Positions 1-64,000 of a DNA stretch of 64,000 nt are shown in pieces. Where the stretch lies: NCBI RefSeq assembly GCF_006363955.1, contig NZ_CP040948.1:1426001-1490000 (forward strand), given 5' to 3'. How positions within the stretch are numbered: position 1 is the first letter of the stretch; every line of letters starts with the position of its first letter. Both the position numbers and the translations under genes were made by a program. The DNA is from Methylophilus medardicus (GTDB lineage: Bacteria; Pseudomonadota; Gammaproteobacteria; Burkholderiales; Methylophilaceae). The notes under the pieces were generated by a model. It was not told the DNA's origin and searched no databases. It worked only from the letters and a program-made list of their open reading frames with translations.

Positions 1-134
1 TAGCACACAGATAACTCGCCGCTGAAACTGGCGCCACCATCAGTGACTTTGATATCACGTGCGTTGGCCTGTTTCAGTTCTTCGAGGAGAATAGCTTCCA
101 AGCCGCGCGGGCAGGTCGCAAAGTATTGATTCAT
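1..134 (-). CDS. RlmL-type 23S rRNA guanine methyltransferase, N-terminal fragment (cut by window edge)
   Basis: Reading leftwards from an ATG at 134, the first 44 codons begin MNQYFATCPRGLEAILLEEL and continue into a VTDGGASFSG stretch. This is the N-terminal pattern of the THUMP-containing RlmL/YcbY family (E. coli RlmL starts with FAS-ARGLEELL and has a GGVHFKG segment). The family methylates N2 of G2445 in 23S rRNA. The open frame runs off the left edge, so the THUMP and Rossmann methyltransferase domains are not visible. It lies 4 bases downstream of the spermidine-synthase-like gene on the same strand, probably in the same transcript. The family call rests on a short match only. Confidence 0.7.
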   Translation of the reverse strand, partial: MNQYFATCPRGLEAILLEELKQANARDIKVTDGGASFSGELSVC

Positions 135-138
135 AAAA

Positions 139-930
139 TTAGCCACCGAGGGTGAACTCCTTACCGTTGTTAGGATTCGCGCCTTGCAGGCGGTCTATCA
201 GGTCCATAAATTGAATATCGTGGCTTTGCATCGCTGCTTGCGCACGTTTGCGTAAGGTCATCAGATCAGGCATGGGCAGCGCTGATTTGAAGCAAAACAC
301 AATAATATTGCCAGGTTTGCCAGTAGGCATCATCAGCACACGCTGATCAAAGGTTTGCTCCATGCGCTGCATGTAAATATCAAACTTTTTGTCCGATCCC
401 CACAGGTTAATCGTAAACAAGCCGTCCGGGCTCAGAGCCTCAGCACAATCATCAAAAAAGGATTGCGTACAAAAGTCTGGCGGCAAGCCATTGCTGCCAA
501 AGGCGTCCATCATTAGCCAATCGCAAGCACCCGGGTGTTGCTGGATGTAGGCGATGCCATCGCCCTCGACGACTTGCAACTGCGCATCATCTTCAGGCAA
601 ATGAAAATGACTGCGTGCCACTTGAATCACCTGCGGATTGAGTTCGATCACCGTTTGCTTGATCTGTGGGCAGTATTTCCAGACATATTTGGCGATACTG
701 CCACCGCCCAAACCAACCAGTACCAGTTTGCTGGCATTGGGCTTGAATAGCAGGCTACTCATCGCGCCCCATGAATACGCCAACACTAACGCAAAAGGAT
801 CTTTGACTTTCATGCTGCTCTGTATCGTGGGTGAACCTAAATGCATCGAACGCACGCCATCGGTTTCAGTCACCTCGACCATCTCAAAGTCAGACACTGC
901 TTTGTGAATTTTGCGATTAAACTTAAACAT
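139..930 (-). CDS. Spermidine synthase-like protein (SpeE-fold)
   Basis: A 263-residue protein with the Rossmann core of polyamine aminopropyltransferases: glycine-rich GLGGGSIAKY at about 73-82, acidic VIELNPQV at about 94-101, EGDGIAY near 123 and DAFGSNGLPP near 142. True spermidine synthases have a D-[ST]-x-D motif at the last position. Here it is D-A-F-G, so aminopropyl transfer is doubtful and this may be one of the many spermidine-synthase-like proteins of unknown substrate. Its start overlaps the stop of the upstream nuclease gene by one base (TAATG), indicating translational coupling. The short N-terminal region agrees with stand-alone SpeE-like proteins. Family confident, substrate unknown. 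Confidence 0.85.
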   Translation of the reverse strand: MFKFNRKIHKAVSDFEMVEVTETDGVRSMHLGSPTIQSSMKVKDPFALVLAYSWGAMSSLLFKPNASKLVLVGLGGGSIAKYVWKYCPQIKQTVIELNPQVIQVARSHFHLPEDDAQLQVVEGDGIAYIQQHPGACDWLMMDAFGSNGLPPDFCTQSFFDDCAEALSPDGLFTINLWGSDKKFDIYMQRMEQTFDQRVLMMPTGKPGNIIVFCFKSALPMPDLMTLRKRAQAAMQSHDIQFMDLIDRLQGANPNNGKEFTLGG

Positions 931-2825
931 TACGCACTCTCAGCCACATCTGCGGGCGCGGCTTCACTGTCGACTTCCAGTGGCACCGTCTCTTCAATCA
1001 AGCGCACAAACTTGCATTCTAGCTCCATCAACAAAGTATCTACCTTTTGAATGGCCAAAAGGACGCGGCTGCCTGGCTTGATCGCTGGTAGGCTATGCAC
1101 TTTGGTCATGTAAGGTAAGTTTTCTAGCCGAACCAAGTTTTCGCGCCACACCGTGGCCTCAATTTCGTTGATGTGTTCTTGCAATAAGTATTGCAGACAC
1201 CAGTAGCGCTCCATCCGCGTTTGGAACTCGTTGTAGGCTTGATAGGTTTGATCGAAATTGCGCATGTGCCCGACGATTTCATCGCTGTTGGCAGCGTACA
1301 CCGGCGGTTGCAGCGTCAGCACACTGATCAACTGACGTTGGTTGATTAAGTCGACAGCACGGCGTAATGGCGAGGTACACCAGGCATATTGGGCGACGCC
1401 CAACCCTTGATGGCCTTCAGCCTTGGTGGTCATGTAGACTTTTCCACCATTTTGCGCACGATAAATCCCCGGCACATCATGTTCGGCCAGCAACAAACCC
1501 CACTGACTGTTCGCCACAATCATTAACTCAGCAACCAGCTTATCCATGGGCGAACCGCGCTGGCGGTTCACAATCTGCACCCTGCCATCCTCGACATAAA
1601 AATTGTAATCCATCGGCTGTGGTCGGCTCGGGTCGTATTTACCGCGGGCTTTTTCCAAGCTTTCAGCCAAGCGAAACAAAAACACCAGTGCAGCCCAGTA
1701 CGGGTGACCACTGTCTTGGGCAAGGGTGGTTTCATTAAAAAAGGGTTCGAGTGTGTCGTGGCGCAAATTTTCTGCAATTTGCACACGCTCTAAACAACTG
1801 TGCTGACGCACGATGGTGAAGTCGGGCGCCACCTCGAGATAGAGTGACAGGGCAGGCTTCACTTCACCGGCATCTAAACTAAACGGGCGGATAGCAGGTT
1901 CTGGCAACATGGTGATTTTGTGGCCCGGCATATACACGGTGGATAGCCGCTTCATCACTTCGAGATCGAGCGCCTCACGTGGCGCGATCCCCAACGCGGG
2001 TGCCGCGATATGAATCCCCACCTGCGTATTCCCATTATCGAGCGGCGTCACCGATAAGGCATCATCGATTTCGGTAGTGGTACTGTCATCAATACTAAAA
2101 GCCTGCACAGCGGCGCGCGGCAGATCATCCGGAAGCGCTGCCATTGAAAAGTCAGGGTACGCAGTGCCGTGCGCAAAATACTCGCGTAAAAAAGCACCCA
2201 AATGGTAATCATGAATAGACTGAATCGCCCCCACAGCATGCAAGAGTTGCACCGGCAACTGTTTTAGCTCCGTGGCGGCCTGCTCTAATGCTTTCCATTC
2301 CACACTGTTTTTGTCCGGGGCATAAAGTAATGCATCCAGTTTGCTAGAAAAGCCCTCGGGCAATGCCCCTTGCTTGAGCTGCGTCACCATCTGCGCCAAC
2401 CATTCTGCCTGCTGGCGTTTTTTTTCCAGCCCGGCAAGCGCCGCTTTTAATGTATCTTCAGGCGCGGCCTTGTAATGCCCTTTGCCTTTTCGATAAAAAT
2501 ACATCGGTGCTGCATGCAATTTTATTGCAATCGCTGCCGCCTGCTGACGTGTGGGTTTTGCCCCATAATAGTCCTCGGCGAGCGTCTCGAAAGAAAACTC
2601 AGGCTCACCACAACACTCCCACAAAAAATCCGTATCCAAGGCGTCGGCTTCGGCTTGCGCTGCATCCAAAAAGCCCGACAAACTGCCGTCAAAACGCATT
2701 AACACATTGGCCGCTTTGATCTTGCTGCGCTTGCCTGTGGTGGCTTCAACCTGCATGCTACTGTCTGCTTCAGACATGATAGATGCCACTTTGAAGCCAC
2801 CGTCTTCTTCGTAAAAAACATTCAT
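930..2825 (-). CDS. RNase II/RNase R family 3'-5' exoribonuclease (RNB domain)
   Basis: A 631-residue nuclease with a central RNB domain. The metal-binding segment IDDSTTTEIDDALS at about 245-258 aligns with the catalytic aspartates of RNase II, with Glu at one of the four acidic positions. Later come GIHIAAP, AELMIVANSQWG and QYAWCTSPLRR, also typical of RNB. It should degrade single-stranded RNA from the 3' end. An ATG 39 bases upstream (2864) is in frame, but a minus-strand TAAAAT (-10-like, 2873-2878) would start the transcript at about 2866. MNVFYEEDGGFKVASIMSE looks like the real N terminus, so 2825 is preferred. C-terminal acidic tail. It is coupled to the downstream SpeE-like gene. 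Confidence 0.87.
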   Translation of the reverse strand: MNVFYEEDGGFKVASIMSEADSSMQVEATTGKRSKIKAANVLMRFDGSLSGFLDAAQAEADALDTDFLWECCGEPEFSFETLAEDYYGAKPTRQQAAAIAIKLHAAPMYFYRKGKGHYKAAPEDTLKAALAGLEKKRQQAEWLAQMVTQLKQGALPEGFSSKLDALLYAPDKNSVEWKALEQAATELKQLPVQLLHAVGAIQSIHDYHLGAFLREYFAHGTAYPDFSMAALPDDLPRAAVQAFSIDDSTTTEIDDALSVTPLDNGNTQVGIHIAAPALGIAPREALDLEVMKRLSTVYMPGHKITMLPEPAIRPFSLDAGEVKPALSLYLEVAPDFTIVRQHSCLERVQIAENLRHDTLEPFFNETTLAQDSGHPYWAALVFLFRLAESLEKARGKYDPSRPQPMDYNFYVEDGRVQIVNRQRGSPMDKLVAELMIVANSQWGLLLAEHDVPGIYRAQNGGKVYMTTKAEGHQGLGVAQYAWCTSPLRRAVDLINQRQLISVLTLQPPVYAANSDEIVGHMRNFDQTYQAYNEFQTRMERYWCLQYLLQEHINEIEATVWRENLVRLENLPYMTKVHSLPAIKPGSRVLLAIQKVDTLLMELECKFVRLIEETVPLEVDSEAAPADVAESA

Positions 2826-2864
2826 GTGGAAAATTAAACGTGTGGGCACACACGTGCGGGTCAT

Positions 2865-2941
2865 AAAACGCTATTTTACCCGAGAACGTAGCGTTTTTTG
2901 GCAAGCACTGAACTTTAGCCATGGATAAGCACTAAAATAGC
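2865..2941. promoter_or_regulatory. Divergent promoter region between the RNB nuclease gene and selO
   Basis: This 77-base gap separates divergent genes. TAAAAT occurs on the minus strand (2873-2878) and on the plus strand (2933-2938), each plausible as a -10 element. I see no convincing -35 at 17 bases for either. On the plus strand the element is so close to the ATG pair at 2942/2945 that the selO message would have almost no leader. Confidence 0.35.
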
Positions 2942-4531
2942 ATGATGAAGCCTTTAACCTTTGATAACCGATTTGTCCGCGAACTCCCGGGCGACCCAAT
3001 CACTGACCTGTATACCCGACAGGTTAGTGACTGTTTATGGTCAGCCGTGCAACCCACCCCCGTCAAACAGCCGCAGTTACTGGCTTACAGCCCCCAAGTG
3101 GCAGAGATGCTCGGCTTGAGTGATGCCGACATGCAAGCGTCTGCGCTCATACAAACCTTGGGCGGCAACGGTACCCTCCCCGGCATGTTTACTTATGCCA
3201 CTCGCTATGGCGGCCATCAATTCGGGCACTGGGCAGGTCAACTAGGCGATGGACGTGCGATTTATTTAGGTGAATTGCTTCACGCAGGCAAACGCTTCGA
3301 GCTGCAACTTAAAGGCGCAGGCGAAACGCCCTACTCTCGTTCGGCAGATGGCCGGGCGGTACTACGTTCAAGTTTACGTGAGTTTTTATGTTCTGAAGCC
3401 ATGCATGCGCTTGGCGTGCCGACGACGCGCGCGCTGAGCTTGGTGACCACCGGCAATCAAGTTGTCAGAGATATGTTTTACGACGGCAACCCACAGCTAG
3501 AACCGGGCGCAATCGTATGCCGGGTCGCCCCCTCGTTCACGCGATTTGGTCATTTTGAGCTATTGGCCAGTCGCGATGAATTGCCCTTACTCAAGCATTT
3601 GATCGGCTTCACGCTAGACCGAGATTTTGCCGACTGGTGGCCGAGTACCGGTATCGCCTTGGATATTCACCAGCCAGATCCGGGCTTAATCGAAGCTTGG
3701 TTTGCCGAAATATGCACACGCACGGCAATTTTAATTGCACACTGGATGCGCGTCGGATTCGTGCATGGCGTAATGAATACCGACAATATGTCTATCCTCG
3801 GTTTGACGATCGACTACGGTCCCTATGGCTGGATAGACAATTTTGACCCAAGCTGGACCCCCAACACCACCGACGCGCAAGGCCGCCGTTATTGTTTTGG
3901 CCGCCAACCAGATATTGCGCGCTGGAACCTAGAGCGCTTGGCTGAAGCGTTGGCCAGCGTTTTGCCCGCGAATCATACACTGGCGCAAAGCTTGGCCGTT
4001 TTTGACCAGACCTATGTACGTGAGCTCACGCATGCGCTTGCCAATAAATTTGGCTTTGATCAATGGCAGGACGGCGATGGCGAGCTGGTGAATCAGATTT
4101 TTGAGTTGATGCAGCGTGCCGAAGTCGACCAAACCTTGTTTTTTTCACGCTTGGCTACCCTCGACCTTCACGCACCGCAGCTATCCACGCTCTCCGATGC
4201 TTTTTACACCGCACAAGGACAGCAACAATTTGGCGCCGATATCCAACAATGGTTGCATCACTACACGCAACGCATCCTATCCGCTGGTATCGCTCCGGCA
4301 ACGCGGTTGCAAAAAATGGCGTCAGCCAATCCCATTTATGTGTTGCGCAACTATCTCGCACAAGAGGCGATTGATTTAGCGACAGCAGGAGATCACAGCC
4401 GCCTGCTCACGCTGTTAAAAGTATTAAGCCAACCGTATACCTGGCAGACAGGGATGGAAGCGTTCGCGCAAAAGCGTCCAGACTGGGCACGGCAAAAAGC
4501 CGGTTGCTCGATGCTGTCGTGTAGTTCATAA
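2942..4531 (+). CDS. selO: SelO-family protein adenylyltransferase (YdiU)
   Basis: At 529 residues this is full length for bacterial SelO, a pseudokinase that transfers AMP to Ser/Thr/Tyr of target proteins. It shows YGGHQFGHWAGQLGDGRA (about 89-106), the lysine-bearing LQLKGAGETPYSRSADGRA (121-139), HGVMNTDNMS (275-284) and the metal-site DYGP (291-294), all in SelO order. The protein ends in Cys-Ser-Ser; eukaryotic SelO carries selenocysteine at this third-from-last position, so the redox-tail cysteine is kept. Two ATGs (2942, 2945) are possible; the second gives the usual MKPLTFDNRF start. The Fur-family gene starts 8 bases after its stop, suggesting one transcript. Confidence 0.95.
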   Translation: MMKPLTFDNRFVRELPGDPITDLYTRQVSDCLWSAVQPTPVKQPQLLAYSPQVAEMLGLSDADMQASALIQTLGGNGTLPGMFTYATRYGGHQFGHWAGQLGDGRAIYLGELLHAGKRFELQLKGAGETPYSRSADGRAVLRSSLREFLCSEAMHALGVPTTRALSLVTTGNQVVRDMFYDGNPQLEPGAIVCRVAPSFTRFGHFELLASRDELPLLKHLIGFTLDRDFADWWPSTGIALDIHQPDPGLIEAWFAEICTRTAILIAHWMRVGFVHGVMNTDNMSILGLTIDYGPYGWIDNFDPSWTPNTTDAQGRRYCFGRQPDIARWNLERLAEALASVLPANHTLAQSLAVFDQTYVRELTHALANKFGFDQWQDGDGELVNQIFELMQRAEVDQTLFFSRLATLDLHAPQLSTLSDAFYTAQGQQQFGADIQQWLHHYTQRILSAGIAPATRLQKMASANPIYVLRNYLAQEAIDLATAGDHSRLLTLLKVLSQPYTWQTGMEAFAQKRPDWARQKAGCSMLSCSS

Positions 4532-4539
4532 TTTTTATT

Positions 4540-5007
4540 ATGCAAACTGCTGAACAATTGATAACAAACGCTGCGTTACGCCCGACCAAGGCACGCATTG
4601 CGGTATTGAACACTTTGATAAACTCCCCCACTGCCTTAAGCCACACCGAGATTCTGTCAGCGTTGCAAGGGGTCAAGGAAATTGATCGGGTCACGGTATA
4701 CCGTGTATTGGACTGGCTACAGGAACATGCACTCATTCATAAAATTTCAAGCGATGACCGCGCCTGGAAGTTCCAATTAAATAGCCCTAAACGCAGTTTT
4801 AAAACACCTGCAAATACTTCCTCGGGGATGATCAACAACCACGGTCATGCCCATCTACACTGCCAATTTTGCGGCACGGTTTTATGCATACATGAACTGG
4901 CTGCACATATCCCCCAAGCCATTTTTGATACCTATCAAGTTTCTCAGATTGAAATCAGCTTGAAGGGCCGTTGTCCAGATTGTCAATCTACAGTTGATAG
5001 CAATTAA
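4540..5007 (+). CDS. zur: Fur-family metalloregulator, Zur-like
   Basis: A 155-residue Fur-superfamily repressor. The N-terminal winged helix includes RPTKARIAVLNTL (about 14-26) and the recognition-helix region EIDRVTVYRVLDWL (47-60). A histidine-rich sensor segment HGHAHLHC (101-108) leads into the structural zinc site C108-x2-C111, paired with C145-x2-C148. Zur rather than Fur is inferred from context: the next genes are a COG0523 zinc chaperone and DUF1826, and their promoter carries palindromes. If that is right, it represses zinc-acquisition genes when zinc is plentiful. It sits 8 bases after selO. A general Fur/Zur-family label is certain; the Zur assignment is moderate. Confidence 0.8.
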   Translation: MQTAEQLITNAALRPTKARIAVLNTLINSPTALSHTEILSALQGVKEIDRVTVYRVLDWLQEHALIHKISSDDRAWKFQLNSPKRSFKTPANTSSGMINNHGHAHLHCQFCGTVLCIHELAAHIPQAIFDTYQVSQIEISLKGRCPDCQSTVDSN

Positions 5008-5035
5008 AAGTCGTTTTTAACAATATTTAGGCGGG

Positions 5036-5069
5036 CTTGACCCCATCAAAGGTTTGATCTGCGGTCAAG
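5036..5069 (+). terminator. Bulged hairpin after zur, possible terminator or REP-like element
   Basis: Outer arms CTTGACC and GGTCAAG (5036-5042, 5063-5069) enclose perfect inner arms ATCAAA and TTTGAT (5045-5050, 5053-5058). The sequence after it (TTTCAATTT) is only weakly U-rich, so it could be a poor terminator or a REP-type palindrome. I saw no second copy in this window. Confidence 0.4.
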
Positions 5070-5279
5070 TTTCAATTTAACGTCGATTAAATATGAACGC
5101 AGCATTTGTCCACCGCTATTGACCGTCTTTTTAGTCGGTATCATGCGTCGACCTGAGCCCTACAATCAATTCGCACACCCCTCCCTCGTCACTTAAGCCT
5201 AATCCTCTAGCGCTCTATTCATAGAACATGCTTCGGCATGCGCAAGAATTATTCGAACATCATGCATGTTGATTACTTT

Positions 5280-5355
5280 CATTAATTGCAACAAAGTTGC
5301 AATTAATGTGTATGCGCTATAAAATGCAACTTTACTGCATTGCAACAAAGTTGCT
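5280..5355 (+). promoter_or_regulatory. Zur-type operator array overlapping the promoter of the zinc-chaperone operon
   Basis: Three related palindromes lie in 76 bases. Site 1 (5280-5308) is perfect, with 13-base arms CATTAATTGCAAC and GTTGCAATTAATG around AAA. Site 2 (5325-5339) is degenerate, TGCAAC-TTT-ACTGCA. Site 3 (5341-5355) is TGCAAC-AAA-GTTGCT. A TATAAA -10 (5318-5323) and a TTGCAA -35-like hexamer (5297-5302, 15-base spacing) are interleaved with sites 1 and 2, so bound protein would block RNA polymerase. The neighbouring Fur-family gene is the obvious candidate binder. That is inference. Confidence 0.72.
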
Positions 5356-5435
5356 TATTAAATGGTATTTCTATCACTCGTGATATTTATCGGCAAAGAC
5401 CTATCGCAAGCCCGTTTTGAAGAAGGACTCAAATT

Positions 5436-6689
5436 ATGTCTGGTTTAAGCACTGCACTTGTCAAAAAACTCCCTGTCACCGTGCTCTCCGGTTTTTTAGG
5501 GGCGGGTAAAACCACCCTGCTCAACCATATCCTGAATAACCGTGAAGGCAAGCGCGTAGCGGTCATCGTCAACGATATGTCAGAAGTGAATATCGATGCG
5601 CAACTGGTCCGTGATGGCGGCGCGGCCCTCTCTCGCCAAGAAGAAAAACTGGTCGAGATGAGCAATGGCTGCATCTGCTGCACCCTGCGCGAAGATTTAC
5701 TGGTAGAAATCACACGCCTTGCCAAAGAAGGCCGCTTTGATTATTTGCTGATTGAAACGACCGGCATTTCAGAACCGTTGCCCATTGCCGAAACTTTTAC
5801 CTTTGCCGATGAAGATGGCAACTCACTTGGTGATGTAGCGCAATTGGATACCATGGTGACCGTGGTCGATGGCTACAACTTTCTCAAAGACTATAGTTCG
5901 CAGGACATGCTGGGCGACCGTGGAGAATCACTGGGAGAAGCAGATGAGCGTACCGTGGTCGACCTGCTCGTAGACCAGATTGAGTTTTGTGATGTACTGA
6001 TTCTCAACAAAACCGACCTCATGACACCGTCCGAGATCGGTCGGCTAGAAGGGATTCTGAAAACACTGAATCCACGTGCGCAATTACTGCACAGTAGCTT
6101 TGGCAAAGTCCCGCTTAATCGCATCATAGATACCGGCTTGTTCGACTTCGACCAAGCCGCGGAAGCGCCGGGCTGGTTGCAGGAATTGCGTGGCGAGCAT
6201 GTGCCAGAAACCGAGGAATATGGAATTTCGAGCTTTGTATACCGTGCTCGCAAACCGTTTCACCCACAACGGCTTTGGCAGTGGTTTAACACCGAATGGC
6301 CAGGCGTGGTGCGTTCAAAAGGCCGCTACTGGATCGCCTCGCGCCCTGATTTCTGCGCCACTTGGTCACAGGCTGGCGCCGTTACGCGTACCGAACTGGC
6401 AGGCATGTGGTGGGTAGCCACCCCAAGTGAATACTGGCCAGAAGATGCGGACAGTTTTCAGCACATCAAGTCACGCTGGCAAGAGCCCTACGGTGACCGC
6501 CAACAAGAACTGGTCATTATCGGCATGCAGATGGATAAAGCGGCACTGACTGCACAATTTGATGCCTGTCTAATGAGCGAAGCTGAAATTGCGCTTGGTA
6601 TGGAAGCCTGGCGTACTCTGCCAGACCCCTTCCCGCAGTGGTCAGTCAACCTGCCTGCAGAAGAGGATAGTGTTGAGGAGGTGCTTTAG
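5436..6689 (+). CDS. COG0523 GTPase, zinc metallochaperone (ZigA/ZagA/CobW-like)
   Basis: A 417-residue G3E-family GTPase. It has Walker A GFLGAGKT (19-26), the hallmark metal-binding C-x-C-C motif [12 protein letters not shown] (C79, C81, C82), the [10 protein letters not shown] switch and an LNKTDL base-recognition motif, followed by a CobW C-terminal domain. COG0523 proteins deliver metals to client enzymes. Zinc-responsive members are typically Zur-controlled and sit beside zinc-transport or zinc-sparing genes, as here. The operator array lies 80-155 bases upstream of the start, and GAAGGA precedes the ATG. DUF1826 follows directly, coupled by a two-base gap. Zinc as the metal is inferred from the regulator and neighbours. 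Confidence 0.9.
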
Positions 6690-6690
6690 G

Positions 6691-7368
6691 ATGCTCGCCG
6701 CCAGAGATGTCGCACCAAACACGCCGCCGCATGGATTCGCTGCGCAGCCGCTTTTTAATCCACTTGCGTTATTGCCGATTTTTGATGATGCGCAGCAAGT
6801 CTGTGTGGTGCCACGCAGGTTCGATAGCACCATTCATGACTATCTGGCACAAAATGCCCATCATATGGCGCCGGGCTTCCGTATGGTACTCAATGCCAAG
6901 CAGGCAATCCGATCACAAATTGGCGGTCAATTCACATTATTTGACGGGGACGGCAAGGAGGCCTTGCTGGCAGATATGGCTCACATTGCCACGATTTATG
7001 CAGATTTGCTGGATTGCCCACACATCGGTATGCGGCTAGAAATCCTGTCGCATGCCATGTGCCCCAAGTTTCATATTGACCGTACAGGCATCCGTTTAAT
7101 CTGCACTTATCTAGGGCCCGGCACCGAATGGTTGGATGAAGCCTATTGCAACAGAAACGCGTTTACAACCCCCGCTAGCGCACAAGATGCCTTTCATCAG
7201 GCCTTGATTTTGCACCCTCAGGGTATCCACCAAGCAGCCGAGCAAGCGCTAGTGTTGCTTAAAGGTAGCTTGTGGCAAGGCAACCAGCATGCAGGTGCAG
7301 TGCATCGCTCCCCGCAGATTGAAACAGGGAGCACACGCGTGGTACTAGCGCTGGATGCAATATGGTAA
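6691..7368 (+). CDS. DUF1826 family protein, zinc-regulon associated
   Basis: A 225-residue protein of unknown function. The segment CPKFHIDRTGIRLICTYLGP, followed by GTEW, at about 130-154 is characteristic of DUF1826, with H-x-D and cysteines that could hold a metal. The ATG at 6691 was chosen over upstream in-frame codons because it follows the preceding stop by one base and has AGGAGGTG 8 bases ahead. Members of this family often sit beside COG0523 chaperones, as here, so a role in zinc handling is likely but unproven. It shares the upstream gene's promoter. No signal peptide or membrane segment, so probably cytosolic. Confidence 0.8.
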   Translation: MLAARDVAPNTPPHGFAAQPLFNPLALLPIFDDAQQVCVVPRRFDSTIHDYLAQNAHHMAPGFRMVLNAKQAIRSQIGGQFTLFDGDGKEALLADMAHIATIYADLLDCPHIGMRLEILSHAMCPKFHIDRTGIRLICTYLGPGTEWLDEAYCNRNAFTTPASAQDAFHQALILHPQGIHQAAEQALVLLKGSLWQGNQHAGAVHRSPQIETGSTRVVLALDAIW

Positions 7369-7635
7369 ACCTGCCTATTTAATACTTGCTGACATGCATA
7401 AAGAATATGCCAACAAATGAGACGCCAGATCACACCAGCAATACTCAGCGGCTTTACAGTTTTCTTGAATAGTGCCACGCAATTTTCAGCAAAAACGCTT
7501 GGCGCCCAATTTATAAAGATGCTTATTTTAAGAACTAAAAGTTAAAAATAATCCTGATGGCAAAAAACTGGCGCTGCAGGCGGGAAACAACCACAGAAAT
7601 TCATTTTGAAATATCACTTACAGGGAAGAAACATC
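7369..7635. other. 267-base gap before the TonB receptor gene
   Basis: No gene seen. The sequence is AT-rich near 7510-7555 and could hold a promoter, but no clear -35/-10 pair, riboswitch or operator palindrome was identified. No terminator is evident after DUF1826, so read-through from the zinc-chaperone operon into the receptor gene is possible. Confidence 0.4.
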
Positions 7636-9738
7636 ATGCGTCAAAAAACAATCGCCAGCTTGCTGGCACTTTTGTTATTACCTGTCGTGCCCGCCGTGGC
7701 TGAAGAAGCAACCGGGACAGACAACACAAACACGCGTAGCAACGCTAAACAAAAAACAGAAGAAAGCGCAAGCGTAGAGCTTGACAGTGTGGTTGTGCTT
7801 GGCAAGCAGGAGCAAATGACCGCTACAGATAAAGGCCTCGCAGGTTCAGTCGACGTTATCACGCGCGAGGAGCTGGAATACGAGCATGTGACTGACACGC
7901 TGGAGCTGTTTAGCAAAACGCCGGGGGTTGTCCTGTCACGCTACAGTCAGGGCATCGTCAACACCGAAGTCTCAATCCGCGGCTTTAGTGGTGACGGCGA
8001 AACACCCAATGCCAAAGTGCTGGTGGACGGGATTCCCTCCAACCTTTTTTCAGGTTTAAGCGAACTTGATTATTTATTCCCAACCAATATCCAGAGTGCA
8101 CAGGTTTTTAAAGGCACCAGCGACGCTAGCACTGGTCTGTTTGCGACCGCAGGTAGCTACAAGGTCGAAACCCGCAAAGATGTGGCTAAACAATTACAGT
8201 TTGGCTATGGCAGTTTTCAGACACGTGAGATGCAAGGCTACTATGGTGACAAGCAAGGCGATTTCACGCAGAACTACGCGATAGGCTATCGCAAGGGCAA
8301 CGGGTTCCGTGCCAATACTGAGAACGAAAAAATAGCGATGTCTGGACGCTGGCAGATGGATTTCGAACAATCCAGCCTGGCGTTGAGCGCAAAATACGGC
8401 AAATACAACGCGCCTGAGGCCCCGGGATATATGTCGAAACAGCAGGCACGCGATGATCGTAGAGGCGTCGCCCCCAATGCACTAAATGATAGTGGCGAAA
8501 AAGAGTTCAAACATTTGAGCCTGCATTATGATTATTTCTTTAACAACGATGTGGATTTGAGCCTGAAGACTTATTGGCAGAACTTTGATCGTGAACGTAA
8601 CGTGCGTTTTATTGGGTCACCCGGTCTTGAAAATAGACAAGAGAATCAAACCTCCACTGGGCTGATTGCGAAGTTAAACTGGAAAATAAATCCGCACTGG
8701 GGCTTTGAAACAGGCTACGACATTGAGCATCAAGCGGTTGATCAGTTTAACCAAAGAGTCAATGCGGCTGGCGTGAATGTGATTCGGTTAAGCACTGACT
8801 ACGACTTCACGGCCCAAGGCATCTATGCAAAAGTTGAAAATACGCCAGTTGACTGGTTACGCTGGAACGTTGCTTTACGCGCTGACCGATTGGATGCAAA
8901 AGCCAATGGTCCTATTATTATCGGTACAAACGCTAACCCAGCCAGATTGATTCCAACTGATTTGTATAGTGATCCGATGATTGTCCAACCAAAATTTAAT
9001 ATATTTGCCAATGTGACCGAACAACATACTCTGTTTGCCAATGCAGGTCGTAGTTTTCAAACCCCCACCAGTTTCAATTTAAATCAGTTTAATTCAGCTG
9101 CGGGTGCCAACTTTGGCACAAGAACTGATATCCAGGTTGCGATCAATGATGGCTGGGAGCTTGGTTTTAAAAGTATCTGGACGGCTGGATTGAATACCCG
9201 GGTATCTTACTGGCAACAAAAAGCCAAAAACGAGTTTATTACCATCGACAACATTCGTCAGCCGCTTGGGGAAACGCTGAGGCAAGGTGTCGATGCCAGC
9301 TTCGATTACAAGCTCAACGATGCACTCAGCTTTTGGGGCAATGTATCGAGGGTTTATGCCAAGATTGAAGAGCCAAACTCGCAAAATCCGCAGTTTAAGG
9401 GAAATAATATTCGCAGCATCCCCTCCTACACGGCCTCAGTTGGTCTGCAATTTGTACCCAGTGCAGACTGGATTGCGCGCGTTCATGTGGATAGCCAGGG
9501 CGATTACTATATCAACGAAAGTAACTTGGGTGGCAAATACGGCGGCTATACACTCACCAATGCCAATATTGATTACAAAACCAGCTGGGGCCGCGTTAGT
9601 CTGTTAGCGAACAACATTTTTGACCGGTATTATGAGTATGTATTCGATTTCAATTCAAACGGCAGCGCCGGAGGCGTCAACTTCGCTCCCGGGGCAGGCC
9701 GTAACTTTATGCTCACTGCCACGGTAGACTTCAAATGA
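7636..9738 (+). CDS. TonB-dependent outer-membrane receptor
   Basis: A 700-residue receptor. The signal peptide MRQKTIASLLALLLLPVVP ends near AVAEE. The TonB box/plug entry is DSVVVLGKQ, and plug motifs include DVITREELE, LELFSKTPGV, SIRGFSGDG and VLVDGIPSN. A 22-strand barrel follows, ending with an aromatic-containing strand (TATVDFK). The ATG at 7636 has AGGGAAG at the right distance and gives a clean signal peptide; an upstream in-frame codon at 7606 does not. The stop overlaps the start of the ABC ATPase (ATGA), so receptor and transporter are made together. The ligand is unknown; context suggests a zinc complex or metallophore. No GCAAC-type palindrome is visible in its own 267-base upstream region. 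Confidence 0.93.
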   Translation: MRQKTIASLLALLLLPVVPAVAEEATGTDNTNTRSNAKQKTEESASVELDSVVVLGKQEQMTATDKGLAGSVDVITREELEYEHVTDTLELFSKTPGVVLSRYSQGIVNTEVSIRGFSGDGETPNAKVLVDGIPSNLFSGLSELDYLFPTNIQSAQVFKGTSDASTGLFATAGSYKVETRKDVAKQLQFGYGSFQTREMQGYYGDKQGDFTQNYAIGYRKGNGFRANTENEKIAMSGRWQMDFEQSSLALSAKYGKYNAPEAPGYMSKQQARDDRRGVAPNALNDSGEKEFKHLSLHYDYFFNNDVDLSLKTYWQNFDRERNVRFIGSPGLENRQENQTSTGLIAKLNWKINPHWGFETGYDIEHQAVDQFNQRVNAAGVNVIRLSTDYDFTAQGIYAKVENTPVDWLRWNVALRADRLDAKANGPIIIGTNANPARLIPTDLYSDPMIVQPKFNIFANVTEQHTLFANAGRSFQTPTSFNLNQFNSAAGANFGTRTDIQVAINDGWELGFKSIWTAGLNTRVSYWQQKAKNEFITIDNIRQPLGETLRQGVDASFDYKLNDALSFWGNVSRVYAKIEEPNSQNPQFKGNNIRSIPSYTASVGLQFVPSADWIARVHVDSQGDYYINESNLGGKYGGYTLTNANIDYKTSWGRVSLLANNIFDRYYEYVFDFNSNGSAGGVNFAPGAGRNFMLTATVDFK

Positions 9739-10448
9739 CCGCATTACTATCCATTGAACAACTCAGCCTGCGCTTTGCTGGGCGTGACATTCTGCAACAA
9801 CTTGCGCTCACGCTACAGGCTGGAGAAGTGGTTTCGGTATTGGGCAGCAATGGCGCAGGCAAATCCAGTCTACTCAAGAGCATTCTGGGCCTGCATCCAG
9901 CCAAAGTCGATCAAAGTGGGCAAATTCTGATTGCAGGAGTTGACATTTCACAAGCGCGTTCGCAGGCGTTGTCGCATCTAGCTTACGTACCAGAACAACC
10001 TGCGGTCTATGGTCACCTGTCGGCCATTGAGAATATCCACTACTTTCTGAGCCTTACCACAATGAGCCAGACGATGGATATACCGACCTGTTTAACGATG
10101 GTGGGCTTGCCGGAACAAGCCTGGCGGCGCCCATGCAATGAATATTCTAAAGGCATGAAACAAAAGGTCATGCTGGCGCTCGCGCTGGCAAAACAGGCCA
10201 CCTTACTATTGTTAGATGAACCAAACTCAGGCCTAGATCCGCAAGCCACCGAAGAGCTTAACCAGCTGATCCTACAGTGCAAAAACAAGGGTATGGGCGT
10301 GCTGGTAGTGACGCATGATGTGTTATCAGCCATGGCATTTTCTGACCGCTTGCTGATGCTGGCCAACGGTCAACTGCAGCCGGTATTGCTGGATCAATCC
10401 ACACTGACGCTACAAAACCTCAAACAACTGTATCAAGGACAGGCATGA
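9735..10448 (+). CDS. ABC transporter ATP-binding protein (partner of DUF3526 permeases)
   Basis: A 237-residue ATPase. Walker A is GSNGAGKS (37-44), the signature region reads YSKGMKQKV (Lys-Gly in place of the usual Ser-Gly-Gly) and Walker B is LLLLDEPNSGLDP, followed by the switch histidine in VVTHD. The variant signature is common in CcmA/NatA-type ATPases that drive ABC-2 transporters. It overlaps the receptor gene upstream and the first permease downstream by four bases each (ATGA), so the four products probably form one unit. Direction of transport cannot be read from the ATPase; ABC-2 systems are usually exporters, which is odd beside a TonB receptor. Confidence 0.9.
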   Translation: MTALLSIEQLSLRFAGRDILQQLALTLQAGEVVSVLGSNGAGKSSLLKSILGLHPAKVDQSGQILIAGVDISQARSQALSHLAYVPEQPAVYGHLSAIENIHYFLSLTTMSQTMDIPTCLTMVGLPEQAWRRPCNEYSKGMKQKVMLALALAKQATLLLLDEPNSGLDPQATEELNQLILQCKNKGMGVLVVTHDVLSAMAFSDRLLMLANGQLQPVLLDQSTLTLQNLKQLYQGQA

Positions 10449-11854
10449 ACGTCTCCCCTGTATGGACCATCGCTTGCAATGAATGGCGACGCTGGTGGCA
10501 TGCCCGCGTACCTACCTTACTGCTCACGGGTTTGCTGGTATTGTGGCTGGTTGCAACGTTCGCTGCACACCATCACTGGCATGACCACGCGCGCACAGTG
10601 GCAGAAGTCACCCTACGCAGCCAGCATGATTGGCAATCACAGCCCGACCGACACCCACACCGGGTATCCCATTTTGGTGATTTTGTCGCAAAACCCTTGC
10701 ATCCACTGAGTGTGATTGAGCCAGGGATTATCGACCAGTCCGGGCATCTAGTCTATCTGGAAGCACATCGTTTAAACAGTGCCAATTTCAACCCTGCGAC
10801 CGAGGCCACCAGTCTGGGCCGGTTTCCGCTGATGACGCCCGGCATGATTGTGCAATGGTGGATGCCGCTATTTTTGATCATGATCGCGTATGCCACCGTC
10901 ACCGCAGAAAAACTGGCGGGCACGCTGGCTTATATGCGTGGCAACGGCATCCCGGCCAGGCAGATTGCAACAGGCAAATGGCTGGCCCTGTTTTTGCCGT
11001 TTCTGCTGCTATTGTGCCTGCAAGCCTTATGGGCTGGCCTCTGGAGCTGGCAGAGTGATCAGGCCATGCTCAGGCTGGGCTTGATGCTGCTTGCACAGTT
11101 GCTATATTTGGCAGGCTGGTGCGGGCTGGTGGTAGCCGTGTCTTGGTGGAGCCGGCAACTGCATACGGCTTTGTTAACCTTGCTTTTGTGCTGGATATGC
11201 ATGTGTATTATTTTTCCGCGCGGCTTGGCCAATCTGGCGCAGGTGCTGCACCCAACGCAGCCGCGCACTGAGGCTGAATACCATGCTGAAATCAAACTCA
11301 AAACGCTAGGCGATAGTCACAACCCGGATGACACGCATTTTGCTGCCTTCAAAGCCGAAACGCTTAAAAAGTATGGCGTATCACGTACCGAGGATTTACC
11401 TATCAATTATAACGGACTGGTGATGCAGGAAGGCGAACGCTTGACTACTGCGGTCTACCGCGAACAGCAAGCCATTCATGATGCACAACTGGCTAAACAA
11501 AATGCGCTGATTCGACACTGGTTATGGCTAAGTCCAGCACTGGCCATGCAATATGTGCAGATGGCCAGCAGCGGCAATGACCTCGCACATCATCAAGCCT
11601 TTATTAGGCAAGCCGAAGCGCGCCGTTATCAGCTGATTCAATACTTGAATCAGATTCATACAATCAAAGTGTCGCAGGCAGAGGATAAAAATACCCGCGT
11701 GGATGCCGCGTTTTGGCAAAACGCTCCACGCCAGACGGTACATCTGGCCACCATCGACGTCAGTCGCACCACCCTTCTGGTCTCGTTACTGGTATTGCTG
11801 GGCTGGATTGTCTTGCCTTGCGCACTGCTTTACAAAGTGAGTCAACGCACATGA
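10445..11854 (+). CDS. ABC-2 type permease, DUF3526 family (first of two)
   Basis: A 469-residue membrane protein. An N-terminal membrane segment (about 20-40: TLLLTGLLVLWLVATFAA) is followed by a large extracytoplasmic loop, then about five hydrophobic helices from residue 135 to 275, a second loop and a C-terminal helix (LLVSLLVLLGWIVLPCALL). This N-loop-TM-loop-TM plan is that of DUF3526 ABC-2 permeases. It overlaps the ATPase and the second permease by four bases each. The two permeases are similar in plan but clearly diverged, so they probably form a heterodimer over an ATPase homodimer. Substrate unknown; the big periplasmic loops could interact with a receptor cargo or maturation enzyme. 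Confidence 0.82.
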   Translation: MNVSPVWTIACNEWRRWWHARVPTLLLTGLLVLWLVATFAAHHHWHDHARTVAEVTLRSQHDWQSQPDRHPHRVSHFGDFVAKPLHPLSVIEPGIIDQSGHLVYLEAHRLNSANFNPATEATSLGRFPLMTPGMIVQWWMPLFLIMIAYATVTAEKLAGTLAYMRGNGIPARQIATGKWLALFLPFLLLLCLQALWAGLWSWQSDQAMLRLGLMLLAQLLYLAGWCGLVVAVSWWSRQLHTALLTLLLCWICMCIIFPRGLANLAQVLHPTQPRTEAEYHAEIKLKTLGDSHNPDDTHFAAFKAETLKKYGVSRTEDLPINYNGLVMQEGERLTTAVYREQQAIHDAQLAKQNALIRHWLWLSPALAMQYVQMASSGNDLAHHQAFIRQAEARRYQLIQYLNQIHTIKVSQAEDKNTRVDAAFWQNAPRQTVHLATIDVSRTTLLVSLLVLLGWIVLPCALLYKVSQRT

Positions 11855-13116
11855 AACACGAACTGAAACTGCTGCTCAAGCAACGCAGCATGGTGCTGCT
11901 GGTGCTACTCAGTCTGATACTCACCAGCCTCAGCCTGCAAAATGGCTGGCAAAATATCGCACATATCCGCACACAAATCCTGCACGCACAGCAAGAAGAA
12001 AGCTTGCGCAAGCAGGACTACCTGCAAAGCCATCAACACAATAGCACACTGGATGCGGGTGAACTCGGCTATTACCTATTTCATAATGTCTACCATGCTC
12101 CCAACGACTGGAGTTTTATTGCACTGGGCAATCGTCTGGTCACGCCATATGTGCAACGCATCCGCCTGCTAGGCTTGCAGGGGCAGCTCTATGATGGCGA
12201 GTCGCATCATCCGGAATATGTGATGCTGGGCAGCTTTGATTACGCTTTCTGGCTGGTGTTTTTTTCGCCGCTGCTCTGTATCGCACTGTTGCATGACCTC
12301 AAAGCCAGTGAACAGCAGGCCCATCGGCTGCTGTTTTTAAACAGCCTGCTAGTCAAACCTGTACAGTTCTGGTTTAAACGGGTGATGGCACGCTGGCTGC
12401 TGATTGCCATCGTGTTCACCTTGCCTCTCACCGCCTTTGCCGCCCTGCACATGCTGTCACCAGGCCCGCTGCTGCTGGTAATGGCCATCACCCTGCTTTA
12501 CACCCTGTTCTGGACAATTCTGTGTACCGTCGTCAGCTTGCATGCCCGCGCGCTCAATGGCAGTTTCAATGCCATGTTACTAACAGGTGTCTGGCTACTG
12601 ATGTGTGTGTTATTGCCCAATCTGGCACAACTATGGTGTCATACGCACCTGCCTGTTGAGGACGGCAGCCAGATTGCCCTGCAACACCGGCAACTAGTGC
12701 ATGGCGCGTGGGACTTAACCAAAACCGAAATCCTGATACCTTTTTACGATTTATATCCGCAATGGCGCGATACCCCGCCCGTCACTAGCCGCTTTCACTG
12801 GAAATGGTATTTTGCCTTTCAACACATGGCGGATGTCAAACTGGCACCGCAGGTGACTGCGCGTGAACAGGCCCTGACGCAGCGTGATCAGGCGACACAA
12901 CAGCTGGCTTACTGGCTGCCGGGATTATGGGTACAGCGCCGACTGGAGGATGTTGCGCAAAGTAACGTGACACATTTGCTTGCACACCGGCAGCAGATTG
13001 AACAGTTTCATACACAACTGAGGCACTTTGTGTATCCGTTTTTGTTTGAGGAAAAACCGTTTACCAAGGAAGACTTCCAGCACCTGCCAATCTTCGCGTC
13101 TGCAAAGGCCGATTGA
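11851..13116 (+). CDS. ABC-2 type permease, DUF3526 family (second of two)
   Basis: A 421-residue permease that starts at the ATG overlapping the previous stop (ATGA); longer in-frame starts lie inside the upstream gene and are unlikely. It has one N-terminal helix (MVLLVLLSLILTSLSLQ), a periplasmic loop, helices such as FWLVFFSPLLCIALL, WLLIAIVFTLPLTAFAAL, LLLVMAITLLYTLFWTIL and LLTGVWLLMCVLLPNL, then a long hydrophilic C-terminal part. Unlike its partner it lacks an obvious final helix. It ends 10 bases before the convergent M14-type gene, with no terminator between them, so antisense read-through is possible. Substrate unknown. Confidence 0.82.
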   Translation: MKHELKLLLKQRSMVLLVLLSLILTSLSLQNGWQNIAHIRTQILHAQQEESLRKQDYLQSHQHNSTLDAGELGYYLFHNVYHAPNDWSFIALGNRLVTPYVQRIRLLGLQGQLYDGESHHPEYVMLGSFDYAFWLVFFSPLLCIALLHDLKASEQQAHRLLFLNSLLVKPVQFWFKRVMARWLLIAIVFTLPLTAFAALHMLSPGPLLLVMAITLLYTLFWTILCTVVSLHARALNGSFNAMLLTGVWLLMCVLLPNLAQLWCHTHLPVEDGSQIALQHRQLVHGAWDLTKTEILIPFYDLYPQWRDTPPVTSRFHWKWYFAFQHMADVKLAPQVTAREQALTQRDQATQQLAYWLPGLWVQRRLEDVAQSNVTHLLAHRQQIEQFHTQLRHFVYPFLFEEKPFTKEDFQHLPIFASAKAD

Positions 13117-13126
13117 ACACAGGTAG

Positions 13127-14182
13127 TTATTGCGGGACGCCGATGTCTGTTGTCGATTCGCCTTGGCGAATGGGCGGTGTTTCTTGTTGAATGAGCACCG
13201 TTCCAGCCACCGGGGCATACAACGTTTCCAACAGCTCGCCAAAGTAATTTTCTACCCGCCCCACGGCTTGCCCTGACACCACCGCGTCGCCCACTTTGAC
13301 CAGTGGATAAAAAATACCGGTCACCGAGCTGCGCACCTCCATCAGCTTGCGATAGAGCACCGGCTGTAAATTGGATTGGCTAGTCGCCGAATCCATAGCA
13401 CTACCGTTTATCGCTGATGCATCAAGCATACTCAAATGGCGCATGGCGTTCAGGCATGCTTGCACAATACTTGCACTCTCGGCTGTTGAACGACTTGCTA
13501 ACTGACCTACCTCCAGCGTCAAACCGGGTTTGCCTCGAGTTTGTGCCGTATTTGGAAAAGACACCGAGCGCATTGGGTCATTCGGCCGCTCGTCGTAGAG
13601 CACAATCTGCGGGATACCCAGTGATTTGGCAAATGCCAATGTTTTCTCATCCAGCAAAGCCTGATGCATGACTGGAGAATACACATGCGGTAACAACGAC
13701 TGGTTAGCGCTGCCGGAGTGAATATCGATCAAATAATCCGCTTTGTTGATGATCTGCTCAGTCATAAAATAGGCAATTCGCTCCGTGAGGGTGCCATCTG
13801 ATTTGCCAGGGAACACTCGATTGAGGTTTTTTTCATCCACTGGACTTAATGCGATACGTCGCGCATGAAAGCCTTCCAGATTGGCAAGATGCACTACGAT
13901 GATGGTGCCATGCAATTGTTCAGGTTGGATCAACTGCTTGATTTGCTGCAAGGCAAAAATCGCCGGAAACTCATCGCCATGAATGCCCGCAGTCAATGTC
14001 AGCACCGGGCCAGCATGCAGACCATGGATCACCGTTATCGGCAAGGCAGTTGTCGAGACTGGTTGCATCCAAGACAGCATCGTCCCAGGGGCGACGCTGT
14101 TCTCCATGAATTGCAATGTTGGCTGCGCCCAGGAAGTTGGCAACCCGCCTAAAAAAAATACAATGAAAAACTTACGCAGCAT
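13127..14182 (-). CDS. Secreted M14-type zinc deacylase (succinylglutamate desuccinylase/aspartoacylase family)
   Basis: A 351-residue protein whose first 19 residues (MLRKFFIVFFLGGLPTSWA) form a signal peptide, so it acts in the periplasm. The zinc site is G-I-H68-G-D-E71 with H155 in LIDIHSG. NLNRVFPG (119-126) is the substrate-arginine segment and LTLEVG carries the candidate catalytic Glu. The C-terminal part, with APVAGTV, resembles the biotinyl/lipoyl-like fold of this family. Members hydrolyse amide bonds of N-acyl amino acids; a periplasmic version could process an imported chelate. A palindrome with the GCAAC-N3-GTTGC core lies 36-48 bases upstream, tying it to the zinc-chaperone promoter. 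The physiological substrate is unknown. Confidence 0.85.
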   Translation of the reverse strand: MLRKFFIVFFLGGLPTSWAQPTLQFMENSVAPGTMLSWMQPVSTTALPITVIHGLHAGPVLTLTAGIHGDEFPAIFALQQIKQLIQPEQLHGTIIVVHLANLEGFHARRIALSPVDEKNLNRVFPGKSDGTLTERIAYFMTEQIINKADYLIDIHSGSANQSLLPHVYSPVMHQALLDEKTLAFAKSLGIPQIVLYDERPNDPMRSVSFPNTAQTRGKPGLTLEVGQLASRSTAESASIVQACLNAMRHLSMLDASAINGSAMDSATSQSNLQPVLYRKLMEVRSSVTGIFYPLVKVGDAVVSGQAVGRVENYFGELLETLYAPVAGTVLIQQETPPIRQGESTTDIGVPQ

Positions 14183-14210
14183 ACAAACCCATCACAAAAT
14201 TTTACCAACA

Positions 14211-14231
14211 CAACAATGCAACATTGTTGCG
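14211..14231 (-). promoter_or_regulatory. Second Zur-type palindrome, upstream of the M14 deacylase gene
   Basis: GCAAC-ATT-GTTGC at 14218-14230 matches the core of the operator array at 5280-5355. The overlapping AACAATG-CAA-CATTGTT (14213-14229) is also a perfect palindrome. On the minus strand a TAAAAT -10-like element lies downstream of it, between the palindrome and the start codon, so the site would cover the -35 region. Position fits repression. Confidence 0.6.
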
Positions 14232-14420
14232 CAAAAAATGAGCGGAGTAAATCAGATAATCACCATGCATCGTGTCTTGTCGCTACCCTTATTCAATGTA
14301 CCCTTTCAACACCTCGACCGTACACGTTGGGTAGATGAAACTAAGTAAAATCATGAGTCATTTTTACAGATTCACTTCAGAGACTTTCGGCAACCAGCGT
14401 GTAACATTCAATTTATACAC

Positions 14421-14439
14421 TTACATCAAATTGATGTAA
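14421..14439. promoter_or_regulatory. Perfect palindrome upstream of pqqA
   Basis: TTACATCAA-A-TTGATGTAA is a perfect 9-base inverted repeat with a single central base, ending 25 bases before the pqqA ATG. A weak TATACA (14414-14419) lies just upstream, so the palindrome would cover the transcription start, as for a repressor. The regulator is unknown. Confidence 0.6.
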
Positions 14440-14464
14440 TACCAAACAACCCAAGGAGATGATT

Positions 14465-14536
14465 ATGTGGACTAAACCAGCTGCTACTGAAATGCGTTTT
14501 GGCTTTGAAGTGACTATGTACGTCATGAATAAATAA
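14465..14536 (+). CDS. pqqA: PQQ precursor peptide PqqA (orphan copy)
   Basis: A 23-codon gene encoding MWTKPAATEMRFGFEVTMYV followed by M-N-K. It has the exact length and layout of PqqA, with the crosslinked Glu15 and Tyr19 in the E-V-T-M-Y motif that PqqE joins to build pyrroloquinoline quinone. AAGGAG sits 6 bases before the ATG. A hairpin terminator follows within 15 bases and no pqqB-E genes are nearby, so this is a stand-alone monocistronic copy. PQQ is the cofactor of periplasmic methanol and other alcohol dehydrogenases, consistent with a methylotroph. Extra pqqA copies separate from the biosynthetic operon are known in some methylotrophs. The short length makes similarity by chance worth considering, but residue-level agreement is very good. 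Confidence 0.93.
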   Translation: MWTKPAATEMRFGFEVTMYVMNK

Positions 14537-14550
14537 TCAGCCAATGCTGT

Positions 14551-14580
14551 AAAAAACCCGCTCGATAGCGGGGTTTTTTT
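14551..14580 (+). terminator. Intrinsic terminator of pqqA
   Basis: Arms CCCGCT (14557-14562) and AGCGGG (14567-14572) around a four-base loop, flanked by A6 and followed by one G and T7. A textbook rho-independent terminator beginning 14 bases after the stop. Confidence 0.9.
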
Positions 14581-14729
14581 ATGTCTAAGCAGCATGCATG
14601 CGATCGAACCTTCTATTCCGAGTGCTCCCCCTCCATTTAGCGCAACCCAACGCCAATCCCACGCGACTAACAAATCAAGCTGGCTGGCCAATCGTTTGCC
14701 GGTGGCAAGCACGCAGAGAGAAATAAACT

Positions 14730-14735
14730 TATAAT
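14730..14735 (+). promoter_or_regulatory. -10 element for the small secreted coiled-coil gene
   Basis: A perfect TATAAT lies 50 bases before the ATG at 14785. No good -35 is found at 17 bases (AAGCAC), so an activator may be needed. GTGATCAC at about 14757-14764 is a short palindrome in the leader. Confidence 0.4.
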
Positions 14736-14784
14736 CACAGGCTTAATTGCTATTTTGTGATCACGTTTTGAATTGGAGTCTCTT

Positions 14785-15099
14785 ATGCGTATACAAGCCT
14801 TGTCTGTTTTGATATTGATTGCCATGCTTAGTCAACCGGCCGTTGCCCGCAACATTATGAACGAGCAGGCAGAGGCTGCGACTGCGCGAGACGCTGTCGG
14901 CGACGCCATGAGCAAACTGAGTGATTTAACCCAAAAAATTAAATCGCAAGAAGCACTGGTCGCACAAGAACAAGAAAAATTAAAACAGTATCAAGCCGAA
15001 AAAGCACAAACAGAAAAAGACCTCGAAACCAAAAAAATGATTTTCGAGCAAAAATCCAAAATCTTGGATGAGGCTTGGAAACAACGTAACGACTATTAG
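14785..15099 (+). CDS. Small secreted coiled-coil protein, unknown function
   Basis: A 104-residue protein with signal peptide MRIQALSVLILIAMLSQPAVA, then a mature part of about 83 residues that is almost wholly charged helix: repeated Glu, Lys, Gln and Ala with heptad-like spacing from DAMSKLSDLTQKIK through EKAQTEKDLE to the C-terminal AWKQRNDY. No cysteine in the mature part and no known domain recognised. The ATG at 14785 has GGAG 6 bases upstream. It stands alone between the pqqA terminator and a strong inverted repeat. It might be a periplasmic chaperone-like or envelope spacer protein, but nothing in the sequence proves it. Confidence 0.75.
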   Translation: MRIQALSVLILIAMLSQPAVARNIMNEQAEAATARDAVGDAMSKLSDLTQKIKSQEALVAQEQEKLKQYQAEKAQTEKDLETKKMIFEQKSKILDEAWKQRNDY

Positions 15100-15125
15100 C
15101 AGCACAGCGTGTTGTGACCATCTAA

Positions 15126-15152
15126 GCATACCAGCGCGTGGCGCTGGTATGC
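15126..15152. repeat. Perfect 12-bp inverted repeat downstream of the coiled-coil gene
   Basis: Arms GCATACCAGCGC and GCGCTGGTATGC enclose a three-base loop, GTG. No U-tract follows on either strand, so a classical terminator is unlikely; it could be a REP-like element or an mRNA 3'-end stabiliser for the upstream gene. Confidence 0.6.
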
Positions 15153-15225
15153 GCTCTACCCTCCGCATGCAGGCCAAATCTGGCTGGCTGTGCATCTCTC
15201 GTTAGCCTCCTGAAAAACAGTGCTT

Positions 15226-15243
15226 TATTGACTTGGGTCAATA
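15226..15243 (+). promoter_or_regulatory. FNR/CRP-family site in the ompW promoter
   Basis: TATTGAC-TTGG-GTCAATA is a perfect palindrome with the TTGAC-N4-GTCAA half-sites of FNR/FixK/Dnr-type regulators. The -10 TACAAT (15264-15269) would place the start near 15276, so the site is centred at about -41.5, the class II activator position. E. coli ompW is known to be FNR-controlled, which supports the reading. Confidence 0.72.
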
Positions 15244-15305
15244 CCGTGTTGGCTTAGCCTGCCTACAATAGCCTCAAGTTCAATGCACCTAATGGAGTGA
15301 TCATA

Positions 15306-16013
15306 ATGAAAAAAACCGCAATCAGTTTAATGTTGGCAGCCCTGTTGCCTGCGATGCATGCACAAGCCGAGCAAGGCGATTGGGTGGTACGTTTGCGCGC
15401 AACCAATATCAGCCCGAATGAAAGCAGCGACTTGGGTAAATATGTGAATAAAAACGTCGCCAATGTTATGTCCAACGGTGCCGAGCTGAAAGTAGATAGC
15501 AACACAATTCCTGAATTGGACATCAGCTACTACTGGACAAAAAACATTGCAACCGAGCTAATTCTGGCCTTGGGTTCCAAACATGATGTGAGCGTCAGCA
15601 AAGAGCCGGGGTCTGTCGTGCCCAACCAAAAGCTAGGCAGTATTGACGCCTTGCCACCCACTTTGACGGTGCAATGGCACTTTAACCCGGATCAAACCTT
15701 TGACCCTTATGTGGGCGCGGGCATCAATGCGACTTTCATGTTGGACAGAAGTTTAACCTTGAACCAATCAAGTGTGGGCGCCTTGCAAGGCAGTAAAATC
15801 AAGATCGACCATAGCAGTTTTGGCCCAGCATTACAGGCCGGTTTCGATGTGAATTTAAAAGATGGCTGGTTGTTGAACGCCGACGTGAAATACCTGTGGC
15901 TGGATACCGACGTGAAATTGAGAAACCCATTGGCTGGTAACGCATGGACCAAGATTGATTCGCTCGATGTGAATCCTTGGGTACTGAGTTTGGGTATCGG
16001 TAGACGCTTCTAA
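15306..16013 (+). CDS. ompW: OmpW-family outer-membrane protein
   Basis: A 235-residue protein: signal peptide MKKTAISLMLAALLPAMHAQ, then an eight-stranded barrel beginning GDWVVRLRATNISPNESS, with ELDISYYWTKNIATELILAL, PTLTVQWHFNP, VGAGINATFM and a C-terminal strand ending GIGRRF. These are the signature blocks of OmpW, a small channel for hydrophobic compounds whose synthesis often follows oxygen or electron-acceptor supply. The ATG at 15306 has GGAG 8 bases upstream. It is monocistronic, with an FNR/CRP-type site ahead and a terminator behind. Length matches the family (about 210-240). Confidence 0.93.
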   Translation: MKKTAISLMLAALLPAMHAQAEQGDWVVRLRATNISPNESSDLGKYVNKNVANVMSNGAELKVDSNTIPELDISYYWTKNIATELILALGSKHDVSVSKEPGSVVPNQKLGSIDALPPTLTVQWHFNPDQTFDPYVGAGINATFMLDRSLTLNQSSVGALQGSKIKIDHSSFGPALQAGFDVNLKDGWLLNADVKYLWLDTDVKLRNPLAGNAWTKIDSLDVNPWVLSLGIGRRF

Positions 16014-16064
16014 CGACCACTTTTCGTAAAGTCTCTTCCCTGGGGCGAAACATGGCTCCATTCA

Positions 16065-16098
16065 CCTCTGATGTCTAAAAGATGTCAGAGGTTTTTTT
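16065..16098 (+). terminator. Intrinsic terminator of ompW
   Basis: CCTCTGA (16065-16071) pairs with TCAGAGG (16085-16091), with a wobble-extended inner stem, and T7 follows directly. It starts 52 bases after the ompW stop. Confidence 0.88.
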
Positions 16099-16106
16099 AT
16101 GGCTGG

Positions 16107-16940
16107 CTACTCAAAATGGAAGCGACCAGCCAAGCTCGTTAAACCAAGTTGCTCTAATAATTGCAAGCCACGTTCGCGGGCACTGCGTTTGCGCTGACCC
16201 GTAAACTTGGCAATGATCAATTCATTTTTCATCGAGTGCTCCCACCCCACCAGTTCCGTGACCGTGACCTGATATCCGTGCGCCTCAAGGGCCAAGCAGC
16301 GTAAAACGTTGGTGACCTGGCTACCAAACTCCCGGGTATGAATGGGGTGACGCCACAACTCGCTCAAAAAAGTATTCGAAAGCGTTTGCGCTTTGTGCTG
16401 CCGGAAGGTTTCGGCGACTTCAGCCTGACAGCAAGGCACCAGCACCATAAACTGCGCCTGTTTTTGTAACCCAAACTGAATCGCATCATCGGTCGCGGTA
16501 TTGCAGGCATGCAAGGCAGTGACAATATCTACGGTCGCTGGCAACTGCGATGACTGCATGGCCTCAGCCACCGTCAAATGCTCAAATTGCATGCGGTCAA
16601 ACCCACAGTCTTGCGCCAACTGGCGAGACTTTTCGATCAACTCAGCACGACTTTCAATGCCAATGACCTGGCCTTGTGCATGCTGTTTTAACAATAAGTC
16701 GTATAAAATGAAGCCTAGATAGGATTTTCCTGCTCCGTGATCCACCAGCACTGGTTGGGCGTGTTTATCCATCACCGCCTGCATTAATGGCTCGATGAAA
16801 TTGACTAAATGATAGACTTGCTTGAGTTTGCGGCGGCTATCCTGGTTGAGTTTGCCATCGCGGGTCAAAATGTGCAGCGCCTGCAATAAAGGGAGCGATT
16901 GACCGGGTTTAACCTCCGGGGGCAATTGTGTGTTGACCAT
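16107..16940 (-). CDS. Class I SAM-dependent methyltransferase
   Basis: About 277 residues. The SAM-binding loop is VLVDHGAGKSYLGF, followed by VIGIESRAEL (acidic ribose-binding end), a LHACNTATDDAI segment and a VPCCQAEV motif. DHGAGK plus LHAC plus PCCQ recalls the METTL25/TRM13-like group of methyltransferases, whose bacterial members have no agreed substrate. The start is uncertain: ATG at 16940 (MVNTQLPPEVKPGQ) is preferred because residues encoded upstream do not look protein-like, but ATG at 17000 and GTG at 17024 are in frame. No clear ribosome-binding site supports any of them. Convergent to ompW across its terminator. An RNA or protein substrate is possible. Confidence 0.72.
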   Translation of the reverse strand: MVNTQLPPEVKPGQSLPLLQALHILTRDGKLNQDSRRKLKQVYHLVNFIEPLMQAVMDKHAQPVLVDHGAGKSYLGFILYDLLLKQHAQGQVIGIESRAELIEKSRQLAQDCGFDRMQFEHLTVAEAMQSSQLPATVDIVTALHACNTATDDAIQFGLQKQAQFMVLVPCCQAEVAETFRQHKAQTLSNTFLSELWRHPIHTREFGSQVTNVLRCLALEAHGYQVTVTELVGWEHSMKNELIIAKFTGQRKRSARERGLQLLEQLGLTSLAGRFHFE

Positions 16941-17113
16941 AGGTGTCGCTGTTTTTAAAATACGAATATGATAGTTTAACAGTATTGTTTGTGGTTCCAT
17001 ATTAGGCAGTCGCTGGAAACTCACAGGCCGATTTAAGCATCAGGTTAATCATGGATTGGCATAAATGCATGCCAAACACTCAATCTTTGCAGCCTCCAAC
17101 GCTGCTTTCAATT

Positions 17114-17129
17114 CGCTGTCCCGACAGCG
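17114..17129. repeat. Inverted repeat in the leader of the DUF481 gene
   Basis: CGCTGTC-CC-GACAGCG, a perfect 7-base inverted repeat 30 bases before the start codon. It could be an operator or a leader hairpin (6-bp stem, CCCG loop). Confidence 0.45.
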
Positions 17130-17159
17130 CAGTTGTTCAATCGTATCAAGGAGTCACGT

Positions 17160-18230
17160 ATGTCTCATCGATTAGCCGCCTTGGCTTATTTAGTTTTTTG
17201 TCAGTATGCCAAGCCCCTATGCGCACTGCTGATGAGCGCAATGATCGTCTGTTCTTGCCCAAGCGTTGCAGATACCATCTGGCTCAAAAATGGCGACAAA
17301 ATCACCGGAACACTCGTGGTCAAAATCTCTAATAAGCTGACGGTCAAAACCAGTTATGCCGATGACGTCAAAATTAACTGGAACGACATCCACAGTATCG
17401 ATGCAGACAAAGCCATTCTGATGCAGTTGTCAGACGGCAGTATTGTCAACGGCAGGCTAATACACAGCGCGGAGGGGCAGGTGATTTTGGATGAAGAAAC
17501 CAACACACCGCTGGTCGACACCGAGCTAGATGAAATACATTACATTAATCCAAGCCGCGACCTGATCGGTGAGGGCTTTGTCTGGACGGGCAACTTGAAT
17601 CTAGGAGGTGCGTTTAACAATGGCAACAGCACCAACCGCAACATGCAATTCAATGGCGAGTCGGTGCTACGCGGCTTAGAAGATCGTTATACGGTACAAG
17701 GCTACTACTACTGGGCAGAAGATAACGACCAACAAACACAAAACAATGCACGTGTGCGTGGGCAATACGACCACTTTTTCACCAAAAAATGGTTTAGTTA
17801 TCTGAATACGATTCAAGAAAAAGACCGCTTTAGAGATATCAAATTGCGTAGTACCTACGGTGTGGGGTCTGGTTACCAGATTTTTGAAAGCGAAAAACTC
17901 AACCTGTCTGTTGAGGGCGGTGTCTCGTTAATCACACAAGATTATTACGAGGAAGCCAACGACAAGCATGCCGCTTTACGTTGGGCGGTCAACTACAACC
18001 AATATTTATTCGATTCTTTTGTGCAGGCTTTTCATCGGCATGAAGTCTTGTATACCCCAAGATCCCCGTCACAGGTGCTGGTGTACAGCTCTACCGGCTT
18101 ACGTTTTCCATTCATATTTGGCCTCAGTGCTTCTACCCAGATGGATTACAACTTTGATAGCCGCCCGGCAGATGATCGACGTAAAGGTGATACGCGCGCA
18201 TTATTTACCCTCGGCTACAGCTGGAAGTAA
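17160..18230 (+). CDS. DUF481 outer-membrane/periplasmic protein (YdiY-like)
   Basis: A 356-residue protein. The N-terminal hydrophobic stretch ends at SVADTIW, consistent with a signal peptide, although it is long (about 38 residues). Residues from about 40 (WLKNGDKITGTLV and DGSIVNGRLI) form a repeated small beta fold. From about 140 it is a DUF481 beta-barrel: NLNLGGAFNNGNS, VQGYYYWAEDNDQ, YSTYG-like strands and a C-terminal LGYSW. Start ATG 17160 has AAGGAG 6 bases ahead. The family (salt-induced YdiY in enterobacteria) has no firm function. It stands alone, divergent from the methyltransferase gene. No terminator is obvious before rbgA. Confidence 0.85.
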   Translation: MSHRLAALAYLVFCQYAKPLCALLMSAMIVCSCPSVADTIWLKNGDKITGTLVVKISNKLTVKTSYADDVKINWNDIHSIDADKAILMQLSDGSIVNGRLIHSAEGQVILDEETNTPLVDTELDEIHYINPSRDLIGEGFVWTGNLNLGGAFNNGNSTNRNMQFNGESVLRGLEDRYTVQGYYYWAEDNDQQTQNNARVRGQYDHFFTKKWFSYLNTIQEKDRFRDIKLRSTYGVGSGYQIFESEKLNLSVEGGVSLITQDYYEEANDKHAALRWAVNYNQYLFDSFVQAFHRHEVLYTPRSPSQVLVYSSTGLRFPFIFGLSASTQMDYNFDSRPADDRRKGDTRALFTLGYSWK

Positions 18231-18274
18231 ACCAGCCGTTTTCTTCAAAATATAATCATTGGCCGCATCAATGT

Positions 18275-18335
18275 TAAAATGATCGCTTGGTTGATTGGAT
18301 GTCCGCGCAGTCTAGATTGCGCGCGCACCAATCAG
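18275..18335 (+). promoter_or_regulatory. rbgA promoter and structured 5' leader
   Basis: TAAAAT (18275-18280) is a plausible -10. The leader that follows can fold into a two-part hairpin: outer arms TTGATTGG and CCAATCAG (18291-18298, 18328-18335) and inner arms CGCGCA and TGCGCG (18304-18309, 18318-18323). No U-tract follows, so attenuation by termination is unlikely; it could bind a protein or set mRNA stability. Confidence 0.42.
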
Positions 18336-18395
18336 CATAGGGTACGGCAAGGGACATTGATACCGTATTTTTTGAGTTTAGGATGGAGCAAAAAT

Positions 18396-19337
18396 ATGGC
18401 AATACAATGGTATCCGGGGCACATGACCTCTGCCCGTAAAAAAGCAGAGGAAACGCTGGAACACATCGATGTGGTGATTGAGGTGCTTGACGCACGGGTG
18501 CCCGCTGCCAGCCATAACCCAATGATTGAAGACATGCGCAATTTTCGCCAGCGTCCCAACCTGAAAATACTGAATAAATCTGATCTGGCCGATCCACAAA
18601 TCACCCAAGCATGGTTGAATTACTTTAATAAGCAACCCAATACCAAAGCGGTTGCCCTGTCTTGTAAAAAGCCCGGCGATGCCAAAAAAATCCCCGGGTT
18701 ATGTCAACAACTGGCGCCGCACCGTGGCACCCCATTAAAGCCCTTGCGCATGATGATCATGGGCATCCCCAACGTGGGCAAATCCACCCTGATGAATGCC
18801 CTGCTCAACCGGCGTGCCGCCAAAGTTGGCGACGAGCCTGCTGTGACCAAGAGCCAGCAACGCTTTGATTTAAACGACAACCAGAACATTACCGATACCC
18901 CCGGCATGATGTGGCCCAAAATTGAGCATGAATCAGATGGTTATTTGCTTGCCGCCAGCCACGCCATTGGCCGCAATGCGGTGATTGATGAAGATGTCGC
19001 TGAATTCTTAGGTAACGTGCTGTTACAGCAATATCCAGCCCTGATGAATACCCGCTACAAACTCGATGTCATGAAACTGGATGTCGCCACCATGGATGGA
19101 ATTGACCTGTTGCAAGCCATCGCCAAGCGCCGCAGTTATAAACGCAACGATGGTGAATGGGACATGGAGCGCACCGCCATGGCGTTGCTGACGGATTATC
19201 GTAGCGGAGCGATTGGCCGCGTCAGCCTAGAGTCGCCGCAAAGCCGTGCCGACATGATTGCCGTGGCGGCCGCCCTGGCTGCTGAGAAGAAGAAAAACGC
19301 TGAAGATCAAGCAGCGCCCGAACCAGATCCGTCATAA
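18396..19337 (+). CDS. rbgA: Ribosome biogenesis GTPase RbgA (YlqF)
   Basis: A 313-residue, circularly permuted GTPase: the G4 motif LNKSDL (59-64) comes before the G1 P-loop GIPNVGKST (123-131) and G3 DTPG, the order that defines YlqF/RbgA. The conserved N terminus IQWYPGHMTSARKK and a C-terminal helical domain are present. In Bacillus it acts in late 50S subunit assembly; in proteobacteria the family is less studied. The ATG at 18396 has GGAG 7 bases ahead and matches the family start. It is preceded by a 165-base gap with a hairpin leader. Convergent with the diguanylate cyclase gene, 22 bases apart. Confidence 0.94.
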   Translation: MAIQWYPGHMTSARKKAEETLEHIDVVIEVLDARVPAASHNPMIEDMRNFRQRPNLKILNKSDLADPQITQAWLNYFNKQPNTKAVALSCKKPGDAKKIPGLCQQLAPHRGTPLKPLRMMIMGIPNVGKSTLMNALLNRRAAKVGDEPAVTKSQQRFDLNDNQNITDTPGMMWPKIEHESDGYLLAASHAIGRNAVIDEDVAEFLGNVLLQQYPALMNTRYKLDVMKLDVATMDGIDLLQAIAKRRSYKRNDGEWDMERTAMALLTDYRSGAIGRVSLESPQSRADMIAVAAALAAEKKKNAEDQAAPEPDPS

Positions 19338-19359
19338 CCACTCAGTGAATGGATGAGTG

Positions 19360-20625
19360 TTAAGCAATCAGGCTGGCATGTCGCTTGGCAGGTTTGTGCG
19401 ATTCAGGCGGCTTATTCAATAATTGATCAATATTGCTGGCAATTCGATTACGGCCATTTTGTTTGGCTTTGTATAGATTCTGATCCGCCCCAGCAAACAA
19501 GCCCTCAAGCCCATAGCCGACAGTTTCAGAGCTGACCGCCCCCACGCTGACCGTGCATTTAATCGCTTGCGTATCGCTACTCATGCTTTCAACACCCGCA
19601 ATGTTCACTGGCGTCACTTCGATAATCCGGCGGATGCGCTCGGCCAGAATCATGGCTTCTTGTTCGCCGGTGTTCGGCATCAAAATACAAAATTCTTCAC
19701 CGCCATAGCGGCCAATGACATCCCCACCGCGCAATGCCGCGCGAATCGTGCCGGCACAAGATTTGAGCACCACATCGCCTACCAGATGCCCGTAAACATC
19801 ATTCACTTTTTTAAAGTAATCGAGATCCACAATCAGCAAGCCCATCGGCAAACGAATCCGTTGCGACACCGCCTGCATGCGCGTTGCAGCCTCTTGCAAG
19901 CCTCGGCGATTTAATACGCCTGTGAGCACGTCTAGCGTAGCAATCGCTTGTAAGCCGGCTTGCGCCCGCACATGCATCACGAGTAGCAGTAACGCAGTGA
20001 CTGCCGTAAAAACCAGCACACTTGCGCTCATCACATAGGCATGGATACGCCAATCCGAAAAGCTATGCAAACTCACATGGTCATTCAACACCACTTTGGT
20101 TGCCATAAAAGCCAGCAACAAGCTGATGCCCGCGAATAAGCTGCAACACAACCAAAATACGTGCGCGACAAAGTCTTTGCCATGACCGACTAGGCTACGG
20201 CTGCCATCACCAAACACGCAGATCAATACCAATAAATTACTCAGCAATATCCAACGCTCAGAGGTGTGTGTGTTTAGCATGACCGCATTACAAGCCAATA
20301 GCGTGGTGACCACCAACAATGGCCAATAACGGTAAACGCGATAGCCGCGGAACATGCGAATCCCATTCACATATAAACTGACTCCCCAAGCGATGATCGT
20401 GACGGCACTTGCCGCATAAACGCCTTGTGGGCCATCCACCAATGAAGTTTGCGCGATAAAATAAACTCCCAGCCCCAGCGCAAATAGCAGCAAGCCGCGC
20501 ACCCAATGCATGATGAGGGTGCGCTGCTGATAGGCGCCAAAAATCATCAAGACCAATACGAGGGTTAGGGTCAGTCCAATTGATGATAGAATGGCGCTGT
20601 TGAGATCGAACAAAGGGGTGGACAA
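19360..20625 (-). CDS. Membrane-bound diguanylate cyclase (GGDEF)
   Basis: A 421-residue protein. The N-terminal half has about six to seven hydrophobic segments (for example SIGLTLTLVLVLMIFGAY and VMSASVLVFTAVTALLLLVM), likely a membrane sensor. The C-terminal GGDEF domain carries the active-site GGEEF at 308-312 and an intact RxxD inhibitory site, RGGD, five residues before it (299-302). It should therefore make cyclic di-GMP and be product-inhibited. Start is a TTG at 20625 with a weak AGG upstream; no ATG fits the first helix. Cyclic di-GMP commonly sets the balance between motility and surface polysaccharide, both encoded in this window. Divergent from rep. Confidence 0.92.
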   Translation of the reverse strand: MSTPLFDLNSAILSSIGLTLTLVLVLMIFGAYQQRTLIMHWVRGLLLFALGLGVYFIAQTSLVDGPQGVYAASAVTIIAWGVSLYVNGIRMFRGYRVYRYWPLLVVTTLLACNAVMLNTHTSERWILLSNLLVLICVFGDGSRSLVGHGKDFVAHVFWLCCSLFAGISLLLAFMATKVVLNDHVSLHSFSDWRIHAYVMSASVLVFTAVTALLLLVMHVRAQAGLQAIATLDVLTGVLNRRGLQEAATRMQAVSQRIRLPMGLLIVDLDYFKKVNDVYGHLVGDVVLKSCAGTIRAALRGGDVIGRYGGEEFCILMPNTGEQEAMILAERIRRIIEVTPVNIAGVESMSSDTQAIKCTVSVGAVSSETVGYGLEGLFAGADQNLYKAKQNGRNRIASNIDQLLNKPPESHKPAKRHASLIA

Positions 20626-20755
20626 AGTGTTGTTTACCTGAAAAACATCATACTATGGTAGGCCGACTATACTCATATCAATGAAGGGGTTAAATAGTCC
20701 ATACAGGCTAATTGACTGTCCCGCTTTGTTGTAAACCCCAAACCCCTGAAGTCCC

Positions 20756-22795
20756 ATGCAGCATCTTCTAAATCCTCCGCAGCGCGAAGCTATCCATTAT
20801 CTCGATGGCCCCCTTTTGGTATTGGCCGGTGCCGGCAGCGGCAAAACCCGCGTCATTACGCAAAAAATCGCCTATCTGATAAACCAGGCTGGGTTTAAAG
20901 CAAACCAAATTGCGGCAATCACCTTTACCAATAAAGCCGCGCGCGAGATGCAAGAACGTGTGACGCCACTGTTAGAGGGCAAAAGTGGCAAAGGGCTGAC
21001 TGTCACCACATTCCACTCAATGGGCTTGCAGATCCTGCGCCAAGAAGCCGCCCTGCTTGGCTACAAACCGCAATTTTCGATTCTCGATGCCTCTGATAGC
21101 TTTAAAATTCTGAGCGACCTGTTGGCGACTACCGACAAGCAGTTGCTGCGCAAAACGCAATGGCAAATCTCTGGCTGGAAAAACGCTTTTGTCAGTCCGG
21201 ATCAAGCAAAAGCACTCGCAGATGAAGAAATGGCCCATGCCGCTGCACGGGTTTACCAACTCTATCAGCAAACCTTGCGCGCCTATCAAGCCGTTGATTT
21301 TGATGACTTAATCAAAGTCCCTGTCGAATTGTTTGAACAACACCATGAGACGTTGGAAAAATGGCAGCGCAAACTGCACTACCTTCTGATCGACGAATAC
21401 CAAGACACCAATGCCTGCCAGTACAAATTGATCAAGCAATTGACTGGCCTACGCGGGCAATTTACCGCAGTGGGAGATGATGACCAGGCCATTTACGGCT
21501 GGCGTGGTGCCGATGTAGAAAACCTGCGTCAGCTCACCACCGACTTTTCCAACCTAAAAGTCATCAAGCTTGAACAAAATTATCGCTCCACCGTGCGTAT
21601 CTTGCGCGCGGCCAACCAAGTGATCGCCAATAATCCCAAGTTATTCGAGAAAAAACTGTGGAGCGAACTCGGCACGGGGGATCTGTTGCATGTCACGGCC
21701 ACCCAAAGTGAAGAGCATGAGGCCGAAACCGTGGTCATGAAGTTGCAAGCACATAAATTCGAGCATCGCACCACCTATAAAGACTACGCGATACTTTACC
21801 GCAGCAACCATCAAGCGCGCATCATTGAAAAATTTCTGCGTAACCACAAAATCCCCTACACCATCTCTGGCGGCTCCTCGTTTTTTGACAAAGCTGAAAT
21901 TAAAGACATCATTAGCTACCTGCGATTAATTGCCAATGAAGATGATGATCCAGCATTTATCCGCGCTGCCACCACGCCCAAAAAAGGCATCGGTAACACC
22001 ACGCTAGAACGCCTGGGCGAATTCGCCAGCGCCCACAAAATGTCCCTGTTTGCTGCCGCGTTTGAAGGCGGCTTTCAACATGACATTGGCGCCAAACAGC
22101 TAGACGACCTGCTCACCTTCTGCCGCTATATTCAAACGCTGCAAGGCCGCGCGGTCAAAGACCCAGCGAATGAAGTGATCAACGATTTACTCAACGCCAT
22201 TCAATACGAAACCTATTTGTATGACGGCGAAGAAGCACGCGCCGCCGAAACACGCTGGGGAAATGTCATGGAATTTGTCGCTTGGCTCAGCAAAAAAGGC
22301 GAAGGCTCTACCGAATACGGCAATGAATCTGATGGCAAAAATCTGCTCGAGCTGACACAACTCGTGTCACTCATCACCATGCTAGAAGGCCGCGAAGACG
22401 GCGAACCGGACGCGGTCAAGCTCTCCACCCTGCACGCCTCCAAAGGCCTGGAATACGGCCATGTGTTTTTAATCGGCTGTGAAGAAGGCATTTTGCCGCA
22501 TACCAACTCCATTGATGCTGATCAAATTGAAGAAGAGCGTCGCCTCATGTATGTTGGCATCACCCGCGCCCAAAAATCACTCAACATCACCTGGTGCAAA
22601 AAACGCAAACGCGGCGGTGAAATGCAAGCCTGCGAACCCAGCCGCTTTATCGGCGAACTGCCCAAAGACGACGTCAAACACTTTGGCAACCCGTTTAACG
22701 GCCCGGATCAGGTATTAAGCAAAGACTATGGCAAAAGCAAAATGGCGAATATCAAGGCGATGCTGCAAAACAAACAAAACATAAAAGTAGATTAA
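20756..22795 (+). CDS. rep: ATP-dependent DNA helicase Rep
   Basis: At 679 residues this is the usual length for Rep (673 in E. coli). Motif I AGAGSGKT (24-31), Ia TFTNKAAREM, II IDEYQDTN, III VGDDDQAIYGWRGAD, IV EQNYRS, V TLHASKGLEYGHVFL and VI MYVGITRAQ appear in UvrD/Rep superfamily 1A order. The N terminus LNPPQREAIHYLDGPLLVLA and the C-terminal PSRFI block favour Rep over UvrD. It unwinds DNA 3'-5' and helps forks pass protein blocks. No good ribosome-binding site before the ATG; a TTGACT hexamer (20712-20717) may be its -35. Base composition drops sharply right after this gene, at the polysaccharide island edge. Confidence 0.94.
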   Translation: MQHLLNPPQREAIHYLDGPLLVLAGAGSGKTRVITQKIAYLINQAGFKANQIAAITFTNKAAREMQERVTPLLEGKSGKGLTVTTFHSMGLQILRQEAALLGYKPQFSILDASDSFKILSDLLATTDKQLLRKTQWQISGWKNAFVSPDQAKALADEEMAHAAARVYQLYQQTLRAYQAVDFDDLIKVPVELFEQHHETLEKWQRKLHYLLIDEYQDTNACQYKLIKQLTGLRGQFTAVGDDDQAIYGWRGADVENLRQLTTDFSNLKVIKLEQNYRSTVRILRAANQVIANNPKLFEKKLWSELGTGDLLHVTATQSEEHEAETVVMKLQAHKFEHRTTYKDYAILYRSNHQARIIEKFLRNHKIPYTISGGSSFFDKAEIKDIISYLRLIANEDDDPAFIRAATTPKKGIGNTTLERLGEFASAHKMSLFAAAFEGGFQHDIGAKQLDDLLTFCRYIQTLQGRAVKDPANEVINDLLNAIQYETYLYDGEEARAAETRWGNVMEFVAWLSKKGEGSTEYGNESDGKNLLELTQLVSLITMLEGREDGEPDAVKLSTLHASKGLEYGHVFLIGCEEGILPHTNSIDADQIEEERRLMYVGITRAQKSLNITWCKKRKRGGEMQACEPSRFIGELPKDDVKHFGNPFNGPDQVLSKDYGKSKMANIKAMLQNKQNIKVD

Positions 22796-22827
22796 GTCTC
22801 CCTAACATTCACTCAAAAGAGAGATGC

Positions 22828-23847
22828 ATGGAAAAAAACAACTTTGATAGTGTAAGAATTTGCTTAGCTTTGATTGTTGTCTTAGCGCACATCTACGCGC
22901 TTACATTATTTGATGAATTCAGATTTTTGGAGCGTATTTTTGACTCAAATTTTGCTGTAAAGGGTTTTTTTGCGATTAGCGGTTATCTTGTCACACTAAG
23001 CTACTTCAGTAGTCGAAGTAATCTTGTATTTTATGAAAAAAGGATTCGCAGAATATACCCTGCCTATATTATCTCTGTATGTTTCTGCCTCATTATTGGT
23101 GCAATCATTTCACAATTAAGCATATTAGATTTTTTGAAATCTTACGAAACGATTAAATATCTAATTTCAAATGCACTATTCTTAAACTTCATCCAACCCA
23201 GCCTTCCTAGGGTGTTCCACAATCACCCAATAGTATCCTTGAACGGTGCTTTATGGACCATAAAAGTTGAGGTAATGCTATATTTATGCTTGCCTATGAT
23301 AATCTTTTTTTACAAGAGAATTGGCTTACTGAAGACCACTATTACCATTTTCATTTTAAGTGTTATTTGGGTTTATTTTTTTACGTTTTGCTTTAATGGC
23401 GTAAAAGGAGAAGAAATAGCACGTCAATTTCCTGGTCAACTTTCCTATTTCATTGTGGGGTCATTTCTTGCAGTTAATCACCAAAAAATCAAAATTTCTC
23501 TTTGGATTACTCTGCTTTCAATTATCGCCCTCTGTTATACGAGCAATCCTATCGCTAGGCTTATTATTAATCCATTGACTTACACAATCATCGTGATTTT
23601 TCTATCAACAAACGCACTCCCTAAAATCAATGCTGGAAAATTTGGAGACATCTCCTACGGTATTTATTTATTCCACTTCCCGATCATTCAACTGACCTTG
23701 CACCTTGGACTTTTCGCACCTAATCCATGGTTTGGTTTTATCGTATCTTTGCTCACTACATTATTATTTGCCACATGCTCTTGGCATTTTGTGGAGAAAA
23801 GGTTTCTGAAAAGAAACTCTCACTACATAACTTCTTCGATGAGCTAG
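22828..23847 (+). CDS. Acyltransferase 3 family O-acyltransferase (OafA-like)
   Basis: A 339-residue integral membrane protein with about ten hydrophobic helices. The N-terminal block FDSVRICLALIVVLAHIYAL contains the conserved Arg and the catalytic His of acyltransferase-3 proteins, and GYLVTLSYFSSR and YEKRIRRIYPAY follow as in OafA/NodX. The C terminus has ISYGIYLFHFPIIQ. Such enzymes add acetyl or other acyl groups to surface sugars. AAGAGAGA precedes the ATG. It is the first AT-rich gene after rep, and its stop overlaps the convergent GT2 gene by four bases. Likely decorates the glycan made by this island. Confidence 0.88.
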   Translation: MEKNNFDSVRICLALIVVLAHIYALTLFDEFRFLERIFDSNFAVKGFFAISGYLVTLSYFSSRSNLVFYEKRIRRIYPAYIISVCFCLIIGAIISQLSILDFLKSYETIKYLISNALFLNFIQPSLPRVFHNHPIVSLNGALWTIKVEVMLYLCLPMIIFFYKRIGLLKTTITIFILSVIWVYFFTFCFNGVKGEEIARQFPGQLSYFIVGSFLAVNHQKIKISLWITLLSIIALCYTSNPIARLIINPLTYTIIVIFLSTNALPKINAGKFGDISYGIYLFHFPIIQLTLHLGLFAPNPWFGFIVSLLTTLLFATCSWHFVEKRFLKRNSHYITSSMS

Positions 23848-24599
23848 TTTTTTGATCTAACATATGACGCAATTGGAAGTCGGAATACGTGTTTATAAAA
23901 ATACCTGATTAAACTGGATAAATGCCAAATCATGAAACGAATTTTTTTTCTACTCTCTCTATGAGCATTATGAACAATTCGATTTCGCTGACTGACAGCA
24001 ATAGGATACTGGCTTTTCCAGAAGCGCAGACAAATATCCACGTCTTCATAATAAAGAAAAAATGCTTCATCAAAACCTCCAACAGCAGCAAATGAGACTG
24101 AATCAAACATCATAAACATCCCAGCCACCCAATCCGGATATATGTAGTCTTTGTCTAGATATACAGGATAACGACTAATATCCTTGCCGAATGCCTTCAT
24201 TATTAAATTTATTACCGTAGGGAAGTGACGAACACTATCTTCAATCTGACCCGTTGAAGATGTAACGAGTGGGGCAATTAACTTTGCGTTTGCCATTAAC
24301 ATACATGCGGTTAACTCACTAAAAATCCCAGAGCACAATTCGACATCTGGATTTAAAACTACAAAATATTTAGTTTTACATTTGAGGAAAGCTGCATTGT
24401 GGTTGGATGCAAACCCTTTTGGAGTTGTATTACGGATAAGTAGGATTTTCTTACTAACTGGAAATACAACAGTCTCCTCCACGTTCAAGGTTAAAATCAC
24501 TTGAGCGATTTCTGGATGCCTTAATAATTGATTGCATAATTCGACCACCATGTTTCCATGACAATGACTCACGACGGAGACTGTTATATCTTGTTCCAC
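23844..24599 (-). CDS. Glycosyltransferase family 2 (rhamnosyltransferase-like)
   Basis: A 251-residue GT-A enzyme: nucleotide-binding start TVSVVSHCHGNMVVEL, then LIRNTTPKGFASNHNAAFLK and the acidic metal-site segment YFVVLNPDVEL, with WVAGMFMMFDSVSFAAVGGF and FFLYYEDVDICLRF downstream. That is the pattern of WbbL/rhamnosyltransferase-type GT2 proteins. No membrane helix, so it acts at the inner face of the cytoplasmic membrane on a lipid-linked sugar. Start is GTG at 24599 with a weak ribosome-binding site, 19 bases after the GT61 gene. It is the last gene of the minus-strand polysaccharide operon. Donor sugar unknown. Confidence 0.87.
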   Translation of the reverse strand: MEQDITVSVVSHCHGNMVVELCNQLLRHPEIAQVILTLNVEETVVFPVSKKILLIRNTTPKGFASNHNAAFLKCKTKYFVVLNPDVELCSGIFSELTACMLMANAKLIAPLVTSSTGQIEDSVRHFPTVINLIMKAFGKDISRYPVYLDKDYIYPDWVAGMFMMFDSVSFAAVGGFDEAFFLYYEDVDICLRFWKSQYPIAVSQRNRIVHNAHRESRKKIRFMIWHLSSLIRYFYKHVFRLPIASYVRSKN

Positions 24600-24618
24600 A
24601 AAATGCTTTCTGTTGCGC

Positions 24619-25911
24619 TTAAAAATACGGTTTTAGTAATTCAACATTGATAGAGTAGTCTTTATGCATTGGATGTTTATCGGTTGGCGCTTGTTGGCCC
24701 AAAACAAAATGAATCTCATGACCTAAGGTTGCCGCCAAATTAGCATAGTAAAAATAATTTGCATCATCATAATAAGGAGACAGGCAAATAATCTTGCATC
24801 CAGTTGGAGCGAAAATCATATTTGTAAGTGCGGCTCCGATAGGTGAAACAATTAATTTTGCTGACATACACGCTTGAACTTGTTGAATAAATGTTAAATG
24901 GTCAGATTCAACTCTTTGTACATGTTGTGCATCCAGAAATGCCTCTAACTCAGTAGCATTAATAATTTGCCTTAGATTTTTACTAGAGTGGCTCCTAGCC
25001 AAATAAACAAGATCCGAATGCGACTGTCCGGAATTTTTAAGCTCCAAGAGTGCATTGATAATAGACTCTCTAAGTAGTTTAAGTGCATAAGCAGAAAACT
25101 TATTAACATAAGGTTCGGGCTCTTTGCTTAAAAGCCCATTTGACGCATAACGTTCGTAACCAGGGTTTGAGATTGCAATCAACTGGTTGACAGTAACTGG
25201 TGCCCACTTACTAACAGTAATCACTTGTCTATTTTTCTTATTAAGCAAATTGAGAGATTGAATAATATTGGGATGCAGATGATCGTCAATCAACAATGGT
25301 GTTCGATCAAACAACGCGATTGAATCAAGCAGAGCAAGCTTAGGTAAGGTTTCCGTCAGCCAATGAGCATAATTGCCGCTGCATTGACTTATCATAGAAA
25401 CACCTGATTCAAGGCTCGATGGCGCTAAAGTCAACCAAAGATCTACAGTCTTATTGTCTTTATGGCGATCTATTAAACCAATATTTTCTGCAGGACATTG
25501 ATGTTCACTAGGGATATACAGATCGTGGTGGATCATCTGATTGCCCTGAAGCACAAAATCTGTACCACCAACAATTGTTGCACCATCAAAAGAAAAGATG
25601 GCAATTTCAGGGAAGGTATGATCCCTCGTCGGCGTGCGCATGGACGCTTCGGCAGCACCAAAACCAGTAAAACTTGGGGAAGGCAAAAATATTTTTTCGG
25701 GAGCAGTAATGCATTGTCTAAAAATAATTCCCTGAGTTTCGGCGAGTGCGATCCATTTATATGAGCCGCTTAAAACACTTCGAGAATGCATGGCTCGTAA
25801 TTTACGATTTTTTTTTACCAAAAAAAGTAGTAAGTGTTTGATCAATCGAAATATCAAAAACTGAGACAAAAACCTCCTGTAAAAATCCGCAAAAAACTTA
25901 ATTGTATTCAT
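24619..25911 (-). CDS. Glycosyltransferase family 61 (DUF563), copy A
   Basis: A 430-residue GT61 enzyme. Key blocks are GGTDFVLQGN, CSGNYAHWLTETLPKLALLD, LLIDDHLHPN, VYLARSHSSKNLR, the acceptor/donor loop KLIVSPIGAALTNMIFAP and the C-terminal ICLSPYYDDANYFYYANLA. GT61 includes capsule and O-antigen transferases. It is clearly paralogous along its length to the 469-residue copy at 26276-27685; both share GNY-HWLTETLP and SPYY--ANY. The ATG overlaps the stop of a decayed third copy (ATGA), so this was once a run of three coupled genes. An N-terminal basic hydrophobic stretch (RFLSQFLIFRLIKHLLLFLV) may anchor it to the membrane. Confidence 0.9.
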   Translation of the reverse strand: MNTIKFFADFYRRFLSQFLIFRLIKHLLLFLVKKNRKLRAMHSRSVLSGSYKWIALAETQGIIFRQCITAPEKIFLPSPSFTGFGAAEASMRTPTRDHTFPEIAIFSFDGATIVGGTDFVLQGNQMIHHDLYIPSEHQCPAENIGLIDRHKDNKTVDLWLTLAPSSLESGVSMISQCSGNYAHWLTETLPKLALLDSIALFDRTPLLIDDHLHPNIIQSLNLLNKKNRQVITVSKWAPVTVNQLIAISNPGYERYASNGLLSKEPEPYVNKFSAYALKLLRESIINALLELKNSGQSHSDLVYLARSHSSKNLRQIINATELEAFLDAQHVQRVESDHLTFIQQVQACMSAKLIVSPIGAALTNMIFAPTGCKIICLSPYYDDANYFYYANLAATLGHEIHFVLGQQAPTDKHPMHKDYSINVELLKPYF

Positions 25912-26241
25912 GAAGTTAATTGTTCCAAAGCTAATTTCAAATCATCAAGATTTATAAAGTAATTTTTATGGTCAATGTGATCATTGGTTCTTCTACCTTC
26001 GACTTGAGAACCAATTAGATAATGCATATCATGACCAAAGCAACTAAATAATTGCGCAGTAAGATTAATGCGGTCAGGAGGAAACACACATAATCTAGAT
26101 AATCTAATCTCAGTTTGTGATAAAGCCACCCAACTGTACTCGCAAAAAAATCGGATGCTTTATTAAATTAAAGAATAGGAATTTGGATAAATACTCCCAA
26201 TAATCTCTGCTAAGAATTCTATCGAGCTCAATAAAAACCCA
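25908..26241 (-). pseudogene. Remnant of a third GT61 glycosyltransferase
   Basis: Two frames of this short stretch match the neighbouring GT61 paralogs. From 26241 to 26110 one frame reads DYWEYLSKFLFFNLIKHPIF, matching the N-terminal DFYRRFLSQFLIFRLIKHLL of copy A, but with no ATG and a stop at 26110-26112. The overlapping frame (25908-26129) encodes a 73-residue peptide whose start (SWVALSQTE) resembles SYKWIALAETQ, and whose end (FGHDMHYLIG, HKNYFINLDDL) matches the C termini of both copies (LGHEIHFVLG, HKDFKINIDAL). The catalytic middle of about 300 residues is missing. This is best explained by internal deletion plus frameshift. The remnant's stop still overlaps copy A's start by four bases. 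Confidence 0.8.
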
Positions 26242-26275
26242 TTAGAGAATGTCTAGTGGACTCACCACTATAAAT

Positions 26276-27685
26276 TTAGATTTTTTCAAAGAAGTCTAAG
26301 GCCTCAACTAATGCGTCAATATTTATCTTGAAGTCTTTGTGTAATAGATGTCCGCCCCGACTGATTTGTAAACCTAAGACGTAATATATTTCATGATTTA
26401 GTGCTCCCATGAAGTTAGAAAAAAAATAGTAATTTGCATTTTCATAATAAGGAGATAAACCAATAATTTTACATTTTTCATTAGAAAAAATTGTATTTGC
26501 TAAGGCAGCTCCTAAGGGTGACACTATTTTTTCAGCATTTGAAAACAGCATTACTTGCTGGCTAAATGATAGTTTTGCCGGATCAATTGAGCTGTAACCG
26601 TATTTAACAAGCTCTCTTTCCACCTCATCAATATTTATAACAATTCTAGAATTACCTGTACTCTCACGAGATCTTGTTAAAAATATTTTTTTTGGATAAG
26701 AGGCATTTAAATTCTGATGAAGATTTAAAGCGTTGAAAATCTCTTTTCGCAACTCATTCAAAGCAAATTTAGAAAAAGTGAAATAGTCCGACCTTGGTGC
26801 TTTCAATAACTTGTTTTTTAGATAATACCTAAGCTCTGGTGGAACATATGCGGAAGGAGATATGTCTACCAGCGAGTTTGTTTTGTACCTTTCCCAGCGC
26901 TTAACTTTAATAATCTGCCTTTGATTCTTGTTTAGCAGCATCAAAGATTCAATAAAATTAGGATGTATCCAAGCATCCACTAATATTGGGTAATCTTTGA
27001 AGTCAGCAACTTGATCAGCAAATAATATTCTTGGTAAAGTTTCAGTTAGCCAATGTGAGTAGTTGCCGGTGCACGATCCAAGTAGAGAAATCGCCGTGTC
27101 TACATGCTTAGCTTTACCCCGAGTTATTGAAATAGTTTTACTATCGAGATTAATCTTAGCAATACCATTAAGTTCAGCAGGGCAAACGTCTCTTTCAGGA
27201 ATAAATTCATCTGGATAAATAATATATCCATCCAATAGGATAAAATTTGTTCCGCCAATCACCTCTGCATGATGTAACTGGACGACTTCAATCTTGGGAA
27301 GTTTTAGCTCAACGTTTGCATCCGCAATTGGCACAAAAGGATATTTGCCTATAAATTTTGGTCCTTTGATTGAACAGACACCCCCTGTATCAAATAAATA
27401 ACCTTGTTTATTGTGTTTAACTAAAAAATCAGTCATTGAAATCAACTGATACTTTTCAGCTTTAGAACTATGATTTAGTGAAAGCCTAAGCTTAAAGACG
27501 AGAAGTCCCAGTTGAGTGAAATATCCACGAGCCAACCTCATCAAATAGAACTTATGTAAAAATCTATAAAATACAAATCTTGCGAAAAATCTAACTCTAT
27601 AAGGAACGCTGCGCATGACCCGGTAGACTTTATAACTAGAGACCCTTAGCTTCGAGTAAAACTTAAGGATCAAACTCTTAATCAT
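26276..27685 (-). CDS. Glycosyltransferase family 61 (DUF563), copy B
   Basis: A 469-residue GT61 enzyme, paralogous to the copy at 24619-25911: GGTNFILLDG, CTGNYSHWLTETLPRI, ILVDAWIHPNFIESLMLLNK, FLTRSREST, EKIVSPLGAALANTIFS and SPYYENANYYFFSNF. A lysine/arginine-rich N terminus with aromatic and hydrophobic residues (RVRFFARFVFYRFLHKFYLM) suggests peripheral membrane attachment. Very AT-rich, like the rest of the island. A 269-base gap separates it from the aminotransferase gene upstream; a 34-base gap and a degenerate paralog follow. It should add one sugar to the growing lipid-linked repeat. Donor and acceptor cannot be told from the sequence. Confidence 0.9.
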   Translation of the reverse strand: MIKSLILKFYSKLRVSSYKVYRVMRSVPYRVRFFARFVFYRFLHKFYLMRLARGYFTQLGLLVFKLRLSLNHSSKAEKYQLISMTDFLVKHNKQGYLFDTGGVCSIKGPKFIGKYPFVPIADANVELKLPKIEVVQLHHAEVIGGTNFILLDGYIIYPDEFIPERDVCPAELNGIAKINLDSKTISITRGKAKHVDTAISLLGSCTGNYSHWLTETLPRILFADQVADFKDYPILVDAWIHPNFIESLMLLNKNQRQIIKVKRWERYKTNSLVDISPSAYVPPELRYYLKNKLLKAPRSDYFTFSKFALNELRKEIFNALNLHQNLNASYPKKIFLTRSRESTGNSRIVINIDEVERELVKYGYSSIDPAKLSFSQQVMLFSNAEKIVSPLGAALANTIFSNEKCKIIGLSPYYENANYYFFSNFMGALNHEIYYVLGLQISRGGHLLHKDFKINIDALVEALDFFEKI

Positions 27686-27954
27686 TCAGAAGCACCACAA
27701 AAATCGCTCTTTGATACCAAATATATGCGAAAAGTAGTAGAAATAAATGCTCTGTTCTGCAAAATAAATTGTAGGGGTAGGATCTCAAAACCCAGAACAT
27801 AGAGACCAGAAAACAACAATTCTTTTGGATGCATATACTCATAAATAATCATTTCAGACCAAGAAGTGCATCTAACTAGTAGTAACTTTCATCTTACTCT
27901 ATTGGCAATTTCTATCAGAATCAGTGAAAAATATATCAAATCAAATCTGTTGTT
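27686..27954. other. 269-base AT-rich gap within the polysaccharide operon
   Basis: No gene, clear promoter or hairpin terminator recognised. It may hold an internal promoter for the GT61/GT2 genes, or be scar sequence from gene loss in a region that already contains a decayed GT61. Confidence 0.4.
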
Positions 27955-29049
27955 TTACGCTCTAAAATCTTTTAACAAACTAACAACATAGTTTAGGTCT
28001 GTATCACAAATCACGGAAGATATAGGTAAACTTAAAACCTGCTCGGCAAATTGCTCTGCAATAGGCAAAGGTTTGAACTTCATAGTTGCATAACACTCTT
28101 GTTGATGCGGTGGTATTGGATAATGAACGAGAGTTTCAACACCATGACTTCGTAAGTATTGTTGTAAGTTGTCTCTATTTTTAGTTCTAATCACATAAAG
28201 ATGCCACACTGGATCTGCCCAATCCGGGACATCAGGCAATATCAAATCAGAATTTGAGAGACAATAAGAGTAGTGATTAGCAATGTTTTTCCGTACCTGA
28301 TTATCATCGTCTAGTCTTCTTAATTTAACTCTAAGAAAAGCTGCTTGAAGCTCGTCCAATCGGCTATTGTAGCCGAGTACATCGTGTTGATACTTTACTT
28401 TTGAGCCGTAATTTCTCAATTTGCGTACTTTGGCTGCAATTTCAGAGTCATTAGTTAACACCGCACCACCATCACCTAAAGCACCTAAATTCTTACCGGG
28501 ATAAAAGCTAGTGGCGCCAGCATGTCCTAAACCACCAATGCGCCTACCTTTGTATTTAGCCCCTTGAGCTTGTGCAGCATCTTCAATGACAACTAGACCA
28601 TATTTATCGGCCAATGCGAGAATTGGATCCATGTCCGCAGGTTGACCATATAAATGTACTGGAATAATTGCAACAGTTTTTGGCGTAAGAGCAGCTTCAA
28701 TGGCATGAATCGAAATGTTATGCGTTTTTGGGTCTGGTTCAGCGGGTACAGGGATTGCACCACACTCTGTTACAGCCAACCAAGTGGCAATAAAAGTGTT
28801 AGAAGGTACGATTACTTCATCACCAGGTCCAATTCCATAGGCTTTCAATAGTAAATGAATAGCCTCAAGACCATTACCAACACCTACGCAATGACTTACT
28901 TCACTATAATCGGCGAACTCTGATTCGAAAAGCTCAAGCTCTTTACCTTGGATGAACCAACCAGATTGATGCACACGCTTAAACGCCTCTTCCAATTCAA
29001 TACCGAAAGATTCATTCACTCTCTTTAAATCAAGAAATGGGACTTGCAT
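27955..29049 (-). CDS. dTDP-3-amino-3,6-dideoxyhexose transaminase (QdtB/FdtB-type DegT aminotransferase)
   Basis: A 364-residue PLP enzyme of the DegT/DnrJ/EryC1/StrS family: GVGNGLEAIHLLL, PSNTFIATWLAV, VHLYGQPADMDPI, VIEDAAQAQGA and the PLP lysine K186 in SFYPGKNLGALGDGGAV. The start MQVPFLDLKRVN is typical of QdtB/FdtB, and the gene directly follows a QdtA/FdtA-type ketoisomerase whose stop it overlaps by one base (TAATG). Together they would turn dTDP-4-keto-6-deoxyglucose into a 3-amino sugar (Qui3N or Fuc3N type). No N-acetyltransferase of the QdtC/FdtC kind is visible next to it, so the amino group may be modified otherwise. Confidence 0.92.
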   Translation of the reverse strand: MQVPFLDLKRVNESFGIELEEAFKRVHQSGWFIQGKELELFESEFADYSEVSHCVGVGNGLEAIHLLLKAYGIGPGDEVIVPSNTFIATWLAVTECGAIPVPAEPDPKTHNISIHAIEAALTPKTVAIIPVHLYGQPADMDPILALADKYGLVVIEDAAQAQGAKYKGRRIGGLGHAGATSFYPGKNLGALGDGGAVLTNDSEIAAKVRKLRNYGSKVKYQHDVLGYNSRLDELQAAFLRVKLRRLDDDNQVRKNIANHYSYCLSNSDLILPDVPDWADPVWHLYVIRTKNRDNLQQYLRSHGVETLVHYPIPPHQQECYATMKFKPLPIAEQFAEQVLSLPISSVICDTDLNYVVSLLKDFRA

Positions 29050-29465
29050 TACTTATGGCCCTTTCTGGCCTCATTCAAAAAATTATCGTAGTCACGGAAA
29101 TAATCCCCCTCATCATAAAAATCAGAGGCGAGCACCATGCAAACAGCACCGGAAGAAAAATTATCTAAATCACGCCAAATCATAGGTGGTATGTAAAGCC
29201 CGTAATAAGAGCGATTAAGGTGAAATTTTTTCTTTTCGAATCCATCATCCAGCGTCACATCAAAACTACCAGACATTGAAATCATCAACTGACTTAAACC
29301 TCGGTGTCCATGTGCTGCTCGCGATGCTCCACCAGGCACATCATATAAATAATAGACACGTTTTATATCGAAAGGTATGTGCCTGTCGCTCTCAATGAAA
29401 GTCAGGTTGCCCCTATGGTCCATAATTTTAGGAAGCTCAATTATCTTAGAGTCGTTAAGTGACAT
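29049..29465 (-). CDS. dTDP-4-oxo-6-deoxyhexose 3,4-ketoisomerase (QdtA/FdtA/WxcM cupin)
   Basis: A 138-residue single-domain cupin. IIELPKIMDHRGNLTFIES at the start, RVYYLYDVPGGASRAAHGHR with the catalytic histidine pair, the FDVTLDD strand and YGLYIPPMIWRDLDNFS are the conserved blocks of QdtA/FdtA ketoisomerases. It moves the keto group of dTDP-4-keto-6-deoxyglucose from C4 to C3, preparing the transaminase substrate. Coupled to the transaminase by TAATG. QdtA and FdtA differ by a few active-site residues that set C4 stereochemistry; I cannot decide between gluco and galacto products. dTDP-glucose synthesis genes (rmlA, rmlB) are not in the window. Confidence 0.9.
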   Translation of the reverse strand: MSLNDSKIIELPKIMDHRGNLTFIESDRHIPFDIKRVYYLYDVPGGASRAAHGHRGLSQLMISMSGSFDVTLDDGFEKKKFHLNRSYYGLYIPPMIWRDLDNFSSGAVCMVLASDFYDEGDYFRDYDNFLNEARKGHK

Positions 29466-29474
29466 AATTAATTT

Positions 29475-30563
29475 TTATTGCTTTGGTAAGAAAAACATTA
29501 CAGTTTCATAAATACTCTCAGTGTAATGTCTCAGTTTAATGTCGTAATCTGAACGTATTGAAAGGATTTGATGTGGTATTCTCCAAAAATCCCCGGCAGA
29601 ATGATAGACAGAAATAGCTAATCTGGGGTGGTTATCGAGTATGGTTTGAGTTGCACCCTCAATTGCAGCAGACTCACCACCCTCTATATCCATCTTAATA
29701 AAGGTTGGCTTGCATTTCAGTACATCATCCAATCGGTCAACAGCTATTTTGACAGTGCCTGAATCAGAGATTTTCGATGCAGACCCTGATACATCAAATT
29801 GCAAAATACCTTTGCGATTTGATAACCCGATTGGCATGCAACTCACATTCGGAAATGCGGCTAAACTTTCAGAACATTTTTTGAAATTTGTGCTGTCAGG
29901 TTCGAAAGCGAAAACTTGTTCGTAATTTGGACAACGCTTTATGAACTCTTTACTGGTGAATCCATCGTAAGCGCCTACATCAATGAAGGTTTCACCTTTT
30001 TGTTTTAAATCTAAAAAGTCCTCAAAATATTGAATATCTTCCTTTTGTGTAAATCCATTTAAATGAACTATGTCATGTGAGAATCTGAAATTAATTAACT
30101 TTAGAAATTGTTCTTTTGACTTTTCGTCATTTAGCAAATCGTAGATCCAAGCATATTTTTGTTTATTATCTAAATACTCGTGCTCAAAGCCCTCGTTAAA
30201 TCTAACCTCAGGTAGTGCAAGCCTTGTAATTTGATAAAAAGCGAAGTAATCAAGGTTTGATAATCCAACAGAATCCAATTTATATTTCGCAGATAGTGGT
30301 CGACCACCTGAAGCATTGAGAACCATACTTTTAGGAGGTATATCTTGAACCTTGATAATAGGCAGTCCTTTGTAGTTGGTCTCGGTGGTGAAGTCATCCA
30401 CTATTCCGTCGACTTTTATAAGGTTGCAAAGGGCTTCGGTATAAATATTGCGACCCATAATGTATTTTAGGTGCGTGTTTTCACCCAAAAATAACTCACA
30501 AAATCGCAAAGATTCATTTGGCCACTGAACAACTCTTTTATCAGAAGGTAAACCCAAAATCAT
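29475..30563 (-). CDS. FkbM-family methyltransferase with N-terminal extension
   Basis: A 362-residue protein. The C-terminal half is an FkbM methyltransferase: SAM loop FIDVGAYDGFTS (193-204), VFAFEPDSTNFKKC, IGLSNRKGILQFD, VDRLDDVL and FIKMDIEGGESAAIEGA. The first 170 residues (with VDDFTTETNYKGLPI and a SMVLNASGGRP stretch) resemble the small-molecule or nucleotide-sugar-binding modules that precede some FkbM domains, but I do not recognise it firmly. It likely O-methylates a sugar of the surface glycan. It overlaps the oxidoreductase gene by four bases (ATGA) and precedes the ketoisomerase by nine. Target hydroxyl unknown. Confidence 0.85.
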   Translation of the reverse strand: MILGLPSDKRVVQWPNESLRFCELFLGENTHLKYIMGRNIYTEALCNLIKVDGIVDDFTTETNYKGLPIIKVQDIPPKSMVLNASGGRPLSAKYKLDSVGLSNLDYFAFYQITRLALPEVRFNEGFEHEYLDNKQKYAWIYDLLNDEKSKEQFLKLINFRFSHDIVHLNGFTQKEDIQYFEDFLDLKQKGETFIDVGAYDGFTSKEFIKRCPNYEQVFAFEPDSTNFKKCSESLAAFPNVSCMPIGLSNRKGILQFDVSGSASKISDSGTVKIAVDRLDDVLKCKPTFIKMDIEGGESAAIEGATQTILDNHPRLAISVYHSAGDFWRIPHQILSIRSDYDIKLRHYTESIYETVMFFLPKQ

Positions 30564-31702
30564 TTAATAACTTCCCATTTTTTATTGACTGCAGACCGTG
30601 ATATTGCTTCCAACATTTTAAGGCCCTCAACTGACTCCTTAACTCCAAAAACAAACTCATGATTTTGCCTTTTTGAATCTTGAAGATATGATCTCAAGCT
30701 TTCTGCGATATCAAAATAGTAATTTGCGAAGGCCTCTATAAAACCAGCCGGATGTCCTGCCTTAAAGCGTTGATATCGTGCTTGATTAGCAACTTTGCTA
30801 AAGTTACTTGTACGATCCAAAATATATTTTCCGCCAGAGTTATCCGCAAAGGATAGGTATTCAGGATTTTCCTGAACCCATTCAGCCGACCCAAGGTCAC
30901 CAAACACCCTAAATCTCTGACCATTTCTGTACCCAAACGCTGTTTTGCTATACCAAATACTGCAGTCTATGTTGTTTGAATATTTGACGAGACAATTTAC
31001 GTTATCTGCGACTTCCGGAAAATTACCTCGAGAGGCACTGATGGCAACAAGTTCTTCAGGTTTTTGACCAGTTAAAAATCTAACCATCATGTGTAAGTGA
31101 ACTCCTAAATCTAATGAGATAGTCGGAATAGAGCCATCATGTAACCTCCATGATTGGGGTGTCATTGGGTTCCCATCGGTGGTTAGTCGTGCAAAACCCT
31201 CTTGAGGCATTTCAATATGAATTTGTTGTATCGCACCTAACATTCCAGAATCGACCATGTTTTTTAATTCACGCACCATGGGGTATCCTGTGTAGTTGTA
31301 GGTAACTGCCAAAAACCCTTTCCGATTTTCAAGAAGTCTCTGAATATGTTCAGCTTCAGTGGAAGTGCAAACCAGAGCTTTTTCACAAATTACTGGGATT
31401 CCAGCTTCGAGACATATTTTTAAATGCTCCAAATGCTGATCTTGAGGAGTCAAAATAATTACACAGTCAAGATTGCTCGACTCATACGCTATTAAATCGT
31501 GTACGTTCTTATGAGCACGCTCTGGATTTACTCCATACTTGATTGCTGAATCACGATTTTTTTTATCATTTCGACTAAAGCATCCTGCTACAAGCTCAAA
31601 ACATTGATCCATTTCGATGGCAATTCTGTGGGATCTGCCGACGGCGGAATCAAATGCCCCCCCTAAAAATGCCACCCTTAATTTTTTTTCCTGAACAGTC
31701 AA
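30560..31702 (-). CDS. Gfo/Idh/MocA-family oxidoreductase
   Basis: A 380-residue NAD(P)-dependent enzyme: Rossmann start LRVAFLGGAFDSAVGRSHR, VIILTPQDQHLEHLKICLEA and GIPVICEKALVCT. The usual catalytic EKP is EKA here. Downstream, VTYNYTGYPMVRELK and the GSIPTISLDLGVHLHMMVRF segment, containing a conserved D-x-G-x-H, are as in the family. Such enzymes oxidise or reduce ring carbons of nucleotide sugars (for example WlbA/WbpB make a 3-keto sugar). Start is a TTG at 31702 preceded by AGAGG about 11 bases upstream; no ATG lies before the Rossmann fold. It overlaps FkbM downstream. Substrate not deducible. Confidence 0.86.
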   Translation of the reverse strand: MTVQEKKLRVAFLGGAFDSAVGRSHRIAIEMDQCFELVAGCFSRNDKKNRDSAIKYGVNPERAHKNVHDLIAYESSNLDCVIILTPQDQHLEHLKICLEAGIPVICEKALVCTSTEAEHIQRLLENRKGFLAVTYNYTGYPMVRELKNMVDSGMLGAIQQIHIEMPQEGFARLTTDGNPMTPQSWRLHDGSIPTISLDLGVHLHMMVRFLTGQKPEELVAISASRGNFPEVADNVNCLVKYSNNIDCSIWYSKTAFGYRNGQRFRVFGDLGSAEWVQENPEYLSFADNSGGKYILDRTSNFSKVANQARYQRFKAGHPAGFIEAFANYYFDIAESLRSYLQDSKRQNHEFVFGVKESVEGLKMLEAISRSAVNKKWEVIK

Positions 31703-31724
31703 TTTGTTTAGAACCTCTAATTTG

Positions 31725-32909
31725 CTAATTGATGTTTATATTATATGAATTAATATTAACGTACCCCGCCATTAAGGGAGTGACCTCTTCCATTTGTTGC
31801 TGACTCTCAAACTCGACAAACAGAATCCCAGCTTTATCGAAAGGGGCTTCTTTTAAATGCTCTCCACTATTTTTAAGAGATACAAACTGAGAAGATACAG
31901 AAGGAATGTTACTTGCAATCGACATTAAGGTTTGTGATTTAGTACCGGAGACTGTATGGCGTCCGTATAAAACCTCATTAGGTTTGAATGGACTCTCGGG
32001 TATCGGCAAATCCAAAAAAGACCTAACAAATAAATCTGCGTAATCTACACCTGTAGAATATGTGACTAACACTCCGTATAAGTCACCTGGACATCGCCTC
32101 ATAGTCTCGATAATCCAAAACTCATTTTCACGCACCATGAATTGTGTATGAATTAAACCATTCACCAATCCCAAACTCTTGGAAATTTGATTAATAGCTT
32201 CACGCACACTGTCTTTGATATTGGTGGTAAGTAAAGATGGGTGATTGGAGCAATTGACTTGATAAGGATACACGGTACAGAATTCATCTACAAAAAAGTC
32301 TTGCTGCACGGTACCTTTTTGCAAGAACGCGGAATGACTATGCAATGAAGCATCAAGAAACTCCTCAACAACAACTTTACCAACTCGAGAGTAGCGTTGC
32401 GCATCAGAGATGGCTAGCGCGAGGTCTGTCTCTGAAAAAATTTTAGACATGCCTCTACCACTAAAACTGTCCACAGGTTTCATGAGCAAAGGAAAATCTA
32501 AACTAAGGTCTGAAATTTGCATTCCCACGTTAATTTCCGTAAATCGAGGGGCTGGAATACCGAGACGCTGAGTTAACTGTCTAAATAAATTTTTCGTATG
32601 CAATTCAGTGGCTGTAGGCAATGAATCGAAACCTGGGAAAGAAAATTTTTCAGCTACTTTTGCACATGACATGTATGAATAGTCATTGCAGGTGGGTACT
32701 AAAAAATCAAAATCTCCAGACTCAACTACGGATAAAAGATGTTCGGGGTCAGAGTAGTCAATAAAATAAGATGCATCGGCATATTGATGACATGCATCAG
32801 AGGGATTGTTTCCACACACAGAAACATGCAAACCATGATCCTTGAGCGCATAAAAAATAGGCGTTGCACTGAAGCTGCTTCCAACCAGTAAAGCTTTTTT
32901 TGTTGTCAT
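31725..32909 (-). CDS. ATP-grasp ligase in polysaccharide cluster
   Basis: A 394-residue ATP-grasp protein. An N-terminal PreATP-like fold (KKALLVGSSFSATPIFYALK, DFDFLVPTCNDYS) is followed by the nucleotide-binding segment FPLLMKPVDSFSGRGMSKI and VVVEEFLDASLHSHSAFLQ, then the metal-site region EFWIIETMRRCPGDLYGV. These ligases form amide or peptide bonds via acyl phosphates. In a glycan locus, it may attach an amino acid or acid to an amino sugar, for instance the 3-amino sugar made by the neighbouring enzymes. ATG 32909 is chosen, 11 bases after the ABC ATPase stop with AGGGG ahead, over a longer frame that would overlap it. Function is inferred from family only. Confidence 0.85.
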   Translation of the reverse strand: MTTKKALLVGSSFSATPIFYALKDHGLHVSVCGNNPSDACHQYADASYFIDYSDPEHLLSVVESGDFDFLVPTCNDYSYMSCAKVAEKFSFPGFDSLPTATELHTKNLFRQLTQRLGIPAPRFTEINVGMQISDLSLDFPLLMKPVDSFSGRGMSKIFSETDLALAISDAQRYSRVGKVVVEEFLDASLHSHSAFLQKGTVQQDFFVDEFCTVYPYQVNCSNHPSLLTTNIKDSVREAINQISKSLGLVNGLIHTQFMVRENEFWIIETMRRCPGDLYGVLVTYSTGVDYADLFVRSFLDLPIPESPFKPNEVLYGRHTVSGTKSQTLMSIASNIPSVSSQFVSLKNSGEHLKEAPFDKAGILFVEFESQQQMEEVTPLMAGYVNINSYNININ

Positions 32910-32920
32910 TATACTTGCCC

Positions 32921-33670
32921 CTAGTGGCCGAAATAGTTTGCGGCAACCTCTGCAGGATCCCCATCCATTCGGATCTTTCCGTGTTCCAACCAAATTAAAC
33001 GCGTACAGTTACTTAGCAATAAGTCCTTTGAATGACTAGCGAGGATTAAAATTTCTGCCGAACTTACGACCTCAGTCATTCTTTGATCGGCACGCTCCCT
33101 AAACTCTTCATCGCCTGTTGACAACCACTCATCCATTATTAGGATTTGTGGTTTAACAGCAGTCGAAACTGCAAACGCCAAACGAAGTTGCATCCCTGTG
33201 GAATATGTACGAAAAGGTAAATCAATAAACTGACCAAGTCCAGTGAACTCTACAATTTCGTGACTAATTTTCTTTATCTGTGCAGGAGTCATTCCCATCA
33301 TCACTGCTCTCAAGAGGATGTTCTCTCTACCAGTTGCCTCAGGATCTATACCCAAACCGATATTAATCAAAGAGACACAATCACCATTGATGTTTGCACT
33401 TCCCTGAGTTGGCTGATAGATGCCGGACAAAATTCTTAAGAGTGTAGTTTTACCAGCACCGTTGTGACCAACTAAACCGATTCTTTCTCCTTGATCGATT
33501 TTGATGTTGATGTCCTGTAGGCCTTTTACGATGATTGCACCATCGTACGCCCTATCAATTTTGCCTCCAGTCACTGCACTCAAAACTCTATTTTTTAAGG
33601 ACAGAGTTGAAGCGTTGTAAACGGGAAAAACAACCTCTACATTTTTTAGTTCGATTGAAGCTTTATTCAT
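32921..33670 (-). CDS. Polysaccharide ABC exporter, ATP-binding subunit (Wzt/KpsT-like)
   Basis: A 249-residue ATPase: Walker [16 protein letters not shown], the Wzt/TagH-type signature TYSTGMQLRLAFAV and Walker B ILIMDEWLSTGDEEF, with the switch histidine in ASHSKD. Sequence style (ILSGIYQPTQGSANINGD, NIGLGIDPEATGREN) is that of O-antigen/teichoic/capsule exporters. It stops at about 249 residues, so it lacks the C-terminal carbohydrate-binding domain that lets E. coli O8/O9a Wzt recognise chain ends. The ATG overlaps the permease stop (ATGA). It powers transport of lipid-linked glycan to the periplasm. Confidence 0.93.
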   Translation of the reverse strand: MNKASIELKNVEVVFPVYNASTLSLKNRVLSAVTGGKIDRAYDGAIIVKGLQDINIKIDQGERIGLVGHNGAGKTTLLRILSGIYQPTQGSANINGDCVSLINIGLGIDPEATGRENILLRAVMMGMTPAQIKKISHEIVEFTGLGQFIDLPFRTYSTGMQLRLAFAVSTAVKPQILIMDEWLSTGDEEFRERADQRMTEVVSSAEILILASHSKDLLLSNCTRLIWLEHGKIRMDGDPAEVAANYFGH

Positions 33671-34476
33671 AACCAATAAGGGATACGCTTGCGAAAACGA
33701 TTAAAGAAAATAAGGACTATTAACCAACCAATAACAGCCATAAGAATAGTCACCAGCCAATTAGTTGAGGTGGGATGGATACCTAATAATGGATCTCGAA
33801 CAATGGCAAGAAGGTGATAAAAAGGATTGAAATTCAGAAAAACAAGGGCAACTCGCTCTTGCAACATTTCTACACTCCAAATAATTGGAGTGGCATAAAA
33901 CAAAACTTGCATAGCATTCTGAATAATTTGTGTTAAATCCCGAAAGCGTGTACAAACTATTGAGGTGGCCAACATCATCCACCCTGCATTAATTACTAAT
34001 AACAGCAGTCCCAAAAGCGATAAAAAGGCAGTAGCTTGAATGGTTTTATGAAATATGATGAACAATACAGGCAAGATTATGATGTTGTGCCCAGTGATAA
34101 TTAAATTTCTCCATATCACACGAAGAATATGTGTAAATAGCGGCATCCTAACTTGAAGGATAGTATCCTGCGCTGAAATAAAACTCACACAACCTTCATT
34201 GATAAGTCCTGTGATTAAGCCCCAAACAATAATCCCTATAGTCAAGCTTGGCAAAAACTGTTCGATAGGTGCTCTGAACAAAGTCCCAAAAACGGCACCT
34301 AAAACTGAAATCATAACAACCATATTGATAGTCAGCCAAAAAGCACCTACACGCGATCGCCTATAGCGAGTTGCTACATCTTGCCAACCAAGAGTTGTGA
34401 ATAAATGATAATTCTTAAAAGCCCTGAAAACATCAGTGAGAGCTTCGTTTTTTGTTTGATTAATGGGATTAAACAC
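33667..34476 (-). CDS. Polysaccharide ABC exporter, permease subunit (Wzm/KpsM-like)
   Basis: A 269-residue ABC-2 permease with six hydrophobic helices, including WLTINMVVMISVLGAVFGTL, FLPSLTIGIIVWGLITGLI, IIILPVLFIIF, LLGLLLLVINAGWMMLATSI and LVTILMAVIGWLIVLIFF. The conserved cytoplasmic start LGWQDVATRYRRSRVGAFWL and periplasm-facing IIWSVEMLQE...FNPFYHLLAIVRDPLL are hallmarks of Wzm. Start is GTG at 34476, the first gene of the minus-strand polysaccharide operon, so the operon promoter should lie in the 302-base gap to its right. Works with the adjacent ATPase. Confidence 0.93.
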   Translation of the reverse strand: MFNPINQTKNEALTDVFRAFKNYHLFTTLGWQDVATRYRRSRVGAFWLTINMVVMISVLGAVFGTLFRAPIEQFLPSLTIGIIVWGLITGLINEGCVSFISAQDTILQVRMPLFTHILRVIWRNLIITGHNIIILPVLFIIFHKTIQATAFLSLLGLLLLVINAGWMMLATSIVCTRFRDLTQIIQNAMQVLFYATPIIWSVEMLQERVALVFLNFNPFYHLLAIVRDPLLGIHPTSTNWLVTILMAVIGWLIVLIFFNRFRKRIPYWL

Positions 34477-34778
34477 TGGAATATTCTAAATGTAATTAGT
34501 TCTGTCAGAACTATAGTTTGAATTATTAAACCTTAGGGAGCGGTGTTTACAAAAATTCAGATTAAATATTTTATATTCAAATTTTCGAAAACTATTTGTG
34601 TCCATTATCACATATTAATAAGCCTCTTTAAAACACAAGCATTAAAGATTATCTCTAAAAAGAGATTTCAAACTCCCAAATCACATCCCGAAATTCATAA
34701 ATAAAAAGTTTTAAAAATGCCCTTGTAGGCATTTATGAACAATTTGGCTAAAATTCAAATTTAATTCAATTATTTAAT
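34477..34778. promoter_or_regulatory. AT-rich divergent promoter region of the polysaccharide locus
   Basis: This 302-base gap must hold the promoters for the minus-strand exporter operon and the plus-strand epimerase genes. It is very AT-rich, so many -10-like hexamers occur and none stands out. A perfect hairpin, AAATGCC-CTTGTA-GGCATTT (34715-34734), lies 45 bases before the epimerase start. No ops/JUMPstart motif (GGCGGTAG) was seen. Confidence 0.5.
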
Positions 34779-35657
34779 ATGCATCTATTAATTACTGGAG
34801 CTAGTGGTTTTGTTGGAAAAGCATTGAACAATATGCTTACAAAGCATGGCCACATAACCCAAGCTGTAAATAGAAACTTTGCTTTTGAAGAATTCAGAAC
34901 AAATGAATATGAATGCATGATTCACCTCGCTGGAAGAGCGCACGTGATGCGCGAAAACACAAATCAGTCTTTATTTCATTACAGAGCAGTAAACGTTGAT
35001 TACACCCTTAAAATTGCTGAATTAGCAAAAGCTCTACAAGTAAAACGATTTATTTTCGTCAGCTCGGTAAAGGTTTGTGGGGAGACCTCAGAATATCCGC
35101 TCGATGAACTCGACACACCAAATCCAAGTGACGCTTATGGTTTAAGCAAACTTGAAGCTGAAATTCAGTTAAAAAATTTTTGTGATAAAAACAAAATTGA
35201 GTTGGTGATCATTCGTCCGCCGCTAATTTATGGTCCAAATGTCAAAGCAAACTTCAACACTCTTTTGAAAGTTTGTAAATTACCCATCCCTTTGCCATTC
35301 GCAAGCATCAATAACAAAAGAAGTTTTATTAATTTGGGAAACTTGAATAGTTTTATTGAGCTTTGTTGCCACCACCCAAAGGCTCCAAACAATATATTTT
35401 TTGTGTCTGATGATTATGATGTATCAATTTCTGAATTAATAAGCTCAATTAGATTAGCATCGGGCCGCAGACCATATCTTGTCTCATTTCCCATTGGGCT
35501 AATTAATTTTGGTTTTGGCTTGCTGGGCAAAAAGGAGTTAAGTCGTCGGTTACTTGGCAATCTTCAAATAGATATCACCAAAGCGAAAAGTTTACTGGGA
35601 TGGAAACCAGTTATTAGTTTTAAAGAAGGCATTGAACAGATGGTGGATAAGTCATGA
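34779..35657 (+). CDS. NAD-dependent epimerase/dehydratase (UDP-GlcNAc/Glc 4-epimerase-like)
   Basis: A 292-residue short-chain dehydrogenase: Rossmann start LLITGASGFVGKAL, MIHLAGRAHVM, FIFVSSVKVCGE with the catalytic Ser/Thr region and YGLSKLEAE (the Y-x3-K pair), and IIRPPLIYGP near the middle. The downstream partner is a phosphoglycosyl transferase, an arrangement seen in many O-antigen loci (WbpV/WbpL-like), where the epimerase supplies a 4-epimerised or 4-keto-reduced UDP-HexNAc to the initiating transferase. AT-rich. The stop overlaps the next ATG by four bases (ATGA). The exact nucleotide sugar is not predictable here. Confidence 0.88.
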   Translation: MHLLITGASGFVGKALNNMLTKHGHITQAVNRNFAFEEFRTNEYECMIHLAGRAHVMRENTNQSLFHYRAVNVDYTLKIAELAKALQVKRFIFVSSVKVCGETSEYPLDELDTPNPSDAYGLSKLEAEIQLKNFCDKNKIELVIIRPPLIYGPNVKANFNTLLKVCKLPIPLPFASINNKRSFINLGNLNSFIELCCHHPKAPNNIFFVSDDYDVSISELISSIRLASGRRPYLVSFPIGLINFGFGLLGKKELSRRLLGNLQIDITKAKSLLGWKPVISFKEGIEQMVDKS

Positions 35658-36226
35658 TTAAAAGAACAATCGACATTACAGTGGTATTTTTTGCTGTCAT
35701 TTTGGCTACCCCTTTAATCACATTGACATTCCTTATGGTAAAACTAACGTCACCAGGGCCAGCCATTTATTGGAGCCAAAGAGTGGGTCAGAAAAATAAG
35801 ATTTTTAATATGCCAAAATTCCGCTCAATGCGCTTAGGCACCCCGCAGATCGCAACGCACTTGATGAATCAGCAAAGCAAGCCCGATCAGTTTCTTACGC
35901 CTGTAGGTGGCTTTATTCGTAAAAGTAGTTTGGATGAGTTGCCGCAACTTTGGAGTGTATTAACTGGTGATATGTCTTTGGTTGGCCCGCGCCCTGCGTT
36001 ATTTAACCAAGAAGATCTGATAGCTTTGCGCACGGAAAAAGGCGTACATGTATTAAAACCTGGCATTACCGGCTGGGCACAAATCAATGGTCGTGACGAG
36101 ATTCCAATTCCGCAAAAAGTCGCTTTAGATGCTTATTACCTGCATCACCAGTCTTTATTGTTGGATATTAAGATTATTGTATTGACGGTAATCAAGGTGT
36201 TAAGACGTGATAACATCACACATTGA
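35654..36226 (+). CDS. Initiating phosphoglycosyl transferase (PglC/WcaJ C-terminal type)
   Basis: A 190-residue monotopic membrane enzyme: one N-terminal re-entrant hydrophobic helix (IDITVVFFAVILATPLITLT) and then the bacterial sugar-transferase domain with KLTSPGPAIYWSQRVGQ, MPKFRSMR, RKSSLDELPQLWSVLTGDMS and LVGPRPAL. The Asp-Glu pair of SLDELPQ is catalytic. It transfers a sugar-1-phosphate from UDP-sugar to undecaprenyl phosphate, starting repeat-unit assembly. At about 190 residues it is the minimal PglC-like form, lacking the WcaJ N-terminal membrane domain. Overlaps the epimerase gene upstream; its stop lies 17 bases before the chosen start of the dehydratase. Confidence 0.93.
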   Translation: MIKRTIDITVVFFAVILATPLITLTFLMVKLTSPGPAIYWSQRVGQKNKIFNMPKFRSMRLGTPQIATHLMNQQSKPDQFLTPVGGFIRKSSLDELPQLWSVLTGDMSLVGPRPALFNQEDLIALRTEKGVHVLKPGITGWAQINGRDEIPIPQKVALDAYYLHHQSLLLDIKIIVLTVIKVLRRDNITH

Positions 36227-36243
36227 TTATCTGGTCTATTCCT

Positions 36244-38163
36244 ATGCTTAGGCTTCCAACGCGATTTTTATCGTTACTCGCTTTTTTTCACGACACATCC
36301 GTTGTGTTGGCCGCCTGGTGGTTTGCTTTTGCGTTGCGTTTTAACTTTCATATCCCAGTTGAATTCGCTCGCTATATACTTGAGAGTATGCCAGTGATTT
36401 TCATCTGTCATGGCATCGCGTTTTACAGCTTTGGCTTATATAAAGGGGTATGGCGCTTTGCGAGTTTGCCTGACTTGAAGCGCATTATGCGGGCCGTGGG
36501 TTTTGCGGCACTGTTGAGCGCTTCTTATGCCTTGTTGGTGCACCCTTCTATTATTATCCCGCGTTCTGTGCTCATTCTAAATCCGATGATTTTGTTGTTG
36601 ACCATGGGCGGTAGTCGTTTTATTTACCGTGCTTGGAAAGAGCGGCGCTTGTTTAACGGCATTGCTTTACAGGGCAAGCCGGTCATTGTGATTGGGGTTG
36701 AGGACGCTTCGTTTAATTTAATTAAAGAACTAAGCAAAAACCCTGAGTGGCGTGTGGTGGCGATGATAGACCCTAGCAAAAAGCTAGTGGGCCGCGAAAT
36801 CATGCATACCAAAGTTGAGGGCGGGTTAGAAGATATGGCTGAGATTGCAGCGCGGCATTATTGCCAGCATTGCATGATTGCGATGCCGGGGAGTCGCCAC
36901 GAAAAACGTCGCTTGGCCGTTGAGGCAGCACGTAAAATCGAAGGTATGGAGGTGTTAACCTTGCCAGCGATGTCAGACCTGATTAGCGGCCGGGTGAGTC
37001 TGTCGCAGATCCGCAAAATTGATGTTGAAGACTTGCTGGGGCGAGATGTAGTGCAACTGGATTCGCATGGCTTGAGCAGCATGTTGGCCAATAAGGTGGT
37101 ACTGGTATCTGGCGCCGCTGGCTCGATTGGCTCTGAGCTATGCCGGCAGATTTTAAGCTTTCATCCGGCGCAATTGATATGCCTCGACCTTTCAGAATAC
37201 GCGCTGTATACCCTGCAACAAGAGTTTGACCAACGCGAGACTAACACGGAGCTGGTTTACTTGGTGGCGGATGTCAAAAATCAAACACGGGTGCAACGCA
37301 TCTTGCAAAGCCATCAGCCAGACGTGGTGTTACATGCGGGTGCTTATAAGCATGTACCAATGATGGAACATTTTAATGTGGTGGAAGCGTTACAAAATAA
37401 TGCGCTGGGCACCTATCAAATCGCGGCGGCTTGCCAAGCGGCAGGCATTCCCACCTTTGTGCTGGTGTCGACCGACAAAGCCGTGAATCCGACCAATGTG
37501 ATGGGGGCCAGCAAACGGCTGGCAGAACTGATTTGTCAGGGCTTGCAGCATGCGGACCACAGCAGTACGCGCTTTATTACCGTGCGCTTTGGCAATGTGC
37601 TGGGGAGCAGTGGCAGTGTGATTCCTAAATTTAGAGAGCAAATTGCTCATGGTGGTCCGATTACCATCACGCACCCTGATATTACGCGTTACTTTATGTC
37701 GATTCCTGAAGCCACGCAGCTGGTATTGCAGGCCGCGACCATGGGCAACGGCGGTGAAGTGTTTGTGCTGGATATGGGTACACCTGTCAAAATCATTGAT
37801 CTGGCACGCGACATGATTAAACTGTCCGGCTTGAACACGCAAGATATCCGCATTGAATTTACAGGCTTGCGTCCGGGCGAAAAACTCTACGAAGAGCTAC
37901 TTGCGGATGATGAAAGCACGTTACCGACTAGCCATGAGAAATTACGCATCGCACAAGCGCGCTCAGCCGATGCCCGCTGGTTGGCTGATTTACTCGAATG
38001 GTTAAGCACGGTGCCACACCTGCAAGAGCAACAAATCAAACAAGATCTGCAGCATTGGGTTGAAGAATATCATCCCGACACCCGCCCGGCGCCGGATGTT
38101 TCCTTGCGCGGTGGCGGGTTATCACTGGATGCCCTACCCTCACCTTCACCGCATATCCACTGA
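36244..38163 (+). CDS. WbpM/FlaA1-like UDP-GlcNAc 4,6-dehydratase (membrane-bound)
   Basis: A 639-residue protein of the long C6-dehydratase class. There are about four N-terminal membrane helices (FFHDTSVVLAAWWFAFAL onward), a CoA-binding-like middle domain, then the SDR domain from about 285: GAAGSIGSELCRQI (290-303), VLHAGAYKHVPMME and VSTDKAVNPTNVMGASKR. The catalytic Tyr of most SDRs is Met420 here (M-x3-K424), exactly as in WbpM. It makes UDP-4-keto-6-deoxy-GlcNAc for rare sugars such as QuiNAc or FucNAc, which the epimerase-type reductase and the phosphoglycosyl transferase would then use. ATG 36244 (MLRLPTRFLS) preferred over TTG 36223. GC content is back to the backbone level. Confidence 0.94.
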   Translation: MLRLPTRFLSLLAFFHDTSVVLAAWWFAFALRFNFHIPVEFARYILESMPVIFICHGIAFYSFGLYKGVWRFASLPDLKRIMRAVGFAALLSASYALLVHPSIIIPRSVLILNPMILLLTMGGSRFIYRAWKERRLFNGIALQGKPVIVIGVEDASFNLIKELSKNPEWRVVAMIDPSKKLVGREIMHTKVEGGLEDMAEIAARHYCQHCMIAMPGSRHEKRRLAVEAARKIEGMEVLTLPAMSDLISGRVSLSQIRKIDVEDLLGRDVVQLDSHGLSSMLANKVVLVSGAAGSIGSELCRQILSFHPAQLICLDLSEYALYTLQQEFDQRETNTELVYLVADVKNQTRVQRILQSHQPDVVLHAGAYKHVPMMEHFNVVEALQNNALGTYQIAAACQAAGIPTFVLVSTDKAVNPTNVMGASKRLAELICQGLQHADHSSTRFITVRFGNVLGSSGSVIPKFREQIAHGGPITITHPDITRYFMSIPEATQLVLQAATMGNGGEVFVLDMGTPVKIIDLARDMIKLSGLNTQDIRIEFTGLRPGEKLYEELLADDESTLPTSHEKLRIAQARSADARWLADLLEWLSTVPHLQEQQIKQDLQHWVEEYHPDTRPAPDVSLRGGGLSLDALPSPSPHIH

Positions 38164-38258
38164 TCTATTTTTATATTTATTCATTCGGCATCTGCGATGG
38201 TTTGATGTCGTTTACAATATAGCCCCTATTCAACCCAGCCCAGCGCGATTCCCACTCT

Positions 38259-40166
38259 ATGCCTCATATTACGCTTGATAATGCCAGCCTTGCATTTGGT
38301 CATCATGCCTTGCTTGCCCAAGCCTCATTTCAATTAGATCCGGGGGAGCGTGTGGGTTTGATTGGCCGCAATGGTGCAGGTAAATCCAGTTTGCTCAAAG
38401 CCATTGCCGGGACGATCAAACTGGACGAAGGCACCGTTTGGCGGGCACCAAGCGTGCGCGTGGTTTACGTGCCACAAGAGCCTGAACTCGATGATGCGCA
38501 CTCTGTGTTTGAAGCGGTCGCTGAAGGCTTAGGTAGCCTGCAACAAACCATTATTGATTACCATCAGGTTACGCATGACATGGGCATGCCGGATGCCGAT
38601 ATTGATGCGCTGATGGAACGCATGCAAGCATTGCAGCATGAAATGGATGCGCAGAATGGTTGGGTCGCTCAAACACGTGTGGAAACCGTGCTGAGCCGCT
38701 TGAAGCTAGAGGCAGATGTATTGATCTCTACGCTCTCTGGCGGTTGGCGCAAACGGGTGGCGCTTGGCCGTGCGCTCGTGGCAGAGCCTGAAGTATTATT
38801 ACTCGATGAGCCGACCAACCACTTGGACCTAGAAGCCATCGAGTGGCTGGAAGATTTGTTATTAGGATTTAATGGCAGCGTGTTGTTTATTACCCACGAC
38901 CGCCGCTTTTTAGACAAACTTGCCACACGCATTACCGAACTAGACCGTGGCCACCTTACAGACTTTATTGGCAACTTTTCACAATATCAAATTAAAAAAG
39001 AAGAGTTACTCGCCGTTGAAGAAACCCATGCGGCTAAATTTGATAAATTTTTGGCCCAGGAAGAAGTCTGGATCCGTCAAGGGATTAAAGCCCGTCGCAC
39101 CCGTAATGAAGGCCGTGTGCGAAGGTTAGAAGCGCTGCGTTTAGACCGTGCCGCCAGACGGGAGCGTCAGGGCGATGTAAAACTCAACCTGGATGCTGGC
39201 GAACGGAGTGGCAAACTGGTTGCAGAACTTGATCAGGTCTACAAATCGTATGGCGACAAAACCTTAATCAAAGGCTTCAGTACGCGTATTTTGCGGGGCG
39301 ATAAAATCGGTTTACTCGGCCCAAACGGCATTGGTAAATCTACATTACTGAAATTGATTTTAGGTGACATTGAACCAGATAGTGGCGACATTCAGCGCGG
39401 CACAAAAGTCAACGTTGCTTATTTTGATCAGATGCGAGAGCAGCTAGATGAAGAAGCCACCTTAGCTGACACCATTAGCCCGGGGTCAGATTTCGTTGAA
39501 ATTGGCAATGAACGTAAACATGTGATTAGTTACTTGGAAGACTTTCTCTTTCCACCGCAGCGCTCACGCTCACCGGTAAAATCACTCTCTGGGGGTGAAC
39601 GCAACCGTTTACTGTTAGCACGCTTGTTTGCTCGCCCTGCCAACGTGCTAGTGTTGGATGAGCCGACCAATGACCTAGACATTGATACGCTCGAGTTACT
39701 AGAAACGCTGTTGCAAGATTATTCAGGCACCCTTTTCTTGGTCAGCCATGACCGCGCCTTTTTAGAAAACACCGTCACGCAAGTGATTGCCTTTGAAGGA
39801 CAAGGGAAATTAACTGAATTTGGCGGTGGGTACGATGACTGGTTACGATTCAGCCAGAATCGGCAAAGCAATCCAACGCCGGCGCCAAAAGCGACTACTG
39901 CGGCCCCCGCAAGCAATCCACCCGCCCCTGTGGTCAGCCGCAAAAAAACCTTAAGCTTTAAAGAGCAGCGGGAACTGGAGGCCTTGCCCGCAGAAATAGA
40001 ACAGCTGGAGCAAGAGCAAGCGGAGATTCAGGCTAAATTTGCACAAGGGGATATTTACCAACAAGCCCCGGAGCAAGTCAAACCGCTGCAAGACAGGCTA
40101 GAAGCCATTGAAATGCTGGTGTTAGAAAAACTCACGCGCTGGGAAACGCTGGAAAACCTGACTTAA
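38259..40166 (+). CDS. uup: ABC-F protein Uup
   Basis: A 635-residue soluble ABC-F ATPase with two nucleotide-binding domains: Walker A GRNGAGKS (36-43) and GPNGIGKS, signatures LSGGWRKRV and LSGGERNRL, Walker B LLLDEPTNHLD and LVLDEPTNDLD. A charged linker joins them, and a C-terminal segment of about 80 residues (FKEQRELEALPAEIEQLEQE onward) forms a coiled coil, the DNA-binding tail that marks Uup against EttA and YheS. ABC-F proteins act on the ribosome; Uup also affects transposon excision in E. coli. It is followed by a very strong bidirectional terminator before the flagellar genes. Monocistronic. Confidence 0.93.
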   Translation: MPHITLDNASLAFGHHALLAQASFQLDPGERVGLIGRNGAGKSSLLKAIAGTIKLDEGTVWRAPSVRVVYVPQEPELDDAHSVFEAVAEGLGSLQQTIIDYHQVTHDMGMPDADIDALMERMQALQHEMDAQNGWVAQTRVETVLSRLKLEADVLISTLSGGWRKRVALGRALVAEPEVLLLDEPTNHLDLEAIEWLEDLLLGFNGSVLFITHDRRFLDKLATRITELDRGHLTDFIGNFSQYQIKKEELLAVEETHAAKFDKFLAQEEVWIRQGIKARRTRNEGRVRRLEALRLDRAARRERQGDVKLNLDAGERSGKLVAELDQVYKSYGDKTLIKGFSTRILRGDKIGLLGPNGIGKSTLLKLILGDIEPDSGDIQRGTKVNVAYFDQMREQLDEEATLADTISPGSDFVEIGNERKHVISYLEDFLFPPQRSRSPVKSLSGGERNRLLLARLFARPANVLVLDEPTNDLDIDTLELLETLLQDYSGTLFLVSHDRAFLENTVTQVIAFEGQGKLTEFGGGYDDWLRFSQNRQSNPTPAPKATTAAPASNPPAPVVSRKKTLSFKEQRELEALPAEIEQLEQEQAEIQAKFAQGDIYQQAPEQVKPLQDRLEAIEMLVLEKLTRWETLENLT

Positions 40167-40193
40167 CGCGGTTAGAGGCCTACGCACTCGCCA

Positions 40194-40237
40194 ACAAGCA
40201 AAAAGCCGAAGCATATCTGCTTCGGCTTTTTGCTTGT
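40194..40237. terminator. Bidirectional terminator between uup and flgN
   Basis: A perfect 20-bp stem (40194-40213 with 40218-40237) around a TATC loop, with AAAAAGCCGAAGCA on one arm and TGCTTCGGCTTTTT on the other. The A-run and T-run inside the stem let it serve both convergent transcripts. Confidence 0.92.
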
Positions 40238-40250
40238 ATCTGTGGACTGT

Positions 40251-40730
40251 TTAAACAGAAAAACTGCTGCGTGTTGTATTCGCTCGGTGCGTTTGGCCGT
40301 TTTTGCCATAAAACTGTGGCGCTGCACTCTTTCCGTTTAAGGCATCCAATTTTTCTTGGTTGCGCATAAAGTTTTTATTGATCAGGATGCCATTGATTCG
40401 ATTGAGTTCTTTGGCCTGCGTCAGCTGCTGCTGAAAAGTCACCCAAGCAGAATCCAATAAGGTGCTGGATTGTTGCTGCAACCAAACCGCCATGCCTTGT
40501 TCATTTGGCTCAAACCCTGCGGCAGCCAGTGCATCATAACGTTCATTCGCCGCCGCACCCAAGGCTTGTAGCAATTCTACGCGACGATCTACCATGCGTT
40601 CGATGGTGTCTAGATCAGCCGCAATTAATGCGGACTGTTCAGACTGCAAATCGCTCAACAGCTCAGACACCAGCGCGGCATCTTTCTCAAACGTTACCTG
40701 AGCAGTAGAGCTATGATTTGCAGAAGTCAT
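40251..40730 (-). CDS. flgN: Flagellar hook-filament junction chaperone FlgN
   Basis: A 159-residue helical protein with heptad-like leucines (DAALVSELLSDLQSEQSALI, DTIERMVDRRVELLQAL) and the FlgN-family LNRINGILINKNFMRNQEKL block near the C terminus. FlgN keeps FlgK and FlgL unfolded for export. The ATG at 40730 has AAAGGG 8 bases upstream; a GTG at 40739 overlapping the flgM stop is the alternative. It is the second gene of the flgMN unit, downstream of a sigma-28 promoter, so it is made with its clients flgK/flgL. The C terminus is Asn/Arg/Ser-rich and probably disordered. Confidence 0.9.
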   Translation of the reverse strand: MTSANHSSTAQVTFEKDAALVSELLSDLQSEQSALIAADLDTIERMVDRRVELLQALGAAANERYDALAAAGFEPNEQGMAVWLQQQSSTLLDSAWVTFQQQLTQAKELNRINGILINKNFMRNQEKLDALNGKSAAPQFYGKNGQTHRANTTRSSFSV

Positions 40731-40735
40731 CTTGG

Positions 40736-41056
40736 TCACCCTTTATTGTTTGGTTGTATCAAATCTTTAACTGTTTGCAGCAAACCATCCGCCACCTTGG
40801 CGGTGTCAACGGAGAAATCACCGCGCGCAATCGCTGCTTTGATTTCTTCGACCTTATTGGTGTCATACACCTCACCCGTGGCCATGCCCGCCTCTATCGA
40901 CTGCAATTGCACTGAAGCAGAAGATAAAGTCACATTATCCGAAGATGCAGTCGAGGTGCTGGCTGCTTTTTCACCGCCTTTATTGGCGGATCCTTTATCT
41001 AGCGTTGGTTTGTCTACACCCACGCCTAATTTTTTAATCGAATCTGAAATGTTCAT
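40736..41056 (-). CDS. flgM: Anti-sigma-28 factor FlgM
   Basis: A 106-residue, mostly disordered protein: MNISDSIKKLGVGVDKPTLD at the start, a Lys/Gly/Ser/Ala-rich linker, DNVTLSSASVQLQSIEAGMA, then the sigma-binding helices EVYDTNKVEEIKAAIARGDF and AKVADGLLQTVKDLI. This is the FlgM pattern: it holds FliA inactive until the hook is complete and FlgM is exported. ATG 41056 has GAGG 7 bases ahead. Transcribed from the sigma-28 promoter at 41126-41152, forming a negative feedback loop. Followed by flgN. Confidence 0.93.
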   Translation of the reverse strand: MNISDSIKKLGVGVDKPTLDKGSANKGGEKAASTSTASSDNVTLSSASVQLQSIEAGMATGEVYDTNKVEEIKAAIARGDFSVDTAKVADGLLQTVKDLIQPNNKG

Positions 41057-41125
41057 ACCATACCTCATCTGATTTTGAATTGTTTCAGGGTCTATCAAAC
41101 TCAAAACCCTCATTCGTTAACAGTA

Positions 41126-41152
41126 CTATCGGCATAGTTTAAGCGAACTTTA
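41126..41152 (-). promoter_or_regulatory. Sigma-28 (FliA) promoter of flgMN
   Basis: On the minus strand: -35 TAAAGTTC (41145-41152), exactly 11 bases, then -10 GCCGATAG (41126-41133). The consensus is TAAAGTTT-N11-GCCGATAA. Transcription should begin near 41118, leaving a 60-base leader to flgM. Confidence 0.88.
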
Positions 41153-41225
41153 ATGCTTAATATACTTTTTATCGCATGTTTATAAATTTCAGACATGTTT
41201 CAATGTTCAAACGTGGTACTACCGG

Positions 41226-41993
41226 CTAAAAACGCACATCCACCTTACCAGAGGATTGCGCAACGCCTTTGATAATCTGACCGCTGCTCACTTTCACATC
41301 CACCACCTGGCCCACATTCGCGGTTTGCATGGCGGTGCCATCGGCCGTGATGACAAAACCGTCACCCCGACTATTTAACTGTACGGTTTGCCCCTGCATG
41401 ATCACTGGGACCGATTTCAGGAGTTCTGGCCGCAACACGGTGCCCAAGGGCAAATTCAAGGTTGCCTGTTTACCCGCCAGTAACGCCACATCCGTAATGA
41501 TACCGGCAGGTAACTTACTTAAGTCCCCTGTTTGCATCACCACATCCGTGGTTTGCAGTGCAGCGCCTTGGCTCACGGGGAGTCCCGTGACGGCATATTC
41601 GCCCCATACCTGCACATCGGCTTGCACATACAATGTCCAAGGTTTGGTGTCTGACTGCAAACAGCGCACACCAATATGGGTTTTACCCCACAACCGCGCG
41701 CCTTGCACGGTAAAGCCTTCCATGACCGCACACTCTGCAATACGAATCCGAGTATCCAAGGGCTGAATTTCGATATTGACCTTGCCCGGGTAGCCTTGCG
41801 TCTGGCTTTGCACATATTGCATCACCGTTTGATAGAGCCGGCTGTGCATATCGTTGCCAGCCGCGTTGGCCCCTACCGCATGTTGATTCGCCAACACAGC
41901 GCGATCTGCAGCTTGCGTAGGCGCACTCAGCAACCATGGCAAGGCCAGTAGGACCAACATAGCGGGAATTGGGCGTTGTTTCATGCGATTCAT
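41226..41993 (-). CDS. flgA: Flagellar P-ring assembly chaperone FlgA
   Basis: A 255-residue periplasmic protein. The signal peptide runs MNRMKQRPIPAMLVLLALPW to about APTQA. The C-terminal SAF-type domain includes GLPVSQGAALQTTDVVM, LGTVLRPELL and the VGQVVDVKVSSGQIIKGVA ending of FlgA. It helps FlgI assemble the P ring. Start is uncertain among 41993, 41984 and more distal frames; no convincing ribosome-binding site is visible. It is transcribed away from flgB, so the two share the 224-base region 41994-42217. A TGGCAT-like box there has the wrong spacing for sigma-54. Confidence 0.88.
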   Translation of the reverse strand: MNRMKQRPIPAMLVLLALPWLLSAPTQAADRAVLANQHAVGANAAGNDMHSRLYQTVMQYVQSQTQGYPGKVNIEIQPLDTRIRIAECAVMEGFTVQGARLWGKTHIGVRCLQSDTKPWTLYVQADVQVWGEYAVTGLPVSQGAALQTTDVVMQTGDLSKLPAGIITDVALLAGKQATLNLPLGTVLRPELLKSVPVIMQGQTVQLNSRGDGFVITADGTAMQTANVGQVVDVKVSSGQIIKGVAQSSGKVDVRF

Positions 41994-42217
41994 TCTACGC
42001 AAACAGGCAAGCCTTAATGCCAGAAATAAAGGGGATTTGTCCTGTTTAATCCAAGAATCGTTGCACAAGGCGCGGCGTACACTAGGCATAGCTAGTAAAA
42101 GTCATGTGCGTGAGAGCAGAGCCGCATAATCGAATTAACGGTCGCAGATGACAAAACTTTAGCGGTTTGATAAAGCTGTCGAACATGGCTTGTGTAGAGT
42201 CAGGAAAGGATTAAACG

Positions 42218-42652
42218 ATGATGAACAAACTGGACGCCGCACTGAACTTTCATCAGACGGCATTGCGCGTGCGCAACGAGCGTCAAGAGCTGTTGGCATC
42301 GAATATTGCCAATGCAGATACGCCCCAATATAAAGCACGCGATTTGGATTTTAAATCTGCGATGCAGGCTGCATTGCAACCTAATCCTGCCACTGGCAAG
42401 ACCAATAGCAATGGCCCCCTACAGCAAACCAACGCAGCACATTTAAACGGATCAGGCAGCAACGGTTATGTGGGTGCAGCCGGCGACCCGCTATTCCGTT
42501 CGGTAGTACAGGGTTCCGCCGACGGCAACACGGTAGATATGGATGTCGAGCGTAATGCCTACGTGGACAACGGTATTCGCTATGAGGCCAGCCTGACCAT
42601 GATAGGCGGTCAGATTAAAAAAATGCTGTCTGCCATTAACGGTCAGCAATAA
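42218..42652 (+). CDS. flgB: Flagellar proximal rod protein FlgB
   Basis: A 144-residue rod protein. The N-terminal helix LNFHQTALRVRNERQELLAS is followed by the rod/hook family signature NIANADTPQYKARDLDF, a variable middle rich in Asn, Gly and Thr, then VDMDVERNAYVDNGIRYEASL and a C-terminal helix. FlgB lies next to FliE in the rod. GGAAAGGA precedes a double ATG. It is the first gene of the flgB-J operon; the upstream 130 bases must hold its promoter, but no sigma-28 or sigma-54 match was found, fitting an early gene driven by a FlhDC-type or housekeeping promoter. Confidence 0.93.
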   Translation: MMNKLDAALNFHQTALRVRNERQELLASNIANADTPQYKARDLDFKSAMQAALQPNPATGKTNSNGPLQQTNAAHLNGSGSNGYVGAAGDPLFRSVVQGSADGNTVDMDVERNAYVDNGIRYEASLTMIGGQIKKMLSAINGQQ

Positions 42653-42668
42653 TTAAAGGAGGTCAGTC

Positions 42669-43073
42669 ATGTCTCTGTTTAACGTATTTAAAATTTCTGG
42701 TTCTGCCATGAGCGCACAATCCATGCGCTTAAATACCGTGGCAAGTAACCTCGCCAACGCCGACAGTGTGGTGAGTTCGGACGGTAAGCCTTACCAATCC
42801 AAACAAGTGGTGTTTAAGGCGGTGCAAGATGCAGCCAACCAAAGTAGCACGGTGGAGGTGGACCGCGTCATCGAGGATACCAAACCGGGCAAAATGGTCT
42901 ATGACCCCAAACATCCCATGGCCAATGCGGATGGCTATATCACCATGCCAAATGTGAACGTAACCGAAGAAATGGTCAACATGATTTCGGCATCGCGCGC
43001 TTATCAAAACAATGTGGAAACCATGAATGCAGCCAAAACCATGTTGCTTAAAACATTGAATATCGGTCAATAA
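42669..43073 (+). CDS. flgC: Flagellar proximal rod protein FlgC
   Basis: A 134-residue rod protein with the start FKISGSAMSAQSMRLNTVAS and NLANADSV, a short middle domain, and the conserved end YITMPNVNVTEEMVNMISAS, RAYQNNVETMNAAKTML. Both terminal helices form the coiled D0 layer. Length matches FlgC of other betaproteobacteria. It lies 16 bases after flgB with AAAGGAGG ahead of the ATG. Confidence 0.95.
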   Translation: MSLFNVFKISGSAMSAQSMRLNTVASNLANADSVVSSDGKPYQSKQVVFKAVQDAANQSSTVEVDRVIEDTKPGKMVYDPKHPMANADGYITMPNVNVTEEMVNMISASRAYQNNVETMNAAKTMLLKTLNIGQ

Positions 43074-43094
43074 CCTGCAGAAAGGACCTTTCGC

Positions 43095-43763
43095 ATGACC
43101 TCCGTTAGCACAAACAACCAAGTATCACAGGATTTGCTGAATTCGGTGAATTCCCGCAATAAAACCAGCACCACGGATGAAACGCAAGACCGTTTCATGA
43201 CCCTGCTGGTGACTCAAATGAAAAACCAAGACCCGCTCAATCCAATGGATAACGCGCAGGTCACCAGCCAAATGGCCCAGTTAAACACGGTCACGGGTAT
43301 CAACAAATTGAATGAAACCATGAGCAGCCTGATAGGCAGCGTGCAACTCGGTCAATCTTTCCAAGCAACTAATATGATCGGCCGTAACGTGCTAGTGTCA
43401 GGCAAAACACTGACCCATACCGAAACCGGCGGTTACTTCGGCGTGAATGTGCCCAACGGCGCAGACAGTTTATCCGTCGCCATCAAAAACGGCGCAGGGG
43501 CCACCATCCGGACACTGACTTTCGGCAAACAAGATGTCGGCGTGAATGCGTTGAGCTGGGATGGCAAACTAGAAGACGGAACCACTGCACCGAGTGGTGA
43601 ATACAACTTTGAAATCACTGCCAAAACCGGCGACAACACCGTCACCAGTTCAGCCCTGAGTCTGGCACAGGTGCAAAGCGTCACCACCAGCACCAGCGGT
43701 GCAAAACTCAACCTGAACAATAACACTTCGGTGTCGGTGTCCGACATTGCAGAAATTTTCTAA
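43095..43763 (+). CDS. flgD: Flagellar hook capping/scaffold protein FlgD
   Basis: A 222-residue protein. The N-terminal export and capping block DRFMTLLVTQMKNQDPLNPM and NAQVTSQMAQLNTVTGINKL is diagnostic, and a Tudor/FnIII-like FlgD C-terminal domain follows (VSWDGKLEDGT-type segment LSWDGKLEDGTTAPSGEYNF). FlgD caps the growing hook and is discarded when FlgK arrives. It sits 21 bases after flgC with AGAAAGGA near the ATG. Confidence 0.94.
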   Translation: MTSVSTNNQVSQDLLNSVNSRNKTSTTDETQDRFMTLLVTQMKNQDPLNPMDNAQVTSQMAQLNTVTGINKLNETMSSLIGSVQLGQSFQATNMIGRNVLVSGKTLTHTETGGYFGVNVPNGADSLSVAIKNGAGATIRTLTFGKQDVGVNALSWDGKLEDGTTAPSGEYNFEITAKTGDNTVTSSALSLAQVQSVTTSTSGAKLNLNNNTSVSVSDIAEIF

Positions 43764-43802
43764 TCCCTATTTAGAGTTTAGTCTTTACCAAGGAGAGATA
43801 AC

Positions 43803-45014
43803 ATGGCTTTTTCACAAGGCTTAAGCGGTTTAAACGCAGCATCCAAGGCGCTTGAAGTGATTGGCAACAACGTTTCTAACGCCAACACGGTGGGCTTTAA
43901 ACAGTCTCGTGCTGAATTTGCTGACGTATTTGCCGCCTCACTGAGTGGTGCAGGCGCTACCCAGATCGGTATTGGTACCAAAATTTCGGATGTCGCCCAA
44001 CAGTTCACCCAAGGCAACATCACCGCCACCAACAACACACTGGATGTGGCGATTAACGGCGCAGGGTTTTTCCGGCTGAGTAATAATGGCGCGATCACCT
44101 ACACCCGTAATGGCCAGTTCCAAATGGACAAAAATGGCCATATTGTGACCAGTGATGGCAAACGCCTGATGGGTAACAGCGCAGACAACTTAAATGGCTC
44201 CAGCCCGGTAGAGATTCAAATTGATACTAGCGACTTGCAGCCAGTGGCTTCGCAAGAAATCACTGGTACTTTAAACCTGAATTCATCCAGCCCGAATATT
44301 AACCAGACGGTGACGCCCTTTAGTTCCACTGATCCTACCAGTTATACCAACTCTACGGCCATTACCGTGTATGACAACTTGGGTAACTCGCACAACGTAC
44401 AAAACTATTATGTGAAAACGGCTGCCAACAACTGGCGTGTCTACACCACGGTGGATGGCACCGATGTGACGCCAAACCCAACGCCGACGATGGTGTTTAA
44501 TGCGGGCGGCTACGACGCCACAAACTCCAGCGTGACCCCGGTGAGCTTTACACCTACCACGGGTGGCGCCACCATGAACATTAGTTTCGACTATTCAACC
44601 AGCACCCAATACGGCTCGTCTTTCAGCGTGAACAAACTGAGCCAAGACGGTTACTCTTCTGGACGTATTGCCAGCTTCACCATTGGTGACGACGGCATTA
44701 TTCAGGGCCGATACACCAATGGTCAATCCAAAGATTTAGGGCGGGTCATTTTGGCAAACTTCGTCAATCCAAACGGTTTGCAATCACTCGGCGGAAACCA
44801 GTGGATGGCCACCTTTGAGTCAGGCGATGAACTGATTGGATCCCCTGGCAGCAGCACGCTGGGTGTATTGCAATCGTCGGCAGTAGAAGACTCAAACGTT
44901 GACTTGACCGCAGAGTTAGTGAACATGATCACCGCGCAACGCGTCTATCAAGCCAACGCGCAGACGATTAAAACGCAGGATCAGGTCATGCAGACGTTGG
45001 TTAACCTGAGATAG
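43803..45014 (+). CDS. flgE: Flagellar hook protein FlgE
   Basis: A 403-residue hook subunit. The N terminus is MAFSQGLSGLNAASKALEVI followed by the GNNVSNANTVGFKQSRAEF signature. Middle D1/D2 domains are rich in Thr, Asn and Ser, and the C terminus is SNVDLTAELVNMITAQRVYQ with a final helix. Length is near that of Salmonella FlgE (403), so the hook domains are not expanded. AGGAGAG precedes the ATG. Fourth gene of the flgB operon. Confidence 0.95.
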   Translation: MAFSQGLSGLNAASKALEVIGNNVSNANTVGFKQSRAEFADVFAASLSGAGATQIGIGTKISDVAQQFTQGNITATNNTLDVAINGAGFFRLSNNGAITYTRNGQFQMDKNGHIVTSDGKRLMGNSADNLNGSSPVEIQIDTSDLQPVASQEITGTLNLNSSSPNINQTVTPFSSTDPTSYTNSTAITVYDNLGNSHNVQNYYVKTAANNWRVYTTVDGTDVTPNPTPTMVFNAGGYDATNSSVTPVSFTPTTGGATMNISFDYSTSTQYGSSFSVNKLSQDGYSSGRIASFTIGDDGIIQGRYTNGQSKDLGRVILANFVNPNGLQSLGGNQWMATFESGDELIGSPGSSTLGVLQSSAVEDSNVDLTAELVNMITAQRVYQANAQTIKTQDQVMQTLVNLR

Positions 45015-45052
45015 TAACCGTTGACCCAACACTTATTAACGAGGGCTGACCC

Positions 45053-45796
45053 ATGGATCGTCTGATATATACCGCAATGAGTGGCGCCAAGCACATTTTG
45101 GAGCAACAGGCGACCACGGCGCATAACCTTGCAAATGCCACCACTACCGGCTTTAAAGCGCAGGTTGATAGCTTTAGGGCCGTGCCGATTTTAGGCGACG
45201 GCCTGCCTACCCGCGCGTTTGTGGTCGATGCAACTGTTGGCACCGATTACAAGGCTGGCAGCATTCAGCAAACCGGTCGCGATTTAGATGTCGCCGTGCA
45301 AGGCGAAGGCTGGATTGCTGTGCAACGAGCCGATGGATCTGAGGGGTATACCCGTAATGGTTCGCTCAAAATTAATGAAAATGGGCAATTACAAACCGAA
45401 TCTGGCTTAAATGTAATGGGGGATGGCGGGCCAATCAGCATCCCACCCAATGTGATTGTCAGCATCGGCAGCGACGGCACCATCTCCAGTGTCAATGACT
45501 TTACCGCGCCGGGTGCAACCACCATTCTTGGCCGGATTAAATTGACTAATCCCCCCGCAGCCTCACTCAAACGTGCGGAAGACGGGCTATTTGTCACCAG
45601 TAATGGTCAGCCAGCGGCACTGGATGCGAATGTCAAAGTCGCGGGCGGTGCGCTGGAAAGCAGCAATGTCAACGTGGTTGAAACCATGGTCAATATGATC
45701 AGCCTCGCACGCCAGTTTGAGATGCAAATGAAAATGTTGGAAAACGCGCAAAACAACGCAGGAAAAGCAGACCAGCTCTTCAGTATGAATGGCTAA
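45053..45796 (+). CDS. flgF: Flagellar proximal rod protein FlgF
   Basis: A 247-residue rod protein. The start MDRLIYTAMSGAKHILEQQA plus THNLANATTTGFKAQ-like signature, DLDVAVQGEGWIAVQRADGS, YTRNGSLKINENGQL and the C-terminal SSNVNVVETMVNMISLARQF mark FlgF. It is distinguished from FlgG by its shorter length and the M-D-R-L-I-Y-T start. 38 bases after flgE. Confidence 0.94.
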   Translation: MDRLIYTAMSGAKHILEQQATTAHNLANATTTGFKAQVDSFRAVPILGDGLPTRAFVVDATVGTDYKAGSIQQTGRDLDVAVQGEGWIAVQRADGSEGYTRNGSLKINENGQLQTESGLNVMGDGGPISIPPNVIVSIGSDGTISSVNDFTAPGATTILGRIKLTNPPAASLKRAEDGLFVTSNGQPAALDANVKVAGGALESSNVNVVETMVNMISLARQFEMQMKMLENAQNNAGKADQLFSMNG

Positions 45797-45849
45797 TGGT
45801 TGCACTAATATTGCAGTATGAAAACGGCTTAATGCCCAAGGAGTGAACG

Positions 45850-46632
45850 ATGATACGCTCATTATGGATTTCCAAAACCGGTCTAGATGCACAACAAATG
45901 CAGATGGACGTGATCTCAAACAACCTGGCTAACGTCAGCACCAGCGGCTTCAAAAAGTCGCGTGCCGTGTTTGAAGACCTGCTCTATCAAAACATTCGTC
46001 AGGTAGGTTCGCAAAGCTCACAGCAGAGCCAACTGCCGAGCGGTTTGCAACTGGGTACCGGCGTAAAACCAGTAGCGACAGAGCGTATTTTCACGCAGGG
46101 CAACCTGCAACAAACCAGCAATGACAAAGATGTGGCGATTCAAGGCCAAGGCTTTTTCCAGATTCTGTTACCAGATGGCACCACCGCTTATACGCGCGAT
46201 GGTTCGTTTCAGGTAGATAGCCAAGGCCAACTAGTCACGGCCAGCGGTTTCCCGGTTCAACCAGCCATCACCATCCCTGCCAATGCGCAGAGTTTATCGA
46301 TTGGTCGCGACGGTGTGGTGTCGATCACCACGCCTAACTCGACGGCGACGACACAGATCGGTCAGATTCAAGTGGCGACGTTTATCAATCCGGCTGGCTT
46401 GCAAGCCAAAGGCGAAAACCTGTTTGTCGAGACCACCGCTTCCGGTAACCCGAACACAAACACCCCCGGCACCAACGGCGCGGGTTTGCTCTCGCAAGGC
46501 TATGTCGAAACTTCCAACGTGAACGTGGTAGAAGAGCTGGTGAGCATGATTCAAACCCAGCGCGCTTACGAAATTAATAGTAAGGCGATTACAACGTCGG
46601 ATCAGATGTTGCAAAAACTGTCGCAGATGTAA
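45850..46632 (+). CDS. flgG: Flagellar distal rod protein FlgG
   Basis: A 260-residue rod protein, the canonical FlgG length. It has [40 protein letters not shown], the FlgG-specific segment [60 protein letters not shown] and the end [20 protein letters not shown]. It builds the distal rod that passes through the P and L rings encoded by the next two genes. AGGAG precedes the ATG. Confidence 0.96.
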
Positions 46633-46654
46633 TCCCTGCTTGAGGATCACTCAA

Positions 46655-47323
46655 ATGATGAATAGAACGATCATGAGCTTACTACTGTGTTTGGCGTTTT
46701 CTCAGTTATTGAACGGCTGCTCCATCACGCCTTCAACCATTGTGCAAAAACCAGAAACGCCGCGCGTAGCGATGGCGCGCCCGGACGCGCGCACAGAAGG
46801 GGCTATTTTCAACAGTGCTGCTTTTCGCCCATTGTTCGAAGATCGTCGCCCACGTTATGTTGGCGATATCCTGACGGTTCGCATTGCAGAAAACACCACA
46901 GCGAACAAAACATCTGACAATGAACAAACCAAAGACGGCTCCACTGCTGCTTCTGTGACCGGCCTTTTTGGTCACAATGTGCCAAAAGCAGCGTTTAACG
47001 CCAGCTCAGCGTTGTCATTTAAAGACAAGGCAGCGGCCGACGCTAGCAATAACTTTAATGGCTCCGTCACGGCCACCGTGGTCGATGTGTTGCCTAATGG
47101 CTACCTGGTCATCAGCGGCGAAAAACAGATCGGCTTTGATAAGGGCACGGAATATGTCAGATTCTCTGGCATCGTCAACCCTGACCTCATTACCATCGGC
47201 AACGAGGTTGTCTCTACCAAAGTGGCAGATGCCCGTATCGAATATCGCAGTAACAGCAAAATGGATGCCGCTGAAGTGTTATCCATGTTTTCACGCTTTT
47301 TCTTAAGCATGATTCCATTATAG
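46655..47323 (+). CDS. flgH: Flagellar L-ring lipoprotein FlgH
   Basis: A 222-residue outer-membrane lipoprotein. The signal peptide ends in a lipobox with LLNGC (Cys22), followed by the FlgH blocks FRPLFEDRRPRYVGDILTVR, IAENTTANKTS, LPNGYLVISGEKQIGFDKGT and SMFSRFFLSMIPL at the end. It forms the L ring in the outer membrane. The double ATG at 46655/46658 has GAGGA about 8 bases ahead; an upstream TTG (46640) overlaps the Shine-Dalgarno and is rejected. Confidence 0.95.
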   Translation: MMNRTIMSLLLCLAFSQLLNGCSITPSTIVQKPETPRVAMARPDARTEGAIFNSAAFRPLFEDRRPRYVGDILTVRIAENTTANKTSDNEQTKDGSTAASVTGLFGHNVPKAAFNASSALSFKDKAAADASNNFNGSVTATVVDVLPNGYLVISGEKQIGFDKGTEYVRFSGIVNPDLITIGNEVVSTKVADARIEYRSNSKMDAAEVLSMFSRFFLSMIPL

Positions 47324-47334
47324 GAGCGTTAATC

Positions 47335-48459
47335 ATGCCCACATTCAAACCCTCTGCCTTGCGCACTGCCAACCTGACCATGCTGTTGTGTGCCCTGCTA
47401 TTGGCGAGCCCCATCGCACAGGCCGAACGCATCAAAGACATCAGCAACATCCAAGGCGTCCGCTCGAACCAGCTGATTGGTTATGGCTTGGTGGTAGGCT
47501 TAGATGGCACGGGGGATATGACGACACAAACCCCGTTCACCGTGCAGAGCATTATCAGCATGATGAATCAATTGGGCATTACGCTCCCTCCGGGAACCAA
47601 TTTACAGCTGAAAAACGTGGCGGCTGTCATGGTGACCAGCGCCTTACCCGCGTTTGCACAGCCTGGACAAACGCTTGATGTGACCGTCTCCTCCATGGGC
47701 AATGCAAAAAGCTTACGCGGTGGCACCTTGTTGATGACGCCTTTAAAAGGCGCGGATGGGCAGGTGTATGCCATGTCGCAAGGCAACTTGGTCGTCGGCG
47801 GCGTCGGCGCGGCAGCCAATGGCAGCCAAGCGCAGATTAACCACTTAAGTGTTGGGCGCATTTCTGACGGCGCAACCGTTGAACGAGCATTACCCAATAC
47901 CTTATTGCATCAAGAGATTGTGAAATTAGAGTTGAAAGAGAGTGATTTTTCAACCGCCAACAACGTGGTAGAAGCCATTAATAAAAAGTTTGGCCCGATG
48001 ACCGCGCAAGCAGAGAGTGGTCGCGTGATTCAAGTACGTCCACCTGAGAGCATGAGTCGTGTATCGTTTCTGGCCAATCTTGAAACGATCAACGTCGCAC
48101 TGGCAGCCACGCCGGCCAAAATCATCCTCAATGCGCGTACTGGCTCTGTTGTGATGAATAAAGCCGTCACCCTCGATAGCTGCGCGGTTTCCCATGGCAA
48201 CCTGTCAGTCGTCATCAATACGTCGCCAGTGATTAGTCAGCCTGGCCCATTCTCTAATGGTCAGACTGTGTCTACCGCCGTCTCTGAAATCAACATCAAT
48301 AAAGAGCCCGGTAAAGTGCTGAAACTGAATAACGGCGCCAATTTGTCAGATGTTGTGAAGGCACTCAATGCCATTGGCACCACGCCGCAGGATTTGCTGG
48401 CAATCTTACAGGCCATGAAAGCTGCAGGCGCATTGAACGCCGAGCTTGAGGTGATTTAG
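47335..48459 (+). CDS. flgI: Flagellar P-ring protein FlgI
   Basis: A 374-residue periplasmic protein. Signal peptide to about SPIAQA, then ERIKDISNIQGVRSNQLIGY and GLVVGLDGTGD, SIISMMNQLGITLPPGTNLQ, LKNVAAVMVTSALPAFAQPG, GGTLLMTPLKGADGQVYAMS and the FlgI C-terminal LNAIGTTPQDLLAILQAMKA. It polymerises into the P ring with help from FlgA. AGGAG lies 8 bases before the ATG. 11 bases after flgH. Confidence 0.96.
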   Translation: MPTFKPSALRTANLTMLLCALLLASPIAQAERIKDISNIQGVRSNQLIGYGLVVGLDGTGDMTTQTPFTVQSIISMMNQLGITLPPGTNLQLKNVAAVMVTSALPAFAQPGQTLDVTVSSMGNAKSLRGGTLLMTPLKGADGQVYAMSQGNLVVGGVGAAANGSQAQINHLSVGRISDGATVERALPNTLLHQEIVKLELKESDFSTANNVVEAINKKFGPMTAQAESGRVIQVRPPESMSRVSFLANLETINVALAATPAKIILNARTGSVVMNKAVTLDSCAVSHGNLSVVINTSPVISQPGPFSNGQTVSTAVSEININKEPGKVLKLNNGANLSDVVKALNAIGTTPQDLLAILQAMKAAGALNAELEVI

Positions 48460-48471
48460 CAGGAGACGGGG

Positions 48472-49551
48472 ATGCAACCACGTATCGATCCTACGACGCA
48501 AAGTCTGGCTATTGACGGTAATTCGCTCAATAGCCTAAAACGCGCGAATAACGATTCCCCAGAGTCGATTCGCGCCGTCGCCCGCCAGTTTGAAGCCGTG
48601 CTGATGAACATGATGTTAAAAAGCATGCGCGATACCGTGCCACAAGACGGCATCACCGATAGTGAACAAGGCAAGATGTTCATGGGCATGTTAGATCAAC
48701 AATTGAGCACCAACCTCAGCCAGAAAGGCATGGGGCTGACGGACGTATTGGTCAGACAACTCAGCAAATTTAGTCCAAAACCCACCGATGCCACAGACAA
48801 CGCCAATGCGCCCAAGTCAGCGGGCAAGTTAGACCAAACCTCTGCCCTACCCCAAACGCATCCAGCCAACACCCACAGCAGCGGCAAAGCCGTGCTGGCG
48901 CAAGCAGCGCAAAAAATTCGTGAGGCTTACCAACAATGGGAGGCGACTAACCCTGAAGTAAGCAACACAGCGAGCGACACCGCTTGGGCGCGGGGGATTC
49001 CTGAACTGCCGCCACTGGTGGCAGATGCGCAGGAAAACATTCAAAGCTTCACCTTGCCGCAAGCCCCTTTGGCCACAGCCATGCGCGAAGTTGCGGGCAA
49101 AACCCAACAATTTATTCAACACATGCTACCCCACGCACAGGCCGCCAGCAGTGCCTCTGGCATTCCGGCCAAGTTCATGATCGGCCAAGCCGCGCTTGAA
49201 AGTGGTTGGGGAAAACATGAAATCAAGACCGACAATGGCGTGAATAGTCACAACTTGTTTGGGATCAAGGCGGATGCTCACTGGAAAGGCAAAGTGGTGA
49301 GTAGTGCCACCACTGAATACGTGAACGGTGTGAAACAAACGCGGGTTGAAAAATTCCGAGCTTACGATAGCTACAGTGATGCCTTCAAGGACTACGCAAA
49401 ATTAATTTCTCAGAATCCGCGCTATCAACAAGCGATGAACAGCACCCATGATGCAAGTGCCTATGCCCATGCGCTACAACGCGCCGGCTATGCCACCGAT
49501 CCACAATATGGCAAGAAACTGACGCAAGTCATTAAAAATTTACAAGGTTGA
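48472..49551 (+). CDS. flgJ: Flagellar muramidase and rod-cap protein FlgJ
   Basis: A 359-residue dual-domain protein. The N-terminal rod-binding domain includes ARQFEAVLMNMMLKSMRDTV and EQGKMFMGMLDQQLST. The C-terminal glucosaminidase domain starts near 225 (IPAKFMIGQAALESGWGKHE) with catalytic Glu243, then HNLFGIKADAHWKGKVV and FRAYDSYSDAFKDYAKLI. The middle linker of about 100 residues is longer than in Salmonella FlgJ (316 residues in total). It opens peptidoglycan for the rod and helps rod assembly. It ends the flgB-J operon; flgK has its own promoter. Confidence 0.95.
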   Translation: MQPRIDPTTQSLAIDGNSLNSLKRANNDSPESIRAVARQFEAVLMNMMLKSMRDTVPQDGITDSEQGKMFMGMLDQQLSTNLSQKGMGLTDVLVRQLSKFSPKPTDATDNANAPKSAGKLDQTSALPQTHPANTHSSGKAVLAQAAQKIREAYQQWEATNPEVSNTASDTAWARGIPELPPLVADAQENIQSFTLPQAPLATAMREVAGKTQQFIQHMLPHAQAASSASGIPAKFMIGQAALESGWGKHEIKTDNGVNSHNLFGIKADAHWKGKVVSSATTEYVNGVKQTRVEKFRAYDSYSDAFKDYAKLISQNPRYQQAMNSTHDASAYAHALQRAGYATDPQYGKKLTQVIKNLQG

Positions 49552-49565
49552 TACGCCAACGGCCC

Positions 49566-49592
49566 TAAAGAATTTCAAAACCCCGCCGTTAG
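49566..49592 (+). promoter_or_regulatory. Sigma-28 (FliA) promoter of flgKL
   Basis: -35 TAAAGAAT (49566-49573), 11 bases, then -10 GCCGTTAG (49585-49592). Compared with TAAAGTTT-N11-GCCGATAA, the invariant TAAAG and GCCG are kept. The start near 49600 leaves about 60 bases to the flgK ATG, similar to flgM. Confidence 0.78.
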
Positions 49593-49659
49593 TGAATTTA
49601 ACGATCACTTTAAAGTCGTGTCTGACCCTCTGCAGCGGGCTGACACATGAGGAAATGAC

Positions 49660-51312
49660 ATGTCAAACGTACTCAGCATTGGTAAAAGCGCACTCAATGC
49701 AGCGCAAATAGGAATCGCCACCGTCGGTCATAACATCTCCAACGCGTCCACCCCTGGCTACAACCGTCAAGTCGTGGTGCAAGCTGCGGCACAGGCGCAA
49801 AACTTCGGGTATGGCTATGTCGGCCAAGGCACCAATGTCGTGGGCATTCAGCGCGTGTTCAACGACACGCTGTCCAAACAAGTCATCAATGCGACTGCTA
49901 CCAGTAATGCCAGTGGCGCTTATTACAGCAACATCAGCCAGGTCAATGGTGTGTTGTCAGACAGCACTGCTGGCTTAAATCCAGTGATCACCAGCTTTTT
50001 TAGCGCAGTGAGTGCCGCGGCCGCCAACCCGAGTGATACGGCTACCCGCCAGACACTCATATCATCGGCGCAATCCATGGTGAACCGCTTCAATGCGGTC
50101 AACAATCAGCTCGACCAAATGCGCGAGAGCATCAATACGCAAATCACCTCCAGCGTCGACGCGATTAACAGCTATTCAACGCAAATTGCGACCCTGAATG
50201 ACACCATTACCAAGGCCGTTAACTCAACAGGGAACACACCAAATGACCTGATGGACCAACGCGACCAGTTGGTGGCAAAACTGAGTGAACAGATTAAAAC
50301 CACGGTCATCAAACAAGACGATGGCTCTTACAACGTGTTTGCCGGTACCGGCATGCCTCTGGTCGTGGGCACACAACAATATTCTTTGTATACCCGCGCG
50401 AGCGATACCGATCCGACCCGCGTGGAAGTGGCCTATGGCAACCCTGCCAGCCCGAAAATACTGAGCGTCGATACTGTTTCTGGCGGCACGCTTGGCGGGG
50501 TATTACAGTTTAGAAGCGAAACGCTGGATTCGGTACAAAACCAAGTCGGACAATTGGCGATGACCTTAGCCAGCCAGTTTAACGCGCAACAAACACAAGG
50601 CTATGACTTAAACGGCACATTGGGGACTAACCTGTTCAGTATCGGCGGGCCAACCGCGATCAGCAGTGCTTACAATACAGACCCGACCAAAACCGCCTCG
50701 GCCTCTATATTGGACCCAAGTCTGCTCACCAATAGTGACTACACGGTCAAATACAACAGCGGCATGTATACGATCACGCGTGTGAACGACAAATCCATCA
50801 TGTGGCAAGGCACTGCGCTGCCTGCCACCATTGATGGGATGGAAGTCAACGTCAACACCAGTTCGCCGACGGAGGGTGATTCTTATTTAATTAAACCCAC
50901 GCAATATGCAGCCGGCAAATTATCGATGGCGTTTACCGACGTCGATAAGCTGGCACTGGCAGGATCAGCGACAACCGGCCCGAATGATAATGAAAACGGC
51001 CTAAAACTCGCAGCTTTGCAAACTGGTGCCAATGTACGCGTGGCGGGCAGCAATACCAACCGCACCTACACTCAAGCCTTTGCACAAATGGTGAGTGCGG
51101 TGGGCACCAAAACCAATGAGCTCAGCATTACCAGCAAAGCAGATGCGATGGCATTGGAAAACGCCACCAGCGCCATGCAGTCAGAGTCAGGCGTCAACTT
51201 AGACGAAGAGGCCACAGATCTGTTGCGTTACCAACAAGCTTATCAGGCAGCGGGCAAAATGATGCAAATCGCCAGCCAGCTGTTTGAAGTCTTGTTACAA
51301 ATGGGTCAATAA
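49660..51312 (+). CDS. flgK: Hook-filament junction protein FlgK (HAP1)
   Basis: A 550-residue junction protein, the usual length. N-terminal GKSALNAAQIGIATVGHNIS and NASTPGYNRQVVVQAAA, a large Ser/Thr/Asn-rich middle, a DLMDQRDQLVAKLSEQIKTT segment, and the C-terminal SGVNLDEEATDLLRYQQAYQ with AAGKMMQIASQLFEVLLQMG. It is the first protein between hook and filament. ATGAGGAAAT precedes the ATG. It has its own sigma-28 promoter in the 108-base gap after flgJ and is followed by flgL. Confidence 0.96.
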   Translation: MSNVLSIGKSALNAAQIGIATVGHNISNASTPGYNRQVVVQAAAQAQNFGYGYVGQGTNVVGIQRVFNDTLSKQVINATATSNASGAYYSNISQVNGVLSDSTAGLNPVITSFFSAVSAAAANPSDTATRQTLISSAQSMVNRFNAVNNQLDQMRESINTQITSSVDAINSYSTQIATLNDTITKAVNSTGNTPNDLMDQRDQLVAKLSEQIKTTVIKQDDGSYNVFAGTGMPLVVGTQQYSLYTRASDTDPTRVEVAYGNPASPKILSVDTVSGGTLGGVLQFRSETLDSVQNQVGQLAMTLASQFNAQQTQGYDLNGTLGTNLFSIGGPTAISSAYNTDPTKTASASILDPSLLTNSDYTVKYNSGMYTITRVNDKSIMWQGTALPATIDGMEVNVNTSSPTEGDSYLIKPTQYAAGKLSMAFTDVDKLALAGSATTGPNDNENGLKLAALQTGANVRVAGSNTNRTYTQAFAQMVSAVGTKTNELSITSKADAMALENATSAMQSESGVNLDEEATDLLRYQQAYQAAGKMMQIASQLFEVLLQMGQ

Positions 51313-51335
51313 GTTTTTTTAAGGGATCGCGCATC

Positions 51336-52241
51336 ATGAGAATCAGCACCAATACCATCTATCAGTCTGGCACCAACCAGCTCATGAACCTGCAGTCAGA
51401 CCTGAACAAACTCAGCATTCAGACCGCCACTGGCAAGCGCGTGAACTCCCCGGCCGATGACCCGGTGGCAGCAGCGCGGATTCTGGAGCTGAATACCGCC
51501 AAAGACCAAAATGCCAACTACATGAATGCGCGTAAAACAGCCGAAACACTGCTGCAAACCTACGAGGCCAACTTAACCAGTGTCACCGATACCGTGCAGT
51601 CAATTCAGTCGACCTTAATTGCAGCGGGTAATGGCAGTTACACAGATACGGAGCGTGCCAAGTTAGCCAATGAGCTGCAAGGCAATCTGGATACGCTGAA
51701 GGGCTTAGCGAATACTAAAGATTCACAAGGCAATTATCTGTATGCGGGTTACGCATCTACCACTGTGCCTTTTGATGCTAACTATGATTTTGTCGCCAAT
51801 AGCAGCCGCACCAAATTACAGATTGATGTACAAAGCCAATTACCGGTCACGTTTACTGGCGATCAGGTATTTGGTACCAATGGTGATAATGTGTTCAACA
51901 CCTTGCAAGACATGATCACCCTGCTCAAAACCCCGATCACGGACAGCACCACGCAAGCGGCATTCAGTAGCGGACTCGGTGACAGCATCACCAAAATGCA
52001 GGGCAGTTTAAATAAAGTGTTGGATGCGCGGTCAGAAATCGGCAGTAACCTGAATTTGCTCGACACGCTGAATACCACTGGGGACAGCTTAGATCTGCAA
52101 TATGATGCGTCTATTTCAACGCTGCAAGATCTGGATTATGCGCAAGCACTGTCAGACATTTCAAAGAAAACCACCATCTTGCAGGCGGCGCAAAAAGCGT
52201 TTGTCGCCACCTCGAATATTTCCCTGTTTAGTTTAATTTAA
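51336..52241 (+). CDS. flgL: Hook-filament junction protein FlgL (HAP3)
   Basis: A 301-residue flagellin-like protein. N-terminal MRISTNTIYQSGTNQLMNLQ, KLSIQTATGKRVNSPADDPV and AAARILELN match FlgL; the C-terminal helix includes DLDYAQALSDISKKTTILQA and AQKAFVATSNISLFSLI. It follows flgK by 23 bases with AAGGGA before the ATG. Convergent with fliR; the 46-base gap (52242-52287) shows no convincing terminator. Confidence 0.96.
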   Translation: MRISTNTIYQSGTNQLMNLQSDLNKLSIQTATGKRVNSPADDPVAAARILELNTAKDQNANYMNARKTAETLLQTYEANLTSVTDTVQSIQSTLIAAGNGSYTDTERAKLANELQGNLDTLKGLANTKDSQGNYLYAGYASTTVPFDANYDFVANSSRTKLQIDVQSQLPVTFTGDQVFGTNGDNVFNTLQDMITLLKTPITDSTTQAAFSSGLGDSITKMQGSLNKVLDARSEIGSNLNLLDTLNTTGDSLDLQYDASISTLQDLDYAQALSDISKKTTILQAAQKAFVATSNISLFSLI

Positions 52242-52287
52242 GCGTTAAAGTTAAGCTCTGCTAGCGAGGTTCTACGCTGCGCAATCC

Positions 52288-53055
52288 CTAGTGCAGCACT
52301 TGTAACATGAGTTGTTGTGCGTCGATCAGCCAACGGCTGATCGGGCTCACTAGTGAGGGCAGACTTAACAACGTCATTAAAAAACCCACCGAAATCGTAA
52401 TCGGAAAGCCAATACCGAAAATATTGAATTGCGGTGCGGCTTTAGTTAACACCCCTAAAGCCATGTTGGTAATCAGCAAACTAGCAATCACCGGCAAGGC
52501 CAAGAGTAAGCCTTGCGAAAAAATATGCCCCCCTAACATCGCAATCGCCTGGCTGTTGAGTTGCCAATGTTCGAGCGTGATCGGCATCGTTTCAAAGCTT
52601 TGTAGCATAACCGCCACCACGATTAAATGTCCATCTAAACTCAAAAAGACCAACAAGGCCAGCATGGTCAGAAATTGTCCGATCGCGATGCTTTGGCCTT
52701 GCGCTTGTGGGTCATAAAAGCTGGCAAAGCCCAAGCCCATGCTCATCCCCATCATAAAGCCGGCCATTTCTACTGCGGTGAATAACAGACGCATGACAAA
52801 GCCCATGCTGATGCCAATCAAAAACTGCGCTAACAAGGACAGCATGCCCTGCCAGGACATGACCTCGATGGCGGGCACTTGTATGGCAGGCACAATCGCG
52901 AGTGTGATGACAAAACCAATGGCCAACTTGATGCGTTTAGGGATAGAGGGATGGCTGAACAACGGCACCACCGCAAGACAGCCGAGCACGCGCGTCAATG
53001 GCCACAATAATTGCACGATCCACTGTTGCAGATCAGATGCGTGGATAGTCAGCAT
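52288..53055 (-). CDS. fliR: Flagellar export gate protein FliR
   Basis: A 255-residue membrane protein with about six hydrophobic helices, including LLWPLTRVLGCLAVVPLFSH, FVITLAIVPAIQV and MLALLVFLSLDGHLIVVAVM. The family motif region RIKLAIGFVIT, the GMSMGLGFASFYDPQAQGQS loop and the FNIFGIGFPITISVGFLMTL block match FliR. It forms the export gate with FliP and FliQ. It is the last gene of the minus-strand fli block and follows fliQ by 12 bases. Confidence 0.95.
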   Translation of the reverse strand: MLTIHASDLQQWIVQLLWPLTRVLGCLAVVPLFSHPSIPKRIKLAIGFVITLAIVPAIQVPAIEVMSWQGMLSLLAQFLIGISMGFVMRLLFTAVEMAGFMMGMSMGLGFASFYDPQAQGQSIAIGQFLTMLALLVFLSLDGHLIVVAVMLQSFETMPITLEHWQLNSQAIAMLGGHIFSQGLLLALPVIASLLITNMALGVLTKAAPQFNIFGIGFPITISVGFLMTLLSLPSLVSPISRWLIDAQQLMLQVLH

Positions 53056-53067
53056 AGGCTAGGTGCG

Positions 53068-53337
53068 TTAATTCACCAGTTGCGGAATCATGGTAAATAT
53101 ATGACGCATATAATCAACCAATGTCATCAACATCCAGTGGCCGGCCAATAACAGCACGGCCATCACACCAACGAGCTTAGGAATAAACGACAAGGTTTGC
53201 TCGTTGATTTGGGTCGCTGCTTGAAAAATACTCACGATCAAACCGATCATCAATGCCGTACCAAGCACTGGCGCCGCGACGATCAAGGTGGTCTGCATCG
53301 CTTCACTACCTAGGGTTAAAACCTGTTCTGGACTCAT
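53068..53337 (-). CDS. fliQ: Flagellar export gate protein FliQ
   Basis: An 89-residue protein with two helices: TTLIVAAPVLGTALMIGLIV and LVGVMAVLLLAGHWMLMTLV. The connecting SIFQAATQINEQTLSFIPK segment is nearly invariant in FliQ. Length is exactly that of the family. It lies between fliP (44 bases upstream) and fliR. Confidence 0.96.
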   Translation of the reverse strand: MSPEQVLTLGSEAMQTTLIVAAPVLGTALMIGLIVSIFQAATQINEQTLSFIPKLVGVMAVLLLAGHWMLMTLVDYMRHIFTMIPQLVN

Positions 53338-53381
53338 TTTCTACTCCTAAAAAAACGATCGCTGGCGGCAAACACCTCGCC

Positions 53382-54149
53382 TTAAATGACAAAACTTTGC
53401 GCCAAGGATCCCAGTATCAACTGCCACCCATCCACCAGTACAAACAGCATAAGTTTAAAGGGCAGAGATACAATGGCCGGCGACACCATCATCATGCCCA
53501 TCGCCATCAAAATGCTGGCGACCACCATATCAATTATCAAAAATGGAATATAAATAGCAAAGCCAATCTGGAAAGCGGTTTTGAGTTCGCTCGTCATAAA
53601 AGCGGGCACCAGAATGCGCAGTGGGACCTCTTCAGGGGTTTGAATCGCTTCGGTGTGCGCCATGTTGGCAAACATGGCCAGGTCATTTTCACGCGTTTGT
53701 TTGAGCATAAAACCTTTGAGAGGCAACACGCCGCGTTCGAGGGCTTCTTGCATGGTGATTTTGCTTTCAGATAATGGCTGATAAGCATCGGCATAGATTT
53801 TGTCGAAGACGGGTCCCATGACAAAAAAGGTAATAAACAACGCCAAGCCGATCAATACTTGGTTTGAAGGCGCGGATTGCGTCCCTAAGGCCTGCCGCAG
53901 CAGAGACAACACGATCACGATGCGGGTAAAGCCCGTCATCATCAGCATCGCCGCCGGAATAAACGTCAACGATGTGAGTAAAATCAGCGTTTGCAGACTG
54001 AGTGTGTAATCTTGACCACCCGCAGCCGCCGGGGTCACCGTGCCAATCGGCAAGCCGCCAGCAGCGAGGGCAAATAACGGACAAGCCCACAGAAAAGCCG
54101 CAGGCAGTATCAACATCAACGTAGACTTTAAGGCAGAAACAACGCGCAT
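53382..54149 (-). CDS. fliP: Flagellar export gate protein FliP
   Basis: A 255-residue protein. The cleavable signal peptide [20 protein letters not shown] leads into periplasmic [40 protein letters not shown] and the hallmark [20 protein letters not shown], with [20 protein letters not shown] and [20 protein letters not shown] near the end. The ATG at 54149 gives the standard FliP start; longer in-frame starts to 54242 add residues absent from the family. Weak ribosome-binding site. FliP forms the core of the export channel. Confidence 0.93.
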
Positions 54150-54260
54150 ATGGGGCACCCGAAACTGGCTCGCCACTGCTGAATGCAGGTACGAAACCAT
54201 CAATAAGTTAGGGCTATAGTACGCCAGAGATGGCGCAATCAAAGGCTAGAAGTGAGCCAC

Positions 54261-54782
54261 TCAAGGCTTGTTTTTGAGGGATTTGACGGTGTTTTGTAGG
54301 GTTGCTTGCATGGCTTGCTGCAGACGGATCGCAAAAGACGCATTTGGATCGATCGTTGCACTTGTTGCATTGGTCGTATTGGTCGCGGTGGCGATGGTAT
54401 CCTCTGCTGATGGGGTTGCTTGGACGGGATCTACCTCCCCCAGCGCGGTCATTTGACTGGCATTCAAGCCGATCACCAGCCAGCGGCCACCCACTTCAAG
54501 TACCACCACGCGCTCTCTCGGCCCCAGTTGCAAGCCACCCACCTGTTTGATAACCCCGCGCTGAGAGAGGGCCTGTCCCGGCAGGACGCGCCGTACTATC
54601 CAAGCAATCACGGCAATCACCAACAGCACAATGACTGTTCCAAACACCATCCGGCCCAGACTATCGCCCGTGGTCGGAGCAGCCATCGCTGTGGTTGCCG
54701 GCACGGTTGCCCACGCCTGCACACTGACGGTGAGGCTACTGAGCAAGCCGATAAAGCAGGCGCGGATGTGCTTAATGTGCAT
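54261..54782 (-). CDS. fliO: Flagellar biosynthesis protein FliO
   Basis: A 173-residue bitopic protein: an N-terminal hydrophobic signal-like stretch (ACFIGLLSSLTVSVQAWA), a periplasmic linker, one helix (MVFGTVIVLLVIAVIAWIVR) and a small cytoplasmic domain with GGLQLGPRERVVVLEVGGRW and LVIGLNASQMTALGEV. That is the FliO layout; it aids FliP assembly. The long Thr/Ala/Asn-rich tail is variable. ATG 54782 chosen; TTG 54788 is an alternative. A gap of about 111 bases separates it from fliP, larger than others in the operon. Confidence 0.9.
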   Translation of the reverse strand: MHIKHIRACFIGLLSSLTVSVQAWATVPATTAMAAPTTGDSLGRMVFGTVIVLLVIAVIAWIVRRVLPGQALSQRGVIKQVGGLQLGPRERVVVLEVGGRWLVIGLNASQMTALGEVDPVQATPSAEDTIATATNTTNATSATIDPNASFAIRLQQAMQATLQNTVKSLKNKP

Positions 54783-54797
54783 GGTCAACTGTCGTCT

Positions 54798-55283
54798 CTA
54801 ACGGTTTAATTTACGAATACGCTCAGCGGGGGTAATGATATCTGTCAAACGGATACCGAACTTATCATTCACCACCACCACTTCGCCTTGCGCAATCAAG
54901 CAACCGTTAACTAAAACGTCCATCGGCTCGCCGGCCATGCCATCTAGCTCAACCACGGAGCCTTGTGCCAGTTGCAACAGACTTTTAATTGAGATTTTTG
55001 TGCGACCGAGCTCAACCGTGAGCTGGACCGGGATATCCAAAATGAAATCAATATCATTCTGCGTACCCTCTAATTTATTGTTGGCACTGAATTCACTAAA
55101 AACCGCTGTTTTGCTGGTTTGCTCCTGTAACGCTGAGGATTCGGCCTGTGTTTGTTCTGCCAACGCGGCGCCCCAATCATCCTCAGCAATCGTTTGTACA
55201 TCACCGGGATCAGCCATCCCCATTGCAGCCGCGGCCGCACTTAAATCATCATCTGCACCGTTTGTGGCGGGATCCATAGCCAT
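54798..55283 (-). CDS. fliN: Flagellar motor switch protein FliN
   Basis: A 161-residue protein. The N-terminal 75 residues are Ala/Asp/Gln-rich and variable. The C-terminal SpoA domain carries DFILDIPVQLTVELGRTKIS, IKSLLQLAQGSVVELDGMAG, EPMDVLVNGCLIAQGEVVVV and NDKFGIRLTDIITPAERIRK, the most conserved FliN blocks. It forms the C-ring base. The start overlaps the fliM stop by one base (TAATG), so the two are translationally coupled. Confidence 0.96.
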   Translation of the reverse strand: MAMDPATNGADDDLSAAAAAMGMADPGDVQTIAEDDWGAALAEQTQAESSALQEQTSKTAVFSEFSANNKLEGTQNDIDFILDIPVQLTVELGRTKISIKSLLQLAQGSVVELDGMAGEPMDVLVNGCLIAQGEVVVVNDKFGIRLTDIITPAERIRKLNR

Positions 55284-56284
55284 TATGACTCTCCTTGTAA
55301 TTGCTCCTGACTACCGTCAGCGCGAATCAGCTTTTCAACCTTGAGGGCATATTGCCCGTTAAATACGCCATACCGACACTCCATCACTGGAATGTTATCA
55401 ATCTGACCTTCTATGCTATCGCTGATGTTGATGGGGATCACATCGCCCGCTTTCAGCTCGAGCAAATCTGCCACCGTTAACTTGCGCGTCGCCAGATTAG
55501 CCACAATCTCCACCTCGGCGGCCTGAATCTGTTGTGTCATCAATTTGACCCAGCGCTTATCTCCCCCCAGGTTTTCACCCTGCAACGGGGAGGTCAGCAA
55601 ATCTTTGATCGGCTCGACCATCGAATAAGGCACACAGAAGTGCATCTCACCGCTGTTGGGTCCGAGTTCGATATTGAAGGTAATCGCCACCACCACCTCA
55701 TTCGGCGTGGCAATGTTGGCAAACTGTGTGTTCATTTCAGAGCGCAAATATTCGAATTTAATCGGATACACTGGCGCCCATGATTTTTCGTATGCCTCGA
55801 ACATAATGTTGAGAATACGCTGAATGATGCGCTGCTCGGTGGCGGTGAAATCACGGCCCTCGACACGGGTATGAAAACGGCCATCGCCGCCAAACATATT
55901 ATCCACCACCAAAAACACCAGCGTGGGGTCGAGCACCAACACCCCTGTCCCGCGCAGCGGACTCATGTGGATTAAGTTCAGGTTGGTAGGCACAACGAGG
56001 TTACGGATAAAATCCGTGTATTTGATAATCCTGACCGGGCCGACAGAGACCTCTACCGTGCGGCGTAAAAAGTTAAATAACTCGACCCGCAACAAACGTG
56101 CATAACGTTCGTTGATCATCTCAAGCGTGGCCATGCGGCCACGCACAATGCGCTCTTGCGTCGCAAGGTTATAGTTACGAACACCAGACTCGTCCTTTTG
56201 CGACGCATCACTGTCGTCGTCACCATCGACGCCCTTGAGTAGCGCATCAATTTCGTCTTGTGATAAAAACTTGTCAGCTGACAT
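55283..56284 (-). CDS. fliM: Flagellar motor switch protein FliM
   Basis: A 333-residue switch protein. The CheY-P binding peptide LSQDEIDALLKGV (7-19) is at the N terminus. The middle CheC-like domain includes GRMATLEMINERYARLLRVE, a FIRNLVVPTNLNLIHMSPLR segment and VDNMFGGDGRFHTRVEGRDF, and a C-terminal SpoA domain ends it. Intact CheY-binding motif implies chemotactic switching. Coupled to fliN by overlap; 33 bases after fliL. Confidence 0.96.
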   Translation of the reverse strand: MSADKFLSQDEIDALLKGVDGDDDSDASQKDESGVRNYNLATQERIVRGRMATLEMINERYARLLRVELFNFLRRTVEVSVGPVRIIKYTDFIRNLVVPTNLNLIHMSPLRGTGVLVLDPTLVFLVVDNMFGGDGRFHTRVEGRDFTATEQRIIQRILNIMFEAYEKSWAPVYPIKFEYLRSEMNTQFANIATPNEVVVAITFNIELGPNSGEMHFCVPYSMVEPIKDLLTSPLQGENLGGDKRWVKLMTQQIQAAEVEIVANLATRKLTVADLLELKAGDVIPINISDSIEGQIDNIPVMECRYGVFNGQYALKVEKLIRADGSQEQLQGES

Positions 56285-56317
56285 GATGATTCACTTTAAA
56301 TAAGCAGACCCATAAAA

Positions 56318-56908
56318 TCATTGAATCACAAACGAGGTAAACAGCACTTGAGTGATCTTTAACGGCTTACCGTGTCCGCCCAAAGGCTTTTTCAGTTCAG
56401 TGAGTAATTCTTCACTCAATTGTGCTTTGCCTTCTGGCGTTGCAATATCAGAGGCTTTTTTACTGGTCAGCAGTAACAGGACTCGGTTACGCAAAGCAGG
56501 CATTTGCGTCTTTAATTTTTCTGCCAGCTCCGCGCCTTTCACTTCCATGGTCAAATCCAGTTGCAAAAACTTATCATCCGGATCGGGCAATAAATTGACC
56601 GTGAATGTTTCAAAAGGCACAAAAGTGAGTGCAGTTTTAGGATCGGCGTGACCACCAGATTCCTCGGCGGCCTCCTCCTCACCAGCCTCTTCTTCAGCGG
56701 CGCCTTCTTCATGGCCCTCATCTTTTTCAGCTTTTTCACCGTGCTTGTCTTTGGCTTGGTGCGCGTCTGGCTTCTTCATCAAAAAGAATGCAGCCGCACC
56801 ACCCCCGCCAGCCAATGCCAGCACGACGGCCAGAATGACGATGAGTTTTTTCTTGGATTTTGGGGCCGCTTCTGCGGACCCTTCTGCTTTAGCCGGTTCT
56901 TGAGCCAT
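56318..56908 (-). CDS. fliL: Flagellar stator-associated protein FliL
   Basis: A 196-residue single-pass protein. The cytoplasmic tail is basic (KSKKK), followed by one helix (LIVILAVVLALAGGGGAAAF), then an unusual linker of about 40 residues made of Glu, Lys, His, Gly and Ala, and the periplasmic FliL domain FVPFETFTVNLLPDPDDKFL, DLTMEVKGAELAEKLKTQMP and LKITQVLFTSFVIQ. FliL surrounds the stator and supports torque. The acidic, His-containing linker is longer than in E. coli FliL (154 residues in total). Follows fliK after 146 bases, so it may have its own promoter. Confidence 0.93.
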   Translation of the reverse strand: MAQEPAKAEGSAEAAPKSKKKLIVILAVVLALAGGGGAAAFFLMKKPDAHQAKDKHGEKAEKDEGHEEGAAEEEAGEEEAAEESGGHADPKTALTFVPFETFTVNLLPDPDDKFLQLDLTMEVKGAELAEKLKTQMPALRNRVLLLLTSKKASDIATPEGKAQLSEELLTELKKPLGGHGKPLKITQVLFTSFVIQ

Positions 56909-57054
56909 GACACAAACCTTTCTTACGTGAAACCTTAAGTGTTTATGGTGCCATTATGCGTAAAACCACGGGCGGGAGATTGACGGATAAAAGGGTAAAT
57001 TCAGCGCTTAATCAAGCGTTACATCTGCAGGCAGCCCAAAGGCCGCCTACGTAT

Positions 57055-58446
57055 TTAAACAAACGTATCTACCAATCCGCGATGGACGCTGGTTGGCACG
57101 GCTTGCGCGGTGATTAAAGGTTCGGCCGTTTCGGCATTAACGATAGACTGTCCACGCTGACGCGGGGTGCTTTGTTGCTCAAAATGTTGTTGCGCCTGCT
57201 GACCATCGCCCACAAAGGTTTGGCCCAGTTGTAACCCTTGTGACTGCATACGATCACGTAGATCTTGCATGCCATCTTCAAGCGCCTGACGCACCACAGG
57301 GTTATCGGTAATAAAACTGGTATTCACAGACTGATTGTCGACGGCTAGAACCACTTGAATCGGACCGAGATCTGGTGGGGACAGCGTCAGGCTGGCGACT
57401 TCATCGCCGCTACTCACCATATTCATCACATGCTGATTCATGGCTGTTTGCCAGCGCTCGTTGCCAAAGGGGGTAGCCAGCTGTGACGTCATGACACTAC
57501 TACTCTGCGCAATGCCTGCAGCGCTCAGCCAAGCGCTATTGCTCAGCGCTTGTGCGGCTGGCTGAGACACCATATTCAAAGCATCCGCCTGAGGATTCGA
57601 TCCCCGTGCCTCATTGGATGCTGACGGGCGTCCATTAAGTGCTGTGGCCTCAGCCAATAATTTTGCATTGGCGACGGTTTCAGAAACACCCACCAGTTCA
57701 GTGTCGGTACCTGCCTGCGCGTTGCTCCCCAGCAGTTGTTTGAAATCAACGGATGGATCTTGTGTCTCTTCTTGGACAGACGGCGCCACCGGCGGCTGCA
57801 ATCGATCTGGTTTCTCAGTCACCTCAGTATTCAATGACAAAGCACTAGCATCCAGACCTGTCAGTTGCTCGCTATCAGCGGGGAGCGCAGACATTGCTGC
57901 GGAAAATTCTGTTTTGGTGGGTGGTTCGCTGGCAGGTGCCACGGGGCGCATGGCAATCATGCTTTGCATCCATGGCGTGATCCCACTGGGCAGTGGCTCA
58001 TTGGTTGCCAGTTCTGCCAGCAAGCGTTTTTTGCGCTCTTGCGCCGTCTCCACCTGTGCGGTATCCACTTTCACAGCAGCGTGGGTGGCAGCGTCAGGGA
58101 TCATCTCTAAATTGTCAGTCGTATCTGCAATCGCTAAGCTGTCTTGATCACTGGCGATGGGTTTGTCGTCTCCATCCGTCTCCACCACCCGTGCGTTCGT
58201 ATTGGTTGTAGCGGCTTGCGTCGTCTCGGTTGCTGCGGGCTTGGAGGCAGGCTCGCTTGGTTGCGCATTGGCTTGTTGAGGCGCTGGCTGCGCTGGTTTG
58301 CTGTTCTGTTGCATCTGCTTACGCAAGGCCAGTGCAAAAGCATCGGTATTGCTGTTGATAGAGGGCGGTGACACCGGATTCGCAGCGGCCGTTTTCACGG
58401 CATCTGCGCCCATATTCAGTAAAGTTGCGGATTGCAAAAACGCCAT
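57055..58446 (-). CDS. fliK: Flagellar hook-length control protein FliK
   Basis: A 463-residue protein. The long N-terminal ruler region is rich in Ala, Gln, Pro and Thr (QQNSKPAQPAPQQANAQPSE type). The C-terminal Flg_hook domain at about 330-410 has SLTLSPPDLGPIQVVLAVDN and VRQALEDGMQDLRDRMQSQG, the motifs that contact FlhB to switch export specificity. Length is in the normal range (405 in Salmonella), so a slightly longer hook is possible. 24 bases after fliJ. A GGCAGCC-CAAA-GGCCGCC imperfect hairpin lies just after its stop (about 57030-57049). Confidence 0.92.
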   Translation of the reverse strand: MAFLQSATLLNMGADAVKTAAANPVSPPSINSNTDAFALALRKQMQQNSKPAQPAPQQANAQPSEPASKPAATETTQAATTNTNARVVETDGDDKPIASDQDSLAIADTTDNLEMIPDAATHAAVKVDTAQVETAQERKKRLLAELATNEPLPSGITPWMQSMIAMRPVAPASEPPTKTEFSAAMSALPADSEQLTGLDASALSLNTEVTEKPDRLQPPVAPSVQEETQDPSVDFKQLLGSNAQAGTDTELVGVSETVANAKLLAEATALNGRPSASNEARGSNPQADALNMVSQPAAQALSNSAWLSAAGIAQSSSVMTSQLATPFGNERWQTAMNQHVMNMVSSGDEVASLTLSPPDLGPIQVVLAVDNQSVNTSFITDNPVVRQALEDGMQDLRDRMQSQGLQLGQTFVGDGQQAQQHFEQQSTPRQRGQSIVNAETAEPLITAQAVPTSVHRGLVDTFV

Positions 58447-58470
58447 ATCACACTCCCGTTCAAGGCTTGT

Positions 58471-58917
58471 TTACACACGTGCGCGTTTGGCACGGCTGGC
58501 AAATTCATCCATCAGTTTTTGATCACGTTTACCTTCAACTTTTGCTTGTTGCGTCTCGGCCCGCGTCATCAATACTTCAAAAGATTTTTGTTTGCGCTGT
58601 TTTTCCTGCAAAAGCTGTCGTTTGTGCACAACATTTGCTTGGCATTGTTCGATTTGAGCATTTTGACTGCGCACGGCCAATTCCAATTGCGAGAAAAAGC
58701 CCTGAAAATTACGGTATAAATCCGCTTTGAGCCCTTTTTGCGAGGCGTTTTGCCATTGCTGCTCATATTCTTGCTGGTATTGTTCCAACATGGTGCGTTG
58801 TTGCTGTGCCTGCTCGAGTTGCTGCATGGCTTGGGCTAACGCTTGCATGGCTTCATCTACCGCATCCGAGGCGAGCTGGATGAGCAAGGTAAGTGTTTGT
58901 GTCGACTGTTTGGCCAT
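58471..58917 (-). CDS. fliJ: Flagellar export coiled-coil protein FliJ
   Basis: A 148-residue, almost fully helical protein: LTLLIQLASDAVDEAMQALA followed by Gln-rich heptads, then KRQKSFEVLMTRAETQQAKV and the C-terminal RDQKLMDEFASRAKRARV, the conserved FliJ end. It is the central stalk in the FliI ring, analogous to F1 gamma. 17 bases after fliI. Start ATG 58917, which matches the family's short N terminus. Confidence 0.93.
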   Translation of the reverse strand: MAKQSTQTLTLLIQLASDAVDEAMQALAQAMQQLEQAQQQRTMLEQYQQEYEQQWQNASQKGLKADLYRNFQGFFSQLELAVRSQNAQIEQCQANVVHKRQLLQEKQRKQKSFEVLMTRAETQQAKVEGKRDQKLMDEFASRAKRARV

Positions 58918-58934
58918 CCGTGATTAATTCCGCA

Positions 58935-60503
58935 TCAAGAAACCGTTTGCGCTAATTGTTGCAAACTAGCCTGCATGTAGGCACTCTCATCCACATCCTG
59001 CTGTAAAAAGGCGTTGATTTGATCGCGCTTTTTAATTGCGATATCTAGCATCGGGTCTGAGCCGGGCTGATATGCGCCCACTGCAATCAAATCTTGGTTA
59101 CGCAAATAGCGTGAGTACAATTGCTTTAGCAAGCGCGCTGCCTGCTGGTGCTCTTTACTGGTGATGTTGTGCATGGCTCGACTGATCGATTGCTCGATAT
59201 CAATGGCCGGGTAATGACCACTCTCGGCCAGGGTACGGTTAAGCACGATATGACCATCCAAAATCGCCCTTGCTGAATCGGCAATCGGGTCTTGCTGATC
59301 GTCGCCTTCGGTCAACACGGTATAAAAAGCGGTAATAGAACCCTCGCCTCTGGCGCCATTACCGGTGCGCTCAACCAGCGCAGGCAATTTTGCAAATACA
59401 GAAGGGGGATAGCCCTTGGTGGCCGGCGGCTCACCAATGGCCAGCGCAATTTCACGCTGCGCCATGGCATATCGGGTCAGGGAATCCATAATCAACAATA
59501 CGTTTTTGCCTTGCTGGCGAAACCGCTCGGCAATCGCGGTCGCATAATTAGCGCCTTGTAAACGCATCAGCGCCGAGACGTCGGCTGGCGCGGCAACCAC
59601 CACCGAGCGTGCCAAGCCCTCAGGCCCTAAAATCTGTTCAATAAACTCTTGTACTTCACGACCCCGTTCACCGATGAGGCCCACCACAATCACATCTGCG
59701 GTGGTATAGCGCGCCATCATGCCGAGCAATACGCTTTTGCCCACCCCTGAACCGGCAAAGAGGCCGAGGCGCTGGCCGCGGCCAACCGTCAACATGGCGT
59801 TGATTGCCCGGACGCCCACATCCAGCGTATCTTCGATGGGTGCGCGCATTAACGGGTTAATGACCCGACCAGCTAGGGGGGCGGTTTCATCTGTCGAAAT
59901 CGGGCCTAAATTATCTAATGGGTTACCTGCTGCATCGACCACCCGGCCTAACAAACAATCGCCCACGGGAAAATGTCGTGCACGATCTTGTGCACGGCGG
60001 CGTGGCGGACGCCCAAATTGCGGCTTCGGCAAGGTTTCCATGATGTCCATGCTAAACACTTTTGCGCCCGGTACGACCCCATCCACGGCGGACTGCGGCA
60101 TCAATAATAAATTCTCACCGTCAAAGCCGACGACTTCGGCTTCCACACGGCCACCGTCTTGCAAGGGAATATAACAGGCACCGCCAATGGGCATTTTGAT
60201 ACCGGTCGCCACCATGATGAGGCCGGTGACTTTGACGATACGCCCGGCAACCTCTAGCGGTTCCACCAAATGCACCAGTTCTCGGCAATCCTTCAGGTAG
60301 CTTTGCCAGCGCTGTAGATGGACGTTATTGCTAGCAGTCGTTGCAGACTGACTATCAGGACCAGTGGATGGTAACGCTGCAGCAATAACAGCCGCATCTG
60401 GATGGGACGCCGTGTCGCTGGCGTTGCCCAAGTCGGCGTAGCCCAAGTCGGCTTCATCCACTAAGGCGGGGCTAGTCTCTAAGGCGATATTCGGTTCGGT
60501 CAT
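58935..60503 (-). CDS. fliI: Flagellum-specific ATPase FliI
   Basis: A 522-residue type III export ATPase. Walker A AGSGVGKS carries Lys256, then [36 protein letters not shown] (Walker B) and [20 protein letters not shown]. The first 60 residues are an acidic Ala/Ser/Asp-rich extension not found in E. coli FliI (457 residues); the first helix that binds FliH normally starts at the N terminus, so the extension is unusual. No strong ribosome-binding site marks the ATG at 60503, so a later start is possible but no ATG occurs before the conserved part. Between fliH and fliJ. Confidence 0.94.
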
Positions 60504-60539
60504 GTGGCAGCAATCAAGGTCGGTGCATGGAGAAGTGGT

Positions 60540-61196
60540 TTATTCGTAGCTGTGCCAGTTGTCCAATTGAGATAAGCCTTGTACCAGACGTTTCCAGCGC
60601 GTCTCGTTACTGGCATCAATTTGATTTTCGGCGGTTTCAACCAAGCAGCCGCCGCGCTCAATTTGGTTATCTTCTAACAACTGCCAGCCCTGCTCTTTGA
60701 GCTGCTCGCCGAGATGGGTACGTAAAATTTTGGCATCTTCGTGATGCACAATCAGCCTAGCCGGCTGTTTGACCTGTGGCAGATAATGCATCGCATCGAG
60801 CACCACAGGAATCACCGCTTGCGGATCCAACTGCAATTTGGTTTTCATCATGGCTTTGGCAAGATCCAGCGCCAAACTCAGTACAGACTCAGCCACAATC
60901 ACATCCTGCATGGCCAGGGCTTGCTGAAAGCTAGTGATCATTTGCGATAACTGCTGCCGCTCGGTTTCAATTTGAGTCTGTGCGTGCGACATGCCATCGC
61001 CATAACCCGTTTTGAACCCTGCCTCATAGGCTTCTTGTCTGACCTGTTTCAGAATGCCGCTAACCGTGCGTGCATTTTCTTCGGCTTGCTCGCGCTCACG
61101 CTTCACGCGTTCACTAGAGATGGTGTCATCAAAACTGGCCATTTCCCAGCGTTGATAGGCGCTCATTTGTTCTTTCGGAATTGCAGAAGCTACCAT
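60540..61196 (-). CDS. fliH: Flagellar export ATPase regulator FliH
   Basis: A 218-residue protein: YQRWEMASFDD near the N terminus (the FlhA/FliN-binding Trp region), a charged helical part with an A/GxxxG-type run (EAYEAGFKTGYGDGMSHAQT), and the C-terminal FliI-binding domain ending ASNETRWKRLVQGL. It tethers and restrains FliI. AAGGAAAG precedes the ATG. 36 bases before fliI, 24 after fliG. Confidence 0.93.
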   Translation of the reverse strand: MVASAIPKEQMSAYQRWEMASFDDTISSERVKREREQAEENARTVSGILKQVRQEAYEAGFKTGYGDGMSHAQTQIETERQQLSQMITSFQQALAMQDVIVAESVLSLALDLAKAMMKTKLQLDPQAVIPVVLDAMHYLPQVKQPARLIVHHEDAKILRTHLGEQLKEQGWQLLEDNQIERGGCLVETAENQIDASNETRWKRLVQGLSQLDNWHSYE

Positions 61197-61220
61197 ACGA
61201 CACTTTCCTTATAAAACTTG

Positions 61221-62219
61221 CTAGACATATTGCTCACTGTCGCCTTTACCCGCCAGCATGATCTGACCTTCATCTGATAAACGGCGCACAATCTGCAAAA
61301 TCTGTTTTTGTTGTCCTTCGACTTCTGACAACTTGACTGGACCGCGACTTTCTAGATCTTCACGCATCATGTCAGCCGCTCTTGACGACATATTGCGGAA
61401 GAATTTTTCTTTCATTTCATCCGACGTCCCTTTAAGCGCAACAATCAGCATGTCGGACTGGACTTCGCGCAACAGCACTTGTATGCCACGATCATCGATC
61501 TCCATAATGTTGTCGAAGACAAACATCTGATCCATGATTTGCTGCGCCATATTGTCGTCATAACTTTTGAGGCCATCCATTAGCTTGGCTTCATGTTCCC
61601 CGCTGATATAGTTCATGATCTCAGCGGCCGTTTTCACCCCGCCGATGGCTTGCCGTTTGAGGTTATCGTTACCGGCCAACATTTTCAGCATGCCTTCATT
61701 GAGCTCACGTAAGGCGGTCGGTTTGATACTGTCTAGGGTCGCAATACGTAAAATCACGTCTTGGCGTAAGCGTTCAGTAAAATGACCCAAAATCTCAGCC
61801 GACTGGTCAGGCTCTAGGTGCGACAAAATGGTCGCAATAATTTGCGGATGCTCGTTCTTGATGAAATCAGCCACACTAAAGGCATCCATCCATTTCAAGC
61901 TCTCAATACCGGCGGCATCCTGAGATTGCGGAATCCGGTTGAGCAGATTGGACGCTTTGTCGTCGCCAAACGCCTTAATCAGCACCGAGCGGATATAACT
62001 ATCCGAGTCCAAGCCAAAATCACTGCTGCTGGCAAAGTCAATCATGAACTTTTCAAGCACCTGTTCGACCTCTTCACGTGGGACCGGCTTCATGGAGGCC
62101 ATGACAATCCCCAGCCGCTGCACTTCTTTCGGTGACAGATGCTTCATGACCTCGGCAGCCTCATCCTCACCAAGCGCCAGCATCAAAATTGCACTTTTAT
62201 TTAAACCTTCATCACTCAT
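61221..62219 (-). CDS. fliG: Flagellar motor switch protein FliG
   Basis: A 332-residue switch protein (331 in E. coli): KSAILMLALGEDEAAEVMKH at the start, EHPQIIATILSHLEPDQSAE in the middle ARM domain, and the torque helix region DDRGIQVLLREVQSDMLIVA and SSRAADMMREDLESRGPVKL at the C terminus with the charged residues that meet MotA. Start is 3 bases after the fliF stop, so the two are tightly coupled. All three domains appear intact. Confidence 0.97.
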   Translation of the reverse strand: MSDEGLNKSAILMLALGEDEAAEVMKHLSPKEVQRLGIVMASMKPVPREEVEQVLEKFMIDFASSSDFGLDSDSYIRSVLIKAFGDDKASNLLNRIPQSQDAAGIESLKWMDAFSVADFIKNEHPQIIATILSHLEPDQSAEILGHFTERLRQDVILRIATLDSIKPTALRELNEGMLKMLAGNDNLKRQAIGGVKTAAEIMNYISGEHEAKLMDGLKSYDDNMAQQIMDQMFVFDNIMEIDDRGIQVLLREVQSDMLIVALKGTSDEMKEKFFRNMSSRAADMMREDLESRGPVKLSEVEGQQKQILQIVRRLSDEGQIMLAGKGDSEQYV

Positions 62220-62222
62220 GCA

Positions 62223-63929
62223 CTATTTCTCCGCAGAGGTCCAGCTGGACACCACATTGGCGACCATACGCGGATTATCTTTAGCCACTTGTTTAGCTGC
62301 CAGCAACGTCTGGTCGAGGCCACTCGGTAACGCAGCCGCCTCACCACTTAACGTGACTAATGCGTCTTCACCCTCTGCCGCCCGAGCAATTGGGCTGCCA
62401 TCAGGGCCAGTTAACGCTGCTGTGCCAGCGGCCAAGGCCTGTTGCTTTTTGTCTGCCCCGGTCAACTTAACCGCCATGGGTTTCAATAGTTTTTTATAAA
62501 TCAGCATCAATACCACGACCCCGGCCAAGAAGCGCAAAGCATCTTTACCGTATTCAATCATCAGCGGATCTTTCCACAGAGGCGGTTCAACCAGCTTTTC
62601 TTGTGCTTCGGCCACAAACGGTGTGTTGACCACCGAAATCGTGTCGCCACGCTCTTTATTGAAGCCCATCGCCTGCATTGCCAAATCGCTTACCTGCTGT
62701 TTCTCAGCCGTATTCAAGGCGCGATACGTGGTTTTGCCGGTACTATCCACCACTGGAATATGATTGACCACCACCGCCACGTGTAGGCGTTTGACCCCAC
62801 CCTTGGCCTGCTGGACATAGCTCACTGTTTTATCCAGCTCGTAGTTAGTCGTATTGTCTTTTTGCGTATTTTGCGGTGGGGCTGGCGGCGCAGCTGGCGG
62901 CGCGTTTTCACCTGGGGCTTGCGCGCCCGGTGCATTAATGGGCGCAGTAGACTCACCAGGAGGTTGATTGGACAATGCGCCAGGCACGGCACCATTGTTA
63001 CCACCGCTGGTTTGGGACTCACGGCTTTGTGCACTGCGAATCGCCATGTCATCCGGCTTGCCGTTTGGCTTGTAGGACTCATTGGCCTGCTCAGTCATTG
63101 AGAAATCAATTTCTGCGCTGGTTTCAGCATGTACGTTTTTAGCCCCCACAATCGGCGTAATGATCGACTCCACGCGGCGGGCAATACTGTTCTGCATGTT
63201 TTCGACATAAGCCATTTGCTCAGGGTCGAGGCCATTTTGTTTCAGTTTGTTGGCGTTGTCAGACAACAGATTGCCATTCTGGTCGACCACCGTCACATGG
63301 TCAGCCGACAAATTGGGCACACTGCTCGCCACCAGGTGGACCACCGCGCCAACTTGTTGTGCATCCAAGCGCCGACCGTTGTGCAGGTTCAATAACACAG
63401 AAGCGGTCGGATACTGTTGTTCACGCACAAACACGCTCGGTTTTGGAATCGCCAAATGAATGCGTGCTGCCTGTACCGCAGAGATCGATTGGATGCTGCG
63501 TTCGAGTTCACCTTCTAAGCCACGCTGAAAATTAACCTGCTCAACAAATTGCGACACGCCAAATTTTTGATTCTCGAGTAACTCAAAACCAATATTGCCG
63601 CCTTTGGGCAAGCCTTGGGCGGCTAGTTTCAATCGCACTTGATGCACTTGATCTGCGGGCACCAAAATCGCATTGCCGCCCTCGGCAAACTGATAAGGCA
63701 CATTCAATTTGTCCAGCTCCGCCACGATGGCGCCACCGTCTTTATCAGCAAAGTTAGAAAACAACACGCGGTAATCCGGTTTCTGACTCCATAGCCAGAA
63801 AACGACCATCACGGCAACCACGGCCGCAATGCCTGCGACTAGTAGCAGTTTTTGTCCCATTTGTCCGAACGCATTCGCGGTCGGATTGGACTCACCAGTT
63901 GACGTAAGTAAGGCAGCGTCAGCAGCCAT
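62223..63929 (-). CDS. fliF: Flagellar MS-ring protein FliF
   Basis: A 568-residue ring protein: first membrane helix LLLVAGIAAVVAVMVVFWLW at about 28-47, the ring-building motifs DYRVLFSNFADKDGGAIVAE and NFQRGLEGELERSIQSISAV, and ARIHLAIPKPSVFVREQQYP. A Pro/Ala/Asn-rich insert (about 310-355) interrupts the periplasmic part. A second helix (FLAGVVVLMLIYKKLLKP) and the FliG-binding tail with MVANVVSSW close it. ATG 63929 has GGAGG 6 bases ahead, which decides the start against longer in-frame ATGs at 63941 and 63995. First visible gene of the minus-strand operon; fliE is not in the 71 bases to the edge. Confidence 0.96.
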   Translation of the reverse strand: MAADAALLTSTGESNPTANAFGQMGQKLLLVAGIAAVVAVMVVFWLWSQKPDYRVLFSNFADKDGGAIVAELDKLNVPYQFAEGGNAILVPADQVHQVRLKLAAQGLPKGGNIGFELLENQKFGVSQFVEQVNFQRGLEGELERSIQSISAVQAARIHLAIPKPSVFVREQQYPTASVLLNLHNGRRLDAQQVGAVVHLVASSVPNLSADHVTVVDQNGNLLSDNANKLKQNGLDPEQMAYVENMQNSIARRVESIITPIVGAKNVHAETSAEIDFSMTEQANESYKPNGKPDDMAIRSAQSRESQTSGGNNGAVPGALSNQPPGESTAPINAPGAQAPGENAPPAAPPAPPQNTQKDNTTNYELDKTVSYVQQAKGGVKRLHVAVVVNHIPVVDSTGKTTYRALNTAEKQQVSDLAMQAMGFNKERGDTISVVNTPFVAEAQEKLVEPPLWKDPLMIEYGKDALRFLAGVVVLMLIYKKLLKPMAVKLTGADKKQQALAAGTAALTGPDGSPIARAAEGEDALVTLSGEAAALPSGLDQTLLAAKQVAKDNPRMVANVVSSWTSAEK

Positions 63930-63957
63930 CTGAACCTCCATGTTTACTACACAAACG

Positions 63958-63997
63958 GTTTGCAGCAGACACCCGACGCGGGCAAAACGATGCAAAC
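63958..63997. repeat. Imperfect inverted repeat upstream of fliF
   Basis: GTTTGCA (63958-63964) and TGCAAAC (63991-63997) flank an inner CCCG-ACG-CGGG. It may be a terminator of a gene beyond the right edge or part of the fliF promoter region. Confidence 0.35.
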
Positions 63998-64000
63998 AGC

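Follow-up and report, generated by a model that had tools for sequence, protein, structure and literature searches.

The locus described here, part of an analysed window of 64,000 nt from Methylophilus medardicus, is probably a Zur-repressed zinc-starvation locus that combines a ZnuK/ZnuGHI-type uptake system with a periplasmic amide-cutting enzyme. Sequence comparison supports the gene set, its conservation and its linkage, together with conserved candidate operators upstream of the gene run. At low zinc, Zur would be released from GCAAC-N3-GTTGC operators, and zigA and the DUF1826 gene would be expressed, with the receptor and ABC genes presumably following by read-through. A separate Zur-type operator would switch on the M14 enzyme. 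Zinc or its chelate would enter the periplasm through the TonB receptor, and the ABC ATPase with its two DUF3526 ABC-2 permeases would carry the substrate onward at the inner membrane, replacing ZnuABC. The periplasmic AspA/AstE enzyme would most likely hydrolyse an amide of the ligand and free zinc or a transportable product. Zur binding, the read-through, the direction of transport and the M14 substrate are what we infer in this scheme.

Table 1. Genes and candidate operators of the locus (positions in the window)
Feature	Position	Strand	Profile match
Fur-family regulator, assigned as Zur	4540..5007	+	PF01475, 42.3 bits
Candidate Zur box 1, zigA promoter; overlaps a -35-like hexamer	5288..5300		
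Candidate Zur box 2, zigA promoter; 54 bp from box 1	5342..5354		
zigA, COG0523 zinc metallochaperone GTPase	5436..6689	+	NF038288
DUF1826 protein	6691..7368	+	PF08856, 167.3 bits
TonB-dependent receptor, ZnuK-like position	7636..9738	+	PF00593 and PF07715
ABC ATPase, ZnuG-like position	9735..10448	+	PF00005
DUF3526 ABC-2 permease a	10445..11854	+	PF12040, 100.8 bits
DUF3526 ABC-2 permease b	11851..13116	+	PF12040, 89.4 bits
Secreted AspA/AstE-type (M14) putative zinc amidohydrolase	13127..14182	-	PF24827, 111.9 bits
Candidate Zur box, M14 promoter	14218..14230		

The gene positions and identities proposed in an earlier note on this DNA are borne out by Pfam and NCBIfam profile matches (Table 1). 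ZigA exceeds the cut-off of its NCBIfam equivalog (685.6 bits, cut-off 600). ATG start codons are found at 7636 for the receptor and at 11851 for permease b, and the genes for the ATPase and both permeases each overlap with their 5' start the 3' end of the preceding gene. A DUF1826 gene turned up by RNA-seq in a Zur study in Francisella, and excerpts of that study state, concerning a DUF1826 gene, that predicted succinylglutamate desuccinylases contain a DUF1826 domain (PMC5786701).

The naming of the Fur-family gene as Zur depends on context. Its translation shows a Fur-family fold with two C-x2-C pairs, CQFC and CPDC, and among solved structures its sequence comes closest to E. coli Zur (4mtd) and PerR (2fe3), each time with a weak match. 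The genome has just two FUR matches, this one included; the second lies elsewhere, is full-length and much stronger. The NCBIfam Zur equivalog NF008646 is not reached (30.7 bits versus 167), and as this is a PRK11639-type model, a distant Zur can fall below its cut-off. Across the genomes of the genus, the presence of zur and the presence of the operator go together. The proposed zinc and Zur control of the gene set is well supported, indirectly, by the comparative genomics of Methylophilus.

The palindrome GCAAC-N3-GTTGC, to which Zur would bind, occurs four times in the window compared to an expectation of 0.24, and none of 100 shuffles contained at least four copies. Its earlier description as common to two of the promoters thus concerns a real element that is enriched in the window. 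The whole 2.6-Mb genome holds 12 copies and two of the backward pattern. Within the window, the copy at 4298 lies inside selO and those at 5288, 5342 and 14218 are intergenic; the eight copies beyond it comprise seven inside ORFs and one located 67 bp upstream of an ORF. The product of this last ORF was read as a urease subunit. An own-genome search at up to 3 mismatches was set aside; its backward-pattern control was about one third as large among the matches listed. At the zigA promoter, the box noted before is present, but as two copies and not as a single one. The 54-bp box pair is kept in 8 of the 13 Methylophilus genomes having a DUF3526 pair, and the M14-promoter box GCAACATTGTTGCG is identical in all nine loci, the present one counted. 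Two Zur sites are likewise found at the promoter of a COG0523 operon for cobW1p of Cupriavidus metallidurans, according to excerpts of PMC11340326. The 267-bp gap upstream of the receptor gene contains no exact box, so that Zur control of the receptor and ABC genes would depend on read-through from zigA-DUF1826. The same palindrome is also found upstream of receptor genes in locus L197 and in the Spirosoma locus L227.

A narrower operator pattern, TGCAACNWWGTTGC, was searched across 22 Methylophilus genomes and gave 40 distinct sites, 33 of them at zigA, dksA, ZIP or M14 promoters. The three genomes without a zur match have no site and 17 of the 19 having zur show at least one; the zur-bearing genomes G006 and G018 (88% and 80% complete) have none. 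Among relatives, the box lies upstream of a ZIP transporter and of DksA, both of which are named as Zur targets in the excerpted text of a review (PMC6103462). Of 20 sampled loci, three have Caulobacter-type Zur boxes at the DUF3526 operon and a fourth shows this box type upstream of an adjacent Fur-type gene; one of these boxes agrees with the znuG box at 17 of 19 positions. Outside Methylophilus, neither box type is seen at most DUF3526 loci.

The combination of a TonB receptor with an ABC-2 transporter had been considered unusual. This view is not supported, and the pairing was dropped as a novelty. In Caulobacter crescentus, znuK (CC1517) and znuGHI (CC1518-1520) are Zur-repressed and encode a TonB receptor, an ABC ATPase and two ABC-2 permeases, as stated in excerpts of PMC4176598, and the same layout is common around DUF3526 pairs: of 20 other proteobacterial loci, 16 have a receptor adjoining the pair, as do 7 of 8 annotated plasmid loci (for the proteobacterial loci, an ORF choice suited to GC-rich DNA was applied to L195-L207, and L209-L214 were read with the original ORF choice). 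As in the excerpted description of Caulobacter, the receptor of the present locus adjoins the ATPase and the two permeases of an ABC-2 transporter. The Caulobacter receptor and ABC genes are, however, divergent, their box is of the GTTAT-N3-ATAAC type, and an M14 gene was not seen in the Zur regulon table as excerpted from PMC4176598. The literature excerpts contain no phenotype of a znuGHI mutant. Among 14 control genomes, PF12040 matches only Caulobacter vibrioides, in which ZnuA has no match; from this genome match, and not from the sequences of CC1519 and CC1520, we infer that these two are DUF3526 proteins. Beyond this strain the neighbourhood is conserved in Methylophilus relatives, and Methylophilus methylotrophus is one that carries the set; conservation was a check that the earlier note had called for. 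The receptor is 58-91% identical to those of 12 other Methylophilus loci, and the idea that it diversifies fast relative to the ABC genes was dropped; its sequence matched no solved structure.

The proposed physiological role is the same as that of the zinc importers ZnuABC and AztABC, but the present locus has no ZnuA-type binding protein, indeed no binding-protein gene at all, and its permeases are of the ABC-2 type with large loops. ZnuA (PF01297) has no match in the own genome; among the 22 Methylophilus genomes a single one has it, and that genome lacks a Zur or DUF3526 match. The DUF3526 ABC transporter may therefore substitute for ZnuABC. A ZIP protein is encoded about 320 kb from the locus, and this counts against our best explanation, as do the lack of a binding-protein gene and the usual export role of ABC-2 transporters.

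With a receptor and ABC-2 type already known from Caulobacter, the added secreted AspA/AstE-type amide-cutting enzyme is the less ordinary part of the locus. Its N-terminus appears signal-peptide-like by eye, and it contains the H..E..H catalytic domain with invariant H68, E71 and H155, which by analogy with the AspA/AstE family are the putative zinc ligands. The closest solved structures are 3cdx and DoeB (6twl). Catalytic fold and putative zinc ligands are shared with AspA, AstE and DoeB; unlike these, the present enzyme is predicted to be secreted and is linked to receptor and ABC genes. No AspA/AstE enzyme under Zur control was seen among the literature matches listed. The linkage is real in Methylophilus and on one Bacteroidota plasmid. 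Within the genus, the gene lies solely beside the DUF3526 pair (8/8), being present in 8 of 13 genomes with the pair versus 0 of 9 without it, in counts over related genomes that ignore kinship. On a plasmid of Hymenobacter volaticus the order TonB-ABC-DUF3526-DUF3526-M14 is consecutive. The gene is missing in 5 of the 13 Methylophilus genomes with the pair, in 7 of 8 annotated plasmid loci with DUF3526 and beside the pair in all 20 sampled proteobacterial loci (a weak 16-bit match lies 8 kb away in L200), and is therefore not required for the core system. These absences, together with the convergent orientation and own promoter box in Methylophilus, would fit a separate zinc-starvation enzyme that scavenges nutrients or N-acyl amino acids and merely shares Zur control and position. 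We regard this as possible but rather doubtful, given the recurrence of the five-gene set in a different orientation on the Bacteroidota plasmid and the restriction within the genus to genomes with DUF3526.

The name DUF3526 was not found in the literature searched. Permease a carries a near-invariant P-H-x3-H ... E-x-H motif (H72, H76, E106, H108) that is probably periplasmic, while permease b keeps no histidine in at least 75% of the wider alignment rows. Permease a is also above the cut-off for the ABC-2 membrane family PF12679 and permease b is found by PF12040 only. A structure prediction for permease a from 11 close sequences reached a mean pLDDT of 62.6, with the motif region below 50, and at this confidence it cannot tell whether the conserved residues make a site. 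The seven top Foldseek matches of this model come from NosDFY entries, and the length of the matched chains suggests NosY. All matches are weak, with nothing at E 0.001 or better, and the profile of permease a found nothing among solved structures up to E 1. The NosDFY copper system has the ABC-2 permease fold, by this weak match, and a metal context in common with the present locus. By analogy, the ABC-2 complex could, instead of carrying zinc into the cell, use ATP to strip it from a chelate or hand it on in the periplasm via the histidines of permease a, with import left to ZIP. The motif in permease a and not b would agree with such a hand-over, as would the ZIP gene that follows a Zur-type box in five Methylophilus relatives and, as a ZIP-like gene identified by eye, in one Methylotenera MAG. 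Nevertheless, we consider it unlikely: the structural matches have E values of 0.6 or more and low TM scores and come from a low-confidence model, no NosD-like partner was found among the locus genes, nor NosZ, and two different DUF3526 permeases and a TonB receptor set the locus apart from NosDFY.

ABC-2 transporters are mostly exporters. The pair could accordingly secrete or recycle a zincophore, with the receptor retrieving the loaded form and the M14 enzyme trimming the ligand, and the overlapping receptor and ABC genes, probably a single transcript, are in line with this. We judge export quite improbable, as the locus genes include none recognised as serving metallophore biosynthesis, and several loci have receptor, ATPase and two permeases without adjoining metallophore genes. 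Transport of a metal other than zinc is very unlikely. The chelate carried would then contain cobalt, nickel or iron, and Zur would control the supply of this substitute metal. Several more distant DUF3526/TonB loci (L198, L199, L201, L204, L206) have no Zur, ZigA or DUF1826 match, but the linkage within the genus to ZigA, DUF1826, ZIP, DksA and Zur and the missing ZnuA argue against it.

Returning to zinc uptake, a broader proposal can be offered tentatively. DUF3526 pairs might form a distinct metal-handling ABC-2 class that receives zinc or its chelate from TonB receptors via the P-H-x3-H/E-x-H motif of one permease and substitutes for ZnuABC in several lineages, and the co-controlled amidohydrolase might open an acylated zincophore in a cut-to-release step. 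At stake are metal import by an ABC-2 architecture and the periplasmic cutting of zinc chelates by bacteria. The locus points to a zinc-using enzyme that is produced under zinc starvation, in a culturable methylotroph lineage where zinc entry may depend on the DUF3526 transporter family.

The 2.6 Mb, single-contig genome of Methylophilus medardicus carries within the window (C1:1426001-1490000) a run of genes that Pfam and NCBIfam models identify, in order, as SelO, a Fur-family regulator, ZigA, DUF1826, a TonB receptor, an ABC ATPase, two DUF3526 permeases (DUF3526a and DUF3526b; PF12040) and an AstE/AspA-type enzyme, here called M14, which is encoded on the strand opposite to the rest of the run. 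The start of the ATPase gene and of both permease genes overlaps the end of the preceding gene. The genome contains two FUR-family matches, the locus regulator and a far stronger full-length match elsewhere that is taken to be Fur. The locus regulator scores 30.7 bits against the NCBIfam Zur model, far below the cut-off of 167, and the name Zur therefore leans on operator and conservation context. A PqqA precursor gene of 23 residues (TIGR02107, 40.4 bits, cut-off 20) separates the M14 promoter from an OmpW-like gene.

The earlier note described a palindrome core, GCAAC-N3-GTTGC, common to two promoters of the locus. We recover it at both, and the four copies in the window compare with an expectation of 0.24. 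Genome-wide there are 12 copies and two of the backward pattern; seven of the eight copies outside the window fall within ORFs and one is intergenic. This sole other intergenic core lies between two ORFs read as urease subunits and does not fit the narrower pattern to which the other sites conform. A promoter-like pair between the two zigA boxes is, taken alone, at chance level. The double box at the promoter of zigA, a COG0523 gene, has a precedent in the double Zur site of cobW1p in Cupriavidus metallidurans, which is reported to be vacated by Zur under more extreme zinc starvation (PMC11340326).

Palindrome copies and a neighbouring gene, by position in the window or in the named locus
Feature	Sequence	Position	Placement
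Candidate Zur box, informative	window	5288	before zigA
Candidate Zur box, informative	window	5342	before zigA
Candidate Zur box, informative	window	14218	before M14 gene
Palindrome copy	window	4298	within selO
PqqA precursor gene	window	14465-14536 (+)	
Intergenic palindrome core	L005, own genome	2614 (G000:C1:680113)	67 bp upstream of ORF read as urease beta
Palindrome copy	L197, other proteobacterium	6861	before receptor/DUF3526 run
Palindrome copy	L197	15243	before LolD/MacB-like ABC transporter
Zur-type palindromes	L149, M. aquaticus	4501, 4536 (35 bp apart)	before 113-aa ORF

Conservation of the neighbourhood outside the source strain, which the earlier note made a test of its reading, is evident. 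PF12040 is found in 13 of 22 Methylophilus genomes, always as two neighbouring matches. DUF1826 accompanies the pair in 11/13 of these genomes vs 0/9 without it, and the M14 gene in 8/13 vs 0/9, the Fisher values for these co-occurrences ignoring relatedness. Wherever M14 is present in the genus (8/8), its gene directly adjoins the pair in convergent orientation. The 54-bp double box precedes zigA or its operon in eight of the 13 genomes with the pair, and the remaining five (G004, G005, G014, G016, G021) have a single exact box. The M14 box reads GCAACATTGTTGCG without variation in 8/8 Methylophilus loci and in a ninth, L223, from a MAG titled Methylotenera. In G021 and G014 (loci L051 and L055) DUF1826 is separated from the first receptor by genes for a second TonB receptor of 704 aa, checked by Pfam in L055 only, and for a 114-aa histidine-containing protein.

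The narrower pattern TGCAACNWWGTTGC gives 40 distinct sites across the 22 Methylophilus genomes, 33 at zigA, dksA, ZIP or M14 promoters and three within ORFs, with two (G004, G007) left unclassified; its backward control gives 3 forward and 4 reverse matches vs 29 and 28 for the true pattern. Two further sites are the palindromes of M. aquaticus, whose 113-aa ORF gave no Pfam or NCBIfam match and reads like a Flp-type pilin. No site occurs in G010, G015 or G019, the three genomes that lack a zur match, and at least one occurs in 17 of the 19 with zur, the exceptions being G006 (88% complete) and G018 (80% complete). In relatives the box also lies upstream of a ZIP transporter gene and of a DksA gene (one of each Pfam-confirmed; ZIP in five). 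Among five genomes from other genera of the family with a zur match, three loci (L163, L164, L165) have double boxes of the same core, 38-39 bp apart, before a zigA-containing run. The run that follows the 39-bp double box of L163 includes zigA together with ZIP, COG0523 and amidohydrolase genes and one judged DksA-like by eye; DUF3526 is missing from that genome. Taken together, these observations argue strongly, if indirectly, for the palindrome being the Zur box. We regard Zur control of the locus as highly probable.

ZnuA (PF01297) is found in one of 22 Methylophilus genomes, G019 (82% complete), which is without Zur or DUF3526 match, and in 2/37 genomes of the family. M. medardicus itself has a single ZIP match, ~320 kb from the locus. 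Among 14 control genomes, PF12040 matches Caulobacter vibrioides only, where ZnuA gives no match. The two systems are not strictly exclusive, since G048, from another family of the order, has ZnuA and a DUF3526 pair with an adjoining DUF1826 gene. The earlier note regarded the coupling of a TonB receptor to an ABC-2 transporter as unusual. This finds no support: the pairing is already known from the Zur-repressed znuK/znuGHI genes of Caulobacter, where we infer CC1519/1520 to be DUF3526 proteins, and a Pfam-confirmed receptor adjoins the DUF3526 pair in 16/20 other proteobacterial loci (L196 and L207 have other genes at the tested place; L200 and L208 are unassigned). No znuGHI mutant appears in the part of the 2014 Caulobacter study available (PMC4176598).

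PF12040 occurs in 21 of 398 Pseudomonadota genomes of a spread sample, own included, with two matches in 20/21. Twelve plasmid records contain a DUF3526a relative; ten of them were examined, eight of these are annotated, and a TonB receptor is in the run in 7 of the 8, the exception being Methylocystis bryophila. Caulobacter-type boxes (GTTAY-N3-RTAAC) number nine in 32 loci, including L229 without DUF3526, vs 0.9 in mononucleotide shuffles. Five are sited at the operon or at an adjacent regulator (L202, L203 with two, L214, and L209 upstream of a Fur-type gene), the other four elsewhere in L201, L203, L204 and L214. The L214 box lies between divergent receptor and ATPase genes, as in Caulobacter, and matches the published znuG box at 17/19 bases. 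The same loci contain five copies of GCAAC-N3-GTTGC (a raw count): two are in L197, the Spirosoma locus (L227) has one before the receptor gene, the Aureibacter locus (L228) has one ~290 bp ahead of an upstream gene, and the copy in L210 falls within a gene. The arrangement in L197, with one copy before the receptor/DUF3526 run and one before a neighbouring LolD/MacB-like ABC transporter, is reminiscent of the Zur-controlled zrm genes of Pseudomonas. These boxes suggest Zur control outside Methylophilus for a minority of loci only, as most have neither box type.

DUF3526a residues 44-128 lie between membrane segments 1 and 2 by hydropathy and would be periplasmic if the N-terminus is inside. 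In this stretch following the first segment, H72, H76, E106 and H108 are kept in 30, 30, 29 and 31 of 31 rows from outside Methylophilus and L223 (L224, a Methylophilus locus, is left out of the count). No histidine of DUF3526b is conserved at the 75% level. The structure prediction for DUF3526a was of poor quality.

Among solved proteins, M14 is closest to 3cdx and to the N-acetyl-diaminobutyrate deacetylase DoeB. Its likely zinc ligands H68, E71 and H155 and the pair N121-R122 are invariant in Methylophilus and two Hymenobacter proteins (the three 'other' rows include L224, itself Methylophilus). In Hymenobacter volaticus, an M14 gene with 37% identity immediately follows TonB-ABC-DUF3526-DUF3526; the copy in H. 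tibetensis, which ranks just ahead of it, adjoins no such set. None is annotated next to DUF3526 in the other seven of eight plasmid loci, and the 20 proteobacterial loci gave none adjoining the pair, only one weak 16-bit match 8 kb off (L200). Linked in Methylophilus and H. volaticus, yet absent beside most pairs, M14 is by gene context an optional partner, joined to the same transporter in two phyla. DUF1826 and M14 belong to separate Pfam families. RNA-seq in a Francisella novicida Zur study highlighted a gene of the DUF1826 family, a domain that its authors place in predicted succinylglutamate desuccinylases (PMC5786701); this supports DUF1826 as a zinc-starvation gene.

Among the papers listed in a literature search there was no description of a link between DUF3526 and receptor/ABC-2 sets, of such a set in the largely ZnuA-less genus Methylophilus, of the DUF3526a histidine motif or of the M14 partner. 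In the proposed mechanism, release of Zur would switch on the locus genes, the TonB receptor would carry zinc, free or as a chelate, into the periplasm, M14 may cleave the ligand, the DUF3526 ABC-2 complex would take up zinc or the product at the inner membrane, and ZigA and DUF1826 would handle zinc inside the cell. Import across the inner membrane is an even call, and action of M14 on the ligand is a tentative proposal, though helping to gain zinc would be the most sensible role for a zinc enzyme made in zinc starvation. For the locus as a whole, a role in zinc acquisition is likely.
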